Assembly: GCF_027941915.1 (NCBI RefSeq)
Contig: NZ_CP116009.1
Span: 1,116,001 to 1,180,000 of the forward strand
Reading direction: 5' to 3'
DNA length: 64,000 nt
Source of the DNA: Ramlibacter tataouinensis
GTDB lineage: Bacteria > Pseudomonadota > Gammaproteobacteria > Burkholderiales > Burkholderiaceae_C
Both the position numbers and the translations under genes were made by a program. Below, one piece after another: positions 1 through 64,000 of the stretch. The number at the start of each line of letters is the position of its first letter. The first letter of the stretch is position 1. The notes under the pieces are model-generated. The model searched no databases and was not told the DNA's origin. It worked only from the letters and a program-made list of their open reading frames with translations.

Positions 1-723
1 GACGCGGTACGCCCAATGGCGGCTGCGCAGCATTGCACCATCTTTGCACATGAAGGCCAGCGCAGTCCGAGGCTGCTGTCGGGGGCCGACGACAACGGGC
101 CGTGGGTGGCGTTCCGCTGCGGCGCCGTGCATGCACGTGCTTTCGCGAGCCAGGATCCCGTCCGCGAGCTCATCGAGCGAAAGCCTGCAGCCGGTCCGGT
201 CGGCCTCGTCGTGCTCGCCAGGGGGCGTCTCGGCGAGATGCCCATTGGCAATTACCGCGAGGAGTGCATGGAGGCCCTGCACCTTGTCGACAGGCTCTCC
301 CTGCTCATGCGCGTGGCCGAATGCAATTGGCTGGCGGTGCATCTCTACCGCGATGAGGCACACGGCTGCTTCGGCGACGAGGCCATCGAGGCCCTAGTTG
401 GTGTGGCATCGCTGTTGACGCGGTGCGTGGCACGCCATTACGCATGCGACGTCGATGGTCTCGGATCGGTACGCGGCAACGTGACGGAAGGGATCACGGA
501 GCTCGGCGCACGACTGACGGATCGGGAACGCGAGGTTCTCACGCGGATTCTCGATGGGGTGACGGTGAACCGCATTGCCGAAGACTTGAAGCTGCGGCCG
601 ACGACGGTCGCAACCTACCGCATGCGGGCGTACGAGAAACTGGGCATCGCCTCACGCCAGGAACTCTTCGCCACGATGCTGCGGCGCCGCGCGGTGGGCG
701 CTGGCCAGCTGCAGGCGGCGTGA
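1..723 (+). CDS. LuxR-type HTH transcriptional regulator (5' end outside window)
   Basis: The C-terminal part, about residues 165-225 counted from the Met codon at base 16, is a typical LuxR/GerE helix-turn-helix: it begins LTDREREVL and continues through a second helix with TVATYRMRAYEKL and a final GIASRQEL. The first 150 residues show no receiver or autoinducer domain that I recognise. They may be a small-molecule sensing domain. The frame is open to the left edge of the window, and the reading before the internal Met (DAVRP) continues naturally, so the true start probably lies upstream. It precedes a MarR gene and a catabolic cluster on the same strand, so a role in controlling that cluster is a reasonable inference. 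Confidence 0.75.
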   Translation, partial: DAVRPMAAAQHCTIFAHEGQRSPRLLSGADDNGPWVAFRCGAVHARAFASQDPVRELIERKPAAGPVGLVVLARGRLGEMPIGNYREECMEALHLVDRLSLLMRVAECNWLAVHLYRDEAHGCFGDEAIEALVGVASLLTRCVARHYACDVDGLGSVRGNVTEGITELGARLTDREREVLTRILDGVTVNRIAEDLKLRPTTVATYRMRAYEKLGIASRQELFATMLRRRAVGAGQLQAA

Positions 724-751
724 ACATCCAATGGGAGGAGATATCCACACT

Positions 752-1255
752 ATGAAGAAGGGCAGCAACGAACCCGGCAGGGCCGGTCACGGCGGGGTGA
801 TCGACCTTGAGGCGTATTCCGCACCCTCCGACGTGCGTCTGACGGCCATGGAAAAGTACCTTGGGTATCTGGTCCGCAGCCTCGACAGCCGCATCAACGC
901 AAGCTTCCTGCGGGCCCTTGGCGACGAGGACATCACTCCTGCGCGTTTCACAGCGTTGTCGATCATCGCCGCGCACCCGGGCGTAAGGCAGGTAGACATC
1001 GCGCGTGTGCTGGACATCGCCCGGCCGGCGGCCATGAAGGTGGTAAGCCGCCTCGTCGATCTCGGCCTTGTCGAGATGCACCTTATCCCGAGCGACAAGC
1101 GCATCGGGGCGCTGGCACTCACGGAGAAAGGGCACGCAAAGCTCGCCAAGTACGAGGCGGCCGTGGAGGCGCACGAAGACCGGATCTGCAGCAGGCTCAC
1201 CAAGGCGGAGCGTACATCGTTCATCGGGTTGCTTCGCAAGATGCTGGACACCTGA
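752..1255 (+). CDS. MarR-family transcriptional regulator
   Basis: A 167-residue winged-helix protein. The core reads TPARFTALSIIAAHPG, then QVDIARVLDIARPAAMKVV (recognition helix) and LIPSDKRIGALALTEKG, which is the wing with the family's D-R signature. An ATG 21 bases upstream is in frame, but the GGAGGAG at 734-740 lies downstream of it and is well spaced for the ATG at 752, so that start is preferred. MarR proteins are dimeric repressors that often respond to phenolic or other aromatic ligands. Here the gene sits directly in front of an aldehyde dehydrogenase and a CoA-dependent pathway, so it likely controls those genes. The ligand is unknown. Confidence 0.85.
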   Translation: MKKGSNEPGRAGHGGVIDLEAYSAPSDVRLTAMEKYLGYLVRSLDSRINASFLRALGDEDITPARFTALSIIAAHPGVRQVDIARVLDIARPAAMKVVSRLVDLGLVEMHLIPSDKRIGALALTEKGHAKLAKYEAAVEAHEDRICSRLTKAERTSFIGLLRKMLDT

Positions 1256-1289
1256 GGCCCGGCCGGCGCCTCGTCAAACAGGAGACATC

Positions 1290-2759
1290 ATGGAACAGTA
1301 CAAGATGCTCATTGCAGGGCAATGGGTCGACTCTGCCTCCGGGCAATGCTTCGAGAGCATGAACCCCGCCACGGGAAAACCGTGGGCGCTGATCCCGCGC
1401 GGAACGCCCGAAGACGTGGACCGTGCCGTGCGCGCGGCGCACGCTGCCCTGAGGTCGCCTGCCTGGGGCGGCCTGAGCGCGACGGCGCGAGGCGCGTTGC
1501 TGCGCAAGCTGGCGGACCTGCTGGCCTCGGAAGCAGACAGCCTTGCGCGCACCGAAACGCGCGACAACGGCAAATTGATCGCGGAGATGACGCTGCAGCT
1601 GCGCTACCTGCCGCAGTTCCTGTACTACTTCGCAGGGCTGGCCGACAAGGTCGAAGGCAGTGTGCCGCCCATCGAGAAGCCTGGCATCTTCAATTACACC
1701 CGGCTGGAGCCGATCGGCGTCGTGGCCGCGATCACGCCGTGGAATTCGCCGCTGCTGCTCGCAGTGAGCAAGCTTGCCGCAGCACTGGCAGCAGGCTGCA
1801 CCATGGTGATGAAGCCGTCCGAACACGCGTCGGCGTCGTTGCTGGAGTTCGCGCGCCTGATCGAGCGAGCCGGCATTCCGGCCGGCGTGGTGAACGTCAT
1901 CACGGGTTTCGGCAATGAGATCGGAGACGCGATCGTTTCTCACCCCAAGGTGGCGAAGATCGCGTTCACAGGCGGCGAGGTGGGTGGAAGAGCCATCAGC
2001 CAGCTCGCCGCCAGAGATTTCAAGAGCGTGACGCTCGAGCTCGGTGGCAAGTCGCCGAACATCGTATTCGACGACGCCATCATCGACGACGCGGTCAAGG
2101 GGGCGATCTCCGGCATCTTCGCCGCTTCCGGGCAGACGTGCATCGCCGGTTCCCGGCTGCTGCTGTCACGCAGGATTCATGATGAATTCGTGGAGAAACT
2201 GCTCACGTTCGCCCGACAGGCGCGCATCGGCGATCCCGCGAGCATGGATACGCAGGTGGGGCCAATCACTACTGCGCAGCAGTACGACCGGGTGCTCGGC
2301 TACATCGAGATCGCGAAGCAGGAGGGAGCGAAGTGTGTTCTCGGTGGTAACCGCATTGCGGGCGAAGGGCTTTTCGTCGAGCCGACGATCTTCACCGGCG
2401 TCCACAACCACATGCGCATCGCGCAGGAGGAGGTGTTCGGGCCGGTGCTCTCGGTGATTCCGTTCGACAGCGACGAAGAGGCCATCGAGATCGCGAACGA
2501 CACACTCTACGGCTTGGCTGCAGGGGTATGGACGCAGAGCATGAAGCGGGCGTTCACGGTGTCAAACCGCATCGAGGCAGGAACGGTCTGGGTCAACACG
2601 TATCGTGCGGCGAGCTTCATGTCCCCCTTCGGCGGATACAAGCACAGCGGCATCGGCCGCGAGAACGGCGTGGACAGCATTCGGGAGTACCTCCAGACCA
2701 AGAGCGTCTGGATGAACTATGGCGCCGACGTGCCCAACCCCTTCGTCATGCGGATCTGA
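1290..2759 (+). CDS. NAD(P)-dependent aldehyde dehydrogenase
   Basis: A full-length 489-residue aldehyde dehydrogenase that oxidises an aldehyde to the acid with NAD(P)+. The catalytic pair is visible: Glu250 in TLELGGKSP and Cys284 in SGQTCIAGSR. The cofactor segment ITPWNSPLL and the motif EEVFGPVLSVIPF are also present. The start is fixed by AGGAGACA ending three bases before the ATG; a longer in-frame reading upstream overlaps the MarR gene and has no site. The family cannot be narrowed to one substrate from sequence alone; benzaldehyde-type and semialdehyde-type substrates are both possible. It is the first structural gene of the cluster. Confidence 0.9.
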   Translation: MEQYKMLIAGQWVDSASGQCFESMNPATGKPWALIPRGTPEDVDRAVRAAHAALRSPAWGGLSATARGALLRKLADLLASEADSLARTETRDNGKLIAEMTLQLRYLPQFLYYFAGLADKVEGSVPPIEKPGIFNYTRLEPIGVVAAITPWNSPLLLAVSKLAAALAAGCTMVMKPSEHASASLLEFARLIERAGIPAGVVNVITGFGNEIGDAIVSHPKVAKIAFTGGEVGGRAISQLAARDFKSVTLELGGKSPNIVFDDAIIDDAVKGAISGIFAASGQTCIAGSRLLLSRRIHDEFVEKLLTFARQARIGDPASMDTQVGPITTAQQYDRVLGYIEIAKQEGAKCVLGGNRIAGEGLFVEPTIFTGVHNHMRIAQEEVFGPVLSVIPFDSDEEAIEIANDTLYGLAAGVWTQSMKRAFTVSNRIEAGTVWVNTYRAASFMSPFGGYKHSGIGRENGVDSIREYLQTKSVWMNYGADVPNPFVMRI

Positions 2760-2781
2760 GTTGAGCAGAGGAGACCAACAG

Positions 2782-3720
2782 ATGGACAGCAACGTTCAGG
2801 CACCGATCCAGCCGGCTGCGAAGATCGGCTTCATCGGAATGGGGTCGATGGGCGGCGGGATGGCCATCAATCTCGCAAGGAAGGGCTTCACCGTGCGCGC
2901 ATTCGACCTCGCGCCGGCAGCCCGCGAGAGATTCGAGCGTGAGACCGGCGTCCCCTGCGTCGAGACGGCACGGGATGCTTTCACCGGGGTGGACGCCGTG
3001 GTTCTCATGCTTGGAGACGGAAAGGTCGTGCGCAAGGTGTTGATCGGCGGCGGAGGCGACGTCCCGATCAGTGCCGCGTCGCGCGGCACGCTGGTGATCG
3101 ACTGCAGTTCCTCCGCGCCTCCCGATACACAAGCACTCGGCCGCGAGCTGGCTGAATTGGGCATTGGTCTCATCGATGCGCCTGTTTCCGGCGCGATGAA
3201 GGGCGCCAATGAAGGAACGCTGACCCTGATGGCCGGGGGGCCTGATGAACTCGTGAAGCGGGCCGATCCGATCCTCAGGGCAATGGGGAGCTCGATCTTC
3301 CACACCGGGCCGCTCGGGTCCGGTCATGCGATGAAGACGATCAACAACTTCATCGCCGCATCGGGAATGATTGCTGCACTGGAAGGCATCCTGGTCGGAA
3401 AGAAGTATGGACTCGATCCCGAGAGGATGATCGACATCCTGAATGTGTCCTACGGCCGCAATGCTGCGACCGAGTGGGTCATCCGCCAGCAGGTCCTCTC
3501 CGGCAAGTTTGCGGCGAACTTCGCGATGTGGCTGGCAGCCAAGGATGCACGCATCATGGCCGAAACGGCCGAGCACATCGGGTATGCGGCTACCCTGCCG
3601 CGCGACGTATTCGGGATCTTCGAAGCTGCCCGGGAAAAGCTGGGCGACAACGTGGACTTCACGCACGTCGTGGAGCAGCTCGACACGCTTTGGCGCGACG
3701 GCGGCAGCGCGCGACAATGA
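2782..3720 (+). CDS. NAD-binding beta-hydroxyacid dehydrogenase (3-hydroxyisobutyrate dehydrogenase type)
   Basis: A 312-residue member of the 3-hydroxyisobutyrate/tartronate-semialdehyde reductase family. The N-terminal Rossmann motif is GFIGMGSMGGGMAINL, the substrate loop is DAPVSGAMKGANEGTL, and the catalytic lysine is Lys185 in GHAMKTINNF. These enzymes oxidise a beta-hydroxy acid, or reduce the matching semialdehyde, with NAD(P). An AGAGGAGA ribosome site precedes the ATG by seven bases. The last bases overlap the next gene through ATGA, which indicates translational coupling to the PrpD-like gene. Valine-type 3-hydroxyisobutyrate chemistry is possible, but the neighbours do not prove it. 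Confidence 0.87.
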   Translation: MDSNVQAPIQPAAKIGFIGMGSMGGGMAINLARKGFTVRAFDLAPAARERFERETGVPCVETARDAFTGVDAVVLMLGDGKVVRKVLIGGGGDVPISAASRGTLVIDCSSSAPPDTQALGRELAELGIGLIDAPVSGAMKGANEGTLTLMAGGPDELVKRADPILRAMGSSIFHTGPLGSGHAMKTINNFIAASGMIAALEGILVGKKYGLDPERMIDILNVSYGRNAATEWVIRQQVLSGKFAANFAMWLAAKDARIMAETAEHIGYAATLPRDVFGIFEAAREKLGDNVDFTHVVEQLDTLWRDGGSARQ

Positions 3721-5117
3721 CAGTGCCATTGCAGGCCGCCCCAGGCGCGGGGCTCTCGCGCGTGCTCGCCGAGCATGCGGCTGCGGCGGATGTCGCCGCC
3801 ATGCCTCAGGCTGCCGTGACCGCGACCAAGGCGAGCATCCTCGATCAGATCGGCGTGATCCTGACGGCAAGCGGCCTGAGCGACGAGTGCCGCCCCTTCA
3901 TCCGGATGGCGCGTGAGGAGGGAGGCGGTGGCTCCACCGTACTCGGTTGCGGGTTTCGCGCTTCGATGGGGATGGCGGCGTTCGCGAACGGGGCCATGGC
4001 GCATGCGCTCGACTACGAAGACACGCATGACGAAACACTCGTGCACCCAATGGCGGCGGTCCTTCCGGCTGCGCTCGCCGTAGCGGAAGCAATCGGCGCC
4101 AGTGGCCGGGATCTGCTCGCCGCAGTCGCCGTAGGCGCCGACATCAGCTGCCGCATCGGGCAGGCGTTCGAGGGTAACCCTGAGCGCCGTGATGGATTCC
4201 TTCTCCTGCCCTTCGTGGGTGCGTATGGCGCCACCGCAGCGGTCGGCAGGCTGCTCCGGAGCGACGCGGACCGGATCGAGCAAGCCTTGTCCCTCGTTTT
4301 CTTCCAGATCGCCGGCAGCGCTGCGGTGCAGCGCTATGGCGCGTCCCACATCCGCGGTGTTCGTGACGCCTTCAATGCCCGGGCTGCCGTGACGGCAGCG
4401 ATGCTCGCCCACGATGGCGTCAACGGCTTCGACCGGCCGCTCGAAGGAGAGGCAGGCTACTTCGCCCTGTATGCGGGAGGTCGCTTCAGCTCAGACAAGG
4501 CGCTGGCCAGCCTTGGAGAGCGGTACGAGATCGAGCGCGTCAGCTACAAACCTTGGCCGGCTTGCAGGGGAACGCACGCATTCATCGAAGCAGCTCTCTC
4601 GATTGCGTCCCGGCATGCCATCGACGCCTCTCGCATCGAGGGCATCCATGCGACCGTGAGCCCCTTCTTCCGCGTGTTGTGCGAGCCGCGGGACGTCCGC
4701 ACGGGGCCGGCGAACAGCGTTACCGCGAAATTCAGCATCCCCTTCACCGTTGCCGTTGCATTGGCGCGGAGAGGCGTGTCCTTCGACCACTTCACGGAAG
4801 CTGGCTTGCGCGATCCCGAGGTGCTCCGCCTGGCGCGTCTGGTCAGTCATGAGGTCGCGCCGCAGTGGGGGCAGGCCGAATCGACGCGCGGGGCGCTGGA
4901 GCTGCGCTTGACCAGCGGGGAGTGCTTCCGGGAGGAGGTGATCTACCCCCGTGGGCACCCCCGGAATCCGATGTCCTCGGCGGAACTGCGGCAAAAGTTC
5001 CTCGCCTGCGCCTCGCACGCCCAGGTGCACCTGGCGGGCACCGCCGCGGAGCAACTGGCGGAGCGGATCGAACGCCTCGAGAGTTTGCAGCGAGCCACCG
5101 ACCTGCTCCCGTCCTAA
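3717..5117 (+). CDS. MmgE/PrpD family protein
   Basis: A 466-residue member of the MmgE/PrpD family, which includes 2-methylcitrate dehydratase and cis-aconitate decarboxylase. Recognisable segments are GFRASMGMAAFANGAMAHAL followed by DYEDTHDE near residue 100, and the later KPWPACRGTHAFIEAAL region. The length is normal for the family. The start overlaps the stop of the dehydrogenase before it (ATGA). The substrate is probably a hydroxylated or tricarboxylate-like acid, but many members sit in catabolic clusters with no known reaction. Its 3' end abuts, with no gap, the end of the convergent Bug receptor gene. Confidence 0.85.
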   Translation: MTVPLQAAPGAGLSRVLAEHAAAADVAAMPQAAVTATKASILDQIGVILTASGLSDECRPFIRMAREEGGGGSTVLGCGFRASMGMAAFANGAMAHALDYEDTHDETLVHPMAAVLPAALAVAEAIGASGRDLLAAVAVGADISCRIGQAFEGNPERRDGFLLLPFVGAYGATAAVGRLLRSDADRIEQALSLVFFQIAGSAAVQRYGASHIRGVRDAFNARAAVTAAMLAHDGVNGFDRPLEGEAGYFALYAGGRFSSDKALASLGERYEIERVSYKPWPACRGTHAFIEAALSIASRHAIDASRIEGIHATVSPFFRVLCEPRDVRTGPANSVTAKFSIPFTVAVALARRGVSFDHFTEAGLRDPEVLRLARLVSHEVAPQWGQAESTRGALELRLTSGECFREEVIYPRGHPRNPMSSAELRQKFLACASHAQVHLAGTAAEQLAERIERLESLQRATDLLPS

Positions 5118-6080
5118 TCAATTTACCTTGATGCCGAGCGTCTCGACCAGCTTGCGATTGCGCGAGCCGGTCTGGATCGCCTCGGCGCGGAATTCGGCCG
5201 GCGATCGCGACGGGCTCGGCTCGTATCCCAGCGCATGCAGCTTGGCCTGCACGTCATGATCCGCGAGCGCCTTGCTGCTTGCGTCGAACAGCTTTTGCGT
5301 CACGTCCGCGGGCATTCCGGCGGGCCCCGCAAGCGAGAACCAGTAGGTTACGTCGAAGTCCTTCAGGCCCTGTTCTGCCAAGGTCGGCACGCCCTCGGCC
5401 AAGGAGGATCGCCTGGGTGCCGTGATACCCATGGCAAGGAGCTTGCCGTCCTTGACCATCGGCATGACCGAGCTCGGTACGGCGAACGTCACGGGAACAT
5501 CGCCGCCGACGACAGCCACCACCGCCGGCGCGCCGCCCTTGTAGGGCACCTGATTGAGCTTCAGCCCGGAAAGCCGGCTGAAGTTCTCCATGATGATGGC
5601 GGGGTAAAGGCCCTGCGTCGAAGCGACAAAAACCTCGTTGTTGGTCGCCTTGGACTTCAGTTCCGCGATATTGCGGGTCCCGAAGTTGCGGTTCGCCGCC
5701 ATGACGAAGAATGTGCTGGCCAACTTCGAAACCATGGTAAAGCTGTTTTCGTCGTACTTCACGTTCGGCTGGAACATCGCCTTGTCGGGCCCATAGACAG
5801 AATCCGGCGCAAGCAGGAGCGTGTACCCGTCGGGCGCCGCTGAAGCAACGAACGAGGCCGCCAGGGTCGTGCCGGCACCGGGCCTGTTCTCGATGAGGAT
5901 CGGCTGCTTCAGCGTCCGCGACATGTGATCGGCCAGGACGCGGGCCACGCTGTCGCCTCCACCCCCGGGGGGAAATCCAACGACGAGCTTGATTGGCCTA
6001 TTGGGGTATTCCTGCGCTGCGGCGGCACAGGCGGCAAATGCCATGGCGGCAGCCAGGGTTTTGAGGTAGGGAAAACGCAT
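5118..6080 (-). CDS. Bug-family (TctC-type) periplasmic solute-binding protein
   Basis: A tripartite tricarboxylate transporter receptor of about 320 residues. The N-terminus MRFPYLKTLAAAMAFAACAA is a signal peptide, and the mature part opens with YPNRPIKLVVGFPPGGGGD, the family hallmark. Two adjacent ATG codons exist; the second is chosen because AGGAGACA is spaced from it as in other genes here. No TctA or TctB genes lie nearby, so it is an orphan receptor that must use a shared membrane pair or act as a sensor. It points against the flanking catabolic genes and is divergent from the thiolase, with 210 bases between them. Confidence 0.88.
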   Translation of the reverse strand: MRFPYLKTLAAAMAFAACAAAAQEYPNRPIKLVVGFPPGGGGDSVARVLADHMSRTLKQPILIENRPGAGTTLAASFVASAAPDGYTLLLAPDSVYGPDKAMFQPNVKYDENSFTMVSKLASTFFVMAANRNFGTRNIAELKSKATNNEVFVASTQGLYPAIIMENFSRLSGLKLNQVPYKGGAPAVVAVVGGDVPVTFAVPSSVMPMVKDGKLLAMGITAPRRSSLAEGVPTLAEQGLKDFDVTYWFSLAGPAGMPADVTQKLFDASSKALADHDVQAKLHALGYEPSPSRSPAEFRAEAIQTGSRNRKLVETLGIKVN

Positions 6081-6149
6081 CATGTCTCCTTCGAAGTGGT
6101 GGAGGTCACCTCCCGCAGGAGCGATTCTGGGCAAAACGAGCGAGCGCTG

Positions 6150-6169
6150 TGTCGTATCGGACAACGACA
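6150..6169. promoter_or_regulatory. Candidate operator palindrome between Bug gene and thiolase
   Basis: TGTCGT and ACGACA form perfect six-base inverted arms around an eight-base spacer, in the divergent intergenic region of the Bug receptor and the thiolase. It could bind one of the cluster regulators. There is no second clear copy to support it. Confidence 0.3.
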
Positions 6170-6290
6170 CCGGCCCGCTGTCGTAGTTCGAGATGACAGC
6201 CAGCATCCCCTCGCTCGCTTAACCTTTCCGCAATCCTCGTGATAAGCAGCCAACCATGAACTTCCAGCCCTACCCGCGGAGGCCCTCCTG

Positions 6291-7499
6291 ATGGCCGATG
6301 CGCTCATCTTCGACGCGGTGCGCACGCCGCGTGGTTCCGGTCGCCCGAGCGGCGCGCTGCACACGCTGGCGCCGATCGATCTTGGTGCGACCGTGCTGAG
6401 GGCGCTTCGCGCGCGCACCGGCTTCGACCGTCTTCCCGTGGAAGACGTGATCTTCGGTGTGGGCGATGCCGTCGACGACCAGGGCGCCAACCTGGCACGG
6501 GCGTCGGCCCTCCATGCGGGACTCGACGTCGGCACGCCCGGTTCGGTGATCAGCCGGTTCTGTTCGTCCGGCCTGGATGCAGTGAACCTCGCTGCAGCCA
6601 AAGTGGCGGCCGGCCACGGCGACCTGGTCGTTGCCGGCGGGGTCGAGATGATGTCCCTCATTCCGATCGCCGGCACCGGAGGCGCCTGGGGCAGCGACGC
6701 CAGCTTCAATACGACCACCAACTTCACGCCCCTCGGACTGGCTGCCGACTTGCTTGCCACTCTCGACGGACATACGCGAGAGTTGGTCGACTCCTACGCG
6801 GCAGAGTCCCAGGCACGGGCGGAGCGGGCCTGGGAGGAGGGCCGCTTCGAACAGTCCATCGTGCCGGTGACCGACTTCAACAGTGAGACCTGCCTCGCGC
6901 GCGACGAACACATGCGACCCGGAACGACGGTCGAAGCGCTCGGCAAGCTGAAACCCGCCTTCGCAGACATGGCTACGAAGGGAGGCTTTGGCGAGACGGT
7001 GAAGAAACGCTATCCGCAGGTGAACCGCCTCCGACACGTCCACACCGGCGGCAACTCCTCCGGCGTCGTGGACGGCGCCAGCGCGCTGCTGATCGGCTCC
7101 GCGGAAGCGGGCGCGAAGCTCGGTCTCAAACCGCGCGCGCGGATCACTTCGACCGCGACGGCCGCGTGCGATCCCTGCCTGATGCTCGTCGCCCCGGCGG
7201 AGGCGACCCGGAGGGCAGCTGCGCGTCGGGGGTACTCACTCGACGACATCGACCTCTTCGAAGTCAACGAAGCGTTCGCCTCCGTTGTCCTGCGTTTCAT
7301 GAGCGACACGGGCGTTCCGCACTCGAAGGTGAACGTGAACGGCGGAGCGATTGCACTGGGGCATCCGATCGGTGCGACCGGGGGCATTCTCGTGGGAACA
7401 CTGCTGGACGAGCTCGAACGGCGCGATGCGAAGCGCGGGATCGTGACCCTCTGCGTGGGCCTGGGCATGGGCGTGGCAACGCTGATTGAACGCGTTTGA
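6291..7499 (+). CDS. Acetyl-CoA acyltransferase (thiolase)
   Basis: A 402-residue thiolase II-type enzyme that cleaves a 3-ketoacyl-CoA with CoA. The nucleophile is Cys91 in SRFCSSGLDA, the histidine motif is NEAFASVVL, and the C-terminal GHPIGATGG and CVGLGMG motifs carry the second histidine and the base cysteine. The start is the first ATG of the frame. It opens a run of same-strand genes reaching to about 15.7 kb and is followed at once by a multifunctional beta-oxidation protein, so it probably performs the last step of a chain-shortening route. Confidence 0.92.
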   Translation: MADALIFDAVRTPRGSGRPSGALHTLAPIDLGATVLRALRARTGFDRLPVEDVIFGVGDAVDDQGANLARASALHAGLDVGTPGSVISRFCSSGLDAVNLAAAKVAAGHGDLVVAGGVEMMSLIPIAGTGGAWGSDASFNTTTNFTPLGLAADLLATLDGHTRELVDSYAAESQARAERAWEEGRFEQSIVPVTDFNSETCLARDEHMRPGTTVEALGKLKPAFADMATKGGFGETVKKRYPQVNRLRHVHTGGNSSGVVDGASALLIGSAEAGAKLGLKPRARITSTATAACDPCLMLVAPAEATRRAAARRGYSLDDIDLFEVNEAFASVVLRFMSDTGVPHSKVNVNGGAIALGHPIGATGGILVGTLLDELERRDAKRGIVTLCVGLGMGVATLIERV

Positions 7500-7516
7500 G
7501 CAAAGGGCGAGCAAGA

Positions 7517-9643
7517 ATGATCCGGCAACAAGACCTGGGCGATGGCGTCGTCGCCCTGATGTTCGCGTGCGGGGGGGCGGTGAACACCCTCGACGGAAAT
7601 ACCAATCGGACCTTCGGCGACATGCTGTCGAAGCTCCTGGAGGACGACGCCGTCCGCGGCATCGTCATTGGTTCGGACAAGAGTGATTTCGTTGCAGGCG
7701 GGGACCTGGACGAACTGCTGGCCGCGAGGACGCCTGCAGAGATCAAGCAGATCGTCATCCCCATGCTGCAGGCGCTGCGCCGCATGGAACAGGGCGGGAA
7801 GCCGGTCGTCGCTGCGCTGCCGGGAACGGCACTTGGCGGGGGTCTCGAGATTGCGTTGGCCTGCCATCGCCGCATTGCCGCCGAGAACGCGCACGCCCGG
7901 TTCGGCTTTCCGGAGGCGACCTTGGGGTTGATGCCCGGCGCCGGCGGAACCCAGCGCCTCCCGCGATTGATCGGCATCACCGCAGCGGCGCCGCTGCTGC
8001 TGGAGGGCAGGCGCCTGCCTTTGAAGGACGCCGTCGCCGCAGGGATCATCGACGAAGTGGTTTCCGGCGAGGAGCTGCTGTCGGCCGCGAAGGCGTGGGC
8101 ACTGGCGAATCCCGTGGCGAGCCAGCCGTGGGACCGCAAGGGCTTCGTCCTCCCGGATTTTGCGGTGCAGTCGCAGCAAGGTCGCCAGTTCTTCCTGGGC
8201 GCCTGGGCGCGGTCGAAGAAGAGCGCGGGCGGGAACGACGAGGCCGCCGAAGCCATCCTGCGCGTGCTGCAGCAGGGACTCGAACGTGGCCTTGACGCCG
8301 GAATCGGGATCGAGACGCGTCATTTCGCGAGGCTCGCGAGCGGGAACGCTGCAAAGAACAAGATCCGGACGCTCTTCCACGGCGTCAACCGCGCCAGGTC
8401 GATGAAGATGCGACCAACCGGACTGCCGTCGTCGACCGTCAGGCGACTGGCGGTGCTGGGTGGCGGCGTGATGGGGCGCGGGGTTGCGCAAGTGGCTGCC
8501 ACCGCTGGAATCGAGGTGGTGCTGCTCGAAGTCGATGCCGACGCTGCGCGTCGCAGCGTGGAGGCAATCCGCTCCTACGCGACGAAGGAGGCTGAGAAGG
8601 GTCGCCTGAAGATCGGCGTGGACGCGCTCCTCGCGAGAATCCAGCCGGTGGCGGACTACGCAGCCCTGGCAGGCTGCGATTTCGCAGTGGAGGCCGTGTT
8701 CGAGAAGGCTGAAGTCAAGCGCGACGTGCTCTCGCGGGCCGCGGCGGTTCTCGGCAGCGAGGTTCCGATCGCGAGCAATACGTCCACCATGCCGATCACG
8801 GGGCTGGCGCAGCATGTCCTGCAGCCGCAGCGGGTCATCGGCCTGCACTTTTTCTCGCCGGTGGACCGGATGCCGCTGGTCGAAGTCATCCGCGCTCGGA
8901 AGACCGACGACGCCACGCTGGCGAGGGCGCTCGATTTCCTGAAGCAGCTGCAGAAGACGCCCGTGGTCGTCAATGACGGTCTCGGATTCTTCACGAGTCG
9001 GATCGTCACGACCTATTCCAGCGAAACGCTGAACCTGATCGGAGAAGGTATCCCGCCTCAATGGATCGACAATGCCGCGGTCAATGCCGGCTTCGCCATC
9101 GGTGGGGCTTCACTGGCCGAACTCACCACATTGCCGCTTCTGAAGGACATCCTTGCATCCATGCGCGGCGATGGCCGCCGCGTCGCCAACGCCGGCAATA
9201 TCGCGGAGGAGACGGTTGCCAAGCTGTTGTCGCTCGGCCGTGTTGGCAAGGCTGCCGGCAAGGGGCTGTATGACTGGGGCCCGGAGGGTCGAGACCTGTG
9301 GCCCGGTCTCGCCGAGGTTTTCCCCGGCCGTACCCCCCCGGATGAGGAGGTGATCCGCAAGCGCCTCTTCCACGTGCAGTCGCTCGAAGCAGTTCGTTGT
9401 CTCGAGGACGGCGTGCTCTCGCAGCCTCTGGACGGCGACGTTGCGGCCGTGCTCGGCTGGGGCTATCCGAGCTGGCTCGGTGGCCCTTTCGGGTACATCG
9501 ATCGCATCGGCGCGGCGCCATTCGTCACGGAGTGCGAAGATCTCGCGGCCCGGTTCGGCGCTCGCTTCACCCCTCCGGAGACACTGCGGCGCATGGCGGC
9601 ATCTGGTGGGGCGTTCTACGCCACGAAGGAGGCTGCCCGATGA
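7517..9643 (+). CDS. Multifunctional enoyl-CoA hydratase / 3-hydroxyacyl-CoA dehydrogenase (FadB/FadJ type)
   Basis: A 708-residue fusion. Residues 1-190 are a crotonase domain with GTALGGGLEIALACHRRIA and PEATLGLMPGAGGTQRLP, including both glutamates expected for hydratase activity. An NAD-binding 3-hydroxyacyl-CoA dehydrogenase domain follows, with GGGVMGRGVAQVA near residue 315, SNTSTMPI and GLHFFSPVDRMPLVEV, then two C-terminal dehydrogenase domains. The enzyme hydrates an enoyl-CoA and oxidises the resulting hydroxyacyl-CoA. A TTG upstream overlaps the thiolase stop, but the ATG is the better start. The stop overlaps the following ATG (ATGA). Confidence 0.92.
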   Translation: MIRQQDLGDGVVALMFACGGAVNTLDGNTNRTFGDMLSKLLEDDAVRGIVIGSDKSDFVAGGDLDELLAARTPAEIKQIVIPMLQALRRMEQGGKPVVAALPGTALGGGLEIALACHRRIAAENAHARFGFPEATLGLMPGAGGTQRLPRLIGITAAAPLLLEGRRLPLKDAVAAGIIDEVVSGEELLSAAKAWALANPVASQPWDRKGFVLPDFAVQSQQGRQFFLGAWARSKKSAGGNDEAAEAILRVLQQGLERGLDAGIGIETRHFARLASGNAAKNKIRTLFHGVNRARSMKMRPTGLPSSTVRRLAVLGGGVMGRGVAQVAATAGIEVVLLEVDADAARRSVEAIRSYATKEAEKGRLKIGVDALLARIQPVADYAALAGCDFAVEAVFEKAEVKRDVLSRAAAVLGSEVPIASNTSTMPITGLAQHVLQPQRVIGLHFFSPVDRMPLVEVIRARKTDDATLARALDFLKQLQKTPVVVNDGLGFFTSRIVTTYSSETLNLIGEGIPPQWIDNAAVNAGFAIGGASLAELTTLPLLKDILASMRGDGRRVANAGNIAEETVAKLLSLGRVGKAAGKGLYDWGPEGRDLWPGLAEVFPGRTPPDEEVIRKRLFHVQSLEAVRCLEDGVLSQPLDGDVAAVLGWGYPSWLGGPFGYIDRIGAAPFVTECEDLAARFGARFTPPETLRRMAASGGAFYATKEAAR

Positions 9644-10653
9644 AGGCCATGGTCATGGAAGCGCCGGGGCTCGAGAACCTGCGGCTCAAGGAGGTCGCCG
9701 ATCCGGAGGCCGGCCCCGGGGAAGTGCTGGTGCGGCTGCGCGCCGCCTCACTCAATTTCCGGGATGTCCTCGCGCTGCGTGGCGGCTATGGCTCGCGCCA
9801 GAAGCAGGCGGGACTCATCCCGCTGTCGGACGGTGCCGGTGAGGTCGTCCAGGTGGGCCGGGGCGTGCGCAACTTCAAGCCCGGAGACCGCGTCGTCAAC
9901 AGCTTCTTCCCTCGCTGGCTTGCGGGTCCGCCGGACGAGCGCTTCCTGCAACAGGATCTGGGCGGGATCGAGGATGGTGTCGCGTGCGAGCTGCGAGTGT
10001 TCGCGGCAGATGGCTTGGTGGCCATCCCGGCGGGTATGAGTTATCTCGAAGCCGCCACCTTGCCTTGTGCGGCGGTTACCGCCTGGAACGCGGTGCGCGT
10101 GCACGGCAATGCGGGTCCCGAGCAGACGGTGCTGACGCAAGGATCCGGCGGCGTTGCGCTCTTCGCGCTGCAGTTCGCCCGCGCCGCAGGTGCGCGCGTG
10201 ATCGTAATCTCCTCGACCGCGAGCAAGCTGGAACGCCTGCAGGCGGTCGGGGCGCAGCATGGCATCAACTACAGCGATGACGCCGAGTGGGGCAAGACGG
10301 CGCGCAAGATCACCGCCGGTCGTGGCGTGGACCTGGTCGTGGAGACCGCAGGCGCGGCAACCTTGAAGCAGTCGATCCGCGCCACCCGCGTGGGAGGCAT
10401 GATCGCGATGATCGGCATGGTGAGCGGCCCGACGGCGGAGTTGAACCTGCCGCTCGTGGCCATGGGCAGCCTGCGGGTCCACGGGATCGCCGTCGGCAGC
10501 CGGGAACACCTGGAGCAGGTCCTCGCTGCCTGTGCGGTGAACGGGCTCAAACCCGTGATCGACCGCGCCTATCCGCTTGCGGACCTGGCCGAGGCGCTGC
10601 GCCACGTCGAGAGCGGCAGGCAGTTCGGCAAGGTGTGTGTCGAGATCGGGTGA
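9640..10653 (+). CDS. MDR-superfamily NAD(P)-dependent alcohol dehydrogenase / quinone reductase-like
   Basis: A 337-residue medium-chain dehydrogenase/reductase. The GroES-like half has SLNFRDVLALRGGYG and a proline/glycine-rich substrate loop. The Rossmann half carries TQGSGGVALFALQFARAAGA. The cysteine set of the structural zinc site is absent, as in quinone reductases and many enoyl reductases. It is translationally coupled to the upstream multifunctional enzyme, so a reductive or redox step on a pathway intermediate is likely. The exact substrate cannot be read from the sequence. Confidence 0.85.
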   Translation: MKAMVMEAPGLENLRLKEVADPEAGPGEVLVRLRAASLNFRDVLALRGGYGSRQKQAGLIPLSDGAGEVVQVGRGVRNFKPGDRVVNSFFPRWLAGPPDERFLQQDLGGIEDGVACELRVFAADGLVAIPAGMSYLEAATLPCAAVTAWNAVRVHGNAGPEQTVLTQGSGGVALFALQFARAAGARVIVISSTASKLERLQAVGAQHGINYSDDAEWGKTARKITAGRGVDLVVETAGAATLKQSIRATRVGGMIAMIGMVSGPTAELNLPLVAMGSLRVHGIAVGSREHLEQVLAACAVNGLKPVIDRAYPLADLAEALRHVESGRQFGKVCVEIG

Positions 10654-10658
10654 GGCCC

Positions 10659-11456
10659 ATGCTGGAAATAGAGATCTCCGAAAGCGGCGTGGCCACCCTG
10701 GCGCTGAACCGCCCCGACGTGCTGAATGCCTTGAACGGCGCACTGATCGATGCACTGCTCAACGCCGTGGATCGCGTGAAGACGGCCGCGTCGGCACGTG
10801 TCCTTCTCCTCACCGGCCGGGGCCGTGCATTCTGTGCTGGGGCCGACCTGCGCGACCCGATGATGGGCGTCGGTCTTCCGGCGGAAGAGCGGGGGCGACG
10901 CTTCCTCGAATCGACCGATCGCGGCATTCACGCCCTCGCCCGCGCGCTGGCGGATCTTGGCAAGCCCAGGATCACCGCCGTGAATGGCGCGGCCGTCGGC
11001 GGTGGCGCATCGCTGGCGCTCATCGCCGACATCGTGTTCGCCGGCCGGTCCGCATATTTCCAGCAGCCGTTCACTCCCCAGCTGGGGCTCGTGCCCGACC
11101 TCGGCGGCAGCTGGCAACTGATGCGCAGGCTGGGCCCTGCACGCGCGGTAGCGACGGCCATGCTTGGCGAGCGGATCTCCGCCGAGCAGGCCGCCGCGTG
11201 GGGTTTGATCTGGCAGTGCGTCGACGACGACGAACTCGCGAGGGTGTCGACGGCGGCCGCCGAGCGCCTGGCGCAGGGCGCTCCTCTCGCGTTCGCAGCG
11301 TTGCCTGAGGTGATGTCGGCGGCACTGCAAAATGATTTCTCCTCGCAGCTGGATTGCGAGCGCGACGCGCAGGCACGGCTCGTGCAAACCGAGGATTTCA
11401 TGGAAGCGGTGTCCGCTTTTCGAGAGAAGCGCAAGCCGAAGTTCAAGGGCCGATAA
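10659..11456 (+). CDS. Enoyl-CoA hydratase/isomerase family protein
   Basis: A 265-residue stand-alone crotonase-fold protein. It shows LALNRPDVLNALNGAL, the oxyanion segment GRAFCAGADLRD, AAVGGGASLALIADI and QLGLVPDLGGSW. Where classical hydratases have two catalytic glutamates the sequence has A and D variants, so an isomerase, hydrolase or specialised hydratase is possible. The ATG is used as start; an in-frame GTG nine bases upstream would overlap the previous stop. It follows the MDR gene by only a few bases and precedes the acyl-CoA ligase. Confidence 0.87.
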   Translation: MLEIEISESGVATLALNRPDVLNALNGALIDALLNAVDRVKTAASARVLLLTGRGRAFCAGADLRDPMMGVGLPAEERGRRFLESTDRGIHALARALADLGKPRITAVNGAAVGGGASLALIADIVFAGRSAYFQQPFTPQLGLVPDLGGSWQLMRRLGPARAVATAMLGERISAEQAAAWGLIWQCVDDDELARVSTAAAERLAQGAPLAFAALPEVMSAALQNDFSSQLDCERDAQARLVQTEDFMEAVSAFREKRKPKFKGR

Positions 11457-11472
11457 CCTCGAGGGGCCAGCG

Positions 11473-13035
11473 ATGAACGAACGACTCACACAGTGCCTCA
11501 AGCGCGCCGCGCAGGTGAGCCCGCGCCGCACGGCGACGATCTGCGGCAGCCGCACGCGGACCTGGTCGGAGATCGAGCAACGGGTGGCCAGGGCGGCCGC
11601 CGGTCTCCGCGCTCTCGGCGTGCAGGATGGCGCCCGCGTTGCAATCCTCGCGATGAACAGCGATCGCTACTTCGAGGCGTACTTCGCCGTGCCGTGGGCT
11701 GGCGGAACGCTCCTGCCCCTGAACACGCGGCTGACCGCTGCGGACCTCGAATACATGATGAATGACGCGGAAGCGGGCGTGATCTGTATCGACGAAAGCT
11801 TCACGCATCTGCTTCCGGGGCTGCGTGAGCGCTGCCCGCAGCTGCGCCATGTGATCTACCTTGGCGACGACCCGGAGCGTGCCGTGAGCCTGACGGCATG
11901 GGATGCTGTTGTCGACCGCAGCGAACCCATGGAAGACGCCGACCGCCACAGCCAGGACATTGCCGGAATCTTCTACACAGGCGGCAGCACGGGGCGGCCC
12001 AAGGGCGTCATGTTGTCGCACGGCAATCTGGTGGCGAACGCGGTGAACGCGATCTGCATGATCGGGTACGACGCCTCCAGTGTCTTCCTGCATGCCGCGC
12101 CGATGTGCCACCTCACTGACGGGATGTCCACCGTGGCCATCACGATGGCGGCGGGCACGCACGTCTTCATTCCGAAGTTCGATGCCCAGCAGGTGCTGGA
12201 GCAGATCCAGGCGAACAAGGTCACGAACGTCACGCTCGTGCCCACCATGATCGCGATGATGCTCGAAGTGCCCGGCATCGAGCACATGCAGCTGTCGAGC
12301 CTCAAGCAGTTCATGTTCGGGTCCGCGCCGATGCCGGAGGCGACGCTGCAGCGGGCGGTCCGGATCTGGCCGGACATCCTGTTCCTTCACGGCTGGGGGA
12401 TGACGGAGCTGTCGCCCATCGGAACGATGCTTCCGATGTCGATGCGCAAGCCGGCCATTGCGGGCCAGCGGCTCCGGTCCTGCGGCCAGCCCATGCCGAA
12501 CATCGAGCTTCGCATCGTGGACGTCGACGACAAGGAAGTGCCGAGGGGCAAGACGGGTGAGATCGTCGTGCGCGGCCCGATCGTGATGCAGGGGTACTGG
12601 AAGAAACCTGCGGAAACCGCAGCTGCCATTCGTGATGGTTGGTTCCACACCGGGGACGCAGCGGTCATGGACGAAGACGGCTACGTGTACATCGTAGACC
12701 GGCTGAAGGACATGATCATCAGCGGCGGCGAGAACATCTATTCCACCGAGGTGGAGAACGCGATTTCGCTTATGCCGGGGGTCGCGGAGGTGGCGGTGAT
12801 CGGCGTCCCGGATGACAAATGGGGCGAGCGTGTCCACGCCATCGTGGTTCCGCGCGAAGGCGCGGATCTCACTCCGGAAGAGGTGCAGGCGTGGGCGCGG
12901 GAGAAGATCGCGAGCTACAAGGTCCCGCGCAGCGTGCTGATTCGTCGCGAACGGCTCCCGCTCTCCGGAGCGGGGAAAGTCCTCAAGAGCGAACTGCGGG
13001 CTCCATATTGGGCGGGCAGGGACAAGAAGATCTGA
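11473..13035 (+). CDS. AMP-forming acyl-CoA synthetase (ligase)
   Basis: A 520-residue adenylate-forming ligase that activates a carboxylic acid to its CoA thioester using ATP. The P-loop-like motif is YTGGSTGRPKGVMLSH, later motifs are HGWGMTELSP and YWKKPAETAAAI, the hinge is GWFHTGDAA, and the catalytic lysine lies in SGAGKVLKSELR. GAGGGG lies seven bases before the ATG. This is the likely entry enzyme of the cluster, loading a fatty or arylpropenoic acid onto CoA for the hydratase, dehydrogenase and thiolase encoded upstream. Substrate choice is not visible. Confidence 0.9.
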   Translation: MNERLTQCLKRAAQVSPRRTATICGSRTRTWSEIEQRVARAAAGLRALGVQDGARVAILAMNSDRYFEAYFAVPWAGGTLLPLNTRLTAADLEYMMNDAEAGVICIDESFTHLLPGLRERCPQLRHVIYLGDDPERAVSLTAWDAVVDRSEPMEDADRHSQDIAGIFYTGGSTGRPKGVMLSHGNLVANAVNAICMIGYDASSVFLHAAPMCHLTDGMSTVAITMAAGTHVFIPKFDAQQVLEQIQANKVTNVTLVPTMIAMMLEVPGIEHMQLSSLKQFMFGSAPMPEATLQRAVRIWPDILFLHGWGMTELSPIGTMLPMSMRKPAIAGQRLRSCGQPMPNIELRIVDVDDKEVPRGKTGEIVVRGPIVMQGYWKKPAETAAAIRDGWFHTGDAAVMDEDGYVYIVDRLKDMIISGGENIYSTEVENAISLMPGVAEVAVIGVPDDKWGERVHAIVVPREGADLTPEEVQAWAREKIASYKVPRSVLIRRERLPLSGAGKVLKSELRAPYWAGRDKKI

Positions 13036-13046
13036 GCACGTAACGC

Positions 13047-13481
13047 ATGACCAACCCGGACCACGCCCTGACCCGGCGCTTTGCCGAAAATCCCACGACG
13101 CCCGTCGCGGTGGACACGAACCCCATCGCTGTCGACTTGGCAGCCTCTCTCCAGGCGTGGGACCCGGAGAACCGCACGCTGACCCTGACGTTCCATACGA
13201 GCGAACGCCACGTCCAGGGAAATGGCGCAGTGCACGGCGGCATCGTCACGACCATGCTCGACTTCGGCCTGGTATTCGCCGTGATGACGGACGCGCCGCG
13301 CATCGCCGTGACGGCGGCATTGAGCGTGCAGTTCGAGCGCACGGTCCCCCCCGGTGATATCACCGTGCGTTCGACGGTTCATCGGTCGGGGGGGCGGCTC
13401 GCGTTCGCATCGGCCGAACTGCGTGACGCACGCGCCGACGTCCTGGCGCGAGCGACCGCCACGCTCGCCATGCTGAAGTGA
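13047..13481 (+). CDS. PaaI-type hotdog-fold acyl-CoA thioesterase
   Basis: A 144-residue hotdog-fold protein with the PaaI/4HBT signature: NGAVHGGIVTTMLDFGLVFA, where the HGG turn and the following acidic residue belong to the active site, and VQFERTVPPGDI in the next strand. It presumably hydrolyses pathway CoA esters and frees CoA when intermediates stall. It begins 11 bases after the ligase gene and fits the same transcription unit. Confidence 0.85.
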   Translation: MTNPDHALTRRFAENPTTPVAVDTNPIAVDLAASLQAWDPENRTLTLTFHTSERHVQGNGAVHGGIVTTMLDFGLVFAVMTDAPRIAVTAALSVQFERTVPPGDITVRSTVHRSGGRLAFASAELRDARADVLARATATLAMLK

Positions 13482-13515
13482 CAGGCGATACACAGAGAGA
13501 GACAGGAAAGACGCA

Positions 13516-14847
13516 ATGGAACCCATCCGGCCGCAACGGCACGACATCGATCGCACCACCTCCTGGGGAAAGGACGAATACACCGACTGGATGGACGAAA
13601 GCATGTCGTGGAAGACGACTTGCTACGTCGGTGACTGGAGCTGGTTGCCCGAGCTGAACATCTGGGGTCCCGACGCCCAGCGATTCCTCTCCGATTTCAC
13701 GGTCAACAGCATGGCCGCCCACGAGATCGGCCAGGCCAAGCACGCGATCTTCTGCAGCAAGGAAGGGAAGGTGATCGGCGAGGGCGTTCTCGCCCGCCTG
13801 GGGGAGCAGGAGTTCGAGCTGAATGCCTCCGGACCGGTGAATCTCTGGCTGCAGTACAACCTGGAACGCGGCAACTACAAGGCGCAGTCCCAATTGCGCC
13901 GCGAGAAGACCAAGGTGCAGGTCTCGGGACCGAACGCGCTGTACCTGCTGGAGAAGCTGACCAGGGAGAGCCTGCGAGACATCCGGTTCATGCGCTTCCG
14001 CATCGTCCCGCTTGCCGGGTGCGACGTTGCCTTTCTCCGCCAAGGCATGGCCGGGGAGATCGGCTTCGAGCTGCATGGGCCGCTGTCTCACCTCGATGCG
14101 ATGCTCGCGGCGATCATGGAAGCCGGGCAGGAGTTCGGCATCCGCCGTCTCGGTTCCCGCACCGCGTTGATCAATCACCTCGAGGCCGGTTTCCCGACGG
14201 TCAATCTGGACTACCTTCCGGCGACCGCAGGTGCGGCGGAGCGCGAGTTCTTCGAGATGTACAACACGCGCCTCGCGCCCCGAGGCACGATCGAGTGGCG
14301 TGTCGGCGTGGCCCGTGTGCTGAAAGTCCGCGGGAGTTTCGACGGGGACGACGTTTCCGCATGGTACCGGAGCCCCGTCGAGCTCGGATGGGGTCGCAAC
14401 GTGAAGCTGGATCATGACTTCTGGGGGCGCACGGCGCTCGAAGCGGAACTGCAGGACCCCAAGCGCACGATCGTCAGCCTGGTGTGGAATGCAGAGGACG
14501 TGCAGGACGTGTGCGACTCGTATTTCAGCCCCAGCGAACAGCCGTACGAATACATGGACATGCCGCGGTCACTGCTGGTGTGCAGCTACGCCAGCAAAGT
14601 GATCGCCAACGGCCGCGAGGTCGGCGTGGCTACGTCGCGAGGCTACAGCTTCTACTACCGCAAGATGATCTCGCATTGCGTCATCGACCTGCCTTTTGCG
14701 GAACCGGGAACCGAGGTGACCGTCATCTGGGGCGAGCCCCACAAGCGGCAAAAGGAAATCCGGGCGGTCGTGCACACCTACCCGTTCAAGCGCAACGCCA
14801 ACCGGGAGACGGACCTGACCAAGCTGCCTGCGCAGCTCGCACGGTAG
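13516..14847 (+). CDS. Tetrahydrofolate-dependent O-demethylase, LigM/DesA-like (GcvT fold)
   Basis: A 443-residue aminomethyltransferase-fold protein. Its nearest remembered relatives are LigM and DesA, which move a methyl group from vanillate, 3-O-methylgallate or syringate to tetrahydrofolate. Shared landmarks are the [15 protein letters not shown] region, [15 protein letters not shown] (LigM has a closely similar RHGMAGE stretch), GYGF-like strands and VWGE near the C-terminus. The gene for the folate enzyme FolD follows after seven bases, which fits a need to recycle the methyl-loaded folate. Together they suggest that the cluster handles a methoxylated compound. A DMSP demethylase role was considered and found less likely. 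Confidence 0.8.
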
Positions 14848-14854
14848 CCCGGTC

Positions 14855-15727
14855 ATGTCCGCACGCGTCATCGATGGGAAGGCGTCGGCAGCAGCGCTGC
14901 TCGAGGATGTGAAGCGCGAGGTTCAGGCGTTCACGACGCTGCGCGGCTTCGCGCCAGGACTGGCCGTCGTTCTCATCGGCCACGATCCGGCCAGCCAGAT
15001 TTACGTGCGCAACAAGGTGGCACAGACGAACATGGTCGGGATGGTCTCCAGGGAGTTCCGGCTCCAGGCAGACGTCTCGCAGCAGGAACTGCTGGCCGTG
15101 ATCCACACGCTGAACGAAGATGCCTCTGTCCACGGCATCCTCGTCCAGCTTCCACTGCCGCCTCACATCGACGAGACTGCAATTCTGAGAGCCGTCGACC
15201 CTGCGAAAGACGTCGACGGCTTTCATCCGGTGAATGCCGGCATGCTGGCAACGGGTCAGCGCGGTCTCGTTCCGTGCACACCCTGGGGTTGCCTCCACCT
15301 GCTACGGGAATCGGTGGGACCGTTGGCCGGCCTGCATGCGCTGGTCATCGGTCGCTCGAACATCGTCGGCAAGCCGATGGCGCAATTGCTGCTCGCCGAG
15401 CACTGCACCGTGACCATCGCCCACTCGCGGACGCAGGACCTGCCAGCACTCTGCGGAGTTGCGGACATTGTGATTGCCGCTCTCGGCAGGCCAGGCTTTG
15501 TGCGGGGCGATTGGCTGAAACCGGGTGCGTGTGTCATCGACGTCGGCATCAATCGGGTGGTCCTGGCCGACGGCAAGACACGGCTCGTCGGTGACGTCGA
15601 TTTCGAGTCGGCGAGAAGAGTGGCAGGCGCGATCACGCCCGTTCCCGGCGGGGTCGGGCCGATGACGATCGCCGTGCTTCTTCGCAATACCCTCATCGCA
15701 GCGGGTGGTCTCGCCACCGCCCGCTGA
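14855..15727 (+). CDS. folD: Bifunctional methylenetetrahydrofolate dehydrogenase / methenyltetrahydrofolate cyclohydrolase
   Basis: A 290-residue FolD. It interconverts 5,10-methylene-, 5,10-methenyl- and 10-formyl-tetrahydrofolate with NADP. The family marks are [14 protein letters not shown] with the catalytic lysine, [25 protein letters not shown], the nucleotide-binding [16 protein letters not shown] and the closing [16 protein letters not shown]. It stands directly behind the O-demethylase gene rather than in a housekeeping context, so it is probably a pathway-dedicated copy that disposes of C1 units. Confidence 0.95.
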
Positions 15728-15750
15728 CTTCCGTGCCAGCGCCAACCACC

Positions 15751-15758
15751 AGGAGACA
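15751..15758 (+). promoter_or_regulatory. Ribosome-binding leader AGGAGACA of the Bug receptor
   Basis: AGGAGACA two bases before ATG. The same octamer leads the genes starting at 1290, 6080, 31157, 40347 and 45552, five of the six being transporter receptors. Confidence 0.5.
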
Positions 15759-15760
15759 TC

Positions 15761-16726
15761 ATGCATCGCTTCATTCTTGCGGCAGCCGTGGCAGCCGCTG
15801 CCGTCTGCGCACCTTCATTCGCACAGGTTCAGAACTTCCCGAGCAAGTCGGTGACGCTGGTCGTGCCGTTCACTGCCGGCGGCGGTGCGGACGCGTTGGT
15901 GCGTGCTGCAGGGCGCCGTCTCTCGGAGATATGGAAGCAGCCGGTGGTGATCGAAAACCTTCCCGGCGCGGACACCATCATCGGGACGAAGCGCGTGACG
16001 AAGGCGGTGCCGGACGGGCATACGTTGCTCGTGAACACCCCTGCGCTCCTGTTCGTCAAGCACAACCACAAGGAAGAGGGTGACCTCGTTGCCGAACTCG
16101 CCCCGGTCAGCCTCCTCGCTGCCGGGCCGTCGGTGCTCGCAGCTTCCGGCAAGTCCGGGATCAAGTCCATTGCGGACCTGAAGGCGACTTGCGGAAAACA
16201 GGACGCGAAGTGCAGCTGGGGCAGTGGCGACTTGCTGACCTCCATGATTGGACAAAGCCTGATGGCGAAACTGGGACTGCAGGACAGGGTCGTCGAGGCA
16301 CGCTACAAGGGAGGGAATGCTGCCGTAGCGGATCTTGTGGGCGGTCACTTGACGCTGCTCGTGACGGGTACCGCCAACGTCTCTCAGCAGCACGCTGCCG
16401 GATCTGCACGCATCCTTGCCCTTGCCGGCGATCAGCGCGTCGACTCGCTCAGCGACGTGCCTACGTACGCGGAGGCGGGACTTGGAAAGGTGGACTCGTC
16501 CCAGATCTGGGTCGGCGTCTTCGCGCCGAAAGGAACCCCGGAAAGCGTGCGGCGTACCATCGCGGAAGCGCTCAAGGAATCGCTGAAGGATACCGGTGTC
16601 GTCAACGCGATGAACACGATGCAGATGCGCGGCAATGGCGCCGGCCCTTCGGAGTTCGGAGAGGTGCTGAAGACGGATGAAGCCAACGTGACGCGGCTGA
16701 TGTCCGCGACCCCGTCGCGGAACTAG
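15761..16726 (+). CDS. Bug-family (TctC-type) periplasmic solute-binding protein
   Basis: A 321-residue receptor with a clear signal peptide (MHRFILAAAVAAAAVCAPSF then AQ) and the mature N-terminus FPSKSVTLVVPFTAGGGAD. Downstream segments such as ENLPGADTIIGTKRV and YAEAGLGKVDSSQIWVGVF fit the family. No TctA/TctB pair is adjacent, so this is the second orphan receptor of the first cluster. It closes the cluster and may bring in the growth substrate through a remote membrane component. Confidence 0.9.
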   Translation: MHRFILAAAVAAAAVCAPSFAQVQNFPSKSVTLVVPFTAGGGADALVRAAGRRLSEIWKQPVVIENLPGADTIIGTKRVTKAVPDGHTLLVNTPALLFVKHNHKEEGDLVAELAPVSLLAAGPSVLAASGKSGIKSIADLKATCGKQDAKCSWGSGDLLTSMIGQSLMAKLGLQDRVVEARYKGGNAAVADLVGGHLTLLVTGTANVSQQHAAGSARILALAGDQRVDSLSDVPTYAEAGLGKVDSSQIWVGVFAPKGTPESVRRTIAEALKESLKDTGVVNAMNTMQMRGNGAGPSEFGEVLKTDEANVTRLMSATPSRN

Positions 16727-16748
16727 CGGCACCACACGGAGGCAGTCT

Positions 16749-16895
16749 ATGGCAACTCAAGAAGAGCCCGTGAGCGATCAAGCAGCGCCGCTTCAGCGTC
16801 AAACCAATGACGAGAGAAGCACGCGGACATTTACCCAAGCTGACGATGAACGCGACAGTGAACTCGATGGCGTCGCAGTGCTTGGGTACAACTGA
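16749..16895 (+). CDS. Hypothetical 48-residue small protein
   Basis: A short frame running from ATG to TGA, with GGAGG eight bases before the start. The product begins MATQEEPVSDQAAPLQ and is rich in charged residues and glutamine, without a membrane segment or cysteines. It follows the Bug receptor by 22 bases and could be its last co-transcribed gene. No family is recognised. The good ribosome site is the main support; chance cannot be excluded. Confidence 0.35.
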   Translation: MATQEEPVSDQAAPLQRQTNDERSTRTFTQADDERDSELDGVAVLGYN

Positions 16896-17378
16896 CGGCT
16901 CCAGTTCGGTTGGCTGAGCGCGCGAGGCGGCGGCTCCGCCGTATGCGCTCACCTGCCGTCCGCGTAGTGCGGCCGTCATATGCGATGGTCGGGTGCGCGC
17001 TACTGCTCGCAGCGGTCAGTGGCCAACCCGCGGGCACTAATGACGGATTCACTCTCCGGCGGTCGCGCTTCGACGTGATGTCCGCTTTGGGTCGGGAGCG
17101 GTCATTCGTACTGCTTGGCTCTCGAGTGACTGCTTCGCAGCGTGAGCGGCCATCCGCGCTCGCAAGCCAAACGGCTGATCAGAGCCAGCCTGCCGAAGTT
17201 CGCGTCGTCACTAAGCGGGTGACCATCGTGAGAGAGGTTAGCGCGAGCACTCGCCCTATTGCTGCCACACGCCTCTGGCAAGAGCGGGCGGTTGCCGCCT
17301 GGTGGGCGGCGTCCGCGGGAGCGATGTCTCTGCGATGCCGCGCAGGGGGAAGGGTAATCGGCCCGGGCGATGTGATCG
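16896..17378. other. Non-coding stretch of 483 bases
   Basis: No convincing gene on either strand. Frames that stay open give low-complexity, arginine-rich products typical of GC-rich non-coding DNA. It contains one copy of the dispersed hairpin repeat and a diverged neighbour at about 17128-17163, and separates the first catabolic cluster from the TIR/DUF4062 module. Confidence 0.6.
17078..17108 (+). repeat. Dispersed hairpin repeat, copy 1
   Basis: Contains TCCGCTTTGGGTCGGGAGCG followed by GTCATTCG. It resembles a widespread intergenic element of proteobacteria whose spurious translation starts MSALG. Partial inverted symmetry; related copies lie near 19.34, 19.42, 22.69 and 23.63 kb. Confidence 0.55.
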
Positions 17379-18161
17379 TCACGGCGGATCACCTTCGCGC
17401 GCCGCCTGAGCGTCCTTCACCAGTTTCGTCAGGATCTTCTCAATCCTCATCAGGCTGTCGATCGCATCATCCAGCGACATGGGTGTGCCACGACTGAGAG
17501 TGAACGCCGCTGCCATGTTGTCACCACCTAGCAGGAACCCAAGACTCTCGTGCAGCACTGAATCCGGTACATCTTGCGTGCAAGCCCCGGCGACCTTGCC
17601 TTTCAGGAATGCGAACCGCGGTGGTGTCAGCCGATGCATCCTCGTTGCGGTCGCCGCAAGCTGAGGCAACACCTGGGCTCCAGGCGCCTTGTCCATCACT
17701 CCGACAAGCCGCACGACGTCTTGAGTGACCTTTGCCGCGAGGTCCTCTGGCGACGAGAACGCGTTCACCACGTGCGCTTTCTTAAGCTGCCCCTTGAACG
17801 CCAGTAGCTTTTCTGCGCCGGCACCCGTGTCAACAAACTTCGGAAGCACGGGGTGGTGCTCCTCGTCGATCAGGTACATCAGCGTTGGCAGGCGAATGGC
17901 TTGCGCTTCCTCGTATTCGAGCTGAGTCATCGACTTCCCATCGTCAGGGTCGATGAAGCCGTACCGCATGCCAATGATTCCGACGAAGATGTTCGAGGCG
18001 CGGACGAGTCGGAGGCACTCGGCCTTGGGCGTGTCAGGGAGCGCCCCGAAGAACTCCATCGCCTTAAAGGTCAGCTCCAAGCGGGCAATGGCATCGCGCA
18101 CAAGACGCCGGTGCGCCTCAAGATCGATGAACGTGCTGCTGACGAATATCGTCTGGGCCAT
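17379..18161 (-). CDS. DUF4062 domain protein (TIR-like fold), third gene of candidate defence module
   Basis: A 260-residue protein. Residues 3-100 form a DUF4062 domain: TIFVSSTFIDLEAHR, then ASNIFVGIIGMRYGFID, then SMTQLEYEEA with acidic residues (Glu82, Glu84) where TIR-like folds often carry the catalytic glutamate, then LPTLMYLID. DUF4062 is generally found at the N-terminus of conflict or signalling proteins, joined to NTPases or helical domains. Here the rest (about 150-260) is helical and unrecognised. The gene follows the membrane-protein gene by four bases. The likely role is in an anti-phage or stress module. The activity is not known. Confidence 0.82.
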   Translation of the reverse strand: MAQTIFVSSTFIDLEAHRRLVRDAIARLELTFKAMEFFGALPDTPKAECLRLVRASNIFVGIIGMRYGFIDPDDGKSMTQLEYEEAQAIRLPTLMYLIDEEHHPVLPKFVDTGAGAEKLLAFKGQLKKAHVVNAFSSPEDLAAKVTQDVVRLVGVMDKAPGAQVLPQLAATATRMHRLTPPRFAFLKGKVAGACTQDVPDSVLHESLGFLLGGDNMAAAFTLSRGTPMSLDDAIDSLMRIEKILTKLVKDAQAAREGDPP

Positions 18162-18165
18162 ACGC

Positions 18166-18735
18166 TCACAGGCGCATGGCCGACTGCACGGCGGGCCAGT
18201 TCACTGACTTCACGAACACGATGGCGTGCAGGACCATGAAAATCCAAGGCACGAGCGACTCGACGTGAGACAGCGGCCGATAAAGCACCGGGTTCGTTCC
18301 ACGATCAACATACTTCCACTCCGCGTCGTACGGGCGGATCGGCAGCCGCTTCTCAATCTCGTGCACCACAGCCCATTTGGCGGTGTTCAGGTTCCGGTAC
18401 GACGTGATGATCACGTACCACAGGTACGTCAGCGCGACTCCTGCGAGCGCAATAAGCCAGTGATGCTCATTCGTGTCCTTGACTGTTAGGTACCCGACGA
18501 AGCCGAAGATCGCTGTGTTCACTGCCAGAAAGTACTGATTCGCCGCCGTCCGTCGCTGGCTGATGCGATCAGCCATTTCCACGTACAGTTTGTACTGATC
18601 GAGCAGGTGGCTGTACCACTTCTCGTTATGCGGGTACTCGGCGCCTTCCTTGACTGGGATTTCGTTCCACAGCGTTTCGAGATCGACCTGTGGCATCACC
18701 GCCCACCATGGATCAAGGTCTTCAGGTTCTCCCAA
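18166..18735 (-). CDS. Three-helix membrane protein (RipA/SLATT-like), second gene of candidate defence module
   Basis: A 189-residue protein with a soluble N-terminal part, an amphipathic stretch around residues 45-62 ending DRISQRRTAANQ, and three predicted membrane helices at about 67-84, 93-112 and 159-177. The segment between helices 2 and 3 is charged and cytosolic in size. The layout recalls RipA-family proteins and the two-helix effectors of nucleotide-signalling defence systems (SLATT), but I cannot assign it firmly. Its start overlaps the end of the TIR-like gene by 40 bases and its stop lies four bases before the DUF4062 gene, so the three are co-transcribed. A membrane-disrupting effector role is inferred. 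Confidence 0.75.
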   Translation of the reverse strand: MGEPEDLDPWWAVMPQVDLETLWNEIPVKEGAEYPHNEKWYSHLLDQYKLYVEMADRISQRRTAANQYFLAVNTAIFGFVGYLTVKDTNEHHWLIALAGVALTYLWYVIITSYRNLNTAKWAVVHEIEKRLPIRPYDAEWKYVDRGTNPVLYRPLSHVESLVPWIFMVLHAIVFVKSVNWPAVQSAMRL

Positions 18736-19085
18736 GTCCAGTTGTACATCTTCTCGTTCTCAGCACCCTTCGGGCGCGTGCAGTCCGCATCCCTGTACCC
18801 CTTCAACAGGAAAAGCGGCTTGCCTAGCTGCTTGGCGATCGAGTACTCGATCGAGACGCCCTTGGCCGTGTGAGTCCTGGTGCCACACAGCACGCAGACC
18901 ACGTCTGCGCGACTGATTCTTCCCCTGACCTTGTCCTGCCAGTCGCCGGTCAGGTGCTCCTTGACCGACGCATCCGCTACGTCGAAAGGCGTGTCATCGT
19001 GCTTCGACTGCCCGATCAGGAATGTCTTGAGGGTCTCGTCGTTGTCGTAGTCAAAGCTGACAAACAGGCGCTTCCTAGTCGGCAT
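18696..19085 (-). CDS. TIR-like (ThsB/DUF1863-type) protein, first gene of candidate defence module
   Basis: A 129-residue single-domain protein. It opens with RKRLFVSFDYDNDE, the first strand and loop of MTH538/ThsB-type TIR-like domains, continues with RISRADVVCVLCGTRTH, and has GVSIEYSIAKQLGKPLFLLK with Glu80 in the position of the TIR catalytic glutamate. Thoeris ThsB proteins of this fold make a nucleotide signal from NAD after phage sensing. No ThsA (SIR2/SLOG) gene is nearby; the partner is a membrane protein plus a DUF4062 protein. GGAGGA precedes the start, and a promoter-like pair lies just upstream. Sampled base composition here is lower in GC than in the surrounding clusters. Confidence 0.8.
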   Translation of the reverse strand: MPTRKRLFVSFDYDNDETLKTFLIGQSKHDDTPFDVADASVKEHLTGDWQDKVRGRISRADVVCVLCGTRTHTAKGVSIEYSIAKQLGKPLFLLKGYRDADCTRPKGAENEKMYNWTWENLKTLIHGGR

Positions 19086-19110
19086 TCCGGTCTCCTCCGA
19101 GGGGGCGCTC

Positions 19111-19138
19111 AGTATATCGGTTAGGGTCTTTCAGCAAA
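19111..19138 (-). promoter_or_regulatory. Putative sigma-70 promoter of the TIR/membrane/DUF4062 operon
   Basis: On the minus strand TTTGCT and TATACT are separated by 16 bases and end about 25 bases before the TIR-like start codon. The minus-10 hexamer differs from consensus at one position. It is the only clear promoter-like pair in front of the module. Confidence 0.45.
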
Positions 19139-19340
19139 GTGGTTTGATTTCCTGGCGTCTCGTCGGAATCTCGTTGATGCGAAGTTGCACTTGAGCCACT
19201 CAACCAACGGGAGGGACAGGCATGGCGAATCTGACCCAACACGTGCCATCGCGCTGATCGAGGAGCTGCTTGACCTGAACGACGCCACGCTACGGAACGA
19301 CCGGTCCCGGGAAGAGGAGTCACTCAAGCTGCACACCTGA
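19125..19340 (+). pseudogene. Possible relic of an unidentified coding sequence
   Basis: A 71-codon frame bounded by TAG and TGA without an ATG or GTG start. Its last 31 codons, from about 19245, read AIALIEELLDLNDATLRNDR and onward to SLKLHT, with third positions almost all G or C, as in real genes here, whereas the first half is less convincing. This would fit the 3' remnant of a lost gene. No family is recognised. Confidence 0.25.
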
Positions 19341-19373
19341 CTGACTGCAAGCAGTCTGAAGCGGTCATTCGCC
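19341..19373 (+). repeat. Dispersed hairpin repeat, copy 2
   Basis: Contains GACTGCAAGCAGTC and AAGCGGTCATTCGCCG. The AGCGGTCATTCG part matches copy 1, and GCCGTCATTCGCCGG in the copy near 23.64 kb is very close. Confidence 0.45.
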
Positions 19374-19423
19374 GACGCTGCATCTGGGTTGAAAGGTTGC
19401 AACCTGCGCAGTAGCCTTTTTAA

Positions 19424-19449
19424 GTCTGCTTTCGACCCAAAGCAGACGC
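19424..19449 (+). repeat. Dispersed hairpin repeat, copy 3 (perfect inverted repeat)
   Basis: GTCTGCTTT and AAAGCAGAC are perfect nine-base inverted arms around CGACCC. This is the cleanest form of the repeat family in the window and would fold into a stable hairpin. Confidence 0.55.
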
Positions 19450-19666
19450 CGGGGGTGGTACGGAGTTGATGCCGGCTTTCCGTGCACGGATCGCCAACAT
19501 GCAGACTGAAAACATGGCAGCTCAGTTGCTCGGTCTGCGATTGGAGCGGGCGACGTCGGTCCCTGAACTCATGTGCATCGTGCACGCCCAGCGGTTCGAG
19601 GGCCTCCATCAGCTTGCGCAACACTGCTATACATTTGTCGGCGGTCCACACCAACCGGGAAATTCC

Positions 19667-20569
19667 ATGTCGACTCAATCCCTCCTCAAAGCCACCGTGG
19701 CGGCACTGGCAGTGGCAGCCAGTGCGCCGCTCTTCGCGCAAGGCACACCCGTCGACGCGGCAGCCTTCGACTCGCTGGTCGCCCAAGGGCCCGTGGCCGA
19801 CGCCGCGACCATCGCGTCGAACAAGTGGGCCAGCAAGATCAAGCAGGCCGGCACGCTGCGCCTGGGCGGCACCCAGACGTCGAACCTGTTCTCGCAACTT
19901 AACGAGAAGGACGGCAAGATCCGTGGGTTCGATGCGGGCCTGGCCCAACTCCTGACGCGCTACATCCTGGGCGACGGGTCCAAGTACAAGTTCACGCAGG
20001 TCACGTCGTCCACCCGCGAGCAGGTTCTCATCAACGACCAGGTGGACATGGTGCTGGCGACGTATTCCATCACCCCCGCTCGTGCGGAGAAGATTTCCTT
20101 CGCCGGGCCGTACTACACCTCCCAGGCGGGGGTGCTGGTCAAGTCGAACAACAAGGCAATCCAGTCCTACAACGATCTCGCCGGCAAGAGGACCGCCACC
20201 CAGGCTGGCTCGACGGGGCCCGCAATCCTGGCGCAATTCGCGCCCAAGGCGGTCGTGCAGGAGTTCCAGACTCACCAGGAAGCCGTCGACGCCCTGCGCC
20301 AAGGACGCGTCGAAGCCTACGTGACCGACTACACGCTGCTGCTCAACGTCCTGAGTCTCGGCTCCGGCGACGCCCAGCTGGCGGGTGCACCCTTCGGTCC
20401 GCAAGACCCCTACGGCGTCGGTCTGCCCAAGGGCTCGGACGGCGTGGCCTTCGTCAATGCCTTCCTGAAGAAGATCGAGGCGGATGGCACCTGGGCCAAG
20501 CTCTGGACGGTGACCATCGGGCAGCGCACCGGCAGCAAGAACGTTCCGACGCCGCCTGCGCTTCCCTGA
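19667..20569 (+). CDS. Polar amino acid ABC transporter substrate-binding protein
   Basis: A 300-residue periplasmic receptor of the glutamate/aspartate (SBP_bac_3) family. The signal peptide is SLLKATVAALAVAASAPLFA. The mature protein shows KWASKIKQAGTLRLGG, DAGLAQLLTRYI, VDMVLATYSITPARAEKISF and PYYTSQAGVLV, which match the ligand cleft strands of this family. An upstream in-frame extension was rejected since the signal peptide fixes the start. Two permease genes follow. Glutamate, aspartate or a similar polar amino acid is the probable ligand. Confidence 0.88.
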   Translation: MSTQSLLKATVAALAVAASAPLFAQGTPVDAAAFDSLVAQGPVADAATIASNKWASKIKQAGTLRLGGTQTSNLFSQLNEKDGKIRGFDAGLAQLLTRYILGDGSKYKFTQVTSSTREQVLINDQVDMVLATYSITPARAEKISFAGPYYTSQAGVLVKSNNKAIQSYNDLAGKRTATQAGSTGPAILAQFAPKAVVQEFQTHQEAVDALRQGRVEAYVTDYTLLLNVLSLGSGDAQLAGAPFGPQDPYGVGLPKGSDGVAFVNAFLKKIEADGTWAKLWTVTIGQRTGSKNVPTPPALP

Positions 20570-20572
20570 CCG

Positions 20573-21235
20573 ATGGCCGGTGCCTCCCGGCTTTTGGCCG
20601 AGTACGGGCCTGCGTTCGGGCAAGCCCTTTTGCTCACCTGGAAGCTCACCGCCCTGTCGTTCGTGGCCGGCTTTGCGCTGGGCATCGTTGTTACGGTGGC
20701 CCGGCTCCTGCCGTTGCGGCCGCTGCGTTTCGTGCTGACCCTCTACGTCGAGGTCTTCCGCAACATCCCGAGCGTTGCGCTGCTGATCTTCATCGTGTTC
20801 GCCCTGCCCGATCTCCAGGTCGTGATCGACTACGAGCCGAGCGTGATCCTGACCTTGGCCCTGGTTGGCTCCGCCTTCACGTCGGACTACCTGCGCACGG
20901 GCATCAACACCGTCGCCGGCGGCCAGGTGGACGCTGCACGAAGCCTGGGCATGAGCCCGATGGTCATCATCTCGTCGATCGTGTTGCCGCAGGCGCTGCG
21001 ATCGGTCGTGCAACCGATGACCTCGCTGCTCATCGCGCTGATGCTGTCGACTTCGTTGGCTTCGCAGGTGCCCCTGCCGGGCCGTGAACTCACGGCGCTG
21101 GTGGCGAAGATCGCGAACGACTCCGCGGCGGGGATTGCCGCGTTCGCGGCGGCCGCCGCGATGTACCTGGTCTCGGCCCTGCTCATCGCCTGGGCGGGCG
21201 CCGCCCTGGACAGGAAAGCGCGGATCCTGCGATGA
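20573..21235 (+). CDS. Amino acid ABC transporter permease (GltJ/HisM family)
   Basis: A 220-residue membrane permease with about five helices. It begins FGQALLLTWKLTALSFVAGF and contains the EAA-like coupling motif near SLGMSPMVIISSIVLPQAL, which contacts the ATPase subunit, plus the EVFRNIPSVALLIF segment. It starts three bases after the receptor stop and its own stop overlaps the start of the second permease (ATGA). The transport ATPase gene is not present in the window. Confidence 0.88.
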   Translation: MAGASRLLAEYGPAFGQALLLTWKLTALSFVAGFALGIVVTVARLLPLRPLRFVLTLYVEVFRNIPSVALLIFIVFALPDLQVVIDYEPSVILTLALVGSAFTSDYLRTGINTVAGGQVDAARSLGMSPMVIISSIVLPQALRSVVQPMTSLLIALMLSTSLASQVPLPGRELTALVAKIANDSAAGIAAFAAAAAMYLVSALLIAWAGAALDRKARILR

Positions 21236-22458
21236 GCCGCGCCCTGGAAGACGTCCTCTTCGGCGACCTGAACCATAAGGCGCAGGCCGTCACACGGGCC
21301 GTGAGCGTGACCGCCGCCGCGGCGCTGCTCCTCCTGGTCGCAGGCATTGTGTACCGCTTCCATGCCGCGGGTCAGTTCGAGGGGCGACTCTGGGAATTCT
21401 TCACCTGGCGGACGACCTGGGCCTTCCTGGGCAAGGGCCTGCTCGGCACGCTGGCCTCGGCGGCAGCGGCGGCGGCCATCGCGCTGGTCTTCGGGCTGGT
21501 GCTGCTGGTCGGCCGTCTGTCGCGGCTGCGGCTCCTGCGCTGGCCGGCCGTGGCGGTCATCGAATTCCTGCGCGGCGTGCCGACCCTGCTGCTCATCTAC
21601 GTGTGTTTCCTGGTCCTTCCGTCCGCCGGAATCAAGTTGAGTGCCTACTGGATGTTGACCTTGCCCGTGGGACTCAGCACTGCAGCTGTCGTGGCCGAGG
21701 TGTACCGCGCCGGCGTGCTCGCCGTTCGCCGCGGGCAGACGGAAGCGGCCCGGGCACTGGGCCTCACCGAAGCACAGACCTTCGCCCATGTCGTCTTTCC
21801 CCAGGCGCTGCGCTACATCGTCCCGGCACTGGTCGCACAACTGGTCATCGTGGTGAAGGACACCACCTTCGGCTACGTCGTCACCTACGGCGAACTGATG
21901 CAGAACGCCAGGGTGCTGATCCTCGACCAGGGTTTGCGGGAAAGAATCACCCGGACGCTCCCAGGCAAACGTGAACGCCAACCGCTCCGGGGGCGTGATC
22001 TCCCGATACTGCCCACTGTGCCAATACTCCTCGCCGCCCGGGGATCGGATGCAGATGCGAAAGAGGCCCCCCGGCCGGAAATCCATCTCGCAGTGGGGCA
22101 TCGAGAAGTCGCGCCCCTCCTCATCGCGTGGCCCCCACCAGTGAGCGAGGTGCTCCGGCGAAGTCCATACCTCGAACGCGAGCAGCCTGGGCACCTTCAC
22201 GACGCGCTCGAGGACCAATGCGAGTTCACTTGCGTGCGGATCGAGTGCTGCGGTCATGGGAGCTCTCCTTCGAGTTCATCTGGAGTTCGTCCAGGTAGGT
22301 GGCCATTCGATCCAAGCTGCCCTCCCAGAACGGGCGGTACTCATCCAGCCAGCCGGCGGCCTGCCCCAGCGGAGCGGCCTCCAGCCGACGCGGCCGCCAC
22401 TGGGAATGACGGGTTTGCACGACTAGCCCGGCGCGCTCGAGCACCTTCAGGTGCTTAG
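21232..22458 (+). CDS. Second amino acid ABC transporter permease, 3'-truncated and reading through into antisense DNA
   Basis: Residues 1 to about 230 are a normal HisM/GltK-type permease: ATAL-type N-terminal helix, EFLRGVPTLLLIYVCFLVLP, the coupling loop ARALGLTEAQTFAHVVFPQA and VVTYGELMQNARVLI. Directly afterwards, at about base 21925, the homology ends. The frame then continues for roughly 178 codons through the opposite strand of the SRPBCC and ArsR genes, giving an arginine- and proline-rich tail unlike any permease. The last helices of the permease are therefore missing. The same point cuts off the convergent SRPBCC gene, so this is a deletion or recombination joint. The product is probably non-functional. 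Confidence 0.7.
   Translation: MSRALEDVLFGDLNHKAQAVTRAVSVTAAAALLLLVAGIVYRFHAAGQFEGRLWEFFTWRTTWAFLGKGLLGTLASAAAAAAIALVFGLVLLVGRLSRLRLLRWPAVAVIEFLRGVPTLLLIYVCFLVLPSAGIKLSAYWMLTLPVGLSTAAVVAEVYRAGVLAVRRGQTEAARALGLTEAQTFAHVVFPQALRYIVPALVAQLVIVVKDTTFGYVVTYGELMQNARVLILDQGLRERITRTLPGKRERQPLRGRDLPILPTVPILLAARGSDADAKEAPRPEIHLAVGHREVAPLLIAWPPPVSEVLRRSPYLEREQPGHLHDALEDQCEFTCVRIECCGHGSSPSSSSGVRPGRWPFDPSCPPRTGGTHPASRRPAPAERPPADAAATGNDGFARLARRARAPSGA
21927..22257 (-). pseudogene. SRPBCC/AHSA1-family protein, 3'-truncated
   Basis: The first 110 residues are a typical AHSA1/START-like domain: RVVKVPRLLAFEVWTSPEHL, AHWWGP, MDFRPGGLFRICIRSP and ITPPERLAFTFAWERPGDSF. The homology stops after FPQTLV, where the rest of the domain (usually another 40-50 residues) should follow. 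The frame then runs on for more than 340 codons antisense to the two permease genes. The start overlaps the ArsR gene by 32 bases, the usual ArsR-SRPBCC gene pair. The break matches that of the permease coming from the other side. Confidence 0.7.
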
Positions 22459-22603
22459 AGATCGAGGGAAGCCGCATGTCGAACGGGGCCGCCAACTCAT
22501 TGACCGTCGCCTCGCCTTGCGCCAGCAGCGCGAGGAGCGCCCGCCGGGTAGGGTCCGCCAGTGCGGCGAAAGTGAGGCTGAGGGGATCGGCAGAAGCTGC
22601 CAT
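22226..22603 (-). CDS. ArsR-family winged-helix regulator
   Basis: A 125-residue repressor. It opens with the family motif LTFAALADPTRRALLALLAQ, followed by EATVNELAAPFDMRLPSISK as the helix-turn-helix and HLKVLERAGLV. The C-terminal cysteine or metal ligands of classical ArsR are not seen, so this belongs to the non-metal group usually paired with an AHSA1 gene, as here. A palindrome lies 19 bases in front of its start and is its probable own operator. Since its partner gene is broken, the regulator may have lost its target. Confidence 0.88.
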   Translation of the reverse strand: MAASADPLSLTFAALADPTRRALLALLAQGEATVNELAAPFDMRLPSISKHLKVLERAGLVVQTRHSQWRPRRLEAAPLGQAAGWLDEYRPFWEGSLDRMATYLDELQMNSKESSHDRSTRSARK

Positions 22604-22621
22604 TGTTTCCTATCTAGCTAA

Positions 22622-22637
22622 TTAGCCGTTAGGCTAA
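22622..22637. promoter_or_regulatory. Probable ArsR operator
   Basis: TTAGCC and GGCTAA are perfect inverted arms around GTTA, within an AT-rich block just upstream of the ArsR start codon. Position and symmetry fit autoregulation. Confidence 0.5.
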
Positions 22638-22690
22638 CTACACTTCGAGCGAATGTCAAGCGGGACACACGGACCCGTTACCGTGTGGCT

Positions 22691-22715
22691 GCTGCTTCTG
22701 GCCGGAAGCAGACGT
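22691..22715 (+). repeat. Dispersed hairpin repeat, copy 4
   Basis: CTGCTTC and GAAGCAG are perfect inverted arms around TGGCCG, followed by ACGTC. Same layout as copy 3. Confidence 0.45.
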
Positions 22716-22754
22716 CTCCCAGTACGGCGCCCGGGGTTACGGCATCATCCCAGG

Positions 22755-23363
22755 ATGAGAACCACGGTCCCCGGTCCAGACGGACTTCCTCGTTGCAGTT
22801 GGTGCGCCGGCGCGTCACTCGACTACGTCGCCTATCATGACCACGAGTGGGGCTTCCCCGTGGCTGAGGACCATCGGCTGTTCGAGAAGGTCAGCCTCGA
22901 GGGATTCCAGTCGGGGTTGAGCTGGCGGACGATCCTCGACAAGCGAGAGAACTTTCGCGCGGCGTTCAAGAGATTCGACTTCCGCGAGGTCGCGAGCTTC
23001 GACGAAGTAGACGTCGGGCGCCTGCTTGCCGATGCAGGCATCGTGCGCCATCGCGGCAAGATCGAAGCCGTGATCAACAACGCGCAACGTGCGTGCGAGC
23101 TGGCCCAGGAGGCGGGCACGCTGGCCGCGTATTTCTGGAGCTTCGAGCCCGCTGCGCATGAACTCGATGCGCATCGCTCCGTGTCGGTCTCGCGGGCTTC
23201 GCGTGACCTGTCCAGGGATCTGAAAAGGCGGGGCTGGAAATTCGTCGGCCCGACCACCATGCATGCCTTCATCCAGGCGATGGGGCTGGTGAATGACCAT
23301 GCTGATGGGTGCGTGACCCGAGCGCAAGTGGAAGAGGCACGCAAGAGGTTCAAACGCCCCTAG
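22755..23363 (+). CDS. tag: DNA-3-methyladenine glycosylase I
   Basis: A 202-residue base-excision enzyme that removes 3-methyladenine from alkylated DNA. The family marks are RCSWCAG at the N-terminus (zinc ligand cysteine), YHDHEWGFPVAEDHRLFEKV, LEGFQSGLSWRTIL, FVGPTTMHAFIQAMGLVNDH and a late cysteine in DGCVTR. The start was chosen at MRTTVPG because the longer frame upstream covers the hairpin repeat. The gene stands alone, divergent from the ArsR gene. Confidence 0.92.
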   Translation: MRTTVPGPDGLPRCSWCAGASLDYVAYHDHEWGFPVAEDHRLFEKVSLEGFQSGLSWRTILDKRENFRAAFKRFDFREVASFDEVDVGRLLADAGIVRHRGKIEAVINNAQRACELAQEAGTLAAYFWSFEPAAHELDAHRSVSVSRASRDLSRDLKRRGWKFVGPTTMHAFIQAMGLVNDHADGCVTRAQVEEARKRFKRP

Positions 23364-23703
23364 TTGATCGCACGTCCCCTCGACGTAATGTCATTTCTGG
23401 CCGGAAGAGGGTGTGGACCGCGTCAGGACGCCCCATTCCCCTTTGCACCTGCTGAGCCTTCGTTGCGACTTCGTGCACTGCCGCCTCAAGCTGCCCTCGG
23501 TTTGCCGAAGATGATCGAAGCGATGGGTCTGATGCAGGGCTGAGGCCCTTCCGACAAGTTTCTGCTGGCGGCCAATGCTGTATGGATCCGCCGAGCCGAC
23601 CACCGGTCAGCGTGTTTCCACACAGCCTCGGCCGAAAGCAGCCGTCATTCGCCGGACGCGCTTCCCCGATGGGCCTGTGGCACGCGCACCAACAGGCCAC
23701 ATC
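23364..23703. other. Non-coding convergent region of 340 bases
   Basis: Lies between the ends of tag and of the J-domain gene. It holds one good copy of the dispersed repeat near 23.64 kb and a weak one near 23.39 kb (CATTTCTGGCCGGAAG). No gene is supported on either strand. Confidence 0.55.
23628..23655 (+). repeat. Dispersed hairpin repeat, copy 5
   Basis: CGGCCGAAAGCAGCCGTCAT followed by TCGCCGG. The GTCATTCGCCG end matches copy 2. Confidence 0.5.
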
Positions 23704-24717
23704 CTAAGGCTTGCGCTGCTCCCGCAGCCAACGCTTCAGGGCCTCCACGTCCCGCAACACCCTGGTCTGGCGACGCAGGAGCAGCAACTCACCCCGTAAC
23801 CTCTGGATTTCCGACGAGATGATCCGATCAGCCTTGCGGGGCTGCAGCCCCGACCCCGGCGCGAGGCCCGCGGCGGCGCGGAATTCGGCTTCGAGCCGCC
23901 GCGTCTCCGACTGCAGGTCCACCAGCTGCTCCTGGAGCACGGTCACGTAGTGCTGCACGCGCCGCCGATCCGCGGCAGCCAGGTGCGCGGCATCGACCTG
24001 TTCGGCCTGCAGCCGGAGTTCCAGCAGGGCCGGCAGGTTTCCTTCGGCGTACGCCCGGTTCGCTTCCTGCATGAGCTCCGTCTTGCGCTCACGCTGCCGC
24101 GCATCCCGCTCGCGGTCTGGGTGCAGTGCGCTCGCGAGCCGGCGATACACGTCGCGCAACGACTGGGACGCGTCCTGCGCCGCCTGCCTGCCCCGCTTCG
24201 AGACAGTGTCTGCACGGCGCGTTGCCGCCCGTTCCGCGCGTTGGGCGGCGGCCGCAGCGGCCTGTCGCTCCCATTCCGGCGCAAGGTCCTCCAGAGGTTC
24301 GTCGTCGCTGGGCGCCCCGTCGGTCTCTGCCTGCTGCCTTGACGGCACGGAAGACGGACCTTCCTCATGTCGGCGCGCGACAGCCGCAATCTCCGCGTCG
24401 TCCTCCACTGCCAGGAGCGCCGCGATGCTTTCGCGAAGCAGCTCCCCCAACTGGGCACGTTCAGCACGCGTTAGACCGGTCTGCAGGCTGGCGTCGTCGA
24501 GCGCGAAAACCCATTGTCGCCAGGCCGCATGTAGCTCTCGGCGAACCGGCTCGATGGCCTGCTGGTAGCGCGCGAGCCTCTCCGTCCACTCGGCGAGTGC
24601 GGCGCGCCACAGCGCGACATCTCGCATCAGGGCATTGAAGCGCGCCTGCTGCATCGCCAGCACGGGATCGGCGGCATCAGGCTGCATGAGCAGCGACTGC
24701 AGGGCGGCATTCGACAT
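23704..24717 (-). CDS. J-domain (DnaJ-like) coiled-coil protein
   Basis: A 337-residue protein. Residues about 185-235 form a J domain: LRDVYRRLASALHPDRERDA, with the HPD tripeptide that stimulates Hsp70 ATPase, and MQEANRAYAEGNLPALLEL. The flanks are long alpha-helical, alanine- and arginine-rich segments likely to form coiled coils, including QRAERAATRRAD before and LQEQLVDLQSETRRLEAEF after the J domain. There is no zinc centre or DnaJ C-terminal domain. It may recruit DnaK to a specific client. It stands alone between unrelated genes. Confidence 0.72.
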   Translation of the reverse strand: MSNAALQSLLMQPDAADPVLAMQQARFNALMRDVALWRAALAEWTERLARYQQAIEPVRRELHAAWRQWVFALDDASLQTGLTRAERAQLGELLRESIAALLAVEDDAEIAAVARRHEEGPSSVPSRQQAETDGAPSDDEPLEDLAPEWERQAAAAAAQRAERAATRRADTVSKRGRQAAQDASQSLRDVYRRLASALHPDRERDARQRERKTELMQEANRAYAEGNLPALLELRLQAEQVDAAHLAAADRRRVQHYVTVLQEQLVDLQSETRRLEAEFRAAAGLAPGSGLQPRKADRIISSEIQRLRGELLLLRRQTRVLRDVEALKRWLREQRKP

Positions 24718-24952
24718 GCACGTATTGTCCGTGGGCCGCTTGCTGGAGGCTACTTCCGGCCATCAGCGGACCCGAGCTGGACGGCCTTGCTCGCCTGGTG
24801 CATCAACGGCCCTAGGCCTGAGCGATCAGCGCCACGCGGGCGAACCGGGCAATGGTGGGCGAAACCGTCGGATTTCTGCGGACTGACGATCAGGACCTGC
24901 CACCGTACGTCGGGGCGACCCACCTCAAGGTCATCCCCGATCCGCGCCGGGT

Positions 24953-26233
24953 TCATCCATAAAACCAGCGTGCCGGCACCAGCACCAGGCTGGGAAAGAA
25001 CACTAGCAGGAACAGCACGGCGAACTGCGCGAGCATGAAGGGCCAGGCGCCGCGAGTCACCGCGTCCATGCTCACCTTGCCCACGCCGGCGACCGTGCTC
25101 AGCACCGTGCCGACCGGCGGCGTGATCAGCCCGATGGCGTTGTTGATCATGAACAGCACGCCGAAGTAGACCGGGTCGATGCCGGCAGCCCGCACCAGCG
25201 GCATGAACACTGGCGTGAGGATCAGGATGGTCGGCGTCATGTCCATGGCCGTGCCCACCAGGATGGTCACGACCATCATCGCAATCAGCAGCAGCGTCGG
25301 GCGGTCCAGCAGGGGCTGCAGCACGCCGATCAGTTCCGCAGGCAGGTTGGCCACCGTGATCATCCAGGCCGCGACCATGGCCGCCGCTACCAGGAACATG
25401 ATGACGGCGGTGGTCTGCGCGGCGGCCAGGAACAGCCCGAACAGCTGCGACCACTTCAGTTCGCGGTACACGACCATTGCGATGAACAGCGCGTACATCG
25501 CAGCGACGACGGCGGCCTCGGTGGGCGTGAACACGCCGAACCTCAGGCCGACCACCACGATCACCGGCAGCCCCAGCGCGAACAGCGCGTCGCGTGCAGC
25601 CGAAAGCACCTCGGGCCAGGACGCCCGCGGCTGTGCCTCCACCTTCTCGCGGCGCACCAGCAGCCACCACGTGATCCACAGCGCGGCGCCCAGCATCAGC
25701 CCGGGGGCGATGCCGGCCATGAACAGGCGCGAGATCGAGACGTTGGCGGCCACCCCGAAGACGATGAAGCCGATTGACGGCGGGATGATGGGCGCGATGA
25801 TGGCCGCGGACGACAGCAGGCCAGCCGAGCGCGCGGGGTCGTAGCCGGCGCGCTTCATCATCGGCAGCAGCAGGGCCGACAGGGCTGCCGCGTCGGCCAC
25901 CGCCGATCCCGACAGCGCCGCCATGAACACGGCTGCCATGATCCCCACGTAGCCGAGGCCGCCCTTGACGTGGCCGACCAGCGTCATCGCGAAGGCCACG
26001 ATGCGGCGCGACAGGCCGCCGGCGTTCATGATCTCGCCGGCCAGCATGAAGAAGGGAACCGCCAGGAGCGGGAAGCTGTTGGCGCCCTCGGCCAGGTTCT
26101 GCGCCAGGATCTGCGCGTCGAACATGTCCATGTGCCACATCAGCGCGGCGCCGCTGACCAGCAGCCCGAAGCCGATCGGCACCCCGATGGCCATGGAGCC
26201 GAGCAGGGCGACGAGGAAGATGGTGATGATCAT
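24953..26233 (-). CDS. TRAP transporter large permease (DctM)
   Basis: A 426-residue membrane protein with the 12-helix DctM layout. It starts MIITIFLVALLGSMAIGVPI and contains PLLAVPFFMLAGEIMNAGG, the conserved AGEIM segment, and GLITPPVGTVLSTVAGVGK near the C-terminus. It couples sodium flux to substrate import with the small permease and the DctP receptor. The start overlaps the small permease stop by four bases. It is the last gene of an operon that begins with the DctP receptor. Confidence 0.93.
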   Translation of the reverse strand: MIITIFLVALLGSMAIGVPIGFGLLVSGAALMWHMDMFDAQILAQNLAEGANSFPLLAVPFFMLAGEIMNAGGLSRRIVAFAMTLVGHVKGGLGYVGIMAAVFMAALSGSAVADAAALSALLLPMMKRAGYDPARSAGLLSSAAIIAPIIPPSIGFIVFGVAANVSISRLFMAGIAPGLMLGAALWITWWLLVRREKVEAQPRASWPEVLSAARDALFALGLPVIVVVGLRFGVFTPTEAAVVAAMYALFIAMVVYRELKWSQLFGLFLAAAQTTAVIMFLVAAAMVAAWMITVANLPAELIGVLQPLLDRPTLLLIAMMVVTILVGTAMDMTPTILILTPVFMPLVRAAGIDPVYFGVLFMINNAIGLITPPVGTVLSTVAGVGKVSMDAVTRGAWPFMLAQFAVLFLLVFFPSLVLVPARWFYG

Positions 26234-26772
26234 TTGGGGGCCTCGAAGGAGGTGGAGTGCGGCGCGTCGTCTTCCTCGCCGACACCCACGAGGTCAGCGG
26301 GCGACAGGCGCCCGCGAACCAGGCGCCAGAGCTCGTGCAGCAGCACCAACCCCGCCAGCACGGCGAACAGCACCGAGCTGGCATAGAAAAGGGACATCGG
26401 CGCCTCCGTCACGGCGCTGGTGGTCTGGCGGTTCAGCAGGGTCTGCTTCCAGCCGCCCTGGGCGACGAGCCAGCACACGCCCAGCATCAGCACGCGCGAG
26501 GCGCCGAAGCAGGCCTTCCGGGCGGCAGGCCCGAGCCGCATGGTCAGCGCGTTGGTGCCCAGGTGACGGTGGCTGCGCAAGGCCACGAACGAACCGAGGA
26601 ACGTCATCCAGACGAACAGCCAGCGCGACAACTCCTCCGACACCGTGATGCCGGAGTTGAAGCCGTAGCGCAGCACCACGTTGCCGAACACCATCGCCAC
26701 CATGGCGGCCAGGCAGGCCACCATCAGCAGCGAGAAGAGGCGGCAGATCCAGTCGACCAGTGCCGTGACCAT
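26230..26772 (-). CDS. TRAP transporter small permease (DctQ)
   Basis: A 180-residue protein with four helices. The family signature FGNVVLRYGFNSGITVSEEL followed by SRWLFVWMTFLGSFVALRS is clear. It forms the membrane complex with DctM. Its ATG overlaps the stop of the upstream flavin-dehydrogenase gene (TGATG) and its stop overlaps the DctM start, so translation is coupled on both sides. Confidence 0.9.
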   Translation of the reverse strand: MVTALVDWICRLFSLLMVACLAAMVAMVFGNVVLRYGFNSGITVSEELSRWLFVWMTFLGSFVALRSHRHLGTNALTMRLGPAARKACFGASRVLMLGVCWLVAQGGWKQTLLNRQTTSAVTEAPMSLFYASSVLFAVLAGLVLLHELWRLVRGRLSPADLVGVGEEDDAPHSTSFEAPK

Positions 26773-28526
26773 CAGCGTGTCTCCGAGAGTGCAGGGGATT
26801 GGGGATGGGCGGCGGACTGCGCCGCCGCCAGTGCCGCCGCATACGCGAACACGACGGCCGGGCCGAGATTGATGCCCGGGCCGGGATAGGCGCTGCCCAT
26901 CACCGATTGCATGTCGTTACCGACCGCGTACAGCCCGGGGATGAGCGAGCTGCCCGCATGATGCAGCACGCGCGCACTGGCATCGGTCACCAGGCCGCGG
27001 CTGCACGCAATGTCGGCCACCTGCAGGCGCACCGCGAACCAGGGGCCTGCCGCCAGCGGACGCAGGGTGGGGTTGGGCGCATGGGCGGGGTCGCCCAGGT
27101 TGCGCTGGTAGGCGTTGCGCCCGCGCCCGAAATCCGCGTCCGTGCCCGATGCGGCCAGCGCGTTGAATCGGGCCACGGTGCGCTCCAGCGTGGCCGCCGG
27201 AACGCCGATGGCCGCAGCCATCGCCGTACAGGAGTCGGCACGCACGATGTAGCCCTCGCGCAGGAAGCGGCGCAGCCCTGCCCCCCCGGGCCGCACCATG
27301 CCCAGACCGTAGTGGCGCAGCGCGGCAGCGTCGGCGATCAGCCACGCATGGCCGGGCAGCCCATGCCGCGCCGCATGGGCGAGGAGTGCCTCGCCGAACA
27401 GGTGGTAGGAGGTGCTCTCGTCGACGAAGCGCTCGCCGCGACCGTCCACCACCAGGGTGCCGGGCTTGGCCCGGTCCAGCACGAAATGAGGGAACACCGC
27501 CTTGCTGCCGTCCGGGCGCCTGCGCACCGACACCGGCGCCCAGCAGGCGCTGCTGCCCGGCGAGCCATCCGGCGCGCTGCGGTCCGTCAGCCGGGCGCCG
27601 AGGCGTAGGGCGTCGTCCAGCAGTTCGCCGCCGGAGGTGCCGGCCCGCGGCGTGTCCGTGACCATGGGGGGCAGCCAGCGGCTGCGCCAGTGCGGATGGT
27701 CGTTGAAGCCGCCGCCCGCCATGACCACGCCGCAACGGGACGAGAGGGAGAGGTCCTGCCCTTGCCGCCGCACGGCGAGGCCGGTCACGCGGCCGTCGGC
27801 GGTGACCAGGCGCAGCGCGGGCGTGTCCGTCCACACCGGCACCCCGCGGCGGCGCAGCGACAGCAGCAAGCGGCCCACCAGCGCATTGCCCAGCACCAGT
27901 CGCGTGCCGCGGCGATGCCGCAGCCGGTCGATGGCGTGTCGGCCCAGCAGGCGCACCGAGTACCGCAGCGAAGCCCAGGACCGGGTCAGGTTCAGCAGGT
28001 GGCCGATGTCGATGCGGTCCACCATCATCCCGCCGAGCACGGTGAATTCGGGGATCGGTGGCCGCACGCGCGCCAGGTCCGCGCCCAGCAAGCGGCCGTC
28101 GAACGGCAGGCACTCCAGCACCCGACCGCGCACCGTGCTGCCTGGCAGGTTGGACAGGTAGTCCGGATGGTGCGCGAAAGCGCGCAGGCGTACGGCCGTG
28201 TCGCGCTCCAGCTCCTCGACCGCCCGCGGCGCGAGGTCCAGGAAGGCGTCGCGCAGCGCGCTGGAGCTGCCGTCGCCCACCGCGGCTTGCAGATAGCGCG
28301 CTGCCTGCTCGCGCGTGTCGCCGGTCCCCGCTGCGTGCCCGGTGCCCGGGACCCACAAGGCGCCCGCTGACAACGCGCTGGTGCCGCCCACCCAGGGGCT
28401 CTTCTCGACCACCAGTACGCTCAAGCCAAGCTGCGAGGCGAAGAGCGCTGTCGACAGCCCGGCGCAGCCGGCGCCGACGACGAGCAGGTCAAACGCCTCG
28501 ACCTCCGCGTGGTCGCGGGACGTCAT
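26772..28526 (-). CDS. FAD-dependent oxidoreductase of the 3-ketosteroid dehydrogenase/fumarate reductase family
   Basis: A 584-residue flavoprotein. The dinucleotide site is DLLVVGAGCAGLSTALFASQ, followed by VEKSPWVGGTSALSAGALWVP, a stretch typical of 3-ketosteroid delta-1-dehydrogenases and flavocytochrome c reductases. The end shows AYPGPGINLGPAVVFAYAAA, the flavin-binding close. These enzymes introduce or reduce a C-C double bond next to a carbonyl. It sits between the isomerase-like gene and the TRAP permeases, so it likely acts on the imported compound or its derivative. The substrate is unknown; steroid use is not implied by the neighbours. Confidence 0.85.
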   Translation of the reverse strand: MTSRDHAEVEAFDLLVVGAGCAGLSTALFASQLGLSVLVVEKSPWVGGTSALSAGALWVPGTGHAAGTGDTREQAARYLQAAVGDGSSSALRDAFLDLAPRAVEELERDTAVRLRAFAHHPDYLSNLPGSTVRGRVLECLPFDGRLLGADLARVRPPIPEFTVLGGMMVDRIDIGHLLNLTRSWASLRYSVRLLGRHAIDRLRHRRGTRLVLGNALVGRLLLSLRRRGVPVWTDTPALRLVTADGRVTGLAVRRQGQDLSLSSRCGVVMAGGGFNDHPHWRSRWLPPMVTDTPRAGTSGGELLDDALRLGARLTDRSAPDGSPGSSACWAPVSVRRRPDGSKAVFPHFVLDRAKPGTLVVDGRGERFVDESTSYHLFGEALLAHAARHGLPGHAWLIADAAALRHYGLGMVRPGGAGLRRFLREGYIVRADSCTAMAAAIGVPAATLERTVARFNALAASGTDADFGRGRNAYQRNLGDPAHAPNPTLRPLAAGPWFAVRLQVADIACSRGLVTDASARVLHHAGSSLIPGLYAVGNDMQSVMGSAYPGPGINLGPAVVFAYAAALAAAQSAAHPQSPALSETR

Positions 28527-29404
28527 GCCGCCCTCCTGTCGCCTGGAAGGTCACGCAATGGACGGCGTCCCACCTCGTGCAGGAGGGTCTCCGTCGCCTC
28601 GCGCAGGCGGCGCGCCCGCTCGAGGGGCGGCGGGCGATGGCGCAGGGGCGCTTCGATGCTGACCGTCGTGCCATCGGGCAATTGGCGCAGCATCCCGCGC
28701 AGGTCCAGCCCGCCCTCTCCCGGCACCATGCGCGCCTCGCGCGCCTGGAACAGCAGTTCGTCTTGCATGGCCGGTTTTCGCGCCGGGGCGTCGCAGATCT
28801 GGAAGTAGGACCAGTCGCCCGCGCGCAGTTGCGCCAGGTCGGCGGCGCAGGCACCGCTGCGATCGAGGTGGATGGCATCGACGATGACGCCGCAGCCGGC
28901 GAAGTCGCCGGCGCTCCGCACCACGCGCAACGCCGCACCCAGGTTGGCGATGCCGCGCCATGGCATGAATTCCAGTCCCAGGGCCAGGCCGTGCGGCTGC
29001 GCGAGTTCGGACAGGGCGGCCAGTCGCTCCGCCATGCGGGACGCGTCGGCGCCATTGCCCGCAACGAGCACACGGCGCGCACCCAGCCGGGCGGCGGCCT
29101 CGAACAAGGGTTCGAACGCCGCTACGTCGCTGTCCTCCTCCAGGGCGACCAGCTCGACGTCGTGCACCTGCACGCCCAGGTCCGCCATGCGGACCAGCGT
29201 CTCGCCCATCATCGGCGCTCGGCCGGCAGCCGTGGACAACATCGGGAACACGTGCTGGCCCGGCACGGCGGGCGCCAGGCGCAGCCCCACCAGGCCGAAG
29301 CCCGCGGCCGCGGCGGTCTCCACCACCTCCGGCGGGGACAATTCCAGGACCGTCAGGTGCGCCAGCGCGAGCGGATGCGCGCAGGGCCGGGAAGCGGGCG
29401 TCAT
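28523..29404 (-). CDS. Sugar phosphate isomerase/epimerase-like TIM-barrel protein
   Basis: A 293-residue protein of the AP-endonuclease-2/xylose-isomerase-like TIM barrel family, as in IolE and related enzymes. The metal-site strands are visible: GLALGLEFMPW (glutamate), GVIVDAIHLDRSG (aspartate and histidine), YFQICDAP and a late STIEAPL-like strand (TVSIEAPLRH). The start at MTPASRP overlaps the preceding stop (ATGA); an earlier in-frame ATG is less likely. The stop overlaps the start of the flavin enzyme. It probably isomerises, dehydrates or epimerises a polyhydroxylated intermediate. Confidence 0.82.
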   Translation of the reverse strand: MTPASRPCAHPLALAHLTVLELSPPEVVETAAAAGFGLVGLRLAPAVPGQHVFPMLSTAAGRAPMMGETLVRMADLGVQVHDVELVALEEDSDVAAFEPLFEAAARLGARRVLVAGNGADASRMAERLAALSELAQPHGLALGLEFMPWRGIANLGAALRVVRSAGDFAGCGVIVDAIHLDRSGACAADLAQLRAGDWSYFQICDAPARKPAMQDELLFQAREARMVPGEGGLDLRGMLRQLPDGTTVSIEAPLRHRPPPLERARRLREATETLLHEVGRRPLRDLPGDRRAA

Positions 29405-30129
29405 GCAGCGGCTTGCGCGCAACCCAGCGGGTCGGTGACGCCGCTCACGTCCTGCAGGTCCTGCGGCACGGCCGAGACCGCGAGTTCGTAGAGGCCCTGT
29501 GCGATGTCCGTGGCGCCCAGGCCGTCCAGTGCCGGTGCGGAAAGCTCCCCCTGGTCCAGCGCGTGCAGCACGGCGCGGTCATAGCCGCTGACCAACAACA
29601 CCCAGTCGGCCACCCGGTCGCCGCCGCGCAGCTTCTGTTCCGTGGTGGCGGCGATCGCGGGCGGCCGGTGGCGTAGCAGGTGCGCGCCGTTGATCCCGGG
29701 ACGCAGTGGCAGTGCTTCCACCAGGCCGCGCAACGCGGCGCGCAGCGCCTCTGCCGTTTCCGGCGTGCGCGGCGACAGGCGCACCGACATCACATGGCCC
29801 GCCGCGTAGGCACCGCGGGACTCCAGCACCTCGCACTGGCTGCGCACCATGTGCCGGTGCAGCGGCATCATGCGTGTCGACCACGGCGTAGGCGCGTTCA
29901 GCCGGTCCAGGTACGGTTGCGAAGACAGGACCGAGTGGTCCGCCAGTTCGTAGGTCACCAGCACGCCGGGGCCGCCGTCGACCTGCCGCCAGCGGCTCGC
30001 GCGCCGGAAGCCGGGGATGCCCAGGCGTTCGGGGAAATGCTCGTGCGAGTGCCAGTGCTGGAAGTCGGCGCCATGCGGCGCCTCGACCTCCCACCACATG
30101 GCCAGCGCCGCCTTGCCCAGCAGCGCCAT
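29401..30129 (-). CDS. Protein of unknown function, probably dimeric alpha/beta-barrel fold
   Basis: A 242-residue protein that I do not recognise by name. Two halves of similar size are visible. The first has WHSHEHFPERLGIPGFRRAS, VTYELAD and a proline/arginine-rich stretch, as in ferredoxin-like dimeric alpha/beta-barrel (EthD, DABB) domains. The second has GINGAHLLRH, DWVLLVSGYD and a helical end. It may therefore be a duplicated DABB protein. It starts two bases after the DctP receptor ends and overlaps the isomerase start, so it is firmly part of the TRAP operon and probably acts on the imported compound. Confidence 0.65.
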   Translation of the reverse strand: MALLGKAALAMWWEVEAPHGADFQHWHSHEHFPERLGIPGFRRASRWRQVDGGPGVLVTYELADHSVLSSQPYLDRLNAPTPWSTRMMPLHRHMVRSQCEVLESRGAYAAGHVMSVRLSPRTPETAEALRAALRGLVEALPLRPGINGAHLLRHRPPAIAATTEQKLRGGDRVADWVLLVSGYDRAVLHALDQGELSAPALDGLGATDIAQGLYELAVSAVPQDLQDVSGVTDPLGCAQAAA

Positions 30130-30131
30130 GC

Positions 30132-31157
30132 TTATTTCGCGCCGCGGATCCGCGCCAGTTCGGCCGCGACCTGCTTGTAGACCGACTCGCCGACTTCCTT
30201 GGCGAACTTGTCGATCACGGGCTGCGCCTTCTGGCGCATGCGGGCCATCTCGGCCGCCGGCACCTCATTGACCTGCATGGCCTTCTTCAGCGTGTCGATC
30301 GACTTGTCCTCCTGCGCCAGCGCCGCCTTGCGCTGGAACTGCTTGGCCTCCTCGGACGCTTCGCGGATGATGCGGCGCTCGGCCTCGGACATGGCGTCCC
30401 ACGTCTTCTTGCTCATGAGGAGCGGCATGCCCGTGTAGAAGTGGCGGGTGAGCGAGAGGTACTTCTGCACTTCCTGGAAGCGCGCCGACTCGATCACGCC
30501 CAGCGGGTTGTCCTGGCCGTCGATGGCCTTGGATTCCAGCGCGCCGTAGACCTCGCCGAAGGTCATGGGCACCGGGTTGGCGCCCAGCGCGCTGAACAGC
30601 TCCACATACACCGGCGAGCCGATCACGCGCAGCTTCAGGCCCTGGATGTCCTCGATCTTCGTGATGGGACGGCGGCTGTTGGTGATGTGGCGGAAACCGA
30701 GGTCCCACACGCCGAGGCCGACGACGCCGTGCGGCTGCAGGTCGTCCATCAGCTTGCGGCCGATAGGGCCGTCGGCGATGGCGTTCGCTTCCTGCACGTT
30801 GTCGAACAAGAACGGCAGGTCGAACACCATCTGCTGCTTGTCGATGGACGCGACGATGCCGGTGGCCATGGACGTGAAGTCCAGCGTGCCGCCGCGGATG
30901 GCCGAGAGGTTCTGCGGATCGCTACCCAGCACGGCGCCGGGGAACAGCTGGACCTTCATCTTGCCGCCGCTCTTCTGCGCCACGACGTCGGCGAACTTCT
31001 GCGCCCCCTGGCCGAACGGATGGTCCTTGGCCAGGCTGAAGGCGAAGCGCAGGTTTCGCTCCTTGATGTCCTGCGATTGCACGGAGGCCGCCCCCAGCAG
31101 CGCGGCGCCGGCGGCGAGTGCCACGAAGGCGCGTCGGAAGGTGTTCGTCGTTTTCAT
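30132..31157 (-). CDS. TRAP transporter periplasmic receptor (DctP)
   Basis: A 341-residue receptor with signal peptide FRRAFVALAAGAALLGAASV. The mature part has LRFAFSLAKDHPFGQGAQKF, the family's FPGAVLGSD, IQGLKLRVIGSPVYVELFSA with the arginine that binds the substrate carboxylate, and ALESKAIDGQDNPLG. AGGAGACA precedes the ATG, and an upstream in-frame ATG was rejected because the signal peptide starts here. First gene of the operon; the ligand is presumably an organic acid, as for most DctP receptors. Confidence 0.93.
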   Translation of the reverse strand: MKTTNTFRRAFVALAAGAALLGAASVQSQDIKERNLRFAFSLAKDHPFGQGAQKFADVVAQKSGGKMKVQLFPGAVLGSDPQNLSAIRGGTLDFTSMATGIVASIDKQQMVFDLPFLFDNVQEANAIADGPIGRKLMDDLQPHGVVGLGVWDLGFRHITNSRRPITKIEDIQGLKLRVIGSPVYVELFSALGANPVPMTFGEVYGALESKAIDGQDNPLGVIESARFQEVQKYLSLTRHFYTGMPLLMSKKTWDAMSEAERRIIREASEEAKQFQRKAALAQEDKSIDTLKKAMQVNEVPAAEMARMRQKAQPVIDKFAKEVGESVYKQVAAELARIRGAK

Positions 31158-31208
31158 TGCAATGTCTCCTCTAGGCTGTTTCAGGAAAGCGCGGATGATG
31201 CCAAAATG

Positions 31209-31223
31209 TTGAAAGATGTTCAA
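31209..31223. promoter_or_regulatory. Candidate IclR operator, site 1
   Basis: TTGAA and TTCAA form inverted arms around AGATG in the divergent promoter region between the DctP and IclR genes. A second site with the same half-sites follows. Confidence 0.45.
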
Positions 31224-31236
31224 GAACAATATGACG

Positions 31237-31249
31237 TTCAACTTTTGAA
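31237..31249. promoter_or_regulatory. Candidate IclR operator, site 2
   Basis: TTCAA and TTGAA form inverted arms around CTT. It shares half-sites with site 1 fourteen bases away; the pair would suit binding by an IclR tetramer. Confidence 0.45.
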
Positions 31250-31299
31250 TGGTTATGATCCCGCTCCAGATCGCCTGACTTCACCCAAGGGAGCGCACC

Positions 31300-32151
31300 A
31301 TGAGCGGCTCACTCGAAAAATCGCTCGCCATCCTGGAATACCTGGCCGGTTGTCCCGACGGTGCACCGCTGGTGCAGATCGCGACCGAGCTGAACCAGCT
31401 GCGCAGCGGCTGCCACCGCACCCTTCACGAGCTGATGCGCTTCGGCTACGTGCGCCAGCTGCCGCAGCGGGGTGACTATGCGCTGACCACCAAGCTCGTA
31501 TCGCTAGGCATGAGCTACCTGAGCCGCTCGGGTGTGGTCGATATCGCCCAGCCCGTTATCAACCGGCTCGCGGAGGCCACCGAGGAACTGGTCCGCCTTG
31601 CCATCGTGGACGGCGAGCGCCTGACGCTCGTGGCCAAGGCGCAGGGCGCCAAGTCGGGGCTCAAGTACGACCCGGACATGGGGATCGACCTGCGGCTGTC
31701 GTGCAGCGCCGCCGGCCATGCGTGGCTGATGACGCTGGACGAGGACACCGCGATCGGATACGTCACGCGCCAGGGCATGGGCGACCCGCGGCACTACGGG
31801 CCTAATGCGCCCACCAGCGTCAAGGCACTGCTGGCCATGCTCAAGGAGCACCGCAAGCTCGGCTACAGCGTGATTCAGGACGTGTACGCGCCCGGCATGA
31901 GCTCGATGGCGGCGCCCGTGGCCCGGCCCGGCGAGCCGGCCACCGGCGTCATCGTCGTCGCCGGTCCGTCCTCGCGGCTCACGCACGAGCGCATGCGGGC
32001 GTTCGCGCCCTTGCTGCAGGCAGCCACCGCGGAGCTGGCCGCCGCTGCGCATGCATCGCCCCTGCTCAAGGCCGCCAACCTGGGAACCTGGGGCAACGTG
32101 AGCGAGACCGCGGCACGCCGCAAGGCGCGGACGCCGGCAACCCATTCCTAG
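31300..32151 (+). CDS. IclR-family transcriptional regulator
   Basis: A 283-residue regulator. The N-terminal winged helix is SLEKSLAILEYLAGCPDGAP, with VQIATELNQLRSGCHRTLHE as helix-turn-helix. The effector domain follows, with YDPDMGIDLRLSCSAAGHAW and SVIQDVYAPGMSSMAAPV. It is divergent from the TRAP operon and separated from it by 142 bases that hold two TTGAA/TTCAA palindromes. By position it controls that operon, probably in answer to the imported acid or an early intermediate. Confidence 0.9.
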   Translation: MSGSLEKSLAILEYLAGCPDGAPLVQIATELNQLRSGCHRTLHELMRFGYVRQLPQRGDYALTTKLVSLGMSYLSRSGVVDIAQPVINRLAEATEELVRLAIVDGERLTLVAKAQGAKSGLKYDPDMGIDLRLSCSAAGHAWLMTLDEDTAIGYVTRQGMGDPRHYGPNAPTSVKALLAMLKEHRKLGYSVIQDVYAPGMSSMAAPVARPGEPATGVIVVAGPSSRLTHERMRAFAPLLQAATAELAAAAHASPLLKAANLGTWGNVSETAARRKARTPATHS

Positions 32152-32236
32152 GAAGGCGCGCTTCGGACGTAATGCATCGTCCGTTCTCGGCGGGGTGATC
32201 TTCCTAGCGCCCCTCTGCACGAATGAACAACCCCGA

Positions 32237-33175
32237 ATGACAGACGCTGGCACCACGCTCGAACTCCTCCCACGCGACCTGACCCCGTACCGGGCCGGCA
32301 ATACCGGCATCCCCTACGTGCACCGTTTCGACTCGGGGCGCCCCGGTCCACACGTGCTGATCAACGCGCTCACGCACGGCAATGAGTTCTGCGGGATGGT
32401 CGCCGCCACGCATCTGCTCGACCGTGAAGTGCGACCGCTGCGCGGCGTGCTCACCGTGAGCTTCGCGAATGTCGACGCGTACGAGTCGTTCGCGCCAGAC
32501 GACCCGTTCGCGAGCCGACAGCTGGTGCACAACATGAACCGCATCTGGTCGCCGGATTGGCTCGAAGGCGGCGAGAACAGCCCCGAGCTGCGCCGCGCGC
32601 GCGCGCTGCGGCCGGTGCTTGCGGCCGCGGACCACATCCTCGACCTCCATTCGACCTCGCAGTCGGTCGAACCCTTCTGGGTGTATCCGGCCTTCGACCG
32701 CAATGCCCGCGCCGCCTCGGCCATCGGTGTGCCGGCCATCCATCTCGTGATGCCGGACGGCCTCGGCACCGGCACGCCCGTCATCCAGCACGGCCGCCAT
32801 GGCGATCCGCACTCGGACGGTGTCGCGCTCGTTGCGGAATGCGGCCAGCACTTCCTGCAAGCCACCGGCGAGCTCGCGGTCGAGGTCGCCCTCCGATTCA
32901 TCGCGCATTTCGGGTTGATCGACGCGGACCCGGGCTGGGCGCCCCCCGCACCGCCACGGCGTTACGAGCTGCTCTCCACTGAAGTCGTGCGGGATGGGCG
33001 GGTGCAGTTCTCGCGCCCGGTGGTCGGCATGGAAACGTTCGCGCGCGGGGAAATGATCGCCACCGATGGCGGACACGAAATCCGCTCGCCGTGCGACGGC
33101 TGCACGATCTTCATGCCGACGCGCAAGGCCATCGTCGGCCGCGAGCTCGTCTACCTCACGCGTCCGCTGCCCTGA
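32237..33175 (+). CDS. Succinylglutamate desuccinylase/aspartoacylase-family zinc acylase
   Basis: A 312-residue zinc-dependent deacylase. The zinc ligands are in THGNEFCG (His and Glu) and ILDLHSTS (His). The catalytic glutamate is likely that of LVAECGQHF. The C-terminal beta domain (ETFARGEMIATDGGHEI) resembles aspartoacylase-like proteins of the AstE group. Family members hydrolyse N-acyl amino acids or amides. The start is the ATG at MTDAGTT. It is near the IclR gene on the same strand but unlinked to the TRAP operon; the substrate is unknown. Confidence 0.85.
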   Translation: MTDAGTTLELLPRDLTPYRAGNTGIPYVHRFDSGRPGPHVLINALTHGNEFCGMVAATHLLDREVRPLRGVLTVSFANVDAYESFAPDDPFASRQLVHNMNRIWSPDWLEGGENSPELRRARALRPVLAAADHILDLHSTSQSVEPFWVYPAFDRNARAASAIGVPAIHLVMPDGLGTGTPVIQHGRHGDPHSDGVALVAECGQHFLQATGELAVEVALRFIAHFGLIDADPGWAPPAPPRRYELLSTEVVRDGRVQFSRPVVGMETFARGEMIATDGGHEIRSPCDGCTIFMPTRKAIVGRELVYLTRPLP

Positions 33176-33211
33176 GACGATGCAGGCTACGCGAAGCGAA
33201 CCGCCGCCGCA

Positions 33212-33466
33212 TCAGTCGGGCCTGAACGTTGAGCCAAACTTGATCGCGTCGGCCTCCAGCTCGAAAGTGGCCAGCTGCCCGTTCTTTGCGTCGGCGAGCC
33301 GATGCGCTGCGAACAGGCTGTACTTTCCTTGCAGGTCGAAGCTGGGCAAGTCGACGAGTGCGTAGGGATGGGGCACGAACACCTCGTGCAGGAAGACCTC
33401 GCGGTGCCGGTTGCGCGGCGAAGGAAAGAGCTTGTACTCGGGCGTGGTGAAGGCGGCTTCAGGCAT
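33212..33466 (-). CDS. Conserved-looking hypothetical protein, 84 residues
   Basis: A small soluble protein reading MPEAAFTTPEYKLFPSPRNR and later YALVDLPSFDLQGKYSLFAA. The mixed hydrophobic and charged pattern and codon usage look like a real gene, and no competing gene occupies the other strand. The ribosome site is weak. It lies 87 bases after the ArnT-like gene and might be the last gene of that operon. No family recognised. Confidence 0.5.
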   Translation of the reverse strand: MPEAAFTTPEYKLFPSPRNRHREVFLHEVFVPHPYALVDLPSFDLQGKYSLFAAHRLADAKNGQLATFELEADAIKFGSTFRPD

Positions 33467-33553
33467 GCCGCCAGCTTAGCCCAGCGCGAACGCGCGAGGA
33501 GCGTCGGCCGCTTGCGACGCAGGCCGGCGGGAACCGCCGCTTGTCGACCTTCT

Positions 33554-35167
33554 CTACCTGGCCGTCCGCTTCTGGTCCGGGACCACGGCGGAGCCGGTGC
33601 GCGGGCCCAGCAGCACCAGGCCGCGCTCGTCCAGCAGGCGCGTGCGGCCGGCCTCGTCGCCGGGGGAGAGCCGGTCGGCGCGCGTGAGCGCCATGTCGTT
33701 CGCCGCCGGCTCCCGCAGCGGTGCAGGCCGCGACATGTAGAAGCCGAAGCTGGGCCGGTGCAGCCGCCACTGCACCGCCGGCCCGCCCTGCCCGGCCGCT
33801 ACCTGGGCGGCACGGCGCACGGGACCTTGCAGCGCCTCGCCGAACCACGGCAGCAGCCAGCCGGCGCAGAACAGCGCCAGCGCCAGTGCCGCCGCGCCGA
33901 TCCGGGCGACGCCGTCGCGCACCGGCCACGGGCAGAACGCCAGCGCCGCCACCAGCACGGGCGCGCAGGCCGCTGGCCACCAGGCCGGGGCGGGCGCGCC
34001 GGCCAACAGGGCGCGGTACAGCGGATCGCCGATCGAGGGCGCCATGCGCAAAACCACCCAGGGCGTCGCCGCCGCGACCACGCACCAGGCCACCAGGCCA
34101 AGCGCCACCACCGTGCGCAGCCGGGTGGAGTCGGCGGCCAGCGTGCGTGCCATCAACAGCGCGAGCGGCGCATAGCCGTACAGCACGTAATGCGGCAGCT
34201 TGGTGCCGGACAGGGAGAAGAACACGAAGACGAAGGCCGCCCAGCCCAGCAGGTAGCGGCCCAGCGGGTCGCGCCAGTGCTCCCGCGCGCGGGCGCCTGC
34301 GGCCACCAGCAGCGGCGCCCAGGGCATCGCCATCAGCGGCAGCACCACCAGGTAGTAGAGCGGCGTGCCGCCGTGCCCCTGCAGCGGTCCGGCGAACCGC
34401 TCGAGGTTGTGGTGCACCAGGAAGCCTTCGACGAAGGCCAGGCCGTGCCGCTGCAGCGCGTAGGCGTACCAGGGCAAGGCGATGGCGGCCAGCAGCGCCC
34501 AGCCGACGGCGTCGCCGGCGGCGCGCCGCAGCAGCGCCAATTGCCGGCCCGTGGCACACCACAGGATGAAGGCCGCACCCGGTACCAGCATCGCGATCGG
34601 TCCCTTGACCAGCAGCCCGAATCCCACCCACGCATAGGCGCGGCGCAACGGCGCCGGCGCGCCGGTCTCGACGTGGCGCCAGGCATCCAGCGCGGCGAGC
34701 ACGAGCAGCAGGTTGAGCACGCCATCGGCGGTGGCCGCGCGCCCGATCGCCTGCAGGCCGACGCTGGCGGCGGCCACCAGGCCCGCCGCTGCGCCGGCGG
34801 TCTCGCCCCAGCGCCGCGCCGCGAAGGACGACAGCGCAAGCGCCAGGCCCCAGCACGCCAATGCCGACGGCAGCCGAACCGCGAACTCGCCCATGCCGAA
34901 CACCGTCGCCGCCAGCGCCTGCAGCCAGTAGATGCCGATCGGCTTGTCGAACCGGTCGGCGCCGTTCAGCGTGGTGTGCAGCCAGTCGCCGCTCGCGACC
35001 AGCTCGCGCGTGGCCTCGGCGAAGGCGCCTTCGTCGACGTCGAACAGCGGCGGTGCGCCGAGCCGCCACAGCAGCGGCAGCGCCAGCGCGACGGCGAAGG
35101 CGAGCCGCGGCAGCGTCCGGCCCATGACCGGCGCGGCCGGCGCCGTGCCGGCGCGCGATTCAGCCAT
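33554..35167 (-). CDS. ArnT-like glycosyltransferase (GT39/GT83 type)
   Basis: A 537-residue integral membrane glycosyltransferase with a dozen predicted helices. The first periplasmic loop carries FDVDEGAFAEATRELVASGD with the acidic pair required for activity, then FDKPIGIYWLQA. ArnT-type enzymes transfer a sugar from a polyprenyl phosphate carrier to lipid A or another outer acceptor. It overlaps the end of the GT2 gene by eight bases, so carrier loading and transfer are encoded together. The sugar could be aminoarabinose, galacturonate or a hexose; the epimerase upstream favours a uronate-type sugar. Confidence 0.85.
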   Translation of the reverse strand: MAESRAGTAPAAPVMGRTLPRLAFAVALALPLLWRLGAPPLFDVDEGAFAEATRELVASGDWLHTTLNGADRFDKPIGIYWLQALAATVFGMGEFAVRLPSALACWGLALALSSFAARRWGETAGAAAGLVAAASVGLQAIGRAATADGVLNLLLVLAALDAWRHVETGAPAPLRRAYAWVGFGLLVKGPIAMLVPGAAFILWCATGRQLALLRRAAGDAVGWALLAAIALPWYAYALQRHGLAFVEGFLVHHNLERFAGPLQGHGGTPLYYLVVLPLMAMPWAPLLVAAGARAREHWRDPLGRYLLGWAAFVFVFFSLSGTKLPHYVLYGYAPLALLMARTLAADSTRLRTVVALGLVAWCVVAAATPWVVLRMAPSIGDPLYRALLAGAPAPAWWPAACAPVLVAALAFCPWPVRDGVARIGAAALALALFCAGWLLPWFGEALQGPVRRAAQVAAGQGGPAVQWRLHRPSFGFYMSRPAPLREPAANDMALTRADRLSPGDEAGRTRLLDERGLVLLGPRTGSAVVPDQKRTAR

Positions 35168-36227
35168 GCCAGCCCGCCTCGCTCTCGGCCGGGTCCGGCG
35201 AAGGCGCGCGCAGCTGGTAAGGGCGTGCGGGACCGCCGCCGTAGTACACGCGCATCAGCAGTTCCGACAGCACGCCGGTGGTCAGCAGCTGCACGCCCCC
35301 CAGCACCAGGAAGAAGCCGAGCAGCAGCAGCGGCCTGGTGCCGATGGATTCGCCCATGGCCTTGAGCACCGCCATGTACCCCAGCAACGCGGCGCCGGCC
35401 AGCAGCACGAGCAGGCCGATGCCGCCGAAGAAGTGGCCCGGCCGGGTGCCGAAGCGCAGGAAGAAGTGCATCGCCAGCAGGTCCAGCAGCACGCGCACCG
35501 TGCGCCCGAGCCCGTACTTGGATTGGCCGGCCCGCCGCGGGTGGTGCTGCACCGGCTCCTCCGCCATGCGCGACGGGCTGGTGACGGTGGACAGCCAGGC
35601 CGGGATGAACCGGTGCATCTCGCCGTACAGCCGCACCTGGCGCAGCACGGGGGCGCGGAACACCTTGAGGCTGCAGCCCAGGTCCTGGAACTGCAGGCCG
35701 GTGACCCGGCGGATCAGGCGGTTGGCCAGCCGCGAAGGCAGGCGGCGCAGCAGCAGGCCGTCGTGCCGTTCGCGGCGCCAGCCGGCCACCATGTCCAGGT
35801 CCTCGTCCAGCAGCCTGTGCACCAGCCGCGGGATGTCGGCGGGGTCGTTCTGCAGGTCGCCGTCCAGGGTGGCGATCAGGTCGCCGCGGGCGGCGTCGAT
35901 GCCGGCCTGCAGGGCGGCGGTCTGCCGGAAGTTGCGCGACAGGTGCAACACGCGCACGTGCCGGCCGGTGGCACGGGCGGACCGGTCCAGCGCCTGACCC
36001 GTGCCGTCGGTGCTGCCGTCGTCGACCACGATCAGCTCCCACGGCCAGGGCGCTGCGGCCAGTGCGGCCTGCACGGCCTCGACGAGCGGCTGCGCGTTCT
36101 CCACCTCGTTGTAGACCGGCACCACGACCGAGAGCCGGTGTCCCGCGCGCGCCGGCTGGCGCTCGGCCAGGGGTGCCTGGGGGTGAAGGCGTTGCTCCAG
36201 CTCCGGGGCGTCGAGCAGGGTGTTCAT
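35160..36227 (-). CDS. GT2-family polyprenyl-phosphate glycosyltransferase (ArnC/RgtE type)
   Basis: A 355-residue family-2 glycosyltransferase. The nucleotide-sugar site is LSVVVPVYNE, then VDDGSTDGTGQALD and IATLDGDLQNDPADIPRLVH, with the DGDLQ acidic motif. Two C-terminal helices (ARGHF-like FFGGIGLLVLLAGAALLGYM and LGFFLVLGGVQLLTTGVLS) anchor it in the membrane, as in ArnC and dolichyl-phosphate synthases. It loads a sugar on undecaprenyl phosphate for the ArnT-like enzyme next to it. Its start overlaps the previous stop (ATGA). Confidence 0.88.
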   Translation of the reverse strand: MNTLLDAPELEQRLHPQAPLAERQPARAGHRLSVVVPVYNEVENAQPLVEAVQAALAAAPWPWELIVVDDGSTDGTGQALDRSARATGRHVRVLHLSRNFRQTAALQAGIDAARGDLIATLDGDLQNDPADIPRLVHRLLDEDLDMVAGWRRERHDGLLLRRLPSRLANRLIRRVTGLQFQDLGCSLKVFRAPVLRQVRLYGEMHRFIPAWLSTVTSPSRMAEEPVQHHPRRAGQSKYGLGRTVRVLLDLLAMHFFLRFGTRPGHFFGGIGLLVLLAGAALLGYMAVLKAMGESIGTRPLLLLGFFLVLGGVQLLTTGVLSELLMRVYYGGGPARPYQLRAPSPDPAESEAGWHG

Positions 36228-37168
36228 CGGATGCCCTCCCCTGCCCGCGGCCGGCCGACCGCCAGCTGCACCAGCGCAGCCGCCCCCAGTGCCACGGCCA
36301 GGCTGAACGCGTGCACGGCGATGGCGGCGGCGACCAGCGCCGCTGCGTCCGGCGGCGCACCCGCCGCGAGCCAGACACCGGCTTCGTAGGTGCCCAGGCC
36401 GGCCGGCGGCTGCAACGGCTGCACGCCCGCCAGTTCACCGCCCAGCGCGCCCTGCCATCCCGGCAGCCAGGGCAGTCCCGCCAGCGCGGCCAGCAGGCCG
36501 CCGTTGGCCAGCACCTTGAGCCCCCAGTTCGCCACGCTCGCGCCCAGCCCGTTCCAGGGCGAAGGGCCGGCCGGGAGCACGCCTGCACCCGCGCCCGCCC
36601 GCGCGAGCAGCCAAGCCCAGGCGGCGCGCAGCGCGACGTGCAGCAGCACGGCGCACCCTACTGCGGCTGCAGCCCGCAGCGCCGGCGCCAGGGGCGCCAG
36701 GAGAAGGACGGCCAGCACCAGCAGCACCGCCGCGTCCTGCAGCCTCCAGCGCAGCAGGGCCAGGCCGGCGGCGCGCAGCCCTACCCTCCAGCGCCGCTGC
36801 ACCGCGACCAGGTAGCCCACCTCCCCGGAGCGCAGCGGCAGGGCGATCACCAGCGCGTTGTGCAGCAGGACGATGCGCAGGCACTCGGAAAAAGGCGCAT
36901 GCGCCGACTCGCGCCAGTCGCGCTGCAAGCGCCACGCGCGCATCGCATGCCCGCCCAGCAGCGCGGCCGCGGCGCTGACCCATGCACCGGCGGGCAATCG
37001 CCCGGCCTGGTCCTGCAGCAGCCGCAGGTCGGCATGGCGCATCAACCAGGTCCAGGCAAGCGCGCAGACCGCCGCCGTGCCGAGCAAGCGCAGCAGCGGC
37101 CAGGCGGTGCGCGCCGTCGCGGCCAGCGACGCGACCCTGGCCTGCCCCGGCTGCGCGGGTGCGCTCAC
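36224..37168 (-). CDS. Lysylphosphatidylglycerol synthase TM-region-like membrane protein
   Basis: A 314-residue protein with about eight predicted helices. It resembles the LPG_synthase_TM/UPF0104 family: ACDLRLL-like first loop, GGHAMRAWRLQRDWRESAHA and LHNALVIALPLRSGEVGYLV, a characteristic segment with R-x-GE. Members are often found with polyprenyl-linked glycosyltransferases and may help move lipid-linked sugars. It overlaps both neighbours by ATGA. A flippase-like role is an inference. Confidence 0.78.
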   Translation of the reverse strand: MSAPAQPGQARVASLAATARTAWPLLRLLGTAAVCALAWTWLMRHADLRLLQDQAGRLPAGAWVSAAAALLGGHAMRAWRLQRDWRESAHAPFSECLRIVLLHNALVIALPLRSGEVGYLVAVQRRWRVGLRAAGLALLRWRLQDAAVLLVLAVLLLAPLAPALRAAAAVGCAVLLHVALRAAWAWLLARAGAGAGVLPAGPSPWNGLGASVANWGLKVLANGGLLAALAGLPWLPGWQGALGGELAGVQPLQPPAGLGTYEAGVWLAAGAPPDAAALVAAAIAVHAFSLAVALGAAALVQLAVGRPRAGEGIR

Positions 37169-37989
37169 GGCGACTCCACGGTGGACACCGCGCGGCGCGC
37201 AGCGCGCGACGCAAGCAGGTCACGCATGCGGCACGCGGCGCTCGCGACCGCCACGATCGCCATCAGAGCGACTATGGGCTGTCCGGCCGGGTACCCGGTG
37301 CGGTCGCTGGCCAGGCCGACGGCGGCAGCGATCTCGACCAGCGCGATGCCCAGTTGACCCCTGGGCGAGCGCAGCGTGCGCGCAAAGGCCTCGAAGCGGC
37401 GGGGTGCCCGGTCCGCCAGCCACAGGGCCAGGACCACCGCCCACAGCCCGAGCCCCGCCCCGACCAGCACGTCGGACGGCCAGTGCGCGCCGACGACCAC
37501 CCGCGAGACCGCGACCAGCGTGGCCGCGGCGGCCAGCAACAGCGCGCTGGCAGGGCTGCGCCGCGGGCCCAGGCCCCGCCACAGCAGGACCGCCGTGGCG
37601 ACCGCGGTCAACGCGTGCCCGGATGGCATGGCCACCGCGCCACGGAAGGCGTCGCCGATGACGTGGAGCTGGCTGGCGAGCGCCGTACCCGCGGGCCGCG
37701 GGATGTGCAGCAGCGATTTCGGCAGATGGGTCAGCAAGGTACCGATGAGGAAGGTGAAGGCGAGCAGGGCCGCCAGCCTGCCGTCGCCCCGGTCCGCGGC
37801 CAGCACCAGGATCAGCGCGCACCAGCCCATGCCCACCAGCGTCACGCACGACCACAGGTACACCTGCAGCGTGCCCGGCGCCCTTCGGTGCAGCGCGAGC
37901 AGCAAGGGGGTATCCAGGCCGAGCAAGGCCAGGAGCACGCCCCCGGCCACCAGCACGGCCCCGGAGGCGGCCAGCACCCCCAGCTTCAC
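37165..37989 (-). CDS. PAP2-family membrane phosphatase
   Basis: A 274-residue membrane phosphatase. The three PAP2 motifs are complete: KSLLHIPRP (KxxxxxxRP), AMPSGHALTA (PSGH) and SRVVVGAHWPSD (SRxxxxxHxxxD). These enzymes remove phosphate from lipid substrates such as lipid A (LpxE/LpxF) or undecaprenyl diphosphate. The start is a GTG overlapping the epimerase stop (GTGA); a longer frame upstream lies inside the epimerase gene. In this operon it may free the lipid A phosphate position for sugar attachment or recycle the carrier. Confidence 0.88.
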   Translation of the reverse strand: MKLGVLAASGAVLVAGGVLLALLGLDTPLLLALHRRAPGTLQVYLWSCVTLVGMGWCALILVLAADRGDGRLAALLAFTFLIGTLLTHLPKSLLHIPRPAGTALASQLHVIGDAFRGAVAMPSGHALTAVATAVLLWRGLGPRRSPASALLLAAAATLVAVSRVVVGAHWPSDVLVGAGLGLWAVVLALWLADRAPRRFEAFARTLRSPRGQLGIALVEIAAAVGLASDRTGYPAGQPIVALMAIVAVASAACRMRDLLASRAARRAVSTVESP

Positions 37990-38999
37990 CGCGCCACCCC
38001 GTGGTAATCGCAAAACCACTCGGCGAAACGGCGCAGCCCGTCCTCGAGAGTCGTCTGCGGCTGCCATCCGGTCCAGCTGTGCAGCCGGTCGCAGCAGGCC
38101 TGTGTCGCGTGGACGTCGCCCGACTGCATGGGCAGGTAGCGGCGCCGGGCGGCACGGCCCAGCACCTGCTCGAGCAGCGCGACGAATTCGAGCAGCGGCA
38201 CGGCCTGGCCGCCGCCGACGTTGAACACACGGTGCGGCGCGTCGCTTTCGGCGGGATCCGGGTGCGCCCGGCCGAAGCGGTGCGACGGCGTGGCGGGCTT
38301 GTCCAGCAGCTCCAGCAGGGCAGCCACCACGTCGTCCACATAGGTGAAGTCGCGCACCAGTTGTCCTTCGTTGTAGATGTCCAGCGGCCGGTTCTCCAGG
38401 ATGGCGCGGGTGAAGCGGTACACGGCCATGTCGGAGCGGCCCCAGGGCCCGTAGACGGTGAACAGCCGCGCGCCCGTGATGGGCAGGCGGAACGCCTCGC
38501 TGTACGCATGCGCCAGGAGCTCGTCGGCGCGCTTGGTAGCGGCGTAGATGCTGACCGGGTGGTCGGCGGCCTGCGACTCCTCGAACGGCAGCCGGGTGTT
38601 GGTCCCGTAGACGCTGGAGCTGCTGGCGTAGACCAGGTGCCCGACCCCATGGCGCCGGCAGCCCTCGAGCACCTGCAGGAAGCCGGTCACGTTGGCCGTC
38701 ACGCAGGCCTGCGGATGATCGAGCGACTCCCGCACGCCCGGACGGGCGGCCAGGTGCAGCACGAGCCCGGGCGCCGTGCGGTCGAACAGGGATTCCATGG
38801 CCGAGGCGTCGGCCATGTCGGTGCGTTCGAAGCTGAAGCCGCCGCGGCCCTGCAACCGCTCCAGGCGCGCCTGCTTGAGGACAGGGTCGGGATAAGGATT
38901 GAGGTCGTCGACGCCGATGACGCGATCACCTCTTTCGAGCAGCCGCGCGGCGGCGTGCATGCCGATGAAGCCGGCAACCCCCGTGACGATGACGTTCAT
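37986..38999 (-). CDS. NAD-dependent nucleotide-sugar epimerase/dehydratase (UDP-glucuronate 4-epimerase-like)
   Basis: A 337-residue extended short-chain dehydrogenase. The NAD site is VIVTGVAGFIGMHAAARLLE, the catalytic tyrosine and lysine are in IYAATKRADE, and the SSSSVYGTN and FTVYGPWGRSDMAVYRFTRA segments are those of UDP-glucuronate 4-epimerases such as LpsL. The start at MNVIVTG was chosen because the Rossmann strand begins there. It is the first gene of five overlapping genes and probably supplies the activated sugar, perhaps UDP-galacturonate. Confidence 0.88.
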   Translation of the reverse strand: MNVIVTGVAGFIGMHAAARLLERGDRVIGVDDLNPYPDPVLKQARLERLQGRGGFSFERTDMADASAMESLFDRTAPGLVLHLAARPGVRESLDHPQACVTANVTGFLQVLEGCRRHGVGHLVYASSSSVYGTNTRLPFEESQAADHPVSIYAATKRADELLAHAYSEAFRLPITGARLFTVYGPWGRSDMAVYRFTRAILENRPLDIYNEGQLVRDFTYVDDVVAALLELLDKPATPSHRFGRAHPDPAESDAPHRVFNVGGGQAVPLLEFVALLEQVLGRAARRRYLPMQSGDVHATQACCDRLHSWTGWQPQTTLEDGLRRFAEWFCDYHGVAR

Positions 39000-39059
39000 C
39001 TCGCTCCCTGGGTGCACGGGTGGCGGCGACAGCGCGGGCGCGCCCGAGTGGGAAGCATC

Positions 39060-39212
39060 CTATGACAGCGCATGCGGCGTCGCAATCGGACGGCGGCCGT
39101 CCCTCAGCTCAACCGGCTCGACGCCGTCGCCGGGCTGCAAAGCGATGTGGATGAGCACGACCCCGCCCGCAGCCTGGCGCTGGTGCCAGACTTCACCGCC
39201 GATCGAGGCCAC
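39060..39212 (-). CDS. Possible small protein of 50 residues after the TAXI receptor gene
   Basis: A GTG-initiated frame beginning four bases after the receptor stop. The product would contain GEVWHQRQAAGGVVLIHIAL and PGDGVEPVELRDGRRPIATP, a protein-like pattern with GC-rich third positions. There is no obvious ribosome site, so it would depend on coupling. No family recognised. Confidence 0.3.
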   Translation of the reverse strand: MASIGGEVWHQRQAAGGVVLIHIALQPGDGVEPVELRDGRRPIATPHALS

Positions 39213-39216
39213 CGCA

Positions 39217-40347
39217 TCAGCGGCACAGGCCCGTGAACCGGTCCTGTGGCCTGCACGCGCTGGGTGCGGGCGGGGCTGGTTCCAGCGGTTCGCAACGGCC
39301 CAGGCGTTCCCGGACCCGTGTCGAGTACTGCCATCCCGCGTTGAGGGCGGGCAGGGGCGAGCCCGGCTTCCAGGTGAGGGCCTTCCACTTCGGGTGGCCC
39401 TTCGCCTGGAGTTCGTCGAACTTCTGGCAGAAGCGGTCGGCCATGGCGGACACGAACCGGTTGCGATCCGGGTCGCTGAAGTTCGCGGTGATCAGGTACG
39501 AGTCCACCGACAGCGAGGGCTGGCTGGCATCGGCGATGTTCAGCAAGGGGTAGCTGGTCTTCTGGATGTCCGCCTTCCGGTATTCCTGCAGGAGCCTTGC
39601 CGACGCGGGGTGGTTCGGGTCGAGCTTGAGGAGCTTCAGGTTGTCCGGAATGTTCGTCTCCAGCAGCTTGAGCGGCTGGCCGGCCACCAGGACGATCACG
39701 TCCATCTGGGGGAAGTCCTTGTAGTAGGCGGGATCGCTCAGCACCATCAGGGCCGAGCGCCGGATCTTCGTTCCTTCATCGTCGCCCGTCACGGTGGGAT
39801 TGATGAAGGGCGCCACGACCTGGGGCCGCTCGTTGAACATCTTGCTGTAGATGTTCAGCGCGGTCAGGTAGGTACCGCTCTTCTCGGCATCCATCCAGAT
39901 GCGCGCGCCCCGGATCTGGTGGATGTACTCGAGCGGGCTGTCCTTCCGGACGAGGAAGTGGATCTCCTCCCGGTACAGCGGCATGAACACGCGCAGGTTC
40001 GCGAGCAGCTGGGCGTACTGGCGGCGCGTTTCGCGCGGCACCTGCGGGTTGTCGCGCAGGTAGACGAACGCCGCGTACACGTCGGACTGCACGATGGCCA
40101 GGCCCACGCCTTTGGTCTGGCTGAGGTCTTCCACGTTGGCCCACGACCCCTTGGAGTCCCGCACCTCCAGGGTCGGCGAGACGATGTCCTTGAGGTTGTT
40201 CCCGATCTGGTAATAGGTACCCGTCTTTCCGCCCGTGACGATGATTTCCGCAGGCGCCGGGGCCGCCGCGGCGAGCAGGCCCGCGAACAGCAGCAGTTGA
40301 CGCATCCAGCGCGGCCAGGTTTGGAGCGCTCGTCTCGATGCATGCAT
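39217..40347 (-). CDS. TAXI-family TRAP transporter solute receptor
   Basis: A 376-residue receptor. The signal peptide is MRQLLLFAGLLAAAAPAPAE and the mature part begins IIVTGGKTGTYYQIGNNLKD, the TAXI hallmark. Later segments LRVFMPLYREEIHFLVR and IRGARIWMDAEKSGTYLTAL fit the family. AGGAGACA lies three bases before the ATG. No DctQM fusion permease is seen nearby, so the membrane partner must be elsewhere or the protein acts otherwise. It is the third gene after two unrecognised proteins. Confidence 0.85.
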   Translation of the reverse strand: MHASRRALQTWPRWMRQLLLFAGLLAAAAPAPAEIIVTGGKTGTYYQIGNNLKDIVSPTLEVRDSKGSWANVEDLSQTKGVGLAIVQSDVYAAFVYLRDNPQVPRETRRQYAQLLANLRVFMPLYREEIHFLVRKDSPLEYIHQIRGARIWMDAEKSGTYLTALNIYSKMFNERPQVVAPFINPTVTGDDEGTKIRRSALMVLSDPAYYKDFPQMDVIVLVAGQPLKLLETNIPDNLKLLKLDPNHPASARLLQEYRKADIQKTSYPLLNIADASQPSLSVDSYLITANFSDPDRNRFVSAMADRFCQKFDELQAKGHPKWKALTWKPGSPLPALNAGWQYSTRVRERLGRCEPLEPAPPAPSACRPQDRFTGLCR

Positions 40348-40370
40348 GGTGTCTCCTTCGGTGTGTCGGC

Positions 40371-41009
40371 TCATTGCGGCTTGCACAGGCCCGCCGCCTC
40401 GCTGGCGACGGAGCAGAGCGATCGGCCGGGGGCGGCGGCCGCCGGTGCCGGTGCCGGCGACAGCGGCGGCGCCCTGTCGCCGCGCGGCCTCGCGGGCTCG
40501 GCCGCCGGCGCCTGTGCGGTGCTCGCGGACGCGCTGCCGTTCGGCGCAGGGGGTGCGCCCATGGTCGCGGTCGTGGTCGCGCTCGCCGGCGCCCGGGCTG
40601 GCGCCGCGGCACCGCGGGGCGCGGAGACGCGATCGCTCGCCCCGGGCGTGCCCTTGCCTCCAGCATTGACGGCCGGTGCGCGGCTCGCGCCTTGCAGTCC
40701 TGCTTCGTCGCCAGGGGTAGCTGCGAGTTTCTCCAGGGCGAGCGGGACCATCACCAGCGCCGCGGCCACGATCAAGGCCAGGATGGGCTTCCACGCCGCC
40801 GGCCGGCGACTGCCCGAAGGCCTGCCCGGCGCGCCATCGGCGAGCGCCGCCTTCGCATGCCCGTCGGCCGCCGGCGCTGGCGCGCTTGCGGCCGGCACGC
40901 GTTCGGACCGATGGCCGCAGTACGGACAGAAGGCGACTTGCCCGAACCAGGCCCGGCCGCAAGCGCCGCAGTTCGCCACGGCCCGGCGGCTTTCAGCCGG
41001 CGTGTCCAT
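40371..41009 (-). CDS. Zinc-ribbon membrane protein of unknown function
   Basis: About 212 residues. The N-terminus holds a zinc ribbon with two CxxC pairs (NCGACGRAW and FCPYCGHRSE). A single membrane helix follows at WKPILALIVAAALVMVPLAL, then a long alanine- and proline-rich, low-complexity periplasmic segment ending with two cysteines. The chosen ATG has GGAG eight bases upstream; an in-frame ATG 72 bases earlier is also possible. It stands between the 492-residue unknown protein and the TAXI receptor and may be a partner of either. Confidence 0.6.
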   Translation of the reverse strand: MDTPAESRRAVANCGACGRAWFGQVAFCPYCGHRSERVPAASAPAPAADGHAKAALADGAPGRPSGSRRPAAWKPILALIVAAALVMVPLALEKLAATPGDEAGLQGASRAPAVNAGGKGTPGASDRVSAPRGAAAPARAPASATTTATMGAPPAPNGSASASTAQAPAAEPARPRGDRAPPLSPAPAPAAAAPGRSLCSVASEAAGLCKPQ

Positions 41010-41096
41010 CGTCGGCTCCATGATCAGGCGGACGCGGCTGCGCGCCTGCGGGTGGACGGCCATCGGCGCGCGTGCGGACATCGGCTGCTCGTCGGC

Positions 41097-42575
41097 CTAC
41101 GAAGCCAGTTTCCACCCGAGCGGCTGCGGCAGGTCGGGATGGTGCACCCACAGGTGCGCGTCGTGCACGAACAGCTGCGCGAGCCATGGCCGCTTGACGT
41201 CGAGCGTGCCGAACGGAACCGCGTTCTCGCCCGGCACCTCGACTTGCAGCACGGCGCGCCGCGGCGCGTTTCCGGCATGCAGGAGCGAGAGGATGCCGTG
41301 GGGTGCATCCATCCTGAGACCGACCACCGCGCCGTCGAGCGCGGACTCCAGCAAGGGCGCCACGATCTGCATGGCTGCGCCATCAGCCGCCGGCGCCGCG
41401 CGCCAGGGGTCGCCCTCGATGCGCAACGTGCCGTGGTAACAGGCGCGTCCCGCGCACAGGCGCGGCGCCTCGGCCGGGGTGACCTGCGGCGCGGCCATTC
41501 CCATCTCGACGTACGCAAAGCGGCCATCGCCCTCGCCGCGGCACAGCTGCCAGAACGTGCCGCTGCGCGTGCGGTAGGGCCAGCCCATCGCGAACACCGG
41601 CCTGACACCCTCGGGCCACGCGATCCACTCGCACTGCTTGTCGCGCAGGTCGTCGAGCCGCAGGACCAGCTGCCCTTCGTCGCAGGGCCAGTTCACGTGC
41701 CGGTCATCGACGATCGGCGCTTCGAAACCGTGTTGCGGCACGGGTGCCTGCGTCAGCAGGACGATGTGCCTGGCCGCCCCGTGGGGCTTGCCCAGCAGCT
41801 GGACCCGGTGTTCCTTTCCCAGAACCGGCAACCAGATCTCGCCGGCCCATGCCACGGGACCACCGAGCGCCGGCCCGTCTCCAGTGTGCTCGATGGTGTA
41901 GCGAAGGCCGATCGGATTCGGCGCCATGGCGGCGAGCCCGGTCGCCGACGGACCATAGGCGGTGGCCCGACCTTGGGCATGGACGAGTTCCATCCGCCAA
42001 CCCCGCGGATTGCGCTGTCTCTGGCCCCAGCTGGCGCCCGCCGTCCGCTCCAGCGCCATCCAGCTCCCCGACTCCGGCAGGAGCACCAGGAGGTGGCCCA
42101 GCTCCGGCTCGACAGCGATCAAGGTCGGGCAGGACAGGCCGAACCTGTCGACGACGAAGCGGTAGTGTCCCGGCGGCAGGGGCGGCAGGGTGCTGTCCGG
42201 CGGGTCGTCGGCCGATCGCTCCTGCGTGCGCGCCAGTATCAGCGGCCGGGGCGTCTGCCTCATGCCTCGGGCCAGCGCTTTCACAGGGGACAGCGCGGAC
42301 GCGCCGAAGGGCGGCACCCAGGGAAATTCCACCGTGGGCATGGTCAGGCGCAGTGGTTCGCCGGTCCGGTGCGAGTAGTTGAAGTCCGGCGGAAACCACG
42401 CGCCGCTGGCGGCCTCGCGATGGGCCCCCATCAGTCGCACGACGTCCTGCGCGGGCAGCCTGGGGTCGACCGCCGTCCCGTCCGGCGTCGCGGCCAGGCG
42501 CCATGTCTCGGCCACCGGGTCGCGAAGCCATGTTCCGGAGCGCAGCTCCCACGGCTCGATCTGCTCTTCCACCAC
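41097..42575 (-). CDS. Protein of unknown function, 492 residues
   Basis: A soluble, tryptophan- and proline-rich protein without signal peptide or membrane segment. Repeated short beta-strand patterns (WLPVLGKEHRVQLLGKPHGA, IVLLTQAPVPQHG, GTFWQLCRGEGDG, PWLAQLFVHDAHLWVHHPDL) suggest an all-beta fold, possibly a propeller. It begins MVEEQIEPWELRSGTWLRDP. No family is recognised. It heads the three-gene operon ending in the TAXI receptor. Confidence 0.6.
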   Translation of the reverse strand: MVEEQIEPWELRSGTWLRDPVAETWRLAATPDGTAVDPRLPAQDVVRLMGAHREAASGAWFPPDFNYSHRTGEPLRLTMPTVEFPWVPPFGASALSPVKALARGMRQTPRPLILARTQERSADDPPDSTLPPLPPGHYRFVVDRFGLSCPTLIAVEPELGHLLVLLPESGSWMALERTAGASWGQRQRNPRGWRMELVHAQGRATAYGPSATGLAAMAPNPIGLRYTIEHTGDGPALGGPVAWAGEIWLPVLGKEHRVQLLGKPHGAARHIVLLTQAPVPQHGFEAPIVDDRHVNWPCDEGQLVLRLDDLRDKQCEWIAWPEGVRPVFAMGWPYRTRSGTFWQLCRGEGDGRFAYVEMGMAAPQVTPAEAPRLCAGRACYHGTLRIEGDPWRAAPAADGAAMQIVAPLLESALDGAVVGLRMDAPHGILSLLHAGNAPRRAVLQVEVPGENAVPFGTLDVKRPWLAQLFVHDAHLWVHHPDLPQPLGWKLAS

Positions 42576-42722
42576 TCGCCTCCCCGCGGCCGAACGGACT
42601 CATCAAGCGCCGCGAGAACCATTTGACTCGCCGGACGCGAGATTGGAAGCGGACAAACGTCCCGGATTTGTCCTGCGCCGGAACTCGTGACCGCCCGTGC
42701 CACGCTGAGCCATACTGGGCCG

Positions 42723-43517
42723 GTGACCTGGATGCTCATCTACTTCGCCACCGGCGCCTTCGTCGGCTTTCTCGCCGGGCTGCTTGGCATCGGCGGGGGC
42801 ATGACGCTCGTCCCCTTGCTGGCGTCGATGTTCACCGCGCAGCAACTCGCCCCGGACCATGTCGTTCATATTGCCCTGGGCACCGGCATGTCATCGATCG
42901 TCTTCACGTCCAGCGCCAGCGTCCGCGCGCACCATCGCCTCGGCGGCGTCGACTGGTCCCTGGTTCGCCGAATGGGACCGGGCATGGTCATCGGAACCCT
43001 GCTGGCGACGGCGCTGTCGGGATGGGTGTCGCAGCGTGCGCTCGCCCTGGCGTTCACGGTGATCGTGTACGCGGGTGCGACGCAACTCCTGCTCGGCCGC
43101 AAGCCGTCGGCCGCGCGCACCTTGCCCGGCAGGACGGCGCTGATGGCGATCGGGCTGCTGTTCGGGGTCGTTTGCGGGCTGGTTTCTGCGGGCGGGGCCT
43201 TCCTGACGGTCCCCTTCATGCTGTTCTGCGGCGTTTCCATGACCACGGCGATCGGCACGGGTGCCGCACTCGGCCTGCCGGTGGCGCTGATCGGAACGCT
43301 CGGCTATGTGTTCAGCGGTTGGCAAGTCCCGGGCCTGCCGCCCCTGGCACTGGGCTTCGTGTACGGCCCGGCCCTGCTGGGCATCGTCGCCGGCAGCGTG
43401 CTCACGGCCCCGATCGGCGCCCGCGCCGCCCACCGCCTGCCGGTGGCCACGCTGCGCCGCATCTTTGCGTGCCTGCTGTACGCGCTGGCGACGAAGATGC
43501 TGTGGAGCTACCTCTAA
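42723..43517 (+). CDS. TauE/SafE-family membrane exporter (sulfite/organosulfur or anion permease)
   Basis: A protein of about 264 residues with eight predicted helices. Both family repeats are visible: GAFVGFLAGLLGIGGGMTLV in the first half and GLLFGVVCGLVSAGGAFLTV in the second. A GTG at VTWMLIYF is taken as start; an ATG three codons later and a GTG 36 bases earlier are alternatives. Members export sulfite, sulfoacetate or other anions, or import some. It is divergent from the TAXI operon and alone on its strand; substrate unknown. Confidence 0.87.
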   Translation: MTWMLIYFATGAFVGFLAGLLGIGGGMTLVPLLASMFTAQQLAPDHVVHIALGTGMSSIVFTSSASVRAHHRLGGVDWSLVRRMGPGMVIGTLLATALSGWVSQRALALAFTVIVYAGATQLLLGRKPSAARTLPGRTALMAIGLLFGVVCGLVSAGGAFLTVPFMLFCGVSMTTAIGTGAALGLPVALIGTLGYVFSGWQVPGLPPLALGFVYGPALLGIVAGSVLTAPIGARAAHRLPVATLRRIFACLLYALATKMLWSYL

Positions 43518-43661
43518 CCGCTGGGCTTGTCATCGGCGCTCCGGGGTGCAGGGCATGGCGGCGCATCCCTGGTGCGCGTCGCCGTTCAAGCCGGGCGCGG
43601 TGAGCTCTGCATCAACGACGCCCGCCTGCCGACCTCGTCGAAATCGCGGGTTTCCCCTCGA

Positions 43662-43684
43662 CCCGTGCGAGCGCGGGGGCTTTT
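43662..43684 (+). terminator. Possible rho-independent terminator
   Basis: CCCGTG and CGCGGG pair (one G-T wobble) around CGAG, followed by GGCTTTT. It lies after the TauE/SafE gene and before the CoA-ligase-domain gene. The T run is short. Confidence 0.35.
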
Positions 43685-43739
43685 GAATGTCGATCACGCC
43701 CGACGCGGACCGTGCGCCCGGGCGAAGGAGACAACGGTG

Positions 43740-44138
43740 ATGGAAGCTGGCCGCATCGGCATCGTCTCGCGTTCGGCGACGCTGGCACGCGACGTCGAGC
43801 GCCAGCTCTCGCTGTTCGAGCTGGGCGCTTCGAAGGTGGTGTGCATGCCGGCGCCCGGCATGACCCACCTCGAGCTGCTGAAGATGTTCGAGCGCCACTG
43901 GGGCACCGATGCCGTGCTGCTGCTCGGGGCGATCGACGCTCGCGAGGAAGAGGCCTGCGCCGAGTGGATTGGCCGGCACATGGCCAAACCCGTGGTCGGC
44001 TTCATCGACGAAGCCGGCGCCGGCCATCCGCAGGTAGCCCGGCTGCGCGCCTGCGGCGTGCACATGAGCCGGGACGCCGAAAGCATCGGCGCGCTCACGG
44101 CTTCACTGGTGGGCTGCCCCTGGCTTCCCTTTGACTGA
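43740..44138 (+). CDS. Stand-alone succinyl-CoA ligase alpha C-terminal-like domain
   Basis: A 132-residue protein equal to the C-terminal ligase domain of SucD-type proteins, without their CoA-binding Rossmann domain. Matching parts are GRIGIVSRSATLARDVERQL, MFERHWGTDAVLLLGAID, EEACAEWIGRHMAKPVVGFI and GAGHPQVARLRACGV, where the GH pair corresponds to the phosphorylated histidine loop (GHAG in SucD), though the loop is shortened. AAGGAG precedes either the ATG or a GTG one codon before. Whether it works with the ADP-forming synthetase encoded 9 kb downstream, or as a regulator, is open. Confidence 0.65.
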   Translation: MEAGRIGIVSRSATLARDVERQLSLFELGASKVVCMPAPGMTHLELLKMFERHWGTDAVLLLGAIDAREEEACAEWIGRHMAKPVVGFIDEAGAGHPQVARLRACGVHMSRDAESIGALTASLVGCPWLPFD

Positions 44139-44182
44139 GTCCGCGCCGCTGCACAAACCCGCGTTCGGCTCAAAGCCGGCGG

Positions 44183-45112
44183 TCACGCCGACGGCCTGAG
44201 CGCGTGCTCGATCTGCGCCGCGCCCTCGTCCAGCAGGAACCCCAGGAACGCCTGCGCGACCGGCGGCAGCCGCTTGGTGCGCCGGTGCACCACGTACCAG
44301 TTCAGCATCAGCGGAAAGCCTTTCACGTCGAGGATGACCAGCTTGCCGGCCTGGCGCTCCCGGCTGATCGTGTGCGCGGACAGGAAGCTGATGCCCATGC
44401 CCGCGATCACCGCCTGCTTGATGGTCTCGGTGCTCTTGATCTCCATGGCGATGTTCAACCCGTCGAGCGCCTCGCCGAATCCTTCGCGCATGGAGTTCCA
44501 GGTGTCCGAGCCCTTCTCGCGCACGATGAACGGCTCCTTCAGGATGCGCGCGAGCGGAATGCGCCTGCTGCCGGCCAGCGGGTGCGACGGCGGCGCGACG
44601 ATCACGTAGGGATGCGGCGCGAACGGCACGGCCACGGTGTCGGTCTGGGCCGCAGGCGGCGGTCGCACCATGACCGCCAGGTCGGTGAGGTTCTCGGCCA
44701 GCCGACCCAGGAGCTCCTCGCGGTTGCAGACGCCGAAATTGAGCGTGACGCCCGGATTGCGCTGCATGAACGCCACCAGCAGCGCGGGGAAGAAGTAGTC
44801 GCCGGCGCTGATCACGCTCACGTTGAGGCGGCCGCCGGCGACGCCCCTGAATGCCGCGAGCGCCTCTTCCGCCTCATGGAACTTGTCGATGATCTCGCGG
44901 CTGGAAGCGAGCATCTGCAACCCCGCAGGGGTGAGGTAGACCTTCTTGCCGAGCTGCTCGAAGAGCGGCAGGCCCACGTGCTCCTGGAGCTTGTGCACCT
45001 GGGTCGAGACGGCGGGCTGGGTCAGGTGCAGCTCTTCCGCGGCGCGCGAGAAGCTCAGGTGCCGCGCCACCGCCTCGAAGACCTTGAGCTGGCGCAGCGT
45101 CGCATTGCGCAT
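44183..45112 (-). CDS. LysR-family transcriptional regulator (CbbR-like)
   Basis: A 309-residue LysR regulator. The helix-turn-helix is LRQLKVFEAVARHLSFSRAA followed by EELHLTQPAVSTQVHKLQEH. The effector domain has GRLNVSVISAGDYFFPALLV and IVREKGSDTWNSMREG, similar to CbbR and related C1/C2 regulators. The start at MRNATLRQL is preferred to an ATG 21 bases earlier. It is divergent from the oxalate-transport operon and probably controls it. Confidence 0.9.
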   Translation of the reverse strand: MRNATLRQLKVFEAVARHLSFSRAAEELHLTQPAVSTQVHKLQEHVGLPLFEQLGKKVYLTPAGLQMLASSREIIDKFHEAEEALAAFRGVAGGRLNVSVISAGDYFFPALLVAFMQRNPGVTLNFGVCNREELLGRLAENLTDLAVMVRPPPAAQTDTVAVPFAPHPYVIVAPPSHPLAGSRRIPLARILKEPFIVREKGSDTWNSMREGFGEALDGLNIAMEIKSTETIKQAVIAGMGISFLSAHTISRERQAGKLVILDVKGFPLMLNWYVVHRRTKRLPPVAQAFLGFLLDEGAAQIEHALRPSA

Positions 45113-45218
45113 CCCCAAACTATAAGCCGGCATGAATGGTTTCGATCAAAAACATTGACTGTCATTGATCATTCGCTGCGCCTACATTGCCTTCGACAGC
45201 TGGATCAGGAGGTCTTCC

Positions 45219-45416
45219 ATGCAAGCTCGTCAGCAAGCGCAACCGCATGACCGATACGCCCTCGCCTTCGAAGAGCTGGGGCTCGACTGGCACTGGGACG
45301 GCGAGGAACCGCTGCGCGCATACATCGAACGCGAGCATCCGCACCTGCTGCGCATCTACGACACGGAGTTTCTTGTCAGCGCGATCGAGAGCATCAGCCA
45401 TCGCGCCACCGCATGA
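45219..45416 (+). CDS. Small conserved-looking protein, 65 residues
   Basis: Begins MQARQQAQPHDRYALAFEEL and continues WHWDGEEPLRAYIEREHPHL, then LRIYDTEFLVSAIESI. AGGAGG is well placed before the ATG. Acidic, soluble, no cysteines. It sits between the divergent LysR gene and the TctC gene. No family name known to me; the ribosome site and composition support a real gene. Confidence 0.6.
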   Translation: MQARQQAQPHDRYALAFEELGLDWHWDGEEPLRAYIEREHPHLLRIYDTEFLVSAIESISHRATA

Positions 45417-45453
45417 GCCGCGCTCCCCGGACAAACCCTGAGTTTTCTCAATC

Positions 45454-45467
45454 TTGACTTGCGTCAA
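45454..45467. promoter_or_regulatory. FNR-like palindrome in front of the tctCBA operon
   Basis: TTGAC and GTCAA are perfect inverted arms around TTGC, 84 bases before the TctC start. The half-site TTGAC fits Crp/Fnr regulators with an E-xx-SR recognition helix, such as the one encoded at 49502-50110. Confidence 0.55.
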
Positions 45468-45551
45468 GAGAACTCGCTCGTTGTCGGAGTGAGCATCGCG
45501 ACGCGCGATCTGCGCAGTCGGATCCACGTTCCACCACCAGGAGACAACGCG

Positions 45552-46556
45552 ATGAGTACCCTGCATTGGTTCGCCCGCTTGTCGGGCGCACTGGCCGTCG
45601 CCGTCACGGCGATGGCACCCGCGCATGCCGCGTGGGAGCCCACCAAGCCCGTCGAATTCGTGGTGCCCGCCGGCACCGGCGGCGGAGCCGACCAGATGGC
45701 GCGCCTGATCCAGGGCGTGGTGGTCAAACACAACCTCATGAAGCAGCCGCTGGTGGTCGTCAACAAGTCGGGCGGCGCCGGCGCCGAGGGATTCCTCGAC
45801 GTGAAGAACGCCAAGGGAGATCCGCACAAGATCGTGGTCACGCTGTCCAACCTGTTCACGACGCCGCTGGCCACGGGCGTGCCGTTCAACTGGCGCGACA
45901 TGACGCCGGTGTCGATGATGGCGCTGGACAACTTCGTGCTGTGGGTCAATGCCGAGACGCCGTACAAGACGGCCAAGGAATACCTCGACGCCGTGAAGGC
46001 AGCGGGCCCCAACAAGATGAAGATGGGCGGCACGGGCTCCAAGCAGGAGGACCAGATCATCACCGTCAGCATCGAGAAGGCCAGCGGCACCAAGTTCATC
46101 TACGTGCCCTTCAAGGGCGGCGGCGACGTCGCCGTGCAGCTCGTGGGCAAGCACGTCGACTCGACGGTCAACAACCCCGTCGAAGCCGTCGCCCAATGGC
46201 GCGCCAAGCAGCTGCGGCCGTTGTGCGTGTTCGACGACAAGCGCATGCCCTACCCCGCGAAGATCACGGACACGCAAGCCTGGCAGGACATCCCCACCTG
46301 CAAGGAGTCGGGCATCGACTCGAGCTACACCATGCTGCGCGGGATCTTCATGCCGCCGGGCGTGACCGAGGACCAGAAGACCTTCTACGTGGAGCTGCTC
46401 AAGAAGGTGCGCGCCACGCCCGAATGGAAGGACTACATGGAAAAGGGCGCGTTCAATCAGACCTCCATGGAGGGCGAGGCGTACTTCAACTGGCTCGCCA
46501 AGACCGAGCAGATGCACCGTGAACTCATGAAGAGCGCCGGCTTCCTGGCCAACTGA
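45552..46556 (+). CDS. tctC: Tripartite tricarboxylate transporter receptor (TctC/Bug)
   Basis: A 334-residue periplasmic receptor with signal peptide FARLSGALAVAVTAMAPAHA. The mature end shows TKPVEFVVPAGTGGGADQMA, and YVPFKGGGDVAVQLVGKHVD is the usual second ligand loop. AGGAGACA precedes the ATG at a spacing of five bases. Unlike the two other Bug genes in the window, this one is followed directly by TctB and TctA, so it has its own membrane part. By context with oxalyl-CoA decarboxylase and formyl-CoA transferase the ligand is probably oxalate or a related dicarboxylate. Confidence 0.92.
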   Translation: MSTLHWFARLSGALAVAVTAMAPAHAAWEPTKPVEFVVPAGTGGGADQMARLIQGVVVKHNLMKQPLVVVNKSGGAGAEGFLDVKNAKGDPHKIVVTLSNLFTTPLATGVPFNWRDMTPVSMMALDNFVLWVNAETPYKTAKEYLDAVKAAGPNKMKMGGTGSKQEDQIITVSIEKASGTKFIYVPFKGGGDVAVQLVGKHVDSTVNNPVEAVAQWRAKQLRPLCVFDDKRMPYPAKITDTQAWQDIPTCKESGIDSSYTMLRGIFMPPGVTEDQKTFYVELLKKVRATPEWKDYMEKGAFNQTSMEGEAYFNWLAKTEQMHRELMKSAGFLAN

Positions 46557-46557
46557 G

Positions 46558-47070
46558 ATGGAACAGGACCGAGGCGCAGGCGCCGCGAGGGGCGGCGTCT
46601 CCATGCTCGCCGTCGAAGTCGTGGTGGCCGTCCTGGTGTTCGCGCTGGGACTCACCATCCTGATCGGCAGCTGGACGCTCGGCTCCAGCTGGACGAGCGA
46701 CGGCCCGGGGCCCGGCTATTTCCCCTTCTACATCAGCCTGATCATGTGCGTGTCGGGCGTCGGCATAGCAGTGCAGGCCCTGCGCAAGCGTCCCGAAGGC
46801 ATCTTCGCGGACGGCCAGCAGCTGCGGCAGGTGCTGGTCGTGCTGGTGCCCGCTGCACTGTACGTGCTGGCGGTGCAACTGATCGGCCTGTACATCGCGT
46901 CCGCCCTCTACATCGCCTTGTTCATGGCGCTGCTGGGGAAGTACTCGCCGGTGAAGAGCACCGTGGCCGCGGTGGCGATCATGGTGCTGTTCTTCCTGCT
47001 GTTCGAGGTCTGGTTCAAGGTGCCGCTGTTCAAGGGCGCGTTCAACCTGCTCCAGTTCACGGGGTATTGA
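46558..47070 (+). CDS. tctB: Tripartite tricarboxylate transporter small permease (TctB)
   Basis: A 170-residue protein with four membrane helices, beginning after one base of spacing from the TctC stop. Segments are MLAVEVVVAVLVFALGLTIL, GPGPGYFPFYISLIMCVSGV (the GPGYFP signature), then VLVPAALYVLAVQLIGLYIA and MVLFFLLFEVWFKVPLFKG. It forms the membrane complex with TctA. Confidence 0.9.
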   Translation: MEQDRGAGAARGGVSMLAVEVVVAVLVFALGLTILIGSWTLGSSWTSDGPGPGYFPFYISLIMCVSGVGIAVQALRKRPEGIFADGQQLRQVLVVLVPAALYVLAVQLIGLYIASALYIALFMALLGKYSPVKSTVAAVAIMVLFFLLFEVWFKVPLFKGAFNLLQFTGY

Positions 47071-47076
47071 GGCCAC

Positions 47077-48606
47077 ATGGACGAACTCGGCGCACTGTTC
47101 CACGGCTTCGCAGTCGTGCTCTCCCCCCTGAACCTGGGGCTGATGATCGTCGGCATCGTCCTGGGCGTGCTGATCGGCGTGCTGCCCGGCCTGGGCGGCG
47201 CCAACGGGGTGGCCATCCTGCTGCCGCTCACGTTCAGCATGTCGCCCACCTCGGCGATCATCATGCTGTCGTGCATCTACTGGGGCGCCCTGTTCGGCGG
47301 CGCCATCACCTCCATCCTGTTCAACATCCCGGGCGAGCCCTGGTCGGTGGCGACCACCTTCGACGGCTACCCGATGGCCCAGAACGGGCAGGCGGGCAAG
47401 GCGCTGGCGGCGGCCTTCACCTCGTCCTTCGTCGGCGCCTTCATCGCCGTGGTGATGATCACCTTCCTGGCGCCCCTGGTCGCGAAGTTCGCGCTGAAGT
47501 TCGGGCCGCCGGAATTCTTCGCCGTCTACCTGCTCACGTTCTGCAGCTTCGTCGGCATGGGCAAGGGGTCGCCCTTCAAGATCCTGGCTTCAATGGCGAT
47601 CGGCTTCGCGCTCGCCGCCGTCGGCATGGACACGGTGACCGGCCAGTTGCGGCTGACGTTCGGCATCCCGGACCTGATGCGCGGCTTCGACTTCCTGATC
47701 GCGGTCATCGGCCTGTTCGGCATCGGCGAGATCCTGCTGTCGATGGAGGAAGGCCTGAAGTTCTCCGGCAAGACCGCCAAGCTCAATCCCCGGGTGGTGC
47801 TGGAGACCTGGAAGGAGTTGCCCCGCTACTGGGTGACCTCGCTGCGCAGCGCGGCCGTGGGCATCTGGATGGGTGTCACGCCGGGCGGCGCCACGCCCGC
47901 CTCGTTCATGTCGTATGGCCTGGCCAAGAAGATGTCGCGCGACGGCGCCAAGTTCGGCACCGGCCAGGTCGAAGGCGTCGTCGCGCCGGAAACCGCGGCC
48001 CACGCGGCCGGCACGAGCGCCCTGCTGCCGATGCTGGCGCTGGGCATCCCGGGCTCGCCGACCGCCGCCGTGCTGCTGGGGGGCCTGCTGATCTGGGGCC
48101 TGCAGCCCGGGCCGCTGCTGTTCGTGGAGCAGAAGGACTTCGTGTGGGGCCTGATCGCCTCGATGTACCTGGGCAACATCGCCGGCCTCCTGATCGTGCT
48201 GACGACCGTGCCGCTCTTCGCGGCCATCCTGCGCGTGCCCTTCTCCATCATCGCGCCCGTCATCATCGTGATCTGCGCGATCGGCGCCTACACCGTGCAC
48301 ACCGCAATGCTCGACGTGTGGCTCATGCTCGGGTTCGGCGTGATCGGCTACGTCTTCAAGAAGCTGGACTACCCGCTGGCGCCGCTGGTGCTGGCGCTGG
48401 TGCTCGGCGACAAGGCGGAGGACTCGTTCCGGCAGGCCATGCTCGTGTCCCAAGGCGATCTGGCCATCATGTGGTCCAACCTGCTGGTCGGCTCCATCAC
48501 CGGGCTGGCGCTGCTGCTGCTGCTCTGGCCGCTGCTGTCCAGGGCCTGGGCCGGGGTGCGTCGACCGAAGCGGATCGAACTCAACCGCGAACAGCCGGTC
48601 GACTGA
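47077..48606 (+). CDS. tctA: Tripartite tricarboxylate transporter large permease (TctA)
   Basis: A 509-residue protein with about 12 helices. The family signature GVLPGLGGANGVAILLPLTF is near residue 40, and a second similar stretch GVTPGGATPASFMSYGLAKK is in the other half, followed by GVVAPETAAHAAGTSALLPM. It transports the acid bound by TctC, driven by ion flux. It starts six bases after tctB and is followed closely by the kinase-like/BON gene. Confidence 0.93.
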   Translation: MDELGALFHGFAVVLSPLNLGLMIVGIVLGVLIGVLPGLGGANGVAILLPLTFSMSPTSAIIMLSCIYWGALFGGAITSILFNIPGEPWSVATTFDGYPMAQNGQAGKALAAAFTSSFVGAFIAVVMITFLAPLVAKFALKFGPPEFFAVYLLTFCSFVGMGKGSPFKILASMAIGFALAAVGMDTVTGQLRLTFGIPDLMRGFDFLIAVIGLFGIGEILLSMEEGLKFSGKTAKLNPRVVLETWKELPRYWVTSLRSAAVGIWMGVTPGGATPASFMSYGLAKKMSRDGAKFGTGQVEGVVAPETAAHAAGTSALLPMLALGIPGSPTAAVLLGGLLIWGLQPGPLLFVEQKDFVWGLIASMYLGNIAGLLIVLTTVPLFAAILRVPFSIIAPVIIVICAIGAYTVHTAMLDVWLMLGFGVIGYVFKKLDYPLAPLVLALVLGDKAEDSFRQAMLVSQGDLAIMWSNLLVGSITGLALLLLLWPLLSRAWAGVRRPKRIELNREQPVD

Positions 48607-48620
48607 AAGCGCAGGTCCCC

Positions 48621-49454
48621 ATGCCCGTCATCGCACTCACGCAGGAAATGGGGTCCCTGGCCAAGAACGTGGCGCTGCGCCTGGGCGAGCTCGCCGGACT
48701 CCAGGTCATGCGGCACGAGGTGGCCGAGAACGTGGCGGGGCGGATGCACGTGGAGACCAGCCTGATCCACCGGCTGCGCGGCGGCAAGGCCAGCCTGCGC
48801 GAGCGGTTCTCCACGGACAGACAGCAGGTCGCGGTCTTCACCGCGGAGGAAGTTTTCGCGCTCGCCCGGGGCGGAAACATCGTGCTGCGCGGCTGGGGTG
48901 CCACGCTCTTGCTGCGCCCGGTGCCTCACGTGGTGTGCGTGCGGATCACGCGGCCGTTCGAGCAGCGCGTGGACTGGCTGATGGAGAACCTGGAGACGAC
49001 CGACCGCGAGGCGGCGCAGGCGGAGGTCCGCCGCAGCGACGACGCCCATGCCAACCGCATGCGCGCCCAGTTCGGCGTGACCTGGGGCGACCCCCTGCTC
49101 TACGACCTGGTGATCAACACGGAACGCGTGTCGGTCGACAGCGCCGCCAGCCAGATCCTGGCGCTCGCGGCGGCGCCCGAGTTCCGGGAAACCGATGCGT
49201 CGCACGCGTGCCTGGAAGGCCTGGCGCTGTCGGCCCGCGTGCGCGCCGCGCTCAAGGCGGATGAAGTTACGAGCGGCACCAACATCGGCATCGAGGCTGC
49301 CGGCGGCAAGGTCGTGCTCACGGGCCTGGTGCTGAACGAGCAGGAGCGGGACGCCGCCGCGCGGGTTGCCGGTGCGGTGGCAGGCGCGTCCAGCGTCGAG
49401 AACCGGCTGCGCATCATGGCCGTGTCGCGCAAGTTCACGCATTCCAAGACCTAG
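48621..49454 (+). CDS. Cytidylate-kinase-like protein with C-terminal BON domain
   Basis: A 277-residue two-domain protein. Residues 1-180 resemble the cytidylate-kinase-like family (PF13189 type): VIALTQEMGSLAKNVALRLG, where the usual P-loop glycine pattern is weak, then GNIVLRGWGATLLL and CVRITRPFEQRVDWLM, with NTERVSVDSAASQIL. Residues about 210-270 form a BON domain: LKADEVTSGTNIGIEAAGGK, VVLTGLVLNEQERDAAARVA and VENRLRIM. The pairing, and its place in a Tct operon, are unusual. It may regulate the transporter through nucleotide binding. It begins 14 bases after tctA. Confidence 0.75.
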   Translation: MPVIALTQEMGSLAKNVALRLGELAGLQVMRHEVAENVAGRMHVETSLIHRLRGGKASLRERFSTDRQQVAVFTAEEVFALARGGNIVLRGWGATLLLRPVPHVVCVRITRPFEQRVDWLMENLETTDREAAQAEVRRSDDAHANRMRAQFGVTWGDPLLYDLVINTERVSVDSAASQILALAAAPEFRETDASHACLEGLALSARVRAALKADEVTSGTNIGIEAAGGKVVLTGLVLNEQERDAAARVAGAVAGASSVENRLRIMAVSRKFTHSKT

Positions 49455-49501
49455 GAACGCCGGTGCTGCACAGCCGCTCGCGGCGCCCTGCCGCAACCGT
49501 C

Positions 49502-50110
49502 CTATATCTTCCCGCGCTGCTTCAGGCGCGAAAGCGTTTCCGCGGAAAGATTGAGGTACGACGCCAGTTCCTTCTTGGGAATGCGATCGAAGAGCTGCGG
49601 GTGCTTGCGCATGAAGCGCCTGAACCGCCCGGGCGCATCGAGCAGGTGCAGCGTGATTGTGTGCGCCATGATCTCGCTCATGTGGTGCATCACCTCGTAC
49701 TCGAACGACTGCTTCAGGCCGGGGTGGCGCTCGATGAAAGCCACCCATTCGCGCAAGGGCAGCTTCGCCACCCGGGCCTTGGTCACGCACACGATGCTGT
49801 ACGGCGCCGGCGTGCCCAGGCGCCAGGCGGCGTAGCTGGTCTCCATCTCGCCCTCGTGGGCGAAGCGAAGGATCATCTCCTTGGCTTCCTGGTTGCTCAC
49901 CACCCGCTTGAGGATGCCGTCGAGGATGAAGTACTGCTCCATCTCGTGCACCCCCTGCTGCAGCAGACCCTCGCCCTTGTGGCAATCGACCACGACCAGC
50001 AGCGGCTCCAGCTCAGCCATCTGCGCCGCCGTCATTCCCTTCAGCACGATGTTGTGCGCGAGTTGCACACGAATGACGTTCTTCTCGGGATGGTTTTCGA
50101 TCGACGCCAC
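49502..50110 (-). CDS. Crp/Fnr-family transcriptional regulator
   Basis: A 202-residue protein with an N-terminal cyclic-nucleotide-binding-like barrel (GEGLLQQGVHEMEQYFILDG, SYAAWRLGTPAPYSI) and a C-terminal helix-turn-helix, KKELASYLNLSAETLSRLKQ. The recognition helix keeps E-xx-SR, which in FNR reads TTGA half-sites. The N-terminal cysteine cluster of FNR is missing, so it does not carry the 4Fe-4S oxygen sensor. It is divergent from oxc and convergent with the kinase-like gene. TTGAC palindromes precede both operons it flanks. Confidence 0.88.
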   Translation of the reverse strand: MASIENHPEKNVIRVQLAHNIVLKGMTAAQMAELEPLLVVVDCHKGEGLLQQGVHEMEQYFILDGILKRVVSNQEAKEMILRFAHEGEMETSYAAWRLGTPAPYSIVCVTKARVAKLPLREWVAFIERHPGLKQSFEYEVMHHMSEIMAHTITLHLLDAPGRFRRFMRKHPQLFDRIPKKELASYLNLSAETLSRLKQRGKI

Positions 50111-50130
50111 CGGGCCGGATTTCCGAAAAA

Positions 50131-50144
50131 TTGACTGCGATCAA
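50131..50144. promoter_or_regulatory. FNR-like site between the Crp/Fnr gene and oxc
   Basis: TTGACTGCGATCAA differs from the FNR box TTGAT-N4-ATCAA at one base. It lies 62 bases before oxc and 20 bases before the regulator gene on the other strand, so it could serve both. Confidence 0.55.
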
Positions 50145-50206
50145 GAGCCGTTGGAAGTATCGATTCCTATCATAGCCCGCACACCGCAAGCAGCCCTGAT
50201 ACGTCC

Positions 50207-51937
50207 ATGAGCACCGAAGCACAAGCCCTGGAAACGACCGACGGCTTCCACTTGGTCATTGACGCGCTCAAGCTCAATGGCATCGACACGATCTATGCCT
50301 TGCCCGGCATTCCGATCACCGACTTCCTGCGCATGGCGCAAGCCGAGGGAATGAAGGTGATCTGCTTCCGGCACGAGCAGAACGCGGGCCACGCCGCCGC
50401 GGCGCACGGCTACCTCACCGGCAGGCCCGGCATCTGCTTCACCGTCTCGGCGCCGGGGTTCCTCAACGGCCTCACCGCGCTCGCGAACGCCACGACGAAC
50501 TGCTTCCCCATGATCCTGGTATCGGGTTCCAGCGAGCGGGAAATCGTGGACCTGCAGCAGGGCGACTACGAGGAGATGGATCAGCTGGCGATCGCCCGGC
50601 CGCTGTGCAAGGCGGCCTACCGCGTGCTCCACGCCGAGGACATCGGGGTGGGCCTGGCGCGCGCCATCCGCTCCGCGCTGTCGGGGCGCCCCGGCGGCGT
50701 GTACCTCGACCTGCCGGCAAAGCTGTTCGCGCAAAGCCTTTCCACGGAAGTCGCCCGCAAGTCGCTGATCGAAGTGGTGGATCCGGCGCCCCGGCAGCTG
50801 CCCGCCCCCGAAGCCGTCGAGCGCGCGATCGACCTGCTCAAGTCCGCCAGCAAGCCGCTCGTGATCCTCGGCAAGGGCGCGGCCTACGCCCGCGCCGATG
50901 CCGAGATCCGCCAGTTCATCGAAGCGACCGGCGTGCCTTACCTGCCGATGTCGATGGCCAAGGGCCTGCTGCCCGACACGCACCCGCAATGCGCTTCCGC
51001 GGCCCGCTCGTTCGTGCTCGCCGAGGCCGACGTGGTGATGCTGGTCGGCGCACGGCTGAACTGGCTGCTCTCGCACGGAAAAGGCAAGACCTGGGGGGCG
51101 GGCTCCCCGAAGGAACCGGCCAGGGCCCGGATCATCCAGGTCGACATCTCCCCGATCGAGCCGGACAGCAACGTCGCCACGGCCGCACCGGTCATCGGCG
51201 ACATCGGCTCCTGCATCTCGGCGCTCAACCGGGCGATCGGCTCCGGCTGGTCCAGGCCGGATGCCGCGTGGACGGGTGCGATCGCCGAGCGCAAGGACAA
51301 GAACCTCACCAGGATGACGGAAACCCTAGCCAAGGACTCGTCACCGATGACGTTCCAGACGGCGCTCTCCGTCATCCGGGACATGGTCAGGGAGCGTCCG
51401 GACGCCATCCTGGTCAACGAAGGCGCCAATACGCTGGACTTCTGCCGCTCCACCGTCGACATGTTCGAGCCGCGCAAGCGCCTCGACGTGGGCACGTGGG
51501 GGATCATGGGCATCGGCATGGGCTACTCGGTGGCCGCCGCGCTGGTCTCCGGCAAACCCGTCATCGCGGTGTGCGGGGACAGCGCGTTCGGCTTCTCCGG
51601 CATGGAGGTCGAGACGATCTGCCGCTACGACCTGCCCGTGTGCGTGGTCGTTTTCAACAACAACGGCGTCTACCGCGGTACCGACGTGAACCCGCGCGGA
51701 ACCGAAGCCGCGCCCACCGCCTTCGTGAAGGACGCCAGGTACGAAATGATGATGCAGGCCTTCGGCGGGGTCGGCGTGCGAGCCGCCACGCGCACCGAGC
51801 TGCGCGCCGCCATCGACGAAGCCGTGGCGAGCGGCAGGCCGACGCTGGTCAACGCCATCATCGACGAGAACGCCGGCACCGAAAGCGGCCGCATCACCAG
51901 CCTGAACCCTTCGGCGGCCAAGAAGAAGCCGGCCTGA
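50207..51937 (+). CDS. oxc: Oxalyl-CoA decarboxylase
   Basis: A 576-residue thiamine-diphosphate enzyme that converts oxalyl-CoA to formyl-CoA and CO2. It matches the E. coli and Oxalobacter enzymes along its length: [36 protein letters not shown] with the catalytic Glu57, [26 protein letters not shown], and the cofactor motif [20 protein letters not shown] with Asp458. The [15 protein letters not shown] stretch is also family-specific. It leads the enzyme part of the oxalate module. Confidence 0.95.
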
Positions 51938-51944
51938 CGCGCAG

Positions 51945-51962
51945 TCCCGGCGCAGGCCGGGA
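51945..51962. repeat. REP-like palindromic element between oxc and frc
   Basis: TCCCGGC and GCCGGGA are perfect inverted arms around GCAG, followed by TCCAG and TTCTTTTC. This matches a common repetitive extragenic palindrome of beta- and gammaproteobacteria (spurious translation GAGRDP). It could weaken transcription between oxc and frc. Confidence 0.6.
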
Positions 51963-51997
51963 TCCAGAGTTCTTTTCTTCGACAGGAGCGGAAAGAC

Positions 51998-53245
51998 ATG
52001 GGCAAAGCTCTCGATGGCGTGAAGATCCTCGACTTCACGCACGTGCAGTCCGGGCCGACCTGCACGCAGCTGCTGGCCTGGTTCGGGGCCGACGTGATCA
52101 AGGTGGAGAAGGCGGGCGAAGGCGACGCCACGCGGGGCCAGCTGCGCGACATCGACGGCGTGGACAGCCTCTACTTCACCATGCTGAACCACAACAAGCG
52201 CTCGATCACGGTCAATACCAAGCACCCGAAGGGCAAGGAGGTGCTCGAGCGCCTGGTCAGGGAGTGCGACGTGCTGGTCGAGAACTTCGCGCCCGGCGCG
52301 CTCGACCGCATGGGCTTTGGCTGGGAGCGCATCCAGCAGCTCAACCCGCGCATGATCATGGCGTCGGTGAAGGGTTTCGGGCCCGGCCCCTACGAGGCCT
52401 GCAAGGTCTACGAGAACGTCGCGCAGTGCGCCGGCGGCGCGGCGTCCACCACCGGGTTCGACGATGGCCCGCCGCTGGTCACCGGCGCGCAGGTCGGCGA
52501 TTCGGGCACCGGCCTTCACCTGGCGCTCGGCATCGTCACCGCCCTGTACCAGCGCAACACCACGGGCAAGGGCCAGCGCGTGCTCGCCGCGATGCAGGAC
52601 GCCGTGCTGAACCTGTGCCGCGTGAAACTGCGCGACCAGCAGCGCCTGGACCGCAGGCACGTCCTGGAGGAGTACCCGCAGTACCCCGACACGGCGTTCG
52701 GCGAGGCCGTGCCGCGCGCGGGCAATGCCTCGGGCGGCGGCCAGCCGGGCTGGATCCTGAAGTGCAAGGGCTGGCAGACGGACCCCAATGCCTACATCTA
52801 CTTCATCACCCAGGCGCCGGTCTGGGAGTCGATCTGCAAGGTGATCGGCGAGGAGCACTGGATCACCGACCCGAACTACGCGACGCCCAAGGCGCGCCTG
52901 CCGCACCTGAAGTCGATCTTCGCCCGCATCGAGGAGTGGACCAAGACCAAGAACAAGTTCGAGGCGATGGAGATCCTGAACCAGTACGACATCCCGTGCG
53001 GGCCGATCCTGTCCATGAAGGAAATCGCCGAGGAACCGTCGCTGCGCGCCACCGGCACCGTCGTCGAAGTCGACCATCCCAAGCGCGGCAAGTACCTCTC
53101 CGTCGGCAACCCGATCAAGCTGTCCGACAGCCCCACGGAAGTCGAGCGCTCGCCCCTGCTGGGCGAACACACCGAGCAAGTCCTCAAGCAGCTCGGCTAC
53201 ACGGAATCGCAGATCGCCGAGATGCGCGAAGCCAGGGTCATCTAA
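51998..53245 (+). CDS. frc: Formyl-CoA:oxalate CoA-transferase
   Basis: A 415-residue class III CoA-transferase that moves CoA from formyl-CoA to oxalate, giving oxalyl-CoA and formate. It opens with [20 protein letters not shown], contains [13 protein letters not shown], and has the catalytic Asp168 in [13 protein letters not shown], matching Asp169 of the Oxalobacter enzyme. The [13 protein letters not shown] and [13 protein letters not shown] segments are typical of Frc. Together with oxc it forms a catalytic cycle that regenerates its own CoA donor. Confidence 0.94.
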
Positions 53246-53262
53246 GGACTAAGGAGCGAACC

Positions 53263-55395
53263 ATGAGCTACGACAAGGCCAGAGTCCGCCAGGTCCTCGA
53301 CGACGTCAGGAAGGCAGGCCGTGATTCGCTGACGGCGCCGCAGGGCAAGCTCATCTGCGACGCCTACGGCATCCGGGTACCGAAGGAAGGCGTGGCCTCG
53401 AGCGCGGCGGACGCCTCGAAGCTCGCCGATTCCCTGGGCTTTCCCGTCGTGATGAAGATCGTCTCGCCGGACATCCTGCACAAGACCGAAGCCGGCGGCG
53501 TGGTGGTGGGCGTGAAGAGTGCGGACGAAGCCGCCTCGGCGTACGAGCAGATCATCGCCAGCGCGAAGAAGTACAAGGCCGACGCGACGATCGTCGGCGT
53601 CCAGGTCCAGCAGATGATCGGGGGCGGCCAGGAAGTCATCGTCGGCGCGATGACGGACCCGAGCTTCGGCAAGCTGGTCGCCTTCGGCCTGGGCGGCGTG
53701 CTGGTCGAGGTGCTCAAGGACGTCACCTTCCGCCTCGCACCCGCGACCCGGGAGGACGCGGCCTCGATGCTCGATTCGATCCAGGCCGCGGAGATGCTCA
53801 AGGGCGTGCGCGGCGGCGACGCCGTCGACCGAGAGGCGCTCACCGACATCATCGTGCGCGTGAGCCAGCTGGTGAGCGACTTCCCGGAGATCGCGGAGAT
53901 GGACCTGAATCCGGTCTTCGCCAGCAAGTCCGGCGCGGTCGCCGCCGACGTGCGCATCGTCGTGAACTTCGAGCCCAAGCCCGCGCGCTACCGGCCCGAC
54001 GAGAAGGACGTGGTCGCGTCGATGAAGCGGATCATGCAACCCAGGGCGGTGGCGGTGATCGGCGCGTCGAACGAGACCGGCAAGATCGGCAACTCGGTCA
54101 TGAAGAACCTGATCAACGGCGGCTACCAGGGCACGATCTACCCGATCCACCCCAAGGAAGACGAGATCATGGGGATCAAGGCCTTCAAGAGCGTCAAGGA
54201 CGTGCCGGGCGAGATCGACGCCGCCGTCTTCGCGATCCCGGGCAAGCTGGTCGCGGCTGCGCTGAAGGAGTGCGGCGAGAAGAAGATCGCCGGCGCCATC
54301 CTGATCCCCTCGGGCTTCGCCGAGACCGGCAACGTCGAGGGCCAGGAAGAGATCCAGCGCATCGGGCGCGAGTACGGCATCCGCCTGATGGGGCCGAACA
54401 TCTACGGTTTCTACTACACGCCGTCCAACCTCTGCGCCACGTTCTGCACGGCGTACGACTACAAGGGCTCCACCGCCCTGTCGTCGCAGTCCGGCGGCAT
54501 CGGCATGGCCATCATCGGCTACTCGCGCTCGGCCAAGATGGGCGTCTCGGCCATCGTCGGCCTGGGCAACAAGTCCGACATCGACGAGGACGACCTGCTC
54601 TTGTTCTTCGAGCAGGACGACAACACCAAGGTGATCGCCCAGCACGCCGAGGACCTGAAGGACGGCCGCGCGTTCGCCGAAGTCGCCAAGCGCGTGTCGA
54701 AGAAGAAGCCCGTGATCATGCTCAAGGCGGGCCGCACCGCGATGGGCGCGGCGGCCGCGAGCTCGCACACGGGCGCCGTGGCGGGCACCGACAGGATCTA
54801 CGACGACGTGCTGCGCCAGAGCGGCGTCGTGCGCGCCAGGAGCCTGCGCCAGCTGCTCGACTTCTCGCGCGGCGTGCCCATCCTCCCCACGCCCAAGGGC
54901 GAGAACGTGGTCATCATCACGGGCGCCGGAGGCTCGGGCGTGCTGCTGTCCGACGCCTGCGTCGACAACGGCCTGAAGCTGCTCAAGCCCATGCCCAAGG
55001 ACCTGGACGAGGCCTTCCGCAAGTTCATCCCGCCGTTCGGCGCGGCCGGCAACCCGGTGGACATCACCGGTGGCGAGCCGCCCATCACCTACATGAACAC
55101 GGTGCGCCTGGGCCTGGAGGACGACCGCATCCACGCGCTCATCCTGGGCTACTGGCACACGATCGTGACACCGCCCATGGTGTTCGCCAGGAACATGGTG
55201 ACCGTGGTCAACGAGATGAAGGAGAAGGGCAAGGTCAAGCCGGTCGTCGCCTCGCTGGCCGGTGACGTCGAGGTCGAGGAAGCCGCGCAGTACCTGTACG
55301 AGAACGGCATCCCCGCCTACGCCTACTCCACCGAGATCCCGGTGGAGATCCTCGGGGCGAAGTACCAGTGGGCCCGGGCCGCCGGCCTGCTGTGA
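53263..55395 (+). CDS. ADP-forming acyl-CoA synthetase (acetate-CoA ligase type, ATP-grasp fusion)
   Basis: A 710-residue fused NDP-forming synthetase in the order beta-alpha. Residues 1-230 are an ATP-grasp domain (LGFPVVMKIVSPDILHKTEA, GVQVQQMIGGGQEVIVGAMT). A CoA-binding Rossmann domain begins at RAVAVIGASNETGKIGNSVM, and the ligase domain carries the phosphorylated His502 in SSHTGAVAGT. It makes an acyl-CoA from acid, CoA and ATP with ADP release. After frc in this operon it may prime oxalyl-CoA or formyl-CoA, starting the Frc/Oxc cycle. AAGGAG is well placed before the ATG. Confidence 0.9.
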   Translation: MSYDKARVRQVLDDVRKAGRDSLTAPQGKLICDAYGIRVPKEGVASSAADASKLADSLGFPVVMKIVSPDILHKTEAGGVVVGVKSADEAASAYEQIIASAKKYKADATIVGVQVQQMIGGGQEVIVGAMTDPSFGKLVAFGLGGVLVEVLKDVTFRLAPATREDAASMLDSIQAAEMLKGVRGGDAVDREALTDIIVRVSQLVSDFPEIAEMDLNPVFASKSGAVAADVRIVVNFEPKPARYRPDEKDVVASMKRIMQPRAVAVIGASNETGKIGNSVMKNLINGGYQGTIYPIHPKEDEIMGIKAFKSVKDVPGEIDAAVFAIPGKLVAAALKECGEKKIAGAILIPSGFAETGNVEGQEEIQRIGREYGIRLMGPNIYGFYYTPSNLCATFCTAYDYKGSTALSSQSGGIGMAIIGYSRSAKMGVSAIVGLGNKSDIDEDDLLLFFEQDDNTKVIAQHAEDLKDGRAFAEVAKRVSKKKPVIMLKAGRTAMGAAAASSHTGAVAGTDRIYDDVLRQSGVVRARSLRQLLDFSRGVPILPTPKGENVVIITGAGGSGVLLSDACVDNGLKLLKPMPKDLDEAFRKFIPPFGAAGNPVDITGGEPPITYMNTVRLGLEDDRIHALILGYWHTIVTPPMVFARNMVTVVNEMKEKGKVKPVVASLAGDVEVEEAAQYLYENGIPAYAYSTEIPVEILGAKYQWARAAGLL

Positions 55396-55430
55396 TCCAC
55401 GACGGGTCTTGGCGGCCCAGGTAGAAGCAG

Positions 55431-57140
55431 GTGCAGGCGCGCGTCATTCCCATCGTCGCGGGCAGCGAGGCCGAACGTGAGCGCAAGCGCGCCGGCCCGA
55501 AGGGCCGCCGCGTGGCCCCGGAGCTGCTCGCCGACGTGCGCGAGACACTGGGCGATGCGCCCCGCCGCCGCGACCTGCTGATCGAGCACCTGCACAGGCT
55601 GCAGGACCGCTTCGGGCATCTCTCGGCGGGGCATCTCGCTGCACTCGCGGAAGAGATGCGCATGGCGCAAAGCGAGGTCTTCGAGGTCGCTTCCTTCTAC
55701 CACCACTTCGACATCGTCAAGGAAGGCGAAACCGCTCCCGCGGCACTCACGGTGCGCGTGTGCGACGGCCTGCCTTGCGAGCTCGCGGGCGCGCAGAAGC
55801 TGCTCGCCAGGCTGCCGGCGCTGCTCGGCACCGCCGTGCGGGTGATCCCCGCGCCGTGCGTCGGCCGTTGCGAGCAGGCGCCGGCCGTCGTGGTCGGCCA
55901 GTACCCGGTGCCTTGCGCGACGGCCGAGAAGGTCGTGGCCACGGTGCGCGCGGGCACGGCCAGGCATGAGCCGCAGGGCTACATCGGGCTATCCCAGTAC
56001 CGAGCGTCGGGCGGCTACCGCGTGCTCGAGGAATGCGTCGCGGACCAGCGCAAGGTCGACGACGTCATTGCGACGCTGGAAGCGTCGGGCCTGCGGGGCC
56101 TGGGCGGCGCCGGTTTCCCGGCCGGCCGCAAGTGGAAGATCGTGCGCGCCGAGCCCGCCCCGCGCCTGATGGCCGTGAACATCGACGAAGGCGAGCCCGG
56201 CACGTTCAAGGACCGGGTGTACCTCGAGCGCGACCCGCACCGCTTCCTCGAAGGCATGCTGATCGCCGCGTGGGCGGTCGGGATCGAGGCGATCTACATC
56301 TACCTGCGCGACGAGTACCACGGCTGCCGCGCCCTGCTCCAGCAAGAGCTCGAGCGTCTGCGGGCGGATCCGCCCTCGGGCGGCCTGCCCAGGATCGAGT
56401 TGCGCCGCGGGGCGGGCGCGTACATCTGCGGCGAAGAGTCCGCAATGATCGAATCGATCGAGGGCAAGCGGGGCATGCCGCGGCTGCGCCCACCGTACGT
56501 CGCGCAGGTGGGCCTCTTCGGCCGCCCGACGCTGGAACACAATTTCGAGACCCTGTACTGGGTGCGCGATTTGCTCGAGCGCGGAGCCGAGTGGTTTTCC
56601 TCCCAGGGCGCCAACGGCCGCCAGGGCCTGCGCTCGTTCTCCGTGTCCGGGCGGGTGAAGAGCCCGGGCGTGAAGCTCGCACCGGCCGGCATCACCATCC
56701 AGGAGCTGATCGACGAGTACTGCGGCGGCATGCTCGACGGGCACCGCTTCTATGGCTACCTGCCGGGCGGGGCGTCGGGCGGCATCCTGCCCGCGGCGAT
56801 GAACGACATCCCGCTGGACTTCGACACGCTGCAGCCCTACGGCTGCTTCATCGGCTCGGCGGCCGTCGTCGTGCTGTCGCACCACGACCGCGCGACCGAT
56901 GCCGCGCGCAACCTCATGCGCTTCTTCCACCACGAGTCCTGCGGCCAGTGCACGCCCTGCCGCGCCGGCACGGCCAAGGCACTGGCCCTCATCGAGCAAG
57001 CGACGTGGGACGTGCCGCTGCTGGCCGAGCTGTCGCAGGTGATGCGCGACGCATCGATCTGCGGCCTGGGGCAGGCCGCACCGAACCCGGTCGATTGCGT
57101 GCTGAAGTATTTCCCGCAGGAACTGGGGGAGTCCGGATGA
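55431..57140 (+). CDS. NAD-linked formate dehydrogenase, fused gamma-beta (NuoE-NuoF type) subunit
   Basis: A 569-residue fusion. Residues 30-160 are a thioredoxin-like 2Fe-2S domain of NuoE/FdsG type with cysteines in CDGLPCELAG and CVGRCEQAP. From about residue 180 a NuoF/FdsB part follows: GLRGLGGAGFPAGRKW (FMN and NADH site), GAYICGEESAMIESIEG and SCGQCTPCRAGT for the 4Fe-4S cluster. It passes electrons from formate to NAD+. The start is a GTG. The stop overlaps the alpha-subunit start (ATGA). In many bacteria these two domains are separate genes. Confidence 0.9.
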   Translation: MQARVIPIVAGSEAERERKRAGPKGRRVAPELLADVRETLGDAPRRRDLLIEHLHRLQDRFGHLSAGHLAALAEEMRMAQSEVFEVASFYHHFDIVKEGETAPAALTVRVCDGLPCELAGAQKLLARLPALLGTAVRVIPAPCVGRCEQAPAVVVGQYPVPCATAEKVVATVRAGTARHEPQGYIGLSQYRASGGYRVLEECVADQRKVDDVIATLEASGLRGLGGAGFPAGRKWKIVRAEPAPRLMAVNIDEGEPGTFKDRVYLERDPHRFLEGMLIAAWAVGIEAIYIYLRDEYHGCRALLQQELERLRADPPSGGLPRIELRRGAGAYICGEESAMIESIEGKRGMPRLRPPYVAQVGLFGRPTLEHNFETLYWVRDLLERGAEWFSSQGANGRQGLRSFSVSGRVKSPGVKLAPAGITIQELIDEYCGGMLDGHRFYGYLPGGASGGILPAAMNDIPLDFDTLQPYGCFIGSAAVVVLSHHDRATDAARNLMRFFHHESCGQCTPCRAGTAKALALIEQATWDVPLLAELSQVMRDASICGLGQAAPNPVDCVLKYFPQELGESG

Positions 57141-59971
57141 ATGCCGTCACACGCGCGGAACGGGCCCAGGTCGATGCGCCGACCGTGACCTTCAAGCTCG
57201 ATGGCCGCGAAGTCACCGCGCCGGCCAACCGCACCCTCATCGAGATCGCCGACGGGATGGGTGTGTCCATCCCGCGGCTTTGCTACAAGCCCGGCCTGGA
57301 CCAGGTGGGCAACTGCCGCTCGTGCATGGTGGAGATCAAGGGCGAACGGGTGCTGGCCGCCAGCTGCTGCCGGTACCCCGCGAACGGCATGGAAGTGAGC
57401 ACCACCAGCGAGCGCGCCGTCGCATCGCAGAAGCTGGTGCTGGAACTGCTGCTCACGGACATGCCCGAGCGCGAGTACACACGCCACAACGAACTCGACC
57501 AGTGGGCGGCCCGGCTGGGCGTGGGCAAGCCGCGTTTCACGCCGCGCCGCCAGGTTTCGGCCGACGTTTCGCACCCGGCCATCGCCGTCAACCTGGACGC
57601 CTGCATCCAGTGCACGCGCTGCCTGCGCGCCTGCCGCGACGAGCAGGTCAACGACGTGATCGGCCTGGCGTTTCGCGGCGAGCACGAGAAGATCGTGTTC
57701 GACATGGACGACCCGATGGGCCTGTCCACCTGCGTCGCCTGCGGCGAGTGCGTGCAGGCCTGCCCCACCGGCGCGCTGATGCCCGCACGCGAGGTCGCGC
57801 TGCAGGTGCCGGACAAGCAGGTGCCTTCCGTCTGCCCCTACTGCGGGGTCGGCTGCCAGCTCACCTACCACGTCAAGGACAACAGGATCCTCTACGTGGA
57901 AGGCCGCGACGGACCGGCCAACCACGGCCGCCTGTGCGTGAAGGGCCGCTATGGCTTCGACTATGCGCACCACCCGCAGCGCTTGACGGTCCCGCTGATC
58001 CGGCGCGCCGGCGTGCCCAAGGATGCCCACGCCGAGCTCGATCCCCAACGCATGATGGCGTTCTTCCGGGAGGCGACGTGGGAGGAAGCGCTCGAACTCG
58101 CCGGCGGCAAGCTGCGCGAACTGCGCGACACGCACGGACCAGCGGCGCTCGCCGGTTTCGGTTCGGCCAAGGGCAGCAACGAAGAGGCCTACCTGTTCCA
58201 GAAGCTGGTCCGCACGGGCTTTCGCAGCAACAATGTCGACCACTGCACCCGCCTGTGCCACGCTTCATCCGTCGTCGCGCTGCTCGAAGGCATCGGCTCG
58301 GGCGCGGTATCGAACCCGGTCATGGACGTGGCGAAGGCCGACGTGGTCATCCTCATCGGCGCCAATCCGACGGTGAACCATCCGGTGGCGGCCAGCTGGC
58401 TGAAGAACGCCATCAAGAACGGCACCAGGCTCATCCTGATGGACCCGCGCAAGTCGGACCTGGCGCGACACGCGCACCTCCACCTGCAGTTCAAGCCCGA
58501 CACGGACGTCGCGATGCTCAACGCCATGATGCACGTGATCGTCCACGAGGGCCTGGTCGACGAGGCGTTCATCGCCAGCCGGACCATCGGTTTCGAAGAG
58601 CTGAAGCAGAACGTGGCCGGCTACAGCCCCGAGGCGATGGCGCCGATCTGCGGCATCGATGCCGAGACGCTGCGCCAGGTCGCACGCCTGTATGCCACTT
58701 CGGGGAGCTCGATGATCCTGTGGGGCATGGGGGTGTCGCAGCACGTGCACGGCACGGACAACGCGCGCTGCCTCATCGCCCTGGCGCTGATGACGGGGCA
58801 GATCGGCCGGCCCGGCACCGGGCTGCATCCGCTGCGCGGGCAGAACAACGTGCAGGGTGCGTCGGACGCCGGGCTGATCCCGATGATGTACCCCGATTAC
58901 CAGCGCGTCGACGCGCCCGGCGCGCGCGAGCGCTTCGAGAAGGCCTGGGGCATGGCGCCCGGCGGCCTGGACGCCCGGCCGGGCCTGACGGTCGTGGAGG
59001 TGATGGACGCCATCAAGGCGGGCACCGTGCGCGGCATGTACATCATGGGCGAGAACCCCGCGATGTCGGATCCGGACGCCAACCACGCGCGCGAGGCGCT
59101 CGCCGCGCTGGAGCACCTGGTCGTGCAGGACATCTTCTTCACGGAGACCGCGTACCTGGCGGACGTGATCCTCCCGGCCAGCGCATTCCCCGAGAAGACG
59201 GGCACCTTCACCAACACGGACCGGATGGTGCAGCTCGGTCGCCAGGCGATCGATCCGCCGGGTGAGGCACGGCAGGACCTCTGGATCATCCAGGAGATCG
59301 CGCGCCGCCTGGGGCTGCCGTGGAACTACTCGCACGTGAGCGCCGTGTTCGACGAGATGCGCGGCACCATGCCCAGCATCGGCGGCATCACCTGGGACCG
59401 GCTGGAGCGCGAGCACGCCGTCACCTACCCGTGTCGCAACGAAGGCGACGAGGGGGAGCCGGTCGTCTTCGTCGAGGACTTCCCGCGCCCGGACGGCCGG
59501 GGGCGCTTCGTGCCCGTCGACATCATCCCCGCCGACGAAAGGCCCGATGCCGACTATCCGATGGTGCTCATCACCGGCCGCCAGCTCGAGCATTGGCACA
59601 CCGGCAGCATGACGCGGCGGGCGAGCATGCTCGATGCCCTCGAACCCGACCCGGTGGCGCTGGTCCATCCGCTGGACATCGAGGCGCTCGGTTGCAGGCC
59701 GGGCGACATCATCACGATCGAGTCGCGCCGCGGCAGCGTGAGCCTGTATGCGCGGGCGGACGACAGTTCCCCGCAAGGCGCAGTGTTCGTGCCTTTCTGC
59801 TACTACGAAGCGGCAGCGAACAAGCTCACGAACCCGGCCCTGGATCCTTTTGCCAAGATTCCCGAGTTCAAGTACTGCGCCGTGCGGGTCGTGCCGGGTG
59901 GCCCCGACCCGCGCCAGACAAGCTTCGGCGGCGGGCAGGCCCTCACGCGGCACCTCACCCCCGCCAACTGA
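57137..59971 (+). CDS. NAD-linked formate dehydrogenase, molybdopterin alpha subunit
   Basis: A 944-residue FdsA/FdhA-type protein. In order it has an N-terminal 2Fe-2S domain (RLCYKPGLDQVGNCRSCMVE), a ferredoxin-like part with two 4Fe-4S clusters (CIQCTRCLRACRDEQ and CVACGECVQACPTGAL), the Mos/FeS segment VCPYCGVGCQLTYHV, and the bis-MGD domains. The metal ligand is Cys374 in CTRLCHASS; selenocysteine is not used. The C-terminal ITGRQLEHWHTGSMTRR binds the cofactor. It oxidises the formate left by Frc/Oxc. The small FdsD subunit and the FdsC sulfurase chaperone are not adjacent. Confidence 0.93.
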   Translation: MNAVTRAERAQVDAPTVTFKLDGREVTAPANRTLIEIADGMGVSIPRLCYKPGLDQVGNCRSCMVEIKGERVLAASCCRYPANGMEVSTTSERAVASQKLVLELLLTDMPEREYTRHNELDQWAARLGVGKPRFTPRRQVSADVSHPAIAVNLDACIQCTRCLRACRDEQVNDVIGLAFRGEHEKIVFDMDDPMGLSTCVACGECVQACPTGALMPAREVALQVPDKQVPSVCPYCGVGCQLTYHVKDNRILYVEGRDGPANHGRLCVKGRYGFDYAHHPQRLTVPLIRRAGVPKDAHAELDPQRMMAFFREATWEEALELAGGKLRELRDTHGPAALAGFGSAKGSNEEAYLFQKLVRTGFRSNNVDHCTRLCHASSVVALLEGIGSGAVSNPVMDVAKADVVILIGANPTVNHPVAASWLKNAIKNGTRLILMDPRKSDLARHAHLHLQFKPDTDVAMLNAMMHVIVHEGLVDEAFIASRTIGFEELKQNVAGYSPEAMAPICGIDAETLRQVARLYATSGSSMILWGMGVSQHVHGTDNARCLIALALMTGQIGRPGTGLHPLRGQNNVQGASDAGLIPMMYPDYQRVDAPGARERFEKAWGMAPGGLDARPGLTVVEVMDAIKAGTVRGMYIMGENPAMSDPDANHAREALAALEHLVVQDIFFTETAYLADVILPASAFPEKTGTFTNTDRMVQLGRQAIDPPGEARQDLWIIQEIARRLGLPWNYSHVSAVFDEMRGTMPSIGGITWDRLEREHAVTYPCRNEGDEGEPVVFVEDFPRPDGRGRFVPVDIIPADERPDADYPMVLITGRQLEHWHTGSMTRRASMLDALEPDPVALVHPLDIEALGCRPGDIITIESRRGSVSLYARADDSSPQGAVFVPFCYYEAAANKLTNPALDPFAKIPEFKYCAVRVVPGGPDPRQTSFGGGQALTRHLTPAN

Positions 59972-60066
59972 TGGCGGCCAGGCCCGGAAGGTTCGCGCGA
60001 AGCCCGCCGGACCGAAGCAAGTGCCGTCGTCTGGCGCCCGGCCAGCTCAGTTGCACAATCGGAGCG

Positions 60067-60588
60067 ATGCTGATAAAGACAATGGCAACTGCGCTCGTGG
60101 CAGCTCTGCTTGCAGGCTGTGGTGCCATGCCCCGTCAAGACAGCGTGGCCACGGTGCAGGTCTGGAAGGTATTCGGGCAGGAGAGCGGCAACGCACTTCC
60201 TGCGAAGCCGCCAGAGCTTGCCGCCATCAGGTCGGCCGGCGTGAGCGATGCCCAACTGGCCGCGGGTCGCGTGGTGGGCGTGCACTGTGCGGTGATGAGC
60301 GACGGCTGGTGGGAGAGCCTCGCCGTGCTGCCAGCTGGCGTGCAGGCGGGAGAAGGCACGACGCTGCGGGTCAGGGTCCTGGATCCCGGCGACAACGACC
60401 GGCTCGCCGTGAGCGCCTTCGTCGAACTTCCCGAGCAACTGCCGCGCGGTGGCCAAGCCTACCGGTTCGTTCCAAACTGGCGCGAGCTCGGGAGAAGGAA
60501 CAACTTCGAGCGGGTCGAGCTACCGTCGCAGTTGAAGGACAAGTACCTCATCGTTCAAGGCTGGTACCTGCTCAAGTGCGGTTCGTAG
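60067..60588 (+). CDS. Hypothetical lipoprotein
   Basis: A 173-residue protein with lipoprotein signal peptide MLIKTMATALVAALLAGCGA; the lipobox LLAGC puts the lipidated cysteine at residue 18. The mature part is a small beta-rich domain (VQVWKVFGQESGN, LRVRVLDPGDNDRLAVSAFV, YLIVQGWYLLKCGS) with two further cysteines, one near the end. No family recognised. It probably sits at the outer membrane, facing the periplasm. It is unlinked to the formate dehydrogenase genes and convergent with sorB. Confidence 0.7.
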   Translation: MLIKTMATALVAALLAGCGAMPRQDSVATVQVWKVFGQESGNALPAKPPELAAIRSAGVSDAQLAAGRVVGVHCAVMSDGWWESLAVLPAGVQAGEGTTLRVRVLDPGDNDRLAVSAFVELPEQLPRGGQAYRFVPNWRELGRRNNFERVELPSQLKDKYLIVQGWYLLKCGS

Positions 60589-60601
60589 GACCCCGAACGG
60601 A

Positions 60602-60639
60602 GGCCGGGCTGCGCCACTCGCGCCCGCGAGCAGCCGGCC
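60602..60639. terminator. Hairpin between convergent lipoprotein and sorB genes
   Basis: GGCCGGGCTGC pairs with GCAGCCGGCC with a single bulged base around a 17-base loop. The position between two convergent gene ends fits a bidirectional terminator, although a T run is missing. Confidence 0.4.
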
Positions 60640-60652
60640 CGGCCGTCCGGTC

Positions 60653-60958
60653 TTACTTCGTTGCCCGCTCCACATAGCGGGCCAATGCCTCGATCTCCGC
60701 CTGCGTCAGGTGGGTGAACGCCGGCATCTGGCCGATGCCGGTCTTCAGCGCCTGCACCACGCGGGCGCGGTCCGGCTTCAGTTCGTCGAGTGAAGGGCCC
60801 ACGGCGCCTTCGGCGCCTGCGTCCTTGAGCGTGTGGCACAGCGCGCAAGACGGCGTGACCTTCGTGAACAGGATGCGTCCCTCGTCCTCGGCCTGCACGG
60901 AGCAGGCGAGCGAGGCCAGCAGCGCCAGCGGCGCCGCCTTCCAGAAAGATCCCGCCAT
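60653..60958 (-). CDS. sorB: Sulfite dehydrogenase cytochrome c subunit
   Basis: A 101-residue class I cytochrome c with signal peptide FWKAAPLALLASLACSVQA. The heme site is CALCH and the axial methionine is in GIGQMPAFTHLTQ. It accepts electrons from the molybdenum subunit SorA in the periplasm and passes them to the respiratory chain. Its ATG overlaps the sorA stop by one base (TGATG). Confidence 0.9.
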   Translation of the reverse strand: MAGSFWKAAPLALLASLACSVQAEDEGRILFTKVTPSCALCHTLKDAGAEGAVGPSLDELKPDRARVVQALKTGIGQMPAFTHLTQAEIEALARYVERATK

Positions 60959-62163
60959 CAGACCACCGTGATCGGCAGCGCGTGCACCCGCCAGCCGCTG
61001 TTCAGGAAGCCGCCGGCATTCTCCGGCGTCGCCTCGACTTGCCAGTTGAACTGGGTGTCCTGCGCCCGCGAGGCGAGCACATACTGACCCGGCTCCAGCT
61101 TGACCGGCAGCACGAACTGGCGCCAGGCGAAGCGGCCCAGGTCGGGGCCGACGAAGCGGGCCTCCTTCCAGGTCTGGCCGCCGTCCACCGACACGTCGAT
61201 GCGGCGCAGGGCGCGGGTGCCGCCCATCGCCACGCCGTGGATCTGCACCCAGCCGGCTTTCACCGGCCCGGCTTCGGGCGCCGGCCCGTTGATCCAGGAC
61301 TTGACGTCCATCTCCCACACGGCCGGGAAGCTCGGGTCCCCCTTGGTGCCGGGCGGCGACATGCGGTAGCCGGTGCGCTGGATCTTCGCGTCGGTCTCCG
61401 CCGCGGTGAAGGCCAGGCGCTTGACGTACTTGATGTTGTTGACGCCGCTGTAGCCGGGGACGATCAGGCGCAGCGGGCCGCCGTGCGCATGCGGCACCGG
61501 CTCGCCGTTCATCTCCCACGCCAGCAGCGCGTCGTCCAGCGCCTTGATCGGCACCGAGCGCTCCACGATCACGTCCTTCGGATCCAGGCCGGCGGGCAGC
61601 TGCTCGCCGCCGGTCCCGGTGATGAAACGCGCGCCGTCGGCCAGGCCGCCGAGCGCGGCGACCACGTTGCGCAGCGGCACGCCGCTCCAGATCACGCAGC
61701 CGGCGGCGCCGACCTGCCACTTGGTGCCGCTGGGCTTGCCGGCGAAATAGCCGCGGCCATTGCCGGAGCACTGCAGCACCGCGGCGACCGTCTCGATGCC
61801 CAGGGTCTTGAGCTCCGCCACGCTCAGCGTGCGCGGCTGCCGCACGCCTTCGATGGCGACGGCCCAGGCGTCGCGGTTGGCGACGATGGCCACATCCGGC
61901 GCCGGCAGGTTGTTGCGCACGTAGAGCCGCTCGGCCGGCGTGATCACGCTGGTGCCGAAGGCACTGCGCTTCGTCTCCAGCGTGTTGCCGGTGTGCATGA
62001 TCAGGTGATCGGGGTTCTTCCATGCCACGTAGCCAGGCAGGGGCTTGGCCGGCGCGGCGGCGGTCTGCGCCTGCGCCACGCGGGCCAGGCCAACGCTCGC
62101 CAGCGCGGTTGCGCTGCCGGCCAGCAGGCCGCGGCGGGCCAGGTCAGGGGAGTGCGGCTTCAT
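60958..62163 (-). CDS. sorA: Sulfite dehydrogenase molybdenum subunit
   Basis: A 401-residue sulfite oxidase-family enzyme that oxidises sulfite to sulfate. The Tat signal is LARRGLLAGSATALASVGLA. The molybdenum ligand is Cys132 in VLQCSGNGRGYF; other active-site parts are HAHGGPLRLIVPGYSGVNNI and KYVKRL. The C-terminal dimerisation domain (GVAMGGTRALRRIDVSVDGG) is intact. GAGGAGG lies before the chosen ATG; an ATG 60 bases earlier lacks a site. With sorB it forms the periplasmic SorAB complex. Confidence 0.93.
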   Translation of the reverse strand: MKPHSPDLARRGLLAGSATALASVGLARVAQAQTAAAPAKPLPGYVAWKNPDHLIMHTGNTLETKRSAFGTSVITPAERLYVRNNLPAPDVAIVANRDAWAVAIEGVRQPRTLSVAELKTLGIETVAAVLQCSGNGRGYFAGKPSGTKWQVGAAGCVIWSGVPLRNVVAALGGLADGARFITGTGGEQLPAGLDPKDVIVERSVPIKALDDALLAWEMNGEPVPHAHGGPLRLIVPGYSGVNNIKYVKRLAFTAAETDAKIQRTGYRMSPPGTKGDPSFPAVWEMDVKSWINGPAPEAGPVKAGWVQIHGVAMGGTRALRRIDVSVDGGQTWKEARFVGPDLGRFAWRQFVLPVKLEPGQYVLASRAQDTQFNWQVEATPENAGGFLNSGWRVHALPITVV

Positions 62164-62203
62164 CGTGGTCCTCCTCGGTTGTGATTGGGTGCGCTGTCGT
62201 AGT

Positions 62204-63418
62204 TCATTGCGCGGCGGCGGCATCGTACTTCATACCGGAGCTGCGCCACTCGGGGAGGCCGCCGCGGAACCAGTACACCTTGGTGTAGCCGGACTTGATC
62301 GCGGCGTGTGCGGCCTTGAAACTCTTCCAGCACTCGGGGCCGTTGCAGGCAAATACCAGCTGCGCGTTCTTGTTGGGCCCCAGCTTCGCCACCTCGAACT
62401 TGTCCAGCTTCGCATCGAAGTCGGCGTCCTTCGCGCTCTTCTCGACATAAGGCACCAGCACGGCGCCGGGCACGTGGCTGGCCTTGAATTCGGCCTCGGT
62501 GCGGGTGTCGACGTAGGTGGCGCCGTCCTGCATCAGCTGCGCCACGGCCTTGGCGTCGACCACGGTCGCACCAGGCAGCGCCCGGGGCGTGAAGTAGCCC
62601 AGCGTCGCCACGTACTTGTAGTCCTCCGACTTGTGCGCCACCGCCTTGGTGCTCTCACCGCGCAGCAGCGCGGCGAACTGGGGGGCCTCGGCCAGCGCGA
62701 CCTGCAGCGCCTCGGCACCCGGCCTGGCGCCCTCCTTGATCGCGAGGCTCAGGCCCGGCACCGGCTTCGACTCCATGATGGCCTTGATCGGCTCGCCGGC
62801 CGTCACCCAGCGGTCGAACACCGCCTTCTCCACGCCCACCACGTCGCAGCGGCGCACCTGCAGGCAGGGCAGCAGGGCGTCCTGATAGCGCGTGTCGTAG
62901 ATCGAGGCGAAATGGCGCTTGATGGTGGTGTTGGCGGCGTTCACCTCGCCGCGGATCAGGTAGGTCACCACGCTGTCCTGCAGCGGCAGCCCGAGGCGCT
63001 TGCCCTGGGCCTGCGCCAGGTTGTTGACCGGGCTGTCCTTGGGTACGACCAGCACCGCCTGCACCGGCTTGTCCAGGCCCAGCACCGGCTGGTAGCCATA
63101 GCGCACGGCGCTGCCGACCACGTGGGCCGGGCCGACAAAGACGTCGTGAATGCCGGCGCGGGTGGCGCCGAGGTCCGCCGTGGCATCGCTGGACAGCACG
63201 ATGTCGATGCCGGCGACCTGCTGCTTGCGCAAGGCCTGCTCCACCGCGGCGCGCCAGGCGCTGTACAGCGCAAAGCGCGACTGCTCGCTGCTGTCACCCG
63301 GGTTGACCAGTACCCGCAAGGTGCCGGGCGTGCTGCCGGCGGGCTGCGCCGCGGCTCCAGACGAGGTGAGTGCCGCGCCCAGCACGGCGGCGAGGACGGC
63401 TCCATCCCATGGCTTCAA
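62204..63418 (-). CDS. PhnD-like periplasmic binding protein fused to a rhodanese domain
   Basis: A fusion of about 404 residues. After a signal peptide (WDGAVLAAVLGAALTSSGAA) comes a PhnD-like phosphate/phosphonate-type binding domain (TLRVLVNPGDSSEQSRFALY, DVFVGPAHVVGSAVRYGYQP, VVPKDSPVNNLAQAQGKRLG). From about residue 290 a rhodanese domain follows, with YVDTRTEAEFKASHVPGAVL and the catalytic cysteine loop FACNGPECWKS (Cys358). A TTG with AGGGAGA upstream is the most likely start; an in-frame ATG 54 bases earlier would place 18 residues before the signal. It precedes sorA by 40 bases, so a role in periplasmic sulfur handling is inferred. Confidence 0.8.
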   Translation of the reverse strand: MKPWDGAVLAAVLGAALTSSGAAAQPAGSTPGTLRVLVNPGDSSEQSRFALYSAWRAAVEQALRKQQVAGIDIVLSSDATADLGATRAGIHDVFVGPAHVVGSAVRYGYQPVLGLDKPVQAVLVVPKDSPVNNLAQAQGKRLGLPLQDSVVTYLIRGEVNAANTTIKRHFASIYDTRYQDALLPCLQVRRCDVVGVEKAVFDRWVTAGEPIKAIMESKPVPGLSLAIKEGARPGAEALQVALAEAPQFAALLRGESTKAVAHKSEDYKYVATLGYFTPRALPGATVVDAKAVAQLMQDGATYVDTRTEAEFKASHVPGAVLVPYVEKSAKDADFDAKLDKFEVAKLGPNKNAQLVFACNGPECWKSFKAAHAAIKSGYTKVYWFRGGLPEWRSSGMKYDAAAAQ

Positions 63419-63689
63419 CTTGTTCTCCCTGACTGCTGCGAGTGCCCCGCTCGGGAGCCCTGCAGCTTGCATTTCCTAACGCTTGTAGTGTCGAAAATAG
63501 CATGGGCTTGGCAGCGCGACAGGGCATTTGGTCGCGCCGAAGTTAAGGAAAAGGCTTACGAAGTCCGGCACCAGGTGCCGCGCCATGCCCTGCGGACATA
63601 CTTGACAGCGCCGGCGCAAGACCTGCTGCCTCAGCGGCGGTCGCCGTCCGGCTGTCTTCGTCAACCCATCAGCTCACGGGAGAAGGAAG

Positions 63690-64000
63690 ATGCTCCAGAA
63701 CTTTCCCATGTACGCGTACATCCCCGCATCGGACCTGGCAAGGGCGCGCCGGTTCTACGAGGGCAGGCTGGGCCTGCGACCCAAGGAGGAAACCAACGGC
63801 GGCGTCGTGTACGAGTTCGCGAACGGCACTGCCTGCTTCCTTTACCCGACCCCCAACGCAGGCACCTCCAGAGCCAGCCAGGCCTTCTGGTCCGTCGAGG
63901 ACGTCGACGGATTGATCCGCGCATTGAAGGCGAAGGGCGTGGCGTTCGAGGACTACGACATGCCCGGTGAGAAAAGCGCAGACGGCGCCATCACGGCCGG
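63690..64000 (+). CDS. VOC-family (glyoxalase/dioxygenase-like) protein, 3' end outside window
   Basis: The first 103 residues of a VOC-superfamily protein: YAYIPASDLARARRFYEGRL followed by GLRPKEETNGGVVYEF and FWSVEDVDGLIRALKAKGVA. The paired beta-alpha-beta pattern and the early acidic residues are typical. AGAAGGAAG precedes the ATG. The gene continues past the right edge, so the second metal ligand and any catalytic function cannot be judged. Confidence 0.8.
   Translation, partial: MLQNFPMYAYIPASDLARARRFYEGRLGLRPKEETNGGVVYEFANGTACFLYPTPNAGTSRASQAFWSVEDVDGLIRALKAKGVAFEDYDMPGEKSADGAITA

Follow-up and report, generated by a model that had tools for sequence, protein, structure and literature searches.

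A periplasmic binding domain fused to a two-cysteine rhodanese beside the sorTU genes of Ramlibacter tataouinensis: a candidate sulfur-sensing or relay module

Among the described systems closest to the protein analyzed here are the sensor proteins for arsenic oxyanions. AioX, ArrX and ArxX act as sensors at the head of regulatory systems whose genes lie next to those of molybdoenzymes, and AioX and ArrX are binding proteins that start the signalling chain controlling the neighbouring molybdoenzyme (PMC5908839). The R. tataouinensis protein shares with them a binding-protein fold and a gene position near an oxyanion-handling molybdoenzyme (PMC5908839), but differs in the addition of a rhodanese domain, in a ligand pocket of which, as judged by eye, only the equivalent of Ser161 is kept, and in the lack of a sensor kinase gene adjoining it in the window, as we call the whole 64,000-nucleotide stretch of DNA that was analyzed. 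In Agrobacterium tumefaciens GW4, an arsenite chemoreceptor (MCP) is encoded in the arsenic island, a loose parallel only, as this MCP binds arsenite itself (PMC5335332). On the rhodanese side, the single-domain proteins PspE and GlpE also consist of a rhodanese domain, PspE being periplasmic (PMC2593051), and the TsoB selenoproteins are given with a UxxxxU motif (PMC13188914). Concerning the enzyme encoded next to the fusion, a term search of the SorT/SorU structure paper (PMC4760952) returned neither the word rhodanese nor thiosulfate.

The fusion gene and the adjoining sorTU pair

The features of the locus relevant to this analysis were the following:

62204..63418, minus strand: PhnD-type/rhodanese fusion gene, 404 amino acids, TTG start (open reading frame, Pfam and start context)
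63425..63429, minus strand: GGGAG, likely ribosome-binding site for the TTG start (judged against the context of the ATG in the L041 orthologue)
63344..63418, minus strand: likely Sec-type signal peptide, approximately residues 1-25 (by eye; low model pLDDT there)
62687..63280, minus strand: PhnD/AioX/ArrX-type periplasmic binding domain (Pfam, residues 47-244; ArrX fold match, residues 32-277)
62240..62554, minus strand: rhodanese domain, residues 289-393 (Pfam; fold matches 3tp9 and 6mxv)
62330..62347, minus strand: codons of the CNGPEC loop (Cys358 at 62345-62347, Cys363 at 62330-62332; both in 68/68 fusions)
60958..62163, minus strand: sorT, catalytic subunit of a molybdenum sulfite dehydrogenase, 40 bases 3′ of the fusion gene (NCBIfam NF052247, 642.2 bits, cut-off 570)
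60653..60958, minus strand: sorU, c-type cytochrome (NCBIfam NF052248, 108.7 bits, cut-off 100); its start overlaps the sorT stop (TGATG)

The preliminary description of this locus had proposed a single protein carrying a PhnD-type binding domain and a rhodanese, and its reading frame, strand and coordinates proved correct. Both Pfam domains scored over their cut-offs: Phosphonate-bd (PF12974) reached 47.1 bits (cut-off 27) on residues 47-244, and Rhodanese (PF00581) reached 59 bits (cut-off 22.2) on residues 289-393. The rhodanese domain is complete, covering profile positions 2-101 of 102 and retaining the loop cysteine. Cys358 lies where it had been placed, and a second cysteine, Cys363, is found in the same loop, CNGPECW. 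The two-domain layout is common to 68 non-redundant homologues, which argues against a chance arrangement. The TTG at 63418, also claimed at the outset, is likely the start of the gene, since GGGAG lies 7 bases upstream and its context, CAGGGAGAACAAG-TTG-AAG, resembles CAGGGAGAACCAGG-ATG-AAG in the L041 orthologue; the alternative is an in-frame ATG at 63472, the start given by the mechanical call. Judging from its N-terminal residues, the protein is probably exported to the periplasm.

The fusion had been placed just before sorAB. Sulfite dehydrogenase genes do lie directly downstream, but they are sorTU, not sorAB: the pair scored over the cut-offs of SorT and SorU (Sinorhizobium meliloti type), whereas the SorA model gave only 185.3 bits (cut-off 600) on the catalytic gene. 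The 40 bp spacing and shared strand suggest that the fusion is cotranscribed with sorT and sorU, heading a compact operon. On its other side there is a divergent glyoxalase-family open reading frame cut by the window end. In agreement with the preliminary description, no ABC permease or transporter gene was seen by eye among the nine genes called between 50 and 64 kb, where the window ends. Beyond sorTU, at window positions 50207-59971, an oxalate-to-formate-like set was noticed by eye (oxalyl-CoA decarboxylase-like, CoA transferase-like and CoA ligase-like genes), followed by an NAD-type formate dehydrogenase.

Distribution, conserved residues and fold of the family

Pooling of the searches yielded 73 fusions, reduced to 68 after the removal of five near-identical rows. 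In the named-genome search, the fusion occurred at 58/69 loci and a stand-alone rhodanese at 11/69, the named carriers of the fusion including Ramlibacter, Caenimonas, Hydrogenophaga, Variovorax, Roseateles, Rubrivivax, Noviherbaspirillum and Undibacterium. Of 300 genomes sampled evenly across the window's order, 26 gave a match, 15 of them with a full-length fusion; within this sample, none of the eight other genomes of the window's own family had the fusion at 1e-15. Across the phylum (398 genomes), the sole full-length match was the window's own, so that within the genomes sampled the fusion does not extend beyond the window's order. The plasmid collection gave matches in 11 records, with query coverage of 53% at best and never as high as 80%.

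All 68 fusions preserved C358, C363, W364, D304, R306, Y324, S328, K330, D339, R385, P389 and W391 in the rhodanese part, together with the linker T277-P278 and P221 of the binding domain, while S149 and P97 were kept in 67/68. The loop reads CNGPECW in the window and CNGAECW or CDGTxCW in other members. The related-locus search used CNGPECWK among its six patterns, and loop conservation there is therefore partly due to selection; both loop cysteines were also kept in L013-L022, 10 fusions that came from a search with the whole protein. A second cysteine pair, C185/C191, is present in the binding domain (codons at window positions 62846-62866), each cysteine occurring in 26/68 fusions, a frequency equal to the size of the 26-row clade that holds the window protein; it is possibly a clade-specific disulfide. 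At another locus (L133:1956-3912), a rhodanese-like gene of 219 amino acids was found directly upstream of the fusion gene, on the same strand and 106 bases apart.

The canonical active loop of rhodaneses is CxxGxR. The fusion departs from PspE and GlpE at precisely this point, presenting CNGPECW with two invariant cysteines instead, and ordinary thiosulfate sulfurtransferase activity thus cannot be assumed. The best NCBIfam matches of the C-terminal domain were TIGR03865 PQQ_CXXCW (52.5 bits, cut-off 128.05) and NF045694 TsoB (57.3 bits, cut-off 805), both far under their cut-offs. The UxxxxU spacing given for TsoB is that of C358xxxxC363 (PMC13188914), and selenocysteines at this same spacing suggest that both C358 and C363 may be reactive, forming a pair rather than a lone sulfurtransferase cysteine.

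The structure model, built from an alignment of 61 of the 68 family members, presented a mean pLDDT of 91.8 and a pTM of 0.86, values suggesting that even the predicted relative placement of the two domains has some confidence. The top fold match of the binding domain was ArrX in its sulfate-bound entry 6x8w (Z 22.7, rmsd 3.1, 241 residues aligned), followed by HtxB and PtxB (Z ~21) and AioX (Z ~20), whose Z scores are near ties with that of ArrX; the rhodanese part matched 3tp9 (Z 15.5) and 6mxv. The sequence profile of the binding domain placed PtxB first and then ArrX in the PDB, and AioX was absent among the 27 PDB sequences of this search. When the AioX pocket (Tyr88, Cys106, Tyr131, Ser161, Ser163, His192 and Asp210) was compared by eye through the ArrX alignment, only Ser161 had an equivalent, S149. 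Since the arsenic-sensor pocket is not kept except for this serine, the ligand of the fusion cannot be named from the fold.

These matches bear on the possibility that the protein is an ordinary substrate-binding component, with an added rhodanese domain, of an ABC importer for phosphonate, phosphite or sulfonate that is encoded at a distance. The Pfam match points in this direction, as do the fold and PF12974 membership shared with PtxB, HtxB and PhnD, the rank of PtxB as best PDB match by profile, and the closeness of the PtxB and HtxB folds, which is nearly that of ArrX. Against it, the PhnD equivalog model (TIGR03431) gave 13.8 bits (cut-off 261.1) and TIGR01098 gave 20.8 bits (cut-off 112.05), no permease or other transporter gene was seen by the fusion in the window, and the attached rhodanese, foreign to PtxB, HtxB and PhnD, retains its two loop cysteines in all 68 fusions, as does the linker its T277-P278. 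We regard such a transport role as very improbable.

Recurrence beside sulfite dehydrogenases

The neighbourhood claimed for the window recurred in other genomes. A sulfite dehydrogenase gene pair directly adjoined 21/68 fusions, and one more (L079) had it within three genes. All 22 catalytic subunits were scanned, revealing 14 of the SorT and eight of the SorA type, with scores below cut-off for SorT at L051 (567.2/570) and for SorA (439.8/600) and the cytochrome SorB (87.8/93) at L088; the cytochrome beside the dehydrogenase was scanned in 7/22 cases and otherwise assigned by cluster. Four arrangements were observed: an operon with the fusion first (the window, L040, L041, L043, L050, L051, L052, L054, L080 and L083), a convergent one (L071, L074, L078, L079 and L082), a divergent one (L069, L070, L073, L075, L077 and L085), and one with the fusion last (L088). 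A sulfite-dehydrogenase-like gene lying four genes off at L065, 34% to SorT, was counted as not adjacent. On a quick tree of the fusions, Sor adjacency needed 10 changes of state, indicating that the link was gained or lost repeatedly.

In the 36 further fusion genomes, SorT scored over cut-off elsewhere in nine and SorA in two, with one additional SorA at 546 bits, whereas the SorT model found nothing at 1e-20 in the 10 genomes of L013-L022. In total, a clear SorT or SorA was consequently present in 34/68 fusion genomes, 22 of which have the Sor genes by the fusion, and absent from the other 34/68, some of these assemblies being incomplete; the complete chromosome of Ramlibacter terrae (L039) carries the fusion with no clear SorT or SorA. 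Fusions occurring apart from sulfur genes, together with an inactive rhodanese, had been named as what would refute the original reading; fusions with no visible tie to a sulfite dehydrogenase do exist.

The even order sample was examined from the side of the enzyme as well. SorT was over cut-off in 17/300 genomes, and only the window's own (1/17) had the fusion, the remaining 16/17 being unlike the window locus in this respect. Co-occurrence with SorT was rejected as general evidence, because SorT was found in 1/15 genomes with a full-length fusion versus 16/285 others and because the eight same-family genomes had no fusion. Taking together the 34/68 fusion genomes lacking a clear SorT or SorA and the single fusion among 17 SorT genomes, the link with sulfite oxidation is real in some clades, yet optional and not general.

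These data weigh on the proposal that the fusion acts enzymatically as a partner of SorTU, its binding domain capturing thiosulfate or another sulfur compound and its rhodanese passing sulfane sulfur through C358 and C363 with release of sulfite for SorTU or, in reverse, excess sulfite being captured as thiosulfate. In its favour are the adjacency in four arrangements with 10 state changes, the share of clear SorT or SorA genomes with Sor genes at the fusion (22/34), and the fact that the window fusion lies with the enzyme and without a receptor. The PF03601 protein encoded beside seven stand-alone relatives would also point to sulfur oxyanions, if this family exports sulfate or sulfite as we take it to do. 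However, the proposal has to accommodate the fusion genomes without a clear SorT or SorA, R. terrae included, the SorT genomes without the fusion and the non-canonical rhodanese loop, and it leaves the chemosensory neighbours presented below unexplained. We consider it rather unlikely. Its stricter form, contained in the preliminary description, that the fusion mainly supplies sulfite to the enzyme, was not upheld in view of the genomes without SorT or SorA, the sensor and uptake folds, and the pilGHI and chemoreceptor or kinase neighbours.

Alternatively, the fusion could serve a periplasmic dehydrogenase and its cytochrome c as a helper in maturation or redox reactions, in the manner of the XoxJ/PedG binding proteins and the rhodanese PP_2666 beside PQQ alcohol dehydrogenases. 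The ped and xox clusters do pair a binding protein with no known transporter and a rhodanese-domain protein with a periplasmic dehydrogenase and a cytochrome c, and XoxJ may bind partly folded enzyme (PMC12997753); moreover, the fusion's rhodanese matches TIGR03865 PQQ_CXXCW, although below cut-off. On the other hand, 16/17 SorT genomes of the sample manage without the fusion, PedG belongs by annotation to another family, that of the amino-acid-type binding proteins (PMC12997753), and the pilGHI and MCP neighbours would again be left unexplained. Such a helper function seems improbable.

Chemosensory neighbours and a possible sensing role

Other members of the family are encoded with chemosensory genes. 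In family f44 of the window's order, a fusion orthologue was matched at 1e-50 in 53/117 genomes and had no match in 64/117. The pilGHI count was based on the 30 best loci of this family, leaving 22 further matching genomes outside it, and all 28 close orthologues among them (58-100% identical, from five genera) had the fusion directly ahead of pilG, at a distance of 2-163 bases, with pilH and pilI next in line (L134:7920-16999; L139:8410-9597 onward; L173-L200). pilG was missing at 2/30 examined loci, where the fusion is 33-34% identical, and it was likewise not beside the fusion in a third distant member (L142). Where the flanks reach far enough, pilJ and chpA come after pilGHI: at L134, Pfam identified pilJ (PF13675, MCPsignal) and then a ChpA-like protein, and members of the same pilJ/chpA clusters follow at L139 and L140 by cluster assignment. 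An apparent fusion of the protein to PilG at L194 and L197 was discarded, as the open reading frame lists showed that the extra open frame lies upstream of the gene.

A similar association was observed among the stand-alone rhodanese relatives, which are up to 58% identical to the rhodanese domain of the fusion and numbered 41 after two near-identical proteins were removed from 43. An MCP gene lay immediately downstream on the same strand in 21/41 and a PAS-containing sensor kinase gene immediately downstream in 2/41 (L149 and L162), so that in 23/41 the gene right after the rhodanese encodes a chemoreceptor or a sensor kinase. In two more (2/41), the MCP gene was immediately upstream on the same strand; seven (7/41) had a PF03601-type membrane protein downstream, and nine (9/41) had none of these partners. 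MCP and PF03601 assignments were made by cluster and our own HMM, with Pfam run on four MCP partners and one PF03601 protein. The two-gene unit in which an MCP gene directly follows that of a small CxxxxCW rhodanese, itself probably exported, is found at L097:7908-10152, L101:7914-10136, L102:7932-10607, L143:6779-9012 and others. As the genes upstream vary by locus (12 loci, names by eye), the rhodanese/MCP pair itself appears as the conserved unit. Its carriers include records named Sulfuriferula, Thiomicrospira, Hydrogenophilales, Thiotrichales and Bradyrhizobium, and the named carriers of stand-alone proteins presumably span alpha-, beta- and gammaproteobacteria.

A second conserved setting is that of the CxxxxCW rhodanese followed by the PF03601-type membrane protein (L144:8795-12449, L145, L146, L150, L153, L154 and L156), with two further genes (clusters c10 and c16) following in several loci. 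A TPxxLxGAxxVDA-like stretch occurs just after the signal peptide in most stand-alone proteins and after the binding domain in the fusions, and for this reason the fusion looks like a binding domain set before a whole stand-alone protein. A near-single origin of the fusion, read from three changes on the rhodanese tree, was considered weak given the few columns and several long branches. An HK/RR pair near fusions L075, L077, L081, L085, L091 and L092 was not counted, as it probably reflects the shared synteny of related genomes. Binomial figures take no account of kinship and use rough null models, and no weight was placed on them.

What these neighbours, namely sulfite dehydrogenases, the PF03601 protein and the chemoreceptors found in sulfur bacteria and elsewhere, have in common is inorganic sulfur, and on this basis we favour the reading of the fusion as a periplasmic non-transport sulfur-sensing or relay module, to which we give slightly less than an even chance. 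The fusion would be made together with SorTU, as suggested by the spacing and shared strand of their genes. Once exported, it would present a two-lobed anion-binding domain and a rhodanese-fold domain with the redox-capable pair C358/C363. A small sulfur anion, e.g., sulfite or thiosulfate, would bind the cleft and/or react with the cysteine pair, giving a persulfide, an S-sulfonate or an opened disulfide on C358/C363. By analogy with the relatives, the loaded fusion might then be read by a receptor in the membrane, whether MCP, PilJ or sensor kinase, much as AioX is thought to be by AioS, and the cell would move away from, or adapt to, the compound removed by SorTU.

Several observations speak against sensing: the window fusion sits with an enzyme and has no adjoining receptor gene, none being seen beside the fusions at the Sor-linked loci either; the AioX pocket is, by eye, not kept apart from S149; the best sequence match of the binding domain is PtxB, an uptake protein; 7/41 stand-alone relatives pair with the PF03601 protein instead and 9/41 with none of these partners; and in family f44 the distant fusions have no pilG beside them and 64/117 genomes gave no match. 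Elsewhere in the window genome there are 11 MCP signalling domain matches, including one in a PilJ-type frame of 824 residues; these distant proteins could be partners of the fusion, although nothing ties them to its gene. From the analogy with its relatives, we infer that the window protein may keep their sensing role.

A wider proposal, possible but held with more reserve than the sensing or relay reading of the fusion, is that periplasmic rhodanese-like proteins with the CxxxxCW motif, whether stand-alone or joined to a PhnD/AioX-type domain, form an undescribed class of sulfur sensors. Through them, inorganic sulfur in reduced or toxic form (sulfite, thiosulfate, persulfide) would be reported to chemoreceptors, sensor kinases and the Pil-Chp twitching system, the window protein being a version recruited to sulfite oxidation. 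Among the titles and abstract openings of the open-licence literature, no description of the fusion, of the rhodanese/MCP pair or of such a receptor partner was found. If the proposal is true, taxis to sulfur compounds would have a dedicated molecular input. Non-transport binding proteins with a sensing function are known for arsenic beside arsenic molybdoenzymes, and the fusion family could be their sulfur counterpart, one that would carry a built-in reactive cysteine pair and would connect chemosensing to the detoxification of sulfite. The rhodanese/chemoreceptor pair and the fusion before pilGHI offer a direct and cheap entry to inorganic sulfur sensing in bacteria.
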